From Chondrilla cf. caribensis (Eukaryota; Porifera; Demospongiae; Chondrillida; Chondrillidae), in the NCBI GenBank assembly GCA_964020155.1, contig OZ026562.1, positions 2,141,001 to 2,205,000 of the forward strand: a DNA stretch of 64,000 nt, written 5' to 3'. Position 1 is the first letter of the stretch. Each line of letters begins with the position of its first letter. Shown piece by piece: positions 1 to 64,000 of the stretch. The translations under genes were made by a program, and so were the position numbers. Below the pieces are notes generated by a model that saw nothing but the letters and a program-made list of their open reading frames with translations, searched no databases and was not told the DNA's origin.

Positions 1-80
1 TAATCTGCCAATCGTGTTAATCCACCATATTTTGGAAAACAATTTCAGTAGATTAACGAGAATTCACTGTACAGTGTATA
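1..80. repeat. Right half of a TA-flanked MITE (CAGTGAATT family), cut by the window edge
   Basis: The sequence runs from a TAATCTGCC block through TTAATCCACCATATT to an end reading GAATTCACTG followed by TA. The same order of blocks ends the complete copies at 17522-17680 and 45467-45641. It lies in an intron of the helicase gene. The left half lies outside the window. Confidence 0.7.
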
Positions 81-138
81 CAAATAACTGATTCAGACCT
101 AACACATTCTTAACTTGTACAATCAACAATTAGATTAC

Positions 139-3100
139 CTGGGGCACATCTGTAGTTTGAAAGAAGATTTGCTGTGAATCGTTTTATATATGGGTTGTCA
201 GTAACTCCAATGTCTTCTTCAACCTGACAGTATAGTGTGTGTAATCTCCTCAGGAGAGATATACTCAAGCCTTTTTCCTTCCCTTCTGTACTTCTGACCA
301 AGTCCTCAGGACCAACCTGTTAAAACAAATGCATAATTACATATTATATTGAAAGTGCTTCTGAATCAGATCATACATGTGTATATATGACATGTTATGA
401 TACATATACGAATGTATTCGTAACAGATCAAGAAATATTATATTACATAAGCATTAACACACAATAGTTAGAGTATAATTATTGTACATTGTGTTAGGAC
501 CAAGTGTATTAGTACATGAAAAGTGGATCTTTGTACAAGAAAGTTCCCATTATACTGACTACAAATAGTAGCAGTCATGATTGGAAAAAAATTATAGGAA
601 TCATCAGAAAGAGCATTGAATGCTTTAGTTAGGGATTTCCATGGTTTAAAAAAAGAAGAGAAATAATCAAATTCCTTCTATTATGAGTCCACTATAGCTG
701 CCAGTAAAAGGTACCCATCACACAGGGCCTGGCATACAATCACATGCATATAGGGGTCAAGGTGCTCTACCTGTAAGTGATCTCCTGCCAGTACTATCTT
801 TGTTTTGGGCCCAGCCAAGACCAACGGAACAATGGCTTCTGGTTCAATGCATTGAGCGGCCTCGTCAATGAGGATGTGCGTGAAGTACCCACTGTTGTAC
901 TTAGCAATGCTCCATAGCTGCTTTGCTGCTGTGTTTGTTGCAATAATCAGACGCACATTTTGTCCTCTGATTTCCTCGACTCTCTTGTAAAACTTATCTT
1001 TTGCCATTGCATCTGGAGTAAATTTAAACTCCGAGGGCTTCTGTTCCCGTAGATTAAGAAGCCTAACTGGGACATAAATGGTGGAATTGCCAATTTTGCT
1101 GAAAAAGGAATCCACGTAGGAATTAGCAGTTTGAATATGATGAACACAGATCAACACATGGGCATCTCGATGGGTGATTAGTATCTGGTGGGCAAGGCGG
1201 GCAATAAGTCGCGTTTTCCCGGTACCAAATGGTCCAGTAAGGAGAAAAGGAGGACCAGGTGGACATCTCAAAACAGCAGTGAGTGCATCAGTTTGAAAAA
1301 GACCGTCCAATTCCAGTACTTTCTCCTTGTTGATGAAGTTTGCCTCACCATGACCGATAGCGGGAGGAGCAGTAGCCAAGAATTCATGTGCACTTGGCAG
1401 TAGCAGAGAGACTATAAACGGTTGCAGTTTTTCAACAGCAGCATGTACAGTCATCCAGTAAGCAGTGAAATCCGGAGTGAAGCTTAGGTATATCCAAGTA
1501 CCCTCATGAACCTGTGCAAGATGCTCTCTTGTAGCGCCTTGGTCATGGGGTAGAACTGTGACCACCAGGCCACTGCTTGCACTGATGGGAACAGCTGAAA
1601 GACGACATCCATTTGCAAAGAACTTCACATTAAGTGCAGACTGCTTAATAAACTCCGCATCATCATCAGTTAAGGAGAGTGTCATCTGCCAGTGACCCCT
1701 CTGAAAGGCTTTACTTTTAACTGCAAAAGGCCTGTCAGTGGATACAAATATATACAGTCAATTGCCTGCACTTAACAACACTGTGCAGAATTAGGCAATA
1801 TCAAAACAAGTTCACTTTGTTATCATTAATAATTAATGAGTCCCTGATTTTGTGCGCCATCTTCTTCTGTTTGCATGCGATCACCGTCAAACTCACCAAA
1901 CCTTCTTAGCAGCATCAATGAAGTGTTGTGAGGGGGTTGATGTTTCTAAGCTTTCCGTTGAGAATTTAAATTATCCTTAGGACCTATGCCACATATCAAG
2001 GAAACCATTTCATTCCTATCAATTTACTGGGCATCTTATTAGTAGTCCTTTGGGCTAGTGGGTGCCCCAGTATCTATATATATAGCTAATTCAGTTCGTT
2101 TGAAATTGTTTGTTCGCGATTCGGGCAAAAACTACTGCACGGGCGCCGCCAAACTCTCAGGGATTACGAAGTACGGTTTGGGAAGTGTCCTCCGCGGGTT
2201 AAAATCGACCGTCTAACTGTCCATGAGGAGAATCGTCGATTTCCGGTTTTCCTTCGTGGCTGATGGCCATTTTTAATTATCGTCCCAGTGACTTCCGGTT
2301 ATCGGGCAATTCGGTTGGCTGCCATCCAACGATCAAATTTTAAACTTACTGTCGTTATAGCAACTACCCTCTGTTGTCACCAGCGAAGATGTGAACGACT
2401 CGCCGTAGTAGGTGAGCCCGCCAAAGGCGGGCTCACTTACTAGTATATAAATAAGATTTCTGATTCTGAACAAAGGTACATATGTTACAATTCCAATCCA
2501 TCTCCAACAACCTCTGGGATTTCATGCTATACTAGAGACTATAAATAAAAATATCCTCAATATCAGACCATATCTATAAATAAGTCTGTTTCTGAAATCT
2601 CTGTACAGCGTAACTCAGTTAATATCCAAACTGTGTGTATTCAAGCCCCAAATTTTTTGAATAGATGAAAGGACACTCCTGATGAATACATGCAACTCCT
2701 GGCAAATGCACGTATAAAAAGCTTTGTAGAGTTTTTTTGCAATATTAATATAATATTAAAATTAAAAATAACCAATTTAATATTCCATTTCACTTTCATT
2801 TGATATAATTATATCAGAAAATTGGCACTGAACCAAACACTTCCAAGCTATTGTGGTCACACTCAAGAATTTAGACAAGCAAGACTCCATATACTATTGT
2901 AAGTCACGGAAAGTGTACTTGCATGTAACATAAAACACCACGCAATTGTGTACTTACCCTTTAAGATGCAGACAGTCCATTCTTTCCTTGATACTTTTCA
3001 TTTCGTGGAAAAGCAAAGTGCGAAACCAGGTCTTGTAGTTGTTCACACTAACTGATCCAGTCAGGGTCGGCAGGTTATCAGGCAATTTCACAGTGTCAGT

Positions 3101-4202
3101 TTCTCCAAATACAGAACATCTTTCAGGCTGCATTACCGTTCCACCTTGTCTAGTATGTGGAACACTTTTTGAAACTAAATTTTTGAATAGAGATGGAAAA
3201 ATCATACATACAAATCAGACTGGTATGTTGATATATTACATAGCAGTCTAGTAGTCCATATTATGATAATTGTTTCTTCTACAATTACAATTAATAATAT
3301 TCGTAATTATAAATTATTATAGTTACTGTAGCAGTAAGTATCCATTTATTTTATTCAATTACCTTTTCTCAATTTATCACCAATGATCATTTCTTTTGCA
3401 ATTTTCGTAAGGGAAATTTCATCGATGCTTTTCCTCTTCCAGCAATTCCAAACTTTGCATTCATTACTATTATGCGGAAATATGCAGGTGTTTCTTGGAG
3501 ACCTGTTACAGTCCTGGTAGGTGTGGTTGAAACGATAATTCAAGCGCTTCTCGATCATTCGCCCAACATTGAAAGGCGTAGGCCGTATAATGGTATGCGG
3601 AGGGTCTTTCCTCATCCAGACAAAGCCTTCCTTGTAGCCGGGTCCATGCTCTCCAAAGCATGCAGAACTCTTGAATTTATTCAGCAGTAACAGCGGTAAA
3701 TTTTTGAAACAGGCAACACAGACAGGGCTGCCTGACGATCCACGCACTATTATATAATAGCAATAAACTATATAAAAGCACGGTATGAAGACAATTAATA
3801 CCTGCATATCCTCTTTCTTTAGTTACAAAATTGATTTTAGATTCAGGTAGCTACGGAATCTAAACGTCTTAGATCCCTCACCTTCCTTCAGTATTACGTC
3901 ATTTTCATAAACAATGGTCGCTTGGAGTCTCTGTAGCAGTAGATTCGAAAACAGTCTGGCTATTTGTAGGTATTCATGAACAACCAGGTCACATATACTG
4001 AAGTTAATCAAATTCTACTTAGCCTATTATACGCCATTGCTGAGCCTTGCAATCAGCTTACCGGTGATCTCTTGTGTTTTCCAGGATGTAAACATAGGCT
4101 GCGACAAAGGGCTTCCGGACCATAACGTTTCAGGCACGCCCTACAGAGCGGCTGTAAGCCATACACGTCATTCACATCTGCGCCACCATATCTAGTTGCC
4201 AT
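139..4202 (-). CDS. HELZ/MOV10-family SF1 RNA helicase, N-terminal part (3' end beyond left edge)
   Basis: A superfamily-1 RNA helicase of the UPF1-like group. Relatives (MOV10, HELZ, HELZ2) act in cytoplasmic RNA decay and antiviral or anti-transposon defence. Exons on the minus strand, 5' to 3': about 4062-4202 (ATG at 4200-4202, Cys-rich with CRAC and two later Cys), about 3882-3970, 3363-3746 (zinc-finger-like, with a C-x-F-P-H-N block), 2958-3174 (an NYKTWF-type block as found before the helicase core of MOV10), 771 to about 1714 (Walker A GPFGTGKT, motif II DEAAQ, motif III GDHLQ) and 139-316 (GLSISLLRRL, then NYRCAP). The last two exons join in phase 0. The joins 4062 to 3970 and 2958 to 1714 do not match in phase by my reading, so an exon or splice site is missed or the gene carries a lesion. 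DEAAQ and GDHLQ fit HELZ/HELZ2 better than MOV10. The rest of the RecA2 domain lies outside the window. Paralogue assignment is not secure. Confidence 0.8.
1740..2957. other. Long intron of the helicase gene with a GC-richer block and foldback
   Basis: No coding exon is recognised here, although the phase mismatch across it suggests one could be hidden. About 2080-2445 is visibly richer in G+C and CpG than its surroundings and ends in a near-perfect hairpin at about 2404-2442, with arms TAGTAGGTGAGCCCGCC and its complement around AAA. The block looks like an inserted element, but no terminal duplication or family was recognised. Confidence 0.5.
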
Positions 4203-4465
4203 TCTACCACGCCAACTTAATCCGCCAGCAACATGCACAAACCGTAACAACTCTACGGCTAGGAGAAACCGAAACAGGTTTATGCCTATTCGACTCAGTG
4301 TCTTCGCGTAAATACCGGTCGTGTTGAGATAAACCGATCTTCCATATAAGTATAACTTAATTATTAACATCGGTTTCTAGGAATGTAAACTTTTCGTCTG
4401 AAACGATGGACATTTATATGCATTACAATGGTATTATAACAAAATAAAACAAACATCCGGATATA
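4203..4465. promoter_or_regulatory. Gap upstream of the helicase start codon, next to the transposon
   Basis: This 263-bp AT-rich stretch separates the helicase ATG from the left target duplication of the transposon. It must hold the proximal promoter of the helicase gene. No TATA box or other decisive motif was identified. Before insertion it was continuous with 12107-12819 upstream of the STAG gene. Confidence 0.4.
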
Positions 4466-4473
4466 GGCCTACG
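4466..4473. repeat. Left 8-bp target site duplication of the MULE
   Basis: GGCCTACG lies directly before the left inverted repeat and recurs without mismatch at 12099-12106 directly after the right one. Mutator-like elements usually make duplications of 8-11 bp. A perfect duplication points to a recent insertion. Confidence 0.9.
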
Positions 4474-4582
4474 GGTCGTTACTAAAACCTGGGATGGAAT
4501 GGGACGAATATCACGTGACATGGGACAGAGCGCGCGTGACCTGGGACTGACGTCACACCACTGGGACTGAACAAAATGGCTA
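4474..4582 (+). repeat. Left terminal inverted repeat of the MULE (109 bp)
   Basis: It matches the complement of 11970-12098 along its whole length, apart from a few base changes and one 20-bp insertion in the right copy. It contains CACGTG and the palindrome TGACGTCA, plus repeated GGGAC-type blocks that are candidate transposase-binding sites. The match stops just before the first ATG of the element gene. Confidence 0.92.
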
Positions 4583-4619
4583 CTTCTTGTTGAGTACGTA
4601 GTTGATGGCTTGAAAAATT

Positions 4620-7600
4620 ATGGATTCTGTCCAAAAGTCGAAGAAAATACCGTGTAACCTTCTAAGGTTAGTTTTCATCCATTTTTATCATGTGTTAGTG
4701 ATTCATTTGTCTGTCTTATTACATTAGTTACAGTACTTCTGTTTTTTTATCATCAGTTTAAAACTGTAGCTGCCTCTTCCTGAACTTATTTTTCTTTGGT
4801 TATTTGGTTTATGAAGTTTAAGTTAAGTATATATTTTTTATGATTTCAACATTTCTTTAATTATCAACTAACTTTCCTGTATTTTTATATGCAATCTAAT
4901 TATCAATGTTTGTAAATACAATGTCTATATATAGGATAATGATTTAATGGTTATTTTTTATTGAATCCTTTTGCGCGGGAAGTACCACGTGTTTTAGTCG
5001 ATCCGTATCGAATTTGAAACATGTCTCGAATTGTGTGCTGTTCAAGGACTGTTTTGCATGTACGAGAGGTAGAAAAGCTCTTGAGGTCTCCTCCTGGCGA
5101 TAAGGTTTCAAGTCAACCACCCGTGAAACCAAAAGGTGGAGAAGTGTACCTTTTTCAAGGGAGAACATCCACATCAGGTGATCATACATATCATACAGTA
5201 TTAGAATCACGCCAGCATGCAGCCTATATATCAACAGATATATCGTAGTAGCAATAATTCACATCATCATCAACATGTAGGACATTATAAATGCAGAATA
5301 ATTATTGTGACACCAACATAAACAAAGGACATAAAAGAAAAATAGGAATGTAATATCCAGGTTTTATATTTGTATATGCATCATATTGGAGACATAATCT
5401 ACAATAAAGAAGAATATAATATTGATGAGGTATTTTATATGTACATATACATAGATATATAATATTAAAACACATTATGTAACATTCCGATAATGCAATA
5501 ATATCCCATTTTGAAACTATGAACAGATGATTGGAAGGCAGATCAGTATCGCTGGTATTGTCAGGGAACAACCAAATTGCCCAGACCGTCACCAACATTG
5601 GTGAAGCGATACTATTGTATTGACTCACCTGAAGGCCCGAAGAGCACCTTCAAACGCCATGCCTACCAACTCATAGATGATCCATTGGTGACGCTGGTTC
5701 ACTACCTGGGGGACGAAAATGCCGTAATTCCCTTTGCGCATAGGAGTTCAAAAGAGGAAATTCAGACCCCTTTCTTTCGGACAGCACCCTCCTACCTTAA
5801 TTCCCTTCGGGAAAAAGTGCAAGGCCAGCAACCCAGCCACATTTATAAGGAGGAGGTGGCAACAGTTCTCAGTCGGGTGGGACCAGAATACGTACCAACA
5901 GCTGCCCCGCGGAACATGAAACAACTACGAAACCTCCGCCACCATTCCTTGCAAAATTTTAGGCTGTCAAGTGATGACATATTTAATGTCCACCAGATAG
6001 CCTATGATCTGAATGGCTATGTAACGCGTATACAAACCTTCCCTGATTTGGAGGTGGTATTTGGGTTGTCCGAGATCATCAGTGAGCTTGATAACATGCT
6101 TGCCATTGGAGACTCTGGACAACTATTATCATATGATACCACCTTCAATCTAGGAGATTTCTATCTATCAGCAATAATCTTCCGTCACACAGCATTTAAA
6201 GGGAATCCTTGCATCCCTGGAGTATTTCTACTCCATGAGAGAAAATTGACAAGCACACACCAAAATTTCTTTCGTTCCGTCAAAGCAATGGTTCCATCAT
6301 TGAACAGGAGTCAGTCACCTATAGTGACTGACCAGGAGAAAGCCATCATCAATGCCATTGCTGCAGAAGTACCCCAGATGCCTCATGTCTACTGCTGGAA
6401 TCATGTTTTACAGGACATGTGTAGGTGGTTGCGAGAGCATGGTGCCCCTAGTGAAGATATCACAGTGTACATGGAGCATGTTAGGCAACTTCTACATCAA
6501 CCGTCAGAAGAGGCCTACCAAACCCTCCTAAAGAAACACAGAATTACATGGGATGAAACATTCAATGCATATTATACAAACAGCATTCACAAGGTGATTG
6601 CTGAGAAATTAGGAAGATGGCAATTGGAGAAGCTGCATACCTACAACCCCTACAGTGGTGTAACGACCAACCAATCAGAGGCGTTCAACAGGGTCGTGAA
6701 AGACTTACAGCAATGGAAGGAAGCCCCTGTAGATGTAATGATCCTATCCCTTTTTCAGCTCCAGACCTACCTCTACAACGAAATACAACGTGGTATGTGT
6801 GGCTTGGGGGAATACAGACTGAAGAGCAACTATCGGAGTCTACTGAAAGAACCAGGAGAAGTTGACCTGCTGAAATGTGAAAAGCCTGCCAAAATAGTTG
6901 CACTTCTGCAACCGCAACCAAACAAAAAGATGACTATAGATGGTAGGTGACAAATTCAAAGCATTACAGCTAATGCAATAGTAGTCACTTGACACACACG
7001 CAATAACACTGGATGAGTACATAACTTCTTCAGAATACAGGACTATTTGTAATATATCCTGGTATCTACTGCTATCAATGTAGACAAAGTGAAGTCTAAT
7101 TCCTCCACAATAAAAGAAAGCATGGACCCGGGTACTTGATTTGAAATGCTTATGTACGTGTGTATGTAGTGTATGTATACGATGCTCAATCCATATAGGT
7201 GATACATATACATCTGTGATGACAACTCCCTCAAGAGTTGATGTTGACAAGACAGCAGTGGTCACAACTTCTTCAACAGCTAGCACGGACCTGGGTACAT
7301 GATTTAAAATGCTCACGTACGTGTATATTATGTACTGCATGTATATGATGCTCAATCCATATAGGTGATACATATACATCTGTGACAACAACTCCCTCAA
7401 GAGTTGATGTTGACAAGCCGGCAGTGGTCACAACTTCTTCAAAAGCCAGCAATGACACAAGTATGTATGTGTGATGCAGAAATCATTATTGTTAATATGT
7501 TAATGTACACATCAAATTTATTCACGAAATACTTCATTTCAAATAACATACTAGGTAACACGTCGCCAAAAGGTTCACTGACCCAAATTGCTCAGGCTCG

Positions 7601-9013
7601 GAGGGTAGTTGACACAGATAATATCTCTTTTGATTCACACATACGGGTCTGGAATGTTAAGGGTACTTCAGGCACACCACGAGTGGTAACATTACATCCA
7701 AAAGAAACATGCAGTTGCCCCAGTAGCAACTGCTGCTATCATATCATGGCTGTGAAGATGGTACTGGGACAGACGGATTTTAATGAGAAAAAGAGGATAA
7801 ACTTGACGCAGCTGCGAAAAAGGAGCAGAAGTAGGAAAGACAAAAAGTCAGGGAGGAAGAAGCCTCGAGAAGGAGATGTGGATAGTGAGCTTGGAATTAA
7901 TACCTACCTGCTCATCTGATCTCACCTAAGCCAATTATTTCACTACACAGGTATAGTCGAACTACTGCCTGCACCAAAAACAGGAAATGAACCAGAAAGT
8001 AAACTGAGTTTAATTCAACTTAGTCTAGTTGAAAGTAGTCAAACGTATGTTTTCTTTCATCCTTGCTATAAATAGCAAGAGTGTGTCAGTGTGCTGGCTG
8101 TGCTAAACCAGACTGCAAGGTATGCATAAATTGCCGAGACATGCCACGACATGGTGGCCCTGGTAAAATAAGGAAAAGGTGCAAAGAGCGAAACTGTGTA
8201 GGTATATGTATGCTGGACATACTTGAATGTGGTAATCAGATAACAACAGAATTACATTGCCCTAAAAGTGCCATTTTAATACTGCCCAGGGGAGACTTTA
8301 AAAACATCTGTCTTACCCAAATTGGAAAGTATAGACTCTGAGCAACCAGCAAGTGGTATCACTGATAGTGATGATGATTGTAAGTCATTTGCAATCAGTA
8401 ATGCTATTCTGTAATCGATATTAAATATTTATTCTGATTAAATTGCAAATGTAGTACCTGATGTGTCACACACTCTTTCTGGCAATGAAAAGAAAGTCAG
8501 TTCCTCCAACCAGACTACATCTGCCTCTACAGTACAATCAGCTTCTATTGAATTTCCTATTCTCAAAAGTACTGAGTTTTGGGATATATCACGTACGTTA
8601 ATCATAGGAAGGCTAATACATTATAGCATACATGTACATACATGTTAATTATTCAACTCCATAACTACACAGCAAGGAAGCGGGTGTGGTCAAGAACATT
8701 TAACCTCGAAGAGGTGACAAAAGCAATATCTGTGTCGGAACCTCAGTGTACAATGGAGTGGTACACTTTTGCACAAGGCCATGATTTGCATGATGTTCTC
8801 ATAGGAAAAGACATTTCTGGAGAAGTACGCAATAAAATATGTCCCAACTGTGTAAGATATTTTGTGTAATTCATACACCTAGCTGATTGATTTCACAGGC
8901 TGTGGATGCATTCCTCAATCTCTTATCAGCAAAAGCACGCACTGCAGTAAGTCCCACATAAATTGCAACATTCTACCTACACATTTATACGTACATACAT
9001 ACATACGTATATG

Positions 9014-9112
<99 letters not shown>

Positions 9113-11850
9113 TACATACCGCATTCTGTCGCAAGTGTGTATACCAAATATGTAATATGCAAGTGAAAAGGAAAAAATTGTGAGAATCTAAACTATGGGT
9201 AGTCATGTTAATCTTATCTACTATTATCTCGTTTGTACATAATATGTATGTGTAGGGTGTTGAAGTTCATGTGATGACACATAAATTCCATACTTTTATG
9301 GCCACTGGTAACTACAGTATACAACAATGGATACCTGTAAGTTTGAACCAGAAAAAGGACATTTGTGTTATGCAGTAGAAATTATTATACATTAGCATTT
9401 TTCTATACTTAGCTGGAAGGATTGCAGGGATATGAATACATTATGGTACCAGTTGTGAAAAATAGCCATTGGACATTAGGGGTAAGTTGCTACAATGGGA
9501 TGAATATGTAGTGGGTATCCAGTATGACCTTCATTCTGCCAGGTTATAGACAAAGGCAATGCAAATGTAAGCTACTATGATTCCTTGGGCAACCGAAAAT
9601 GCACTTATCTACCTTTACTGAAGTGAGCGATAAAGCTGATAACCAGCTGTACAGTCTTAGTCCAATGTAATGACATATTGGGTATTGTGTTGACAGAGAA
9701 CTGGCAAGAGTTGCATTTCCTACTATTAAAAAGTGGTTGGAATTTAAGCCCTCGGTGAGTAAATGTTAGTATATACTTTACACATGAAACAGTGGTGTAC
9801 TATGTTCATACGTGTGTACGTCATATGAAGCCTGGAGAATATTATAAAGGATGTATATGCATATCCTGTTCCCTTTCTAAATGTGGCTCTCACAGACACT
9901 TCCTCAACAACGTGGCTGTCATGATTGTGGCATATTTTTGGTCATGGTAGGTTGGATTGCATAGATAAATGTGACACACAGCAATGATGTACATCAATCA
10001 TCCATTTCACTTCTATCTGCTTCCAGTATGCCTTTTATATTATGCTCAAGGCACCATATGACTTTGCTCAAGTACGTATGTATCTATTATACTCATGTGT
10101 GTACAACTGGGTTCATGCGGTAAGCTAACACCCACAGGTTGACATGACACATATTAGAATGTGGCTGGTTGTCATGCTGGTGAAATACCAAGATCATCGG
10201 TACGCATGAATGTACAGATAAATCAATGTACTATATGCAATGCCATACATATTATACCCAAATATTATATAGGTTGGTAACAGATATGTATGAAAAAGCG
10301 AAACGTTTTCCAATTTTGAAGAGGAAACTGTAAGTTCATACGCAACTCAATGACATACGTAGCATGTGCTTGAGAGGTGCAGCATGCAGCTGCTAGTTAC
10401 AATATTTCCACCAAACAGAAAACTACAGCAACAACCTAATGAAGAAGTTAAAGCAAAGTCAGTTTCTTTACAAGGATACCAGTGAGGCACAGCACACACA
10501 ATATCCTTTGAATGTAACTTCATAGTACATAGTCTACACATACATACATACATCAGTATTTTATGACCATTAATTCTGTGTTACCGCCAACCATGTATGT
10601 ATACATGTATATCATATATATGTATATTATGTTACTACAGTAATGGTGATGAATGTGTAACCCAGAAACAAGACAACGAAACAAGGTACATATATTTGTA
10701 GCATATTGATTGCAAAAGTACCATCATGATGCAAATAATGGCTTAACACTGCAATTAATCAAATGCAGACTTTCTGACGAGAATTCCAATAACAAAGAGG
10801 AGTCTGACAATGACGTAATGGAGGAGTACCCAGTTGATGGTAAGAACTCCATACATATGTATAATCGTATATACAAATTATATTCATTTTTACAAAGTAC
10901 ATGTAGTACCTAGTACCTTTATAAGTCTGCTTCTTATTGTCAGATGACATTCTCATAGCAACAATTGATTACAGTACAGCACCTGAAATTGACGAAGAAG
11001 ACATATCAACTTCAATGAATGATCACCCTAGGAATTGGGTAGCAGTCACAATGAACATGATTAAAGACTACAAACCATTGCCAACGTGAGTTGTACTACA
11101 TTTTAACTTAGATTAATATCTGCTAATTATTGTACAATCACTATAATATTATTACTCTGAAAACAAACACTATGTTCCTAAACTTATGTTTGTATAATGT
11201 ATGTAGATTGGGACCATTTACAAAGTCAGTAGTCAGGAATACTCTCAGGAACCAAGAGGTGAGTGAATCTGTGAGCATTGCATGCAAATACATACATATG
11301 TACAACATACATATGAGAAGTTTGTTGTTAAACATATCAGGAGTACTTCATCAGTAAATTGAAGAGAGGCAGTCACTTTTATGATAAGCTACTTGAAAAC
11401 AGGAAGGCTATTGTCATGACTGACTACTTTGGGCTTGGACCGATAAGAGGACAGCTTGTAAGCCCAGTTACTGAAATGCAATGAACAGTAACCTATATAC
11501 TGATTATTGTCTACAGATGGTAGAAGTACAAAGTTACTTGTTTACCATTGCTTTACCAGTAATGCAATGGCAACAAAAGACAGCGAGAGATGTTTGTGAC
11601 TTTGTTCTTTACCCAGAGGTAAGGTTTCATATAAGGGAAGCATTGTACAGAATGCACAATCTTAGAATCCACATGTGAATCAAGGGGAGCACATTCATAG
11701 GATGAACATTGGTATCACTCTTTCGAATCTCATTCTTACTTCTTACAGGCAATGGTATTACTGATAAGAGAAATTATGGGAGAAAAAGAAACAGAAGCTC
11801 GAAGATTGTATTTAACAGGGAACATTAGGACTATGTACTCGGAGCTGTAA
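4620..11850 (+). CDS. MULE transposase with SWIM, CXXC-like and Ulp1-like protease domains (26 exons, 1,214 aa)
   Basis: A predicted transposase-protease of a DNA transposon. Exons: 4620-4666, 5047-5177, 5527-6942, 7555-7884, 7951-7998, 8076-8197, 8343-8379, 8455-8592, 8673-8851, 8899-8946, 9256-9336, 9413-9481, 9543-9622, 9697-9754, 9896-9946, 10027-10071, 10138-10199, 10273-10329, 10419-10457, 10641-10685, 10769-10839, 10944-11085, 11207-11258, 11365-11457, 11517-11618, 11749-11850. Lengths total 3,645 nt, all joins keep frame, and there is no internal stop. Exon 3 holds the DDE core: SYDTTFNLG (first D), VTDQEKAI (second D), CWNH, and NQSEAFN (E). Exon 4 holds a SWIM finger (CSCPSSNCCYH). 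Exon 6 holds a CXXC-like finger with eight Cys. Exons 12-15 hold protease His (SHWTLG), Asp (YYDSLG), Gln (QQRG) and Cys (HDCG). The start is the least certain part: ATG 5021 is an alternative to ATG 4620. The last exons, after 10273, are acidic and not recognised. Confidence 0.85.
5047..5720 (+). other. CG-1-like N-terminal DNA-binding module of the MULE protein (tentative)
   Basis: Spliced across exons 2 and 3, the order of blocks is GGEVYLFQ, then DDWKADQYRWYCQG, then KRYYC, FKRHAYQL and LVHYLGDE. The CG-1 domain of CAMTA transcription factors shows the same order: a GS-x-x-L/Y strand, DG-x-x-W, a Y/C strand, F-x-R-R-x-Y-W-L, then I-V-L-V-H-Y. The join is in phase (one base plus two bases make GAT). 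The similarity is by eye only. The block could instead be a MULE-specific N-terminal domain convergent with CG-1. Confidence 0.45.
7120..7450. repeat. Tandem duplication of about 163 bp in the transposon's third intron
   Basis: The segment beginning near 7122 (CATGGACCCGGGTACTTG) recurs near 7285 (CACGGACCTGGGTACATG). Both copies continue through GATGCTCAATCCATATAGG and CTCAAGAGTTGATGTTGACA with few differences. The duplication is intronic and leaves the splice sites at 6943 and 7554 untouched. Confidence 0.85.
8076..8197 (+). other. CXXC-type zinc finger exon in the MULE gene
   Basis: This exon encodes C-x-C-x2-C-x3-D-C-x2-C-x2-C, then RDMPRHGGPGKIRKRC and K-E-R-N-C. The two Cys triplets, the Asp before the second triplet, the GG-P-G-K turn and the terminal C-x4-C match the CpG-binding CXXC fold of CFP1, MLL and TET/IDAX proteins. 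The first triplet is C-x-C-x2-C rather than C-G-x-C-x2-C, one residue short. In CXXC proteins this fold binds unmethylated CpG. That role here is inferred. Confidence 0.75.
8899..10199 (+). other. Ulp1/SENP-like (C48) cysteine protease domain of the MULE gene
   Basis: Eight small exons encode a complete catalytic set in Ulp1 order: His in VPVVKNSHWTLG (9413-9481), Asp in SYYDSLG (9543-9622), the oxyanion Gln in PQQRG and the nucleophile Cys in HDCGIF (9896-9946), followed by an amphipathic helix with HIRMWL. Ulp1 and SENP enzymes process SUMO and remove it from targets. Transposon-borne versions have no settled substrate. No key residue is missing. Confidence 0.85.
9014..9106. repeat. (CA)n followed by (TA)n array in a transposon intron
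   Basis: About 60 bp of uninterrupted CA is followed by about 30 bp of TA within the intron between exons 8899-8946 and 9256-9336. The same dinucleotide is common in the host introns. Confidence 0.95.
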
Positions 11851-11969
11851 ACCTGTTTCTGTGTTAAAATGATATAAGTTAAACCACGTACAAACTATAC
11901 ACAATTGCAAAATCGCACGAACTATACACAATTGCAAAATTAATGTAACTTACGTATAAACATTAAAAT

Positions 11970-12098
11970 TAGCCATTTTGTTCAGTCCCAGTGGTGTGAC
12001 GTCAGTTCCAGGTCACACGCGCTCTGTCCCATGTCACGTGCGCCTGTCCCATGTCACGTGATATTCGTCCCATTCCATCCCAGGTTTTAGTAACGACC
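11970..12098 (-). repeat. Right terminal inverted repeat of the MULE (129 bp)
   Basis: It is the inverted partner of 4474-4582. It differs mainly by a 20-bp tandem insertion that duplicates the block CACGTGACATGGGACA. The inner end lies 120 bp after the stop codon of the element gene. That short gap (11851-11969) is AT-rich and must carry the transcript end. Confidence 0.92.
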
Positions 12099-12106
12099 GG
12101 CCTACG
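12099..12106. repeat. Right 8-bp target site duplication of the MULE
   Basis: GGCCTACG is identical to 4466-4473 and directly follows the terminal GTAACGACC of the element. Confidence 0.9.
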
Positions 12107-12819
12107 TAGCCGCGGTTCTTGTGAAGTCATGTGAGGTATTTCCTAGAGGGGCCCGGGTAACTGAGCAGCTCTCTATAGCAAAGGCACAAGCCATTATCGC
12201 ACACTGCACATTGAGGGATTTATTATTATTATTATTATTATTACATACTTTACAACCACTGAGATTATATATAGGTGAGTTACTCATAATTGTGTGATAC
12301 AGTAAGAGTGGTGGTTGAAGCATAGTCTATGGTTGAAGGACTGACATCATAATATGATGTAGCCTACAGAGTAAAATAAATATTGAGTGTAGTGGGGCAG
12401 TGAAGGGTATCGAGAAAGAGATAGGGTGAATAATCGAACAAAAGAATAAGGTGAATACACGATAAAGCCATGCACTTGTCGAGAAACCGTAGAGAGGTTT
12501 CTCTACTGACTTCCCGTTGAGTTACACTTGGTGTAATGAAACGAGACTAGCTCTTCTTGACTCTTTCTCTACATCTTTTAAGCTACTTTCTTTAACGCCA
12601 CCCCTTTAACTTTATTGTAAATCATGAACAACTGTCTTTAACTGTTGAGTCATAAACGATTTATTCTCGTATACCACCAGATTAGCTGGAAACAAATCGG
12701 ATTTCTTCCCGATTATTTTATATGCGTTCCTACGGTATTGTATTATGTAATAAAGTTACTGTTGTTTGCGCGCGCGGGAAGTGTACAGGCGTCTCTTTCA
12801 TGAGACAGTGAGAGAAAAC
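12107..12819 (+). promoter_or_regulatory. Region upstream of the STAG start codon
   Basis: About 710 bp lie between the transposon and the first STAG codon. They hold a short (ATT)n run at about 12220-12243 and otherwise unremarkable AT-rich sequence. A GCGCGC stretch lies close to the start (about 12769-12776). This must contain the STAG promoter and 5' UTR, but no TATA box or single motif stands out. Confidence 0.4.
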
Positions 12820-15800
12820 ATGCCGAGAACACCAGCAGCAAAGCGTCCATCTACAGCGCAGGTTACCCTACTGATCTTTCAAACATTATGATACAGAGAC
12901 CTGAAATTTTTGTCTGTTTAATCGTTTAGAAACCGTCTGCAAAGAAAAGGAAGACCACAAGTAAAACCGCAAAGGTATGTTGATCATCATAGTAATGTTT
13001 TATTTTGTTCTAAATGTATTTACCCTCAACCTTTGTCTGGACACACGAATGGTATATTTCAAATCATTCTTGTTTCGTATGCTAGGGAGCAAAAGATGAA
13101 ACATCTTTGTATGAAATGGTTACCTCTGAAAATGTGGCTTTGGAGGTGAGAAACATACTCATTTTTTGACGTGGGCTACCGAACTGTCTCCGGACCGTAC
13201 TAACATGACGCTTACATATCTTACTGGAGCTTAGGAGAAGAGTGGACTACCAGCTTTAGCGATGATTTATACGTAGGCCACACATTGTAGGGTAGTCTAG
13301 CGCAGACAACAGGTTTCCGCCATTTTTCCACAGTAACTAACATTGGAATTGTTAGCCTCGAGCATTTTCGACAGTGAAGTAATGATGCAAGTTCACGTCA
13401 ATGTTACCCTCATGGATGCAATCATAGGTCATTCACTAGTTTGAGACACTTACCCAAGCTCAATATCAGCCATCTACATGTGTACGTGCGTATGTCTGAA
13501 GAAGTCCACCCCAAGTGACCACACTCGACCCTACCGCTACTCAACATAACCATAGGTGGACAATACAATGGATCATCTGTACCTCATTGAAGAGCACCGC
13601 AGAATGCCAATCACACTATCATCATGACCGTGGTGATGCTCACACAGTGCATAGTGATTGCTAGTAGTTTATATTACCTGTTGGCACTTATGGTAAGAAA
13701 AATTTGTCCGTATGCATCATAGCTTGAAACTGAGGGCCATACGTACATGCGTATGTTAATACGTATGTACACACCTACGTATATACGTAGGTACGTACGT
13801 ACATACGTACATATGTACATACCTAGTCTTACAATGGTGACCCCTTTGAAAAGATTTGCCAAGGAACATGAACGGACACATACGTATATGCATACTTACG
13901 TACGTACATAAAGAAGTCTAGCTGTGCACTAGTGAAACATATGACACATTTGTATGTTGATGCAGGGGGGTTGGAAGGCGATGTTATGGGTCATGTACAT
14001 ATTTTGTTTTGTTATATTGCAGTCAGTGGCCAGTGACTGGGTTGAAAAGTACCAAGAAGAACCTTATCCTGCAATGGGAGAATTGATTCAGTTCTTCTTC
14101 AATTTCTCTGGATGCACCGAACAGTTAAATTCTGAGTCTTTCGATGATATGGATGCTGCTATCACCACAGAGGAACTAGCCTTACCAGAAAATTTCCCCG
14201 AGGTACATACGTTTATATTGTATGTACCCACAACATGTATATACAGTATATGTATGTATGTATATTTTTACTTGAGGGGTGAACCCTTACTATTAAAATT
14301 CTACGATTGGGTCTTTAGAGCTTTTTAAGCCATCTTATCTGTACATGCGTGTGTACGTATGTGAGAATGTGCAATGTGTAGGCAGTCTGTATACGTACAT
14401 ATTGTAATGTATTGCTATCTACGTATGTCCCCAAGCAGAGCACCTTCACTAGAGTCCTCTGTGAAGACTTGCATGTGTACATACATACATACGTACATAC
14501 AAAGGTAGCAAAATCGAAAGAAGAGACAATCTTCAAAATTTCTTCTTGATTTCTTAAATGTTTTGAATCAAATTTTCAACATTACCACTTGTGGTGATAT
14601 TTCACATACTCAACAAGCACGTCAATCCAGTGACTAGACTGGTAGCATGTACATACGTCCACTTCTTGTGTAGCTACTCTGTCTCTACAATCAGATTTTC
14701 TTCCCTTGCAATCTGATTGTCTCATCCTCAGTGGACCACTTGTCAGCTACATACATGGAACAATAACTTGAAATACAGTAGTACTGCTTTTGCTGTCTGA
14801 ATCACTGAGATTTTCTAATTCTTTTAGGGTGGAAGTTACCCTATAGTTTCCAGTGCCAGTGTCAAATTTAAGGTGTGTTTGTTCAATGTACATGAATACG
14901 TACGTATGTGCTCACTGTACTGACGTATATGTATATGTATGTATGCATGCTTACATTAATACACATGAATGTGACAGTACGTAATTGTGTACATTCAGTA
15001 TGCACATTGTCCATTTTATGTTCTTACGTATGTACTTATGTGCATATTCTGCTGTGCGTTCATGTTCAGGGCTTTCTGGATGACTTCATATACCATTTGG
15101 TGGAGCAGGTTAAGAACAGTGTTCTCCACGATGGCTACTTCTTGGAAACACTCATTCTTTGGCTTGTGCAGTGTTGCAGCTCAAGCCTGAGACAGCTCAG
15201 ACACACATCCACTTATGCAGGTACGTACGTGCAGTGAATTCTCGTTAAACCACCACAATTCTTTTTCAAAGAATATGGTGGATTAACAAATTTGGCAGAT
15301 TAATTGGATATTCATTGTTACTTGTACATTACATTATACAATAATATACTGTATGTATCTGGAATCTATATTTATTCTGGGATGCTTGTACAGTTTGACC
15401 TTCATGGAGCACTGTTTGAAGTTTACAAATAATATACTATATGTTCCTACATATATAATTTAACTGGGATTAATATGCTGTGTGAAATGTACAGTATGTA
15501 CGTACCTCCACATCCTATCTCCAGTGTTAAAGTTGAATACAGCCTTAGTTCGAGTGGCCAACAAATTGAGAGAGGAAGGCGATATCACGATGAGACAGTT
15601 GGAGGGTGAAAAGAAGAAGAGTCCAAGTAAGAGAGCTTCAGGAAAGATTGAACTTTTGAAGAAGAACATGGCTGAAGTATGTATGCACTGTACTACAAAA
15701 TATGTATGTACACTTTACATAAATATTATTATGTTTCATATGCATACGTACGTACATATACATATACACTTTGTTCACACATCCAGTGATCCACCCAAGT

Positions 15801-18800
15801 CCGTACATACATATATTATGTGCCTAGGTATGCATGTACACATGTATGTACGTATGTGTGTACACATGTACGTATGTACATGCCAACATGCCTTCCTCTT
15901 GCCACTCCCAGTCTCAGGCTAAACTGAAGGCAGTAGAGTCACAGATCAATGCTATCGTGGCCAGTGTGTTCTCTGAACGTTACAGAGATGTTGTTGAAGA
16001 TGTTAGGGGCAAGTGTATTGAAGAACTAGGAGTGTGGATTATGGAATACAAGTACGTACATATTTATGTGTCGTATGTAGAGTTTGAATTTAGTGGGGAA
16101 GTACATACGTACATATGCACGTACAGCCATACATACGTAGTTACGTATGTACGTACGTATATACAAACATACGTACGTATGTACGTATATAAATATTAAT
16201 ATGTACATGCATAAATTTTCCATTTAGTGTTATGTTCCTGTCAGACCAGTTCCTCAAGTACATAGGATGGTTACTTCATGATAAGGTGTGTCTTTGTATG
16301 TATGTCTGTTCAACGGTGTCAATGTGCCTACGTACGTATGTGTACATGTACGTACGTACGTACGTATATGCTACATACGTATATCACCTTTAGGAAGGAT
16401 CCATTTCCTGTAATCCTTCCTAACTTCACGTACATATATTAATTAGACACTTGTTGACCTTTTGTTAGCAATGTATCAGTCAATTATCACATTTGGGGAC
16501 TCAGGGACACATACAGTAGAATATGCATCCTGTCAGTCTCTTGGATGTCGACACTGATCAGGATGTAGGACTGTATATTTGTCTGTTTGGAGTATATTCG
16601 TGCCTGTCTTTTAGCATGTGGAAACGTGATGTGTACATTTCTTGTGATGTTATCACATGCATGTATCTCCTGACACTGATCAGGATATAGGACTGTATAT
16701 TTGTATGTACGTACATATGTTTGGATAGATTCTTGCATATCTTTCAGAATGTGCAAACAATGTGATGTGTGCCTTTCTTGTTACGTTATTACATACATAC
16801 GTATATCTCTATTGCTCCATTTGATCAGAGTGCCGATGTGCGGATGATCTGTCTCAAGGCACTGCAAGAGCTGTACAACCCGTCACTCGTCTACCACTTG
16901 TCCATGTTCACCGCCAAGTTCAAGGAGCGCCTGATGAAGATGCGCTGCGACGTCAATGAGGCTGTGGCAGTGGAGTCCATCAGGCTACTTGGACAGATGC
17001 TGCAGTGAGAAGCGTGCAGTGTAGTCTGATGCATCTCAACTCGAGGTGTATCCACCTACATGATAAACACCCTTTTATTTCAAATATGCATTTATTACAC
17101 TGTACATAAATACAGTGCGTACATATGTACGTACATATGCTGTGTTAAAAGTAGACTATATGTAATAGTTATATCCTGCCTACGTGTACTGTAGCACTTT
17201 ATCTGCTGCAGCACACCTAGGCAGGATATAACTATCTTGTATCCTGGTGTGGTGATTGATAGAAAATTTATACAGCAAATACATGCATAGTCCAATGCAA
17301 CATATTATATGCAATAGAAATGTGTTTACTAATTTCCTGCCTTGTTCTCACGCAATTAATCCTAACAATGAAACATGTCTGGTGACCTGTACTGTATCAC
17401 TGACCTGTGCTACATGGCTTATGTACGCACAGTTTTTCCTTTGATCCACCCCTCAACCAGGATACAAGATCATACATATTATACGTATTATGTTGTACCT
17501 ACATACGTATATACGTATGTTCAGTGAATTTTCGTTAATCTGCCAAACCTTTTAATACGCCACAATTTCCAGTACCAATATTATGTACGAGTACCAATGA
17601 ATATCCAGTTAATCCGCCAAACTTGTTAATCCACCATATTCTTTGAAAACGAATTGTGGCAGATTAATGAGTATTCACTGTATATGTACATATGTATACT
17701 TATGTATAATATACGTACACATACGTACGTATACACGTACTGTATTTATATATGTACGTACGTATCTATCTATTCATAAGTATTTGTATGTACGTGCGTA
17801 CATATGTAGGCTGGAACTGCTGGAAACTGAAGAGGCCGAACAAGTGTGTTTGCTGGTTTATGCCCAGAACCGCACCATAGCCAGGGCTGCTGGGGAGTTC
17901 CTCTGTAGTTACTACTTCACTGACGAGCTGATTGAAGCAGCCAAGAAAATGACAGTCCCTAAAGGTGTGCACACATGCATGATAAGATGCATACTGTACA
18001 TACATACATGTACTCTTAATGTACACACTATATACCTAAATCACGTATGTACCTGTGTTCTTTAAAATTCAAGGGAAAACCAGACCAACTGAAAATGAGC
18101 TGAAACTAAAGGAATTGATTAGATACTTTGTTGAATCAAGTGTAAGTGGAGCTGTTTCTATAATTATCATTGTACTCTACAGACATATGTACTTATGCTT
18201 GTGTAAGTATAAACATACGTATGTATGTACATATAAGTCATCCCAAATTACAGCTGTCTCATCTTATGAGAACCTTTTTATGTCTCTCTTCCAACTTGAA
18301 ATATATGTAAATGTGGATACTTGCATTTTTATAAACAGTATATGAACATATGTATGTGCATGTATATGTACGTACTTGTACAGACAGTACCTGATGTACA
18401 TACGTATGCACGTATGTATACATGTACTATTCTGTCTACACTGCATACGTACATGTGGCCCTACTCACAATGAGGCTGTGCTGCCCTGCAGATCCACGAA
18501 CATGGTATCTTCTTTGTGGACAGTCTGTGGAAGGCAACAGATTCCGTGAGGGACTGGACCGCTATGGTATCTCTGCTCCAGACTAGTGAGAAGACCAGCA
18601 TGGTCACCCTGAACAATTCAGAGGAGACTGTGTTGATTGAGTTCATGTTCTCGGCAGTTCAGAAGGCCACAGGCTCTCTAGCACATGTGCTTGGAGAGAA
18701 AAAACGGGTATGTACGTAGATTGTACAAACGTACCTACGTATATATGTACATACTCATGCTAAGTTTGTGCATTGTAGAATTATGGGTTATGGGTTATGG

Positions 18801-21800
18801 GAATCTTATTTAAAGTGGGGAGGCCTTTAGCCCGAAGACTACTTTTCAAGGCACCCACTAATAAAAATGCGTAGTACAAGGCAAATAAATGAAAATGCAA
18901 GTTAATTACTAAGTCCTATTCGACCATGCTAAAATGATTATAGATCATGCTTGAAATAAGTAGAGTATAATATTAGAACATGCAGTGTAGTTTAATAAGG
19001 AGATTTCATGCAGTGGCATAAGACAAATATACAAGTGGCATGTATTATACTCTACTTATTTCAAGCATGATCTAAAATTGTCTTCGGAACTAAGAATGTA
19101 CTTATGTACATAGGTGATTAGTATGCATGTACATATGTATGTTTCTCTTTGATCCGTGGATTGCTGTGTAGGATGGGTATTATGTTCACAGTATGGATCT
19201 AGTGTACATACGTACGTATATCAAAATAGTCCTCAATTCACCCGTATTCAAAATCAGAGAACAACTACAATTGGAGTGCATACACATTATATTATACGTA
19301 TGTACATCTAGTGCTTGAAACCGGATCAAAAGTACAATGATATTGAGTACAATCCTACCATAGTTTCTATTGTGATGTACAGTGCACTTTGGTATACGTA
19401 TATTTTGTTCTTGCTTCTGGTGTACTGTACACAGGTTATGAGCAGGAAAGATAGGGAAGCAATTGAGAGTGAGAGACATGATTTGACTGGGAGTCTAATG
19501 GAGCACATCGGAGACTTGCTAGTAAAGGTACGTACGTATGTACAGTATGTATTTAAGTACATATGTGCGTACGTACATAGGTGTGTGACAACTTCAATGC
19601 AAACCACTTGGATACAAAATGGAGCTCCATTGGGTCAGAAACTTGCTCAAGTCTTGTAATGTTCATTGATATACATGCTTATGTACGTACGTATGTACGT
19701 ATGTACGTACATTAATATTATTTGCTATGACAAAGTTTTTGATGTACAAACATACATGCATGCATATGTATGTATGTATGTACTACTATGTATTTCATTT
19801 CGAGCGAGTTCTCAATACCACATTTATTATGTCTATATAGTATACACCTGTATGCATTTGCATATGAGGTTATGTAGACCAATCTTCCTGGTGGTTCATT
19901 GTTGTATTTGATAACTGATGTCTCTGTTGTGTGCTACGTACATTTGTAGTATGACTCTGACCCCAAGAAGGCTGCCAGTCTGGTTGCCATACCACAGTTC
20001 TTTGAACTTGACTTATACTCAGAGCTAAGAGCTGATAAGGTGTGTTCACTATGATACTATGTACATACATACGTATTTTCAATGTGTACTTAAGCGTATT
20101 GTAAGTACAATATCTGTTGTTACTATGTATGTACGTATATGTGAACACACATTTTTGCATAGTGTCTGTATATAATGATGGACTACTTACATACGTATGT
20201 TCCATTAGTTGTTTGAAGGACTCTTGGAACAGCTTCAAGAGACAGCACTCAAAACAGTGGATAGAAATGTAAGCTTACGTGTGTTACTGTAATGTACGTA
20301 CATACATATTTTATGTATGTAATAATACTTGTACGTATGTACGTGCATAGAGTACTATTTTCCTGATATTTTGCCTACAGTGAGTCATTATTGTCAACAG
20401 GCTGTATGTATGTATATTCGCATGCACTAACAGATCTACAGAAGCTGAGATTGTACATACTGTATCAATCCAGTAACATCTTAACATTTCATTCTGGTAC
20501 TCCACAGGTGATTAAGGAGGTCTGCAAGACACTCAAGAGATTCTGTACCACTCAATGGGCCTACCAACAAGTTGCTGTAAGGGACTTGTATTATCCATTT
20601 TATGTGTACAATTCTTATGTACGTATGTATGTATGCACATACGTACAGGTCATTACACTTCTAAGTAGTTTAATGAATTTATAACCATACATACATACAT
20701 TGTTACATTTTAACACATGTGCATACATATGTATGTATGTTTGTATGTACAGTGCCTTGTAGTCATGTAAGGGGATGGAATAGTCATGTAAGGGGATGGA
20801 ATAGTCATGTAAGGGGATGGAATGTACCTATGTACATATGTGCGTACATTGAATGTGATTGTAGTTTATGATACTGTATGTATGTATGTATCTTATATGC
20901 AAGTGCATGCTTACTTTAATATGTACTGTATATACGTACATACATAGGAGCGTAGAGTACAGGTAATGATGGATGACATAGCGGACAGGCTGGTTCAGAC
21001 AATGAAACAGTGCAAAGACTACAGTGACACAGTAAGTACCAATATTTGGTTTGTTTACATACGTATGTAAGTGTGTATATACCTACTGCATGTACTGCAT
21101 GCTTATACATACGTACATACATACGTATGTGGAATATTTGTTGGTATAATTCATGTTGTACGTATGTACGTCATGTGTACATAGGTACGTATGTACTACT
21201 CGGTGTGCATCATCATGTCATGTCACGTATGCCCCAACTATTCCCCCTACATTGCAGATGATCGACAAGGAGCTAGCCTACAACCTGACTGTGGCTGCAG
21301 AGAGAATGGCTGAGTTCAGTAGGTATGTTTATTCTGTACATGTTTATGCTTGTACCTGTGTGTGCACTCATGTACGTATGTACATAAATGCATTTGTATG
21401 TACGTATATGCATACATAAGTCTATATGTACCCATCATAGATGAATGCACACACATGTGAGGGCCTATGTGTAGACCATGTTCCTCTGCAGGTGTTTCAA
21501 CATGCTCCATTTGAACCTGATCACAAAGTTATCCCCATTGATGAAAGCAGTTGTGAAGGGATTAATCCCTGCTGAAGTGAGAGATCAAGCATACCCACAT
21601 CTCATCCAGTAATGTGTATATACACTCACAATATTACGTACATATGTATGTTTATGTTTTTATGTATCTATGTTCTGTTGGCATTCTTTATTCCATAGGC
21701 CTCTAGTGCTGTGGTCACTATTCACCTCTTTCAATTCTGGTATTCTATTTCTGAACTGGAAAAGAATAAAGAGCCTGATTCAGTATGGACCGACACATAC

Positions 21801-24800
21801 ATATATTTGTGTATAGTCTGGTATATGTACGTACGTACGTATGTAGTATAGAGCATACCGCAAGGCCTCATGTATCACAGTGTGGCAATACGTACAGTGC
21901 ATACAGTAAGGTTGTCATTCACATTCACCAGTGTGAATAACACTATCAATATTAGGAATACTATTCAGAAGCTGCACACCTCACTGCCCTCCACACATAT
22001 AAAATAATTGTACGTGTATTTTGTAAATGTGTGTCATTTTTGCTTCTTGTGCTTGCTTCAGGGTGAAATGAAAGAGCTGAGAATGCACCTGTTCCAGTTC
22101 ATGAAGTACTGTGAGGTCATCCTGCGTGATGACAAGGCCCCTCCAGTGGTGCAGGAGACTGTGAGTTCTACTCCGCATGTGACGAGGTCCTGCACTTATA
22201 ATAGTCCCCCTGGTGTCCTTCACAGGTTGTAAACGCCTTGAGCGACTTGCTCTTGATCTACGGTCCTCAGTTGAGGAAGACAGCAGGTGATTCAATTTTG
22301 TACTTTTCCGCCTTGTCATAATATTATTTGACTAATAATTGAAGTACATACATACATACGTATGTAATTCTGGAGTTTGTAATAGTGTGTGCATGTACAT
22401 ACGTACATATGTGTGCCGTTACATATGTGCATGGATATGTTTGGATATAGGGGTACATACGTAGTTGTTATGTTACATACATACTGTACTTTGCACAACA
22501 ATGGTAGTACTGTATAATTTTCTACATACGTATGTGTATGTTCATAGATACACATGTACTACGTATGTACAGTAGATATGACCCTATGGTCTACAGTATG
22601 CTGTATCTCGGACATTGCTGTTATATGTACGTATGAGCTAAATCCTACATACGTACATACTTATGGAATATATAATCATGTGTATTTTCCAATTTGCAGC
22701 TCATGTCGGTGACCTTGCAGTGGCTCCCAGTGAAACTCTGCAGATGAGCATGAGAGACTTTGTGTACAATTTTGTGTTCAACCAGGATCTCCCCGAGGAT
22801 ACCAACGACAGCTGGGAGGCCCAGGAGAGGATCGCACAGGCTCTTCTGGCTAGAAGGAAAATGCTGACTGGTTTCCTGAGGCTGGTCATGTACAAGAATG
22901 TTGATTTGATTCATGCTGCACCTGTGCTGGCTCAGTACATGAGGGTGAGTGGACAGGCATATGTACACACGTACATGTACTTAAGGGGGAACTGACATCA
23001 AAATTTTCGATGTTCTTTTTACATTAGAAACTTGTAGTATGTAGTCTCAGAACTCTGAAATCGATATTTAAATCTTCATCATCTAATTATTGGAGGCGTA
23101 CGACATCTTCAAAAACAGCCTCGTAAGCGCCATTTTTCTTGCGGTTACGCGTCATAACGTGTCTATTGGTAGCATCTTGCTGAATTTTCCCGTATTAAAG
23201 AATATGGAATAGGCTACCAATGATGTTGCAACGTTACGAAACATGATGTCAAAATCACTTAGTGGCCCATTTCCTCCTAAACTAAGCTCATAATGCAAAA
23301 ATTAATGTCACCACCATTACTTACACATTAGTATCTAATATTTGAGACCAACTTATTTTTTGGTGTCAGTTCCCCTTTAAGTACGTATGTATGTAGTTAC
23401 CCAGACCTGAAGTGTTAGTAAATGAAGATACACTGTATGCACTAACCCTGCAAGTGCATGATGTGGGCTTTCAGTATGTACTCAAACATATGTAGATGGA
23501 ACCAGTACCAGTGGATATACAGTACATGTATATGTACATATGTACTTATGTGTGTTTGCCTACCTTGAAAGAATACCTGTGCATACGTACATGTATATGT
23601 TATATCACTTCAAGAAGGGTCCATTCCCTGTGTGTCCTTCCTAAAGGTGATACATAGCATGTATCCTGATTAGCCACTTGTTGACCTTTGGTAGCTAATT
23701 GATTAATCATAATATGTCACATCTGAGGATCTCAGGGATACATACATACACAGGGTATGTATCCCTGTTGGTTTCTTCCATGTTGCCACAAATCAGGATA
23801 AATGTACAAATGTATGTACGTATGTGCATACTATGCATAATTAAGAGATGTACAAATATACTGTACATACATACATACTATTGTTGGGAAAATCCGTTTG
23901 GATTCAGGAGCGTTGAAAAACGCAGTCTGGTGAAGAGAGTTCTTCATCTGGACATACTATCTCTGGAGATGGTATGAGATTAGCCAGTACAGTATGTAAT
24001 CTGCATACATACGTATATACTATGTTCCTTTACTCTGTTGCCTTCCCCTCTTGCCTGCAGTACCAGGCAGACTATGGTGACCTCATAAAGACAACCATCA
24101 CTCAGTGCTTGAGAAGAAGCATCAGTGACAAATCTTACGAGTGGTCTCATGTTGTGGTGGATGCCTTGAAGTCAGAGTATGAGGAACTGAAGGATGAGAG
24201 TGGGAAGGTGGACTCTTCCTCTGTTCAGTGGGGAGACCTAAAGGTACATACGTACATATTTAATGCGTATATACTCTGTCAGTAAATTGTCAGTACATGT
24301 ATGTATATACGTAATTGGTACATATTGAATAGTGACCACTCAGTACTCTACTTTTGTATTGTAGCCACCTGTCCATAATGTTCACTTAGATTGACACAAG
24401 TATTTATATTTATATTATGTACAAAATGTTCATACAGCTAATAGTTGCTTGAGAATTGAGTATTGAAGGTGTGTATTGCAACCTATGATATTGTTGCAAT
24501 TATATCACTGTAGGATCTTGCCAAGCGTTTCAGCTTGTTCCTTGGTATGGACTTGGTACGCATTCGATATCAAGTAGTTGCTTTGCACAGGTGAGATTTT
24601 ACATACATCATATACGTATGTATCACTTCTCTTTGGCATTACAGTAGAATACATGCGTATGTGCTAAAGACCACCTGTCCTAAGTAACCATTAATGGACT
24701 ACCCTTCACTTCACTACCATAAAGCACCTCTATATAAAGACCAACTGTCTTTAGAGACCATGTTTCCCAGATCATAGGGTAGTCTTTATGGTCAAGTTTC

Positions 24801-25755
24801 ACTGTATATACATGTACGTACGAGTGAACTAAGGCAGATGTAACTGCTTGGTGCCTCTCATGTCGCACTGTTCAGGTTTGGTATCAAGTATAGCACTGCT
24901 GTGGACCCAGACACTCAGTCTTGTCCGCACATCACCTTCCTCGAGCTTCTTGCCGAGTTCAGCTATAAGCTAATTGACGTCGACAAGGAAGGAGAGAATG
25001 GAGTGTGAGTTGTGTACATGTATTCAGACATAGTGTCTCATCCACATTGTGTGACACTGATACGTGTGTATGTACTGTACTTACAGTACATATACAATCC
25101 AACTGCTATGTACGTACTTTGAAGGATACAACATATCTTTTACTTTTGGTCTAAGTTACTTGCTTTCAACACTGGTAGATGTATATATGTACATACGTAT
25201 ATTATGTATGTATGTATGTACAATAGTTTACTTGCGGTAGGGTTGATTGAATTGTATAATATTACGTATGTGTACATACGTATGTACATGCATATTAATT
25301 TACCTAGTGTTTGTATACATACATACATACTTACATACGTATGTACGTATGTATATACGTATGTATGCAGTCCAACTTGCATTGTGAGTATTTACCTTGA
25401 TGGGGAACCAAATCTGTAGTTTTGTCTGAGGTACATACGTACATTTACTTGGTGTCAGTTCTGGTTGACTTTGTATTTGTTTGAGCTTGGGACAGAGTGA
25501 ACAGGGCTGTACACCAGCCAGAGTACTTACTAAGCAAGTTGCACTGTATATATAATATGTATACATACGAACCAGCCAGGTTGCTAACTGTATGCTTACT
25601 GTTGCATTCCTACTGTATGCACACCTACATACATACATGCACGCACATACAGGATGGCCTACATGGTAGGTAATGTACCCGAAGATGCGAAGGGTGAGAA
25701 GTCTGTTAAAGTGTACAGAGAATCTCTTGAGAAACGAAGCAAGGGACGCTCATAG
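12820..25755 (+). CDS. STAG: Cohesin subunit SA (STAG/stromalin), complete, 28 exons, 1,012 aa
   Basis: STAG proteins bind the RAD21 kleisin of the cohesin ring in the nucleus and link it to DNA, loaders and CTCF. Exons: 12820-12861, 12930-12974, 13086-13145, 14023-14202, 14828-14872, 15070-15220, 15525-15676, 15912-16051, 16228-16285, 16829-17004, 17810-17964, 18074-18141, 18492-18707, 19435-19527, 19950-20039, 20209-20268, 20508-20576, 20948-21031, 21258-21322, 21492-21608, 21707-21782, 22062-22160, 22226-22286, 22700-22944, 24061-24243, 24514-24590, 24876-25004, 25653-25755. They total 3,039 nt with every phase consistent. The N-terminus is short and Lys-rich. DWVEKY and FFFNFSGC open the STAG domain. 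The stromalin conserved domain, about residues 260-349 (CIEELGVW, FLKYIGWLLHDK), is well kept. The protein is some 200 residues shorter than vertebrate STAG1/2, the loss being in the weakly conserved C-terminus. Confidence 0.95.
15232..15350. repeat. Rearranged copy of the CAGTGAATT MITE in a STAG intron
   Basis: It begins CAGTGAATTCTCGTTAA and then switches to the complement of the family's inner segment (AAGAATATGGTGGATTAAC, GGCAGATTAA, GATATTCATTG). It is therefore an internally inverted relative of the copies at 17522-17680 and 45467-45641. Confidence 0.65.
16383..16560 (+). repeat. Dispersed repeat, copy 1 (STAG intron)
   Basis: It contains the ordered blocks ATCACCTTTAGGAAGGATCC, TTCCTGTAATCCTTCC, CACTTGTTGACCTTT, ATTATCACATTTGGGGACTC and AGGGACACATACA. 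The same order is found at 23605-23790 and, inverted, at about 60270-60520. The start can fold on itself (GGAAGGATC against GTAATCCTTCC). Confidence 0.75.
17165..17235. repeat. Short hairpin in a STAG intron
   Basis: GTTATATCCTGCCTA at about 17169 is complemented by TAGGCAGGATATAAC at about 17218-17232, with a loop of about 35 bp. Its function is unknown. Confidence 0.7.
17522..17680. repeat. Complete CAGTGAATT-family MITE (159 bp)
   Basis: The terminal repeats CAGTGAATTTTCGTTAATC and, inverted, CAGTGAATACTCATTAATC bound a short non-coding core. TA follows the right end, while the left flank reads GTT. The size, the CAGT ends and the TA flank fit a non-autonomous Tc1/mariner or pogo-like element. 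Confidence 0.8.
18931..19080. repeat. Foldback/MITE of about 150 bp in a STAG intron
   Basis: The left arm TAGATCATGCTTGAAATAAG continues to GTAGAGTATAAT. The complementary right arm starts ATTATACTCTAC and ends CATGATCTA. The arms are about 33 bp and the loop about 75 bp. No coding potential. Confidence 0.8.
20762..20822. repeat. Three tandem copies of a 21-bp unit
   Basis: GTCATGTAAGGGGATGGAATA repeats three times without change in a STAG intron, between exons 20508-20576 and 20948-21031. Confidence 0.9.
22981..23380. mobile_element. TTAA-flanked MITE of 392 bp (piggyBac-type target site)
   Basis: TTAA at 22981-22984 and 23377-23380 flank inverted ends GGGGGAACTGACATCAAAA and AGGGGAACTGACACCAAAA (each read inward). 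There is no coding capacity inside. TTAA duplication is typical of piggyBac and some Kolobok elements. The family is inferred from the flank only. It lies in the STAG intron between 22944 and 24061. Confidence 0.85.
23605..23790 (+). repeat. Dispersed repeat, copy 2 (STAG intron)
   Basis: It shares with 16383-16560 the blocks GGGTCCATTCCCTG, CACTTGTTGACCTTT, GTCACATCTGAGGATCTCAG and AGGGATACATACA. It extends further to GTATGTATCCCTG and AATCAGGA, as does the inverted copy near 60300. Confidence 0.75.
24643..24808. repeat. CAGT-ended MITE with AAAGACCACC core (STAG intron)
   Basis: It begins CAGTAGAATAC after TA and ends GTTTCACTG before TA. Internal GCTAAAGACCACCTG, ATAAAGACCAACTG and TAGTCTTTATGG blocks form nested inverted repeats. 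It is related to copies at 46288-46499, 50639-50729 and 61359-61530. Confidence 0.65.
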
Positions 25756-26556
25756 CACACTGGCTTCTGCTGTGTGTGTCATTTTAGCTACTTCAACAGT
25801 GTTGTAAACTCCTTATATGTATGTAACAGTGAAGCTAATACAATAATCCTATGTTAATATTATCTTACGTATGTACACTATGCCACTTTTTGTGTAAACA
25901 TCACTTCTATTATAATACAGTGAAGTTGTTTTAGTTACATACATAATATTATATCTAATAATATTATATATATGTAACACAGCATAAAACCTGTTTGAAA
26001 TCAACACTGTACTTTGCACATTTCAAAATCTGTACTTGTGTGATCAAAATAATTATATTATATCGAATTCACATGCATCAATATAGTGCAATTCATTCTT
26101 ATGATGCAATGGCCGTGGATTATATATATGTCTGTCAGAATATATATACGTATAGTTGCATCTTTCCTATATACGTATATACATAATTACAGCTAGATTG
26201 ATAGGCTATAACAGCAATATACGTACATATGCATGTTTCATTATAATATTATGTAATACACAACAGTATTATATTATGAGTATGATCAACTTATTATCTT
26301 GAAAGCAGTTCATGCATTGAAACATAAAACAATTCTACAATGTGATAACAAATTAAAATAATGCATAAATACAAGTCTTAGCTCAACTAATACACTTGTA
26401 CATGCAGTATACGTAATATGGCATTAGCACAATACGATACTACATACGTATATCAAAAAACAGTGCTCCCACAGGATAAGAAGTTAGTATTAAAATAACA
26501 TTTAACACACACAAACCCAATAACAATTAGCATCCGTTCCACACAGACATGCACAG
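25756..26556. other. Convergent intergenic region between STAG and PRMT5
   Basis: About 800 bp hold the 3' UTRs of both genes. The stretch is AT-rich with TATATA and TACGTA motifs and several AATAAT/ATAAAA-like candidates for polyadenylation. No gene was recognised here. Confidence 0.6.
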
Positions 26557-28437
26557 TTAGTGTAGTCCAAGTGAATATGAGCGACCATTGGGATTATGAA
26601 TTGGTGATACAACTGGACTTGTAACACACCACTCGTACCAGACACTACTCTGGGTCACCTTTCTCCACAGGCATATTTCCAAGCAGCTGCCGGATGGAAG
26701 AAAAATGGGAGTTTTGATTGGGAAGAAAACTGAAAACCAGCTAAACATGTCAGGCGTGTGGGTTGCTGGAACGATACTCATAAGGATGTCCTTATACAGG
26801 ACTGCTTCAAAGAATCCGCTGAACCCATGCATCATGCAGTCTTGTGTAATGTCGAACACAAGCTTTGCAAAACGTTCATTGTTGAAGGGAACACAGGGGT
26901 TCGGATGAACAAACGTGAAGCACTGTTTTGGCTCTGCAATGCGGTGGTAGTTCTTCTGGTAGACAACATATCCTGTTTCATATGGTACATCTGGGGATTT
27001 CCACTGCTCGGCATACTGCGCTACGTCAACGTGCAGTCGTGGAGAAGAAGTGGGTGCCACATACGATGTGTAGGAGCTCGGTATGCTGATGGCATCTTTC
27101 TTTAGAAATCGCTGAGCACCATCCAGACATTCTGGAGACAGTTCATTGTCACCAAAGGATCCTAGCAGCTCACTGATGAGAATGTCGGCTTTCTCGGGTG
27201 CATTCCACTCTCGCATATCGTTGCAAATGACTGTAACATCACTATCTGCCCACTTCTCAGATTGGAGATTCTTCAGTGTGATGAATGCATTGGGGTTCTT
27301 CTCGACAGCGTAGACCTTGATTCTCCGCCCTGTTCTCTGACTAGCCCGTAAGCTGGCCTCCACTAAGGGACCTCTACCAGCACCAACAACCATGACAGTG
27401 GTGATGGTACTCTCCTTCTTATCATCGGGCACTCTGTCCAAAAGAGCTTGGAAGACGGCCTCTTCGTATAACCGGTATTTGGTATTGTCCTTTTCAAAAA
27501 CTTCATACGTCTGAGAGTCTAGGTTGTCCTTCAATGGCTGTAATGGTGCCTGTAGGTAGTCTTCGTAGCCTTTAGCAAAAGCTTCAATTGGATTGGGTGC
27601 ACACGTTGCCCCATAGAGATGGTTGAGGTACTGCCAGTAGAACTCAATCGCCTTGCCTGTCTTACTCCCACCACTGAGGATAAACTGAGCTTTCAGCTGT
27701 AGGAGCTCATAGAAGAAACCCTGAAGTGCCTTTGAGAGTACAGGGAAGCCCTTTTGATTTGAGAGGAAAATACTGGTGTGGAACACGGCTGCTTTGACAG
27801 GTTCACCCAACCAGCGCCGCACACTAGCTTCGGATGGCAGCTTGGCCGGGACCTCGAGAACAACACTCAACTTGCGACTCCCACAGCACATGGTGCGTAC
27901 GGTGTTCCACCAGTGCCACGGCTCCACATTCGGGGACAATTGGTCTTCTTTGGAACTTTCTTCCCCATCACATGCGGGGGGCACCATTGGCACCTTCACC
28001 CACACCATGCTCAAGGACTTGTTCTGAACCAATGCATTGAGGTGCCTGCCCAGGTTGACACAAGGGGCGTTCTTCAACTCGACCAGCACCGCTGGGAGAC
28101 CGAGGTGCAGGGCAAAGGCTGTCTCCTCGCAAAAAGCCCTCTCCGAGTTAGTTCGCGTGAAGTCGACTTCGCTATCCATATCGATCCAAGGAGAAAACTT
28201 CCCGACTACAAGGGAGGTCCATTCCGAGCTTGATAACAGCAAATCAGATCTGGTTAGGGGGCACATTCGATTGATTTTTTGCTGAAAGTGGTCTCTTTCG
28301 AAACGAGGGTGAAAGATTGGCGCGCATATGAAATCAAACCCAGTACTTGAGGCTTTGTGAAGTTCTGTTGGCAGGTCAATCGCATGATCCAGGTCTTTTC
28401 CACACGACACAAAGCTTTTCTGTCCACTCCCGCTCAT
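26557..28437 (-). CDS. PRMT5: Protein arginine N-methyltransferase 5 (PRMT5), intronless, 626 aa
   Basis: PRMT5 is the main type II arginine methyltransferase. With WDR77/MEP50 it makes symmetric dimethylarginine on Sm proteins and histones, using S-adenosylmethionine. The N-terminus (FDFICAPIFHPRF) matches the TIM-barrel domain that binds MEP50. The SAM-binding loop VVGAGRGPL is near residue 347, the double-E loop SELLGSFGDNELSPE near 417, and the PRMT5-specific Phe in TYEVFEKD near 310. All catalytic hallmarks are present and the length is close to the 637 aa of human PRMT5. The whole gene is one exon while both neighbours are split into dozens. It is convergent with STAG, and its start codon lies only 133 bp from the midasin stop codon. 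Confidence 0.97.
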   Translation of the reverse strand: MSGSGQKSFVSCGKDLDHAIDLPTELHKASSTGFDFICAPIFHPRFERDHFQQKINRMCPLTRSDLLLSSSEWTSLVVGKFSPWIDMDSEVDFTRTNSERAFCEETAFALHLGLPAVLVELKNAPCVNLGRHLNALVQNKSLSMVWVKVPMVPPACDGEESSKEDQLSPNVEPWHWWNTVRTMCCGSRKLSVVLEVPAKLPSEASVRRWLGEPVKAAVFHTSIFLSNQKGFPVLSKALQGFFYELLQLKAQFILSGGSKTGKAIEFYWQYLNHLYGATCAPNPIEAFAKGYEDYLQAPLQPLKDNLDSQTYEVFEKDNTKYRLYEEAVFQALLDRVPDDKKESTITTVMVVGAGRGPLVEASLRASQRTGRRIKVYAVEKNPNAFITLKNLQSEKWADSDVTVICNDMREWNAPEKADILISELLGSFGDNELSPECLDGAQRFLKKDAISIPSSYTSYVAPTSSPRLHVDVAQYAEQWKSPDVPYETGYVVYQKNYHRIAEPKQCFTFVHPNPCVPFNNERFAKLVFDITQDCMMHGFSGFFEAVLYKDILMSIVPATHTPDMFSWFSVFFPIKTPIFLPSGSCLEICLWRKVTQSSVWYEWCVTSPVVSPIHNPNGRSYSLGLH

Positions 28438-28570
28438 TTTACAACCACGTGGTTAAAAGTCCGCATTCTATTCGCATAACTCCGTCAAAACACGAAAATA
28501 AAAATTCAATGTTCACAATAATTAACGATGATGTACATTGCGAGAAATGCATGAATTGAATGAGATACAA
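28438..28570 (-). promoter_or_regulatory. 133-bp gap between the MDN1 stop and PRMT5 start, with palindromic E-box
   Basis: This short gap must serve as the end of the midasin transcript and the proximal promoter of PRMT5, both on the minus strand. About ten bases before the PRMT5 start codon lies AACCACGTGGTT, a 12-bp palindrome centred on CACGTG, the binding site of Myc/Max, USF and related bHLH-ZIP factors. No AATAAA is seen in the gap on the coding strand. Confidence 0.55.
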
Positions 28571-63464
<34,894 letters not shown>

Positions 63465-63512
63465 CTGATGGAGTATGACCAACATGTGCGTGTGTGAACG
63501 ATGGTACACATG

Positions 63513-63765
63513 TGAGCACATACTGCAAAGTGAGCACATACTGCAAAGTGAGCACATACTGCAAAGTGAGCACATACTGCAAAGTGAACACATACTGCAA
63601 AGTGAGCACATACTGCAAAGTGAACACATACTGCAAAGTGAGCACATACTGCAAAGTGAACACATACTGCAAAGTGAGCACATACTGCAAAGTGAGCACA
63701 CACTGCAAAGTGAGCACATACTGCAATGTGAGCACATACTGCAAAGTGAGCACATACTGCAATGT
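63513..63765. repeat. 18-bp minisatellite, 14 copies, MDN1 intron
   Basis: The unit is GAGCACATACTGCAAAGT with few variants (GAACACA, GCAATGT). Because 18 is a multiple of three, open frames run through on both strands, but they are repeat artefacts. It lies upstream of exon 63366-63464 on the gene strand. Confidence 0.95.
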
Positions 63766-64000
63766 GTGGTACACTGCACATGTAACACAGCACTCTCCCC
63801 ACATATATACATGGTTCTTCCATCATAAGTACAACTTGGTTCTACCATTATACATATTATGTGCAGTGCAACAGTATATATTGTATGTAACAGTGCATTT
63901 GAATTCCCATACATTGATTCAGTACATACGTACAGGTTGGTGTCAATGCATCCATCTACATACGTACACATACATACAGTACATATATTTACTGTATGTA

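Follow-up and report, generated by a model that had tools for sequence, protein, structure and literature searches.

The element and its spliced gene

Positions 4466-12106 of the window (the whole 64,000-nucleotide stretch of DNA analysed here, which lies on contig C17 of a 137-Mb genome of 37 contigs) are occupied by a MULE. The element is bounded by a perfect 8-bp duplication (TSD), GGCCTACG, whose left copy at 4466-4473 is identical to the right copy at 12099-12106. Both copies directly adjoin the terminal inverted repeats (TIRs), and GGCCTACG has no further occurrence on the window's + strand; its reverse complement is found twice elsewhere. The left TIR (4474-4582, + strand) contains CACGTG, GCGCGCGTG and TGACGTCA and has a CpG o/e of 0.92, and the right TIR (11970-12098, - strand) carries an extra 20-bp unit. 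The TIR cores measure 109 and 129 bp, a difference in length that results from one 20-bp indel; in their alignment 124 of 129 bases are equal, with 5 mismatches. The outermost 38 bp of the two TIRs are identical, and the similarity stops about 130/152 bp inward. With a MULE-type DDE domain, an 8-bp TSD (the range for the class being 8-11 bp) and long TIRs, the features of the MULE class are present. Scans of the window for tRNA and Rfam families gave no matches.

Between the TIRs lies a single spliced gene running from an ATG at 5021 to a TAA at 11850, with GT-AG junctions, compatible phases and no internal stop. The junctions were picked by hand and then checked by script. The resulting model has 27 exons and 26 introns and spans 3,963 coding nt, corresponding to 1,320 aa; intron lengths range from 35 to 349 nt with a middle value of 82. 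The initial annotation had proposed 26 exons, 25 introns and 3,645 nt, figures that we could not reproduce, our model having one more exon and 318 more nt. Otherwise its structural description stands: the perfect 8-bp duplication and the inverted repeats of 109 and 129 bp are as it gave them, the splice phases agree and no stop interrupts the frame from 5021 to 11850, the gene is indeed unusually rich in introns, and TSD, long TIRs, MULE domain and uninterrupted spliced frame together make up a structurally complete MULE.

All exons lie on the + strand. Exon 1 (5021-5177) holds the ATG and the first half of a CG-1-type domain; exon 2 (5527-6942) holds the remainder of CG-1 (to about 5708) followed by the MULE transposase domain (about 6126-6413). 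Exons 3 and 4 (7199-7460) are tandem duplicates of a 96-nt exon, within a repeat unit of 166 bp that includes the intron. Exon 5 (7555-7884) encodes a SWIM zinc finger (about 7686-7760) and then a basic stretch, and retention of intron 5 (7885-7950) leads to an in-frame stop at 7917-7919, just after this SWIM/basic region. Exon 6 (7951-8044) and exon 7 (8080-8201, with the CXXC zinc finger at about 8084-8197) meet at the weakest junction of the model: intron 6 (8045-8079) is only 35 nt long with the acceptor AAG and is uncertain, and exon 7 begins at a later acceptor, the first choice having clashed in phase. Exons 8-10 (8290-8379, 8455-8592 and 8673-8851) form a linker, exons 11-18 (8899-10199) encode a Ulp1/SENP-like cysteine protease (Pfam C48), exons 19-22 (10273-10839) form a further linker, and exons 23-27 (10944-11850) encode a conserved C-terminal region of unknown fold.

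Domain content of the predicted protein

In an hmmscan of the whole protein, four domains exceed their Pfam cut-offs: Peptidase_C48 (48.4 bits, cut-off 20.7), MULE (PF10551; 36.9 bits, cut-off 27.6), zf-CXXC (28.6 bits, cut-off 26.5) and CG-1 (25.7 bits, cut-off 23.5). They are part of seven Pfam matches at E up to 10, the other three (Peptidase_C57, RTC4 and DNA_pol_E_B) being below their cut-offs. The SWIM finger is absent from these whole-protein matches and reaches 21.4 bits against a cut-off of 19.6 as a 100-aa segment. Accordingly, the predicted order of the putative composite transposase is CG-1, MULE DDE core, SWIM, CXXC, Ulp1/SENP-like protease and conserved C-terminus. This domain content is more unusual than the intron count.

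Within exon 2, residues D256, D321 and E437 as well as C342/H345 were assigned by eye. An NCBIfam search with exon 2 returned IS256 only, at 23 bits and far under the cut-off; IMG/VR searched with the exon-2 protein gave no match, and a single-sequence AlphaFold model of exon 2 alone was unusable (mean pLDDT 34).

When taken alone, residues 1-120 match CG-1 with 33.6 bits and an E value of 3.6e-8 over profile positions 8-114 of 116. Alternatively, the N-terminal module could be related to the WRKY/GCM1/FLYWCH fold that MULEs usually have, but lack the zinc, with CG-1 a profile cross-hit. Its best PDB match is a WRKY domain (E 0.12), the CG-1 scores of three relatives in the same genome fall under the cut-off of 23.5 (22.3, 21.2 and 13.0), and FLYWCH and FAR1 are given for several MULE groups in the accessible part of Dupeyron et al. 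2019 (PMC6446971). However, the E value and the near-complete profile coverage of the CG-1 match argue against such a cross-hit, as does the lack of any WRKY or FLYWCH Pfam match to the module at E up to 1, and we consider this alternative unlikely while keeping it in mind.

CG-1 domains bind (A/C/G)CGCG(C/G/T), or vCGCGb, according to the available sections of one report (PMC13290587). The conserved inner block of the TIRs is CACGTGACATGGGACAGAGCGCGCGTGACC, and CGCG is retained in six of seven aligned TIRs. Among the 14 vCGCGb sites of the window, 3 fall in the TIRs, which total 238 bp (binomial p = 1e-5). Compared with dinucleotide shuffles, the left TIR has 2 sites against 0.12 expected (p = 0.0045) and the right TIR 1 against 0.13 expected (p = 0.13). 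CpG-rich stretches of the window are also richer in vCGCGb (0.19 per 200 bp), and the enrichment of the CAMTA-type motif in the TIRs is suggestive only. In addition, a relative on contig C3 (see below) has a 42-bp TIR without CGCG, with one CGCG just inside one end; CG-1/CGCG recognition thus does not emerge as a general rule.

The CXXC finger has eight cysteines, and its best PDB match is the CpG-binding protein 3qmb (E 2.5e-7), which we take to be CFP1. The usual DNA-binding motif of CXXC zinc fingers is KFGG. Because the finger of the element has RHGG in its place and a C-x-C as the first cysteine pair, its binding to CpG is uncertain. A genome-wide CXXC profile search yielded at least 16 fingers above the cut-off, two of which are in the transposon family of the window element.

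For the protease, the best PDB matches are SENP1/2 (SENP1 E 1.2e-16), and residues H968, D985, Q1023 and C1029 are retained in a by-eye comparison with a SENP alignment. The C-terminal 171 residues have no PDB match, and in the C-terminal region RTC4 scores 17.3 against a cut-off of 23.7.

Relatives and copies in the same genome

Several diverged relatives are found in the same genome. The C6 relative shows 27-73% identity in tblastn pieces, the lowest of which spans an intron; its counterpart of residues 408-847 is unmatched, and a C2H2-like finger lies there, every match being below the cut-off. The C3 and C25 relatives show 41% and 40% identity, and over the transposase their frames stay open for 643 and 650 codons. 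Of these two, only C3 was profile-scored: MULE (25.3 vs 27.6), SWIM (15.3 vs 19.6) and CG-1 (21.2 vs 23.5) are below their cut-offs and a PHD finger is above (31.0 vs 24.0), and a protease-like stretch is recognised by eye only, Pfam C48 giving no match. As for CXXC, tblastn of the window protein left residues 732-769 unmatched at the C3 locus, and the genome-wide CXXC search returned no place on C3 or C25.

A TSD was sought around the C3 relative and none was found, the locus appearing rearranged. A perfect 348-bp inverted repeat (L038:1325-1672 and 7053-7400) surrounds this relative outside its 42-bp TIR, which suggests a nested or rearranged element. Another locus, on contig C23 (L042:1242-3232, - strand), has the protease and the C-terminus with the splice sites of the family; the examined stretch yielded neither a MULE or CG-1 match nor a clear TIR, and it may be a host gene or a remnant.

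The relatives also bear on the age of the introns. We tried the ends of exons 10-26 (17 per relative) and dropped scores under 35. A GT donor is found at the same residue and phase in 13 of the 14 scored exon ends of the C6 relative (exon 10 being the miss) and in all 6 scored ends of the C23 relative. Since diverged relatives keep these donors, the introns are old and the gene structure is older than the divergence of these families. For the same reason we do not regard the introns as a recent peculiarity.

Could the element nonetheless contain two genes, a MULE-SWIM transposase ending in intron 5 at the 7917-7919 stop and a downstream CXXC-Ulp1 gene? The position of this stop, immediately past the exon-5 donor, fits such an arrangement, and two-ORF MULEs are known, for example maize MuDR with mudrA and mudrB (accessible text of PMC6446971). 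Nevertheless a good GTGAGC donor and an in-phase acceptor connect both halves, and the C3 relative has the parts in the same order, though this is not decisive. We judge two genes to be improbable and retain the single 27-exon gene.

Searching the genome with the TIR gave 17 matches including the query. A 21-base end pattern with at most two mismatches found 12 ends, compared to 2 for the backward control, and ten insertions of the family (family A) were counted. Only the window copy is visible from end to end. The copy on contig C22 can be traced no further left than window position 6361; from there to the right end, 7 substitutions among 5,732 compared bases and 2 non-exon indels separate it from the window copy; from 9274 to the right end, the copy on contig C1 differs by 20 substitutions in 2,797 bases and 3 non-exon indels. 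The C1 copy is truncated or interrupted, as its sequence past window 9274 does not match. A 1,876-aa open frame at the C22 copy was rejected as an artefact of an N run. Older remains exist as well: the C7 copy, about 2.8 kb long, is a relic that has lost internal sequence but keeps both ends and an 8-bp duplication matching at 7 of 8 positions, and both C7 and a second relic, C12, are decayed, with stops, exon indels and altered splice sites.

Flanks differ among the C17, C22, C1 and C7 copies, which are thus separate insertions. The initial annotation had read the element as a recent insertion, a reading that would have lost ground if no other copy shared its ends. Copies with the same ends are present, and the near-identical C22 and C1 copies each reach the right end with flanks unlike those of C17. 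Recent mobility of the element is well supported, and its autonomy is plausible. About 0.8 kb past the C22 copy we also observed a right-end fragment of the same family (L036:9356-9580) with no mismatch over the aligned bases and one 27-bp gap, which fits the loss of one repeat unit. Local transposition or incomplete repair could have left this fragment.

Changes between copies are unevenly distributed over the gene. Between C22 and the window, 0 of 2,972 exon positions and 7 of 2,760 non-exon positions are changed (Fisher p = 0.006). Between C1 and the window the changes are 4 of 1,179 and 16 of 1,618, respectively (p = 0.066), three of the four exon changes being synonymous. Pooling both comparisons gives p = 0.0003, with one window-only change in the shared stretch counted twice. 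The small number of exon substitutions in the sister copies therefore supports both the exon map and the view that selection acts on the protein from one jump to the next. Constrained exons and a host-like intron density would also suit a domesticated or fossil copy, an old insertion retained as a host gene, but this is very unlikely given the perfect TSD, the intact ends, the near-identical sequence at two further sites with different flanks and the decay of relics C7 and C12, with their stops and altered splice sites.

Insertion sites, proposed mechanism and known systems

The window is depleted in CpG (CpG o/e 0.445, TpG o/e 1.46), with a CpG o/e of 0.92 in the TIRs and 0.43 in the interior of the element. 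For the ten family-A insertions, flanks of about 200 bp have a median CpG o/e of 1.05, eight being at 0.98 or above and two at 0.41-0.42; six of these ten sites are recognised by the end pattern or as decayed copies, and decay is also seen in C7. A related family in which no CXXC was seen (family B) has a median of 1.10 (n = 15, from 20 of 24 ends after omission of four second ends of pairs and merging of six same-flank ends). One hundred random 200-bp windows have a median of 0.42, an upper quartile of 0.78 and an upper tenth of 1.16. These windows come from 10 arbitrarily picked loci, two of twelve loci having been dropped as all N.

Flanks of both families differ from the random windows (family A, p = 0.0004; family B, p = 1e-5) and do not differ from each other (two-sided p = 0.66). 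To allow for the non-independence of windows from one locus, we also compared the flanks with the 10 locus means, which gave p = 0.006 for family A and p = 0.0005 for family B. The idea that CXXC directs insertion to CpG-rich DNA is unsupported: family B inserts in equally CpG-rich DNA, and hence CXXC does not explain these sites. Transposons need sites that allow expression without killing the host. The CpG-rich sites may reflect a preference for open DNA in general, or improved survival in such DNA, the comparison covering MULE families only. Six family-B ends (L069, L070, L071, L075, L076 and L077) have the 8-mer CAAGTTTG in common in their flanks, which looks like a single insertion multiplied inside a larger repeat. 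At the window element itself, the left flank (4066-4465) has a CpG o/e of 1.27, and the element may thus lie near a promoter.

We consider it likely that the locus holds an intact, recently mobilised and probably autonomous cut-and-paste MULE, whose one 27-exon gene encodes a composite transposase of about 1,320 residues. Its autonomy, the roles of the SUMO protease and of CXXC, and control by splicing are inferred. The CG-1 (and SWIM) part would bind the TIRs, whose conserved block has CGCG/CGTG motifs, and the DDE core would cut and join DNA with a stagger of 8 bp. At the ends, the Ulp1 part would strip SUMO from the transposase or from host repair/silencing proteins, and a preference for unmethylated ends or targets may come from the CXXC part. 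If intron 5 is retained, the product would be a short protein that has CG-1, MULE and SWIM but lacks CXXC and protease, and this may serve as a switch. The further idea of the initial annotation, that dependence on splicing confines the element to particular cells, is speculative.

More speculatively, the protein could be a chromatin-reading transposase in which CG-1/SWIM hold the CGCG ends, CXXC (PHD in the sister family) limits action to unmethylated, active-type DNA, the SUMO protease strips silencing/repair marks, and intron 5 retention toggles between the full and the short form. In this complete form we hold the proposal to be doubtful, with a low probability of being correct.

Among systems that share parts with the window element, plant Ulp1-bearing MULEs include KI-MULE/Kaonashi, and Zisupton/KDZ transposons combine SWIM and Ulp1. 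The occurrence of Ulp1 in animal MULEs is already published: in its accessible sections, Bao et al. 2010 (PMC2836005) describes Ulp1-bearing Mutator elements in hydra, lancelet and plants, which are, like the window element, MULEs encoding Ulp1/C48. The available text describes no CG-1 or CXXC in them ('cxxc' is absent from it), whereas the window element has both; a figure legend there aligns PHD domains of Ginger1 and Mutator transposases. According to the same partial text, Ginger1 has a C-terminal Ulp1, as does the window element, and one of its families has PHD. Ginger1 nonetheless has a Gypsy-type integrase, a 4-bp TSD and 0-4 introns (PMC2836005, same sections), compared to a MULE domain, an 8-bp TSD and 26 introns here. 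In Pfam, no retrovirus-type integrase matched the window protein.

The accessible part of Dupeyron et al. 2019 (PMC6446971) describes Phantom, Spectre and other animal MULEs, with which the window element has in common 8-11 bp TSDs, long TIRs, the DDE MULE domain and a SWIM or other zinc finger. The accessible part of Table 1 in that paper gives SWIM, FLYWCH, CCHC, C2H2, PHD, RING, SET, FAR1 and OTU and not CXXC or CG-1, and the word 'protease' does not occur in its available text, whereas the window element encodes an Ulp1-like protease. Zisupton/KDZ elements have an 8-bp TSD, as the window element does (accessible portion of PMC12730594). The catalytic domain of the window element matches Pfam MULE; no KDZ-type family is among the seven Pfam matches at E up to 10, which counts against KDZ only if the profile library holds a KDZ model. 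CAMTA transcription factors, as described in the available parts of two papers (PMC8428840, PMC13290587), have the CG-1-type domain in common with the element, and CGCG is present in the window TIRs. None of the TIG, ankyrin repeats and IQ motifs of CAMTA is among the seven Pfam matches of the window protein. In the open-licence literature we found no report of CG-1 or CXXC in a MULE, a provisional result.

One genome offers related MULE families with a common core and mostly CpG-rich sites that differ in their chromatin-type module (CXXC vs PHD). These differences allow a test of whether insertion is steered, or silencing sensed, by such modules, and the combination of a Mutator-type enzyme with DNA-binding modules and a SUMO-protease-like domain could contribute to an explanation of where and when these elements move. 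The element also raises the questions of how a transposase gene with 26 introns stays functional and whether the CG-1 of CAMTA and the end-binding domain of the MULE share ancestry.

Other coding frames were observed elsewhere in the window. To the left of the insertion, a helicase-like frame (684-1757, - strand; Pfam AAA_11, 69.3 bits) is a possible host gene. At 26560-28452 (- strand) lies a PRMT5 gene in one long frame, with scores of 247 bits for PRMT5 and 229 bits for the TIM barrel over the first 519 residues. Finally, an HTH_32 frame at 55166-55714 (+ strand; 40.9 bits vs a cut-off of 33.7) lies in a CpG-richer 2-kb stretch (o/e 0.79) and is perhaps a fragment of a Tc1/mariner-type transposase.
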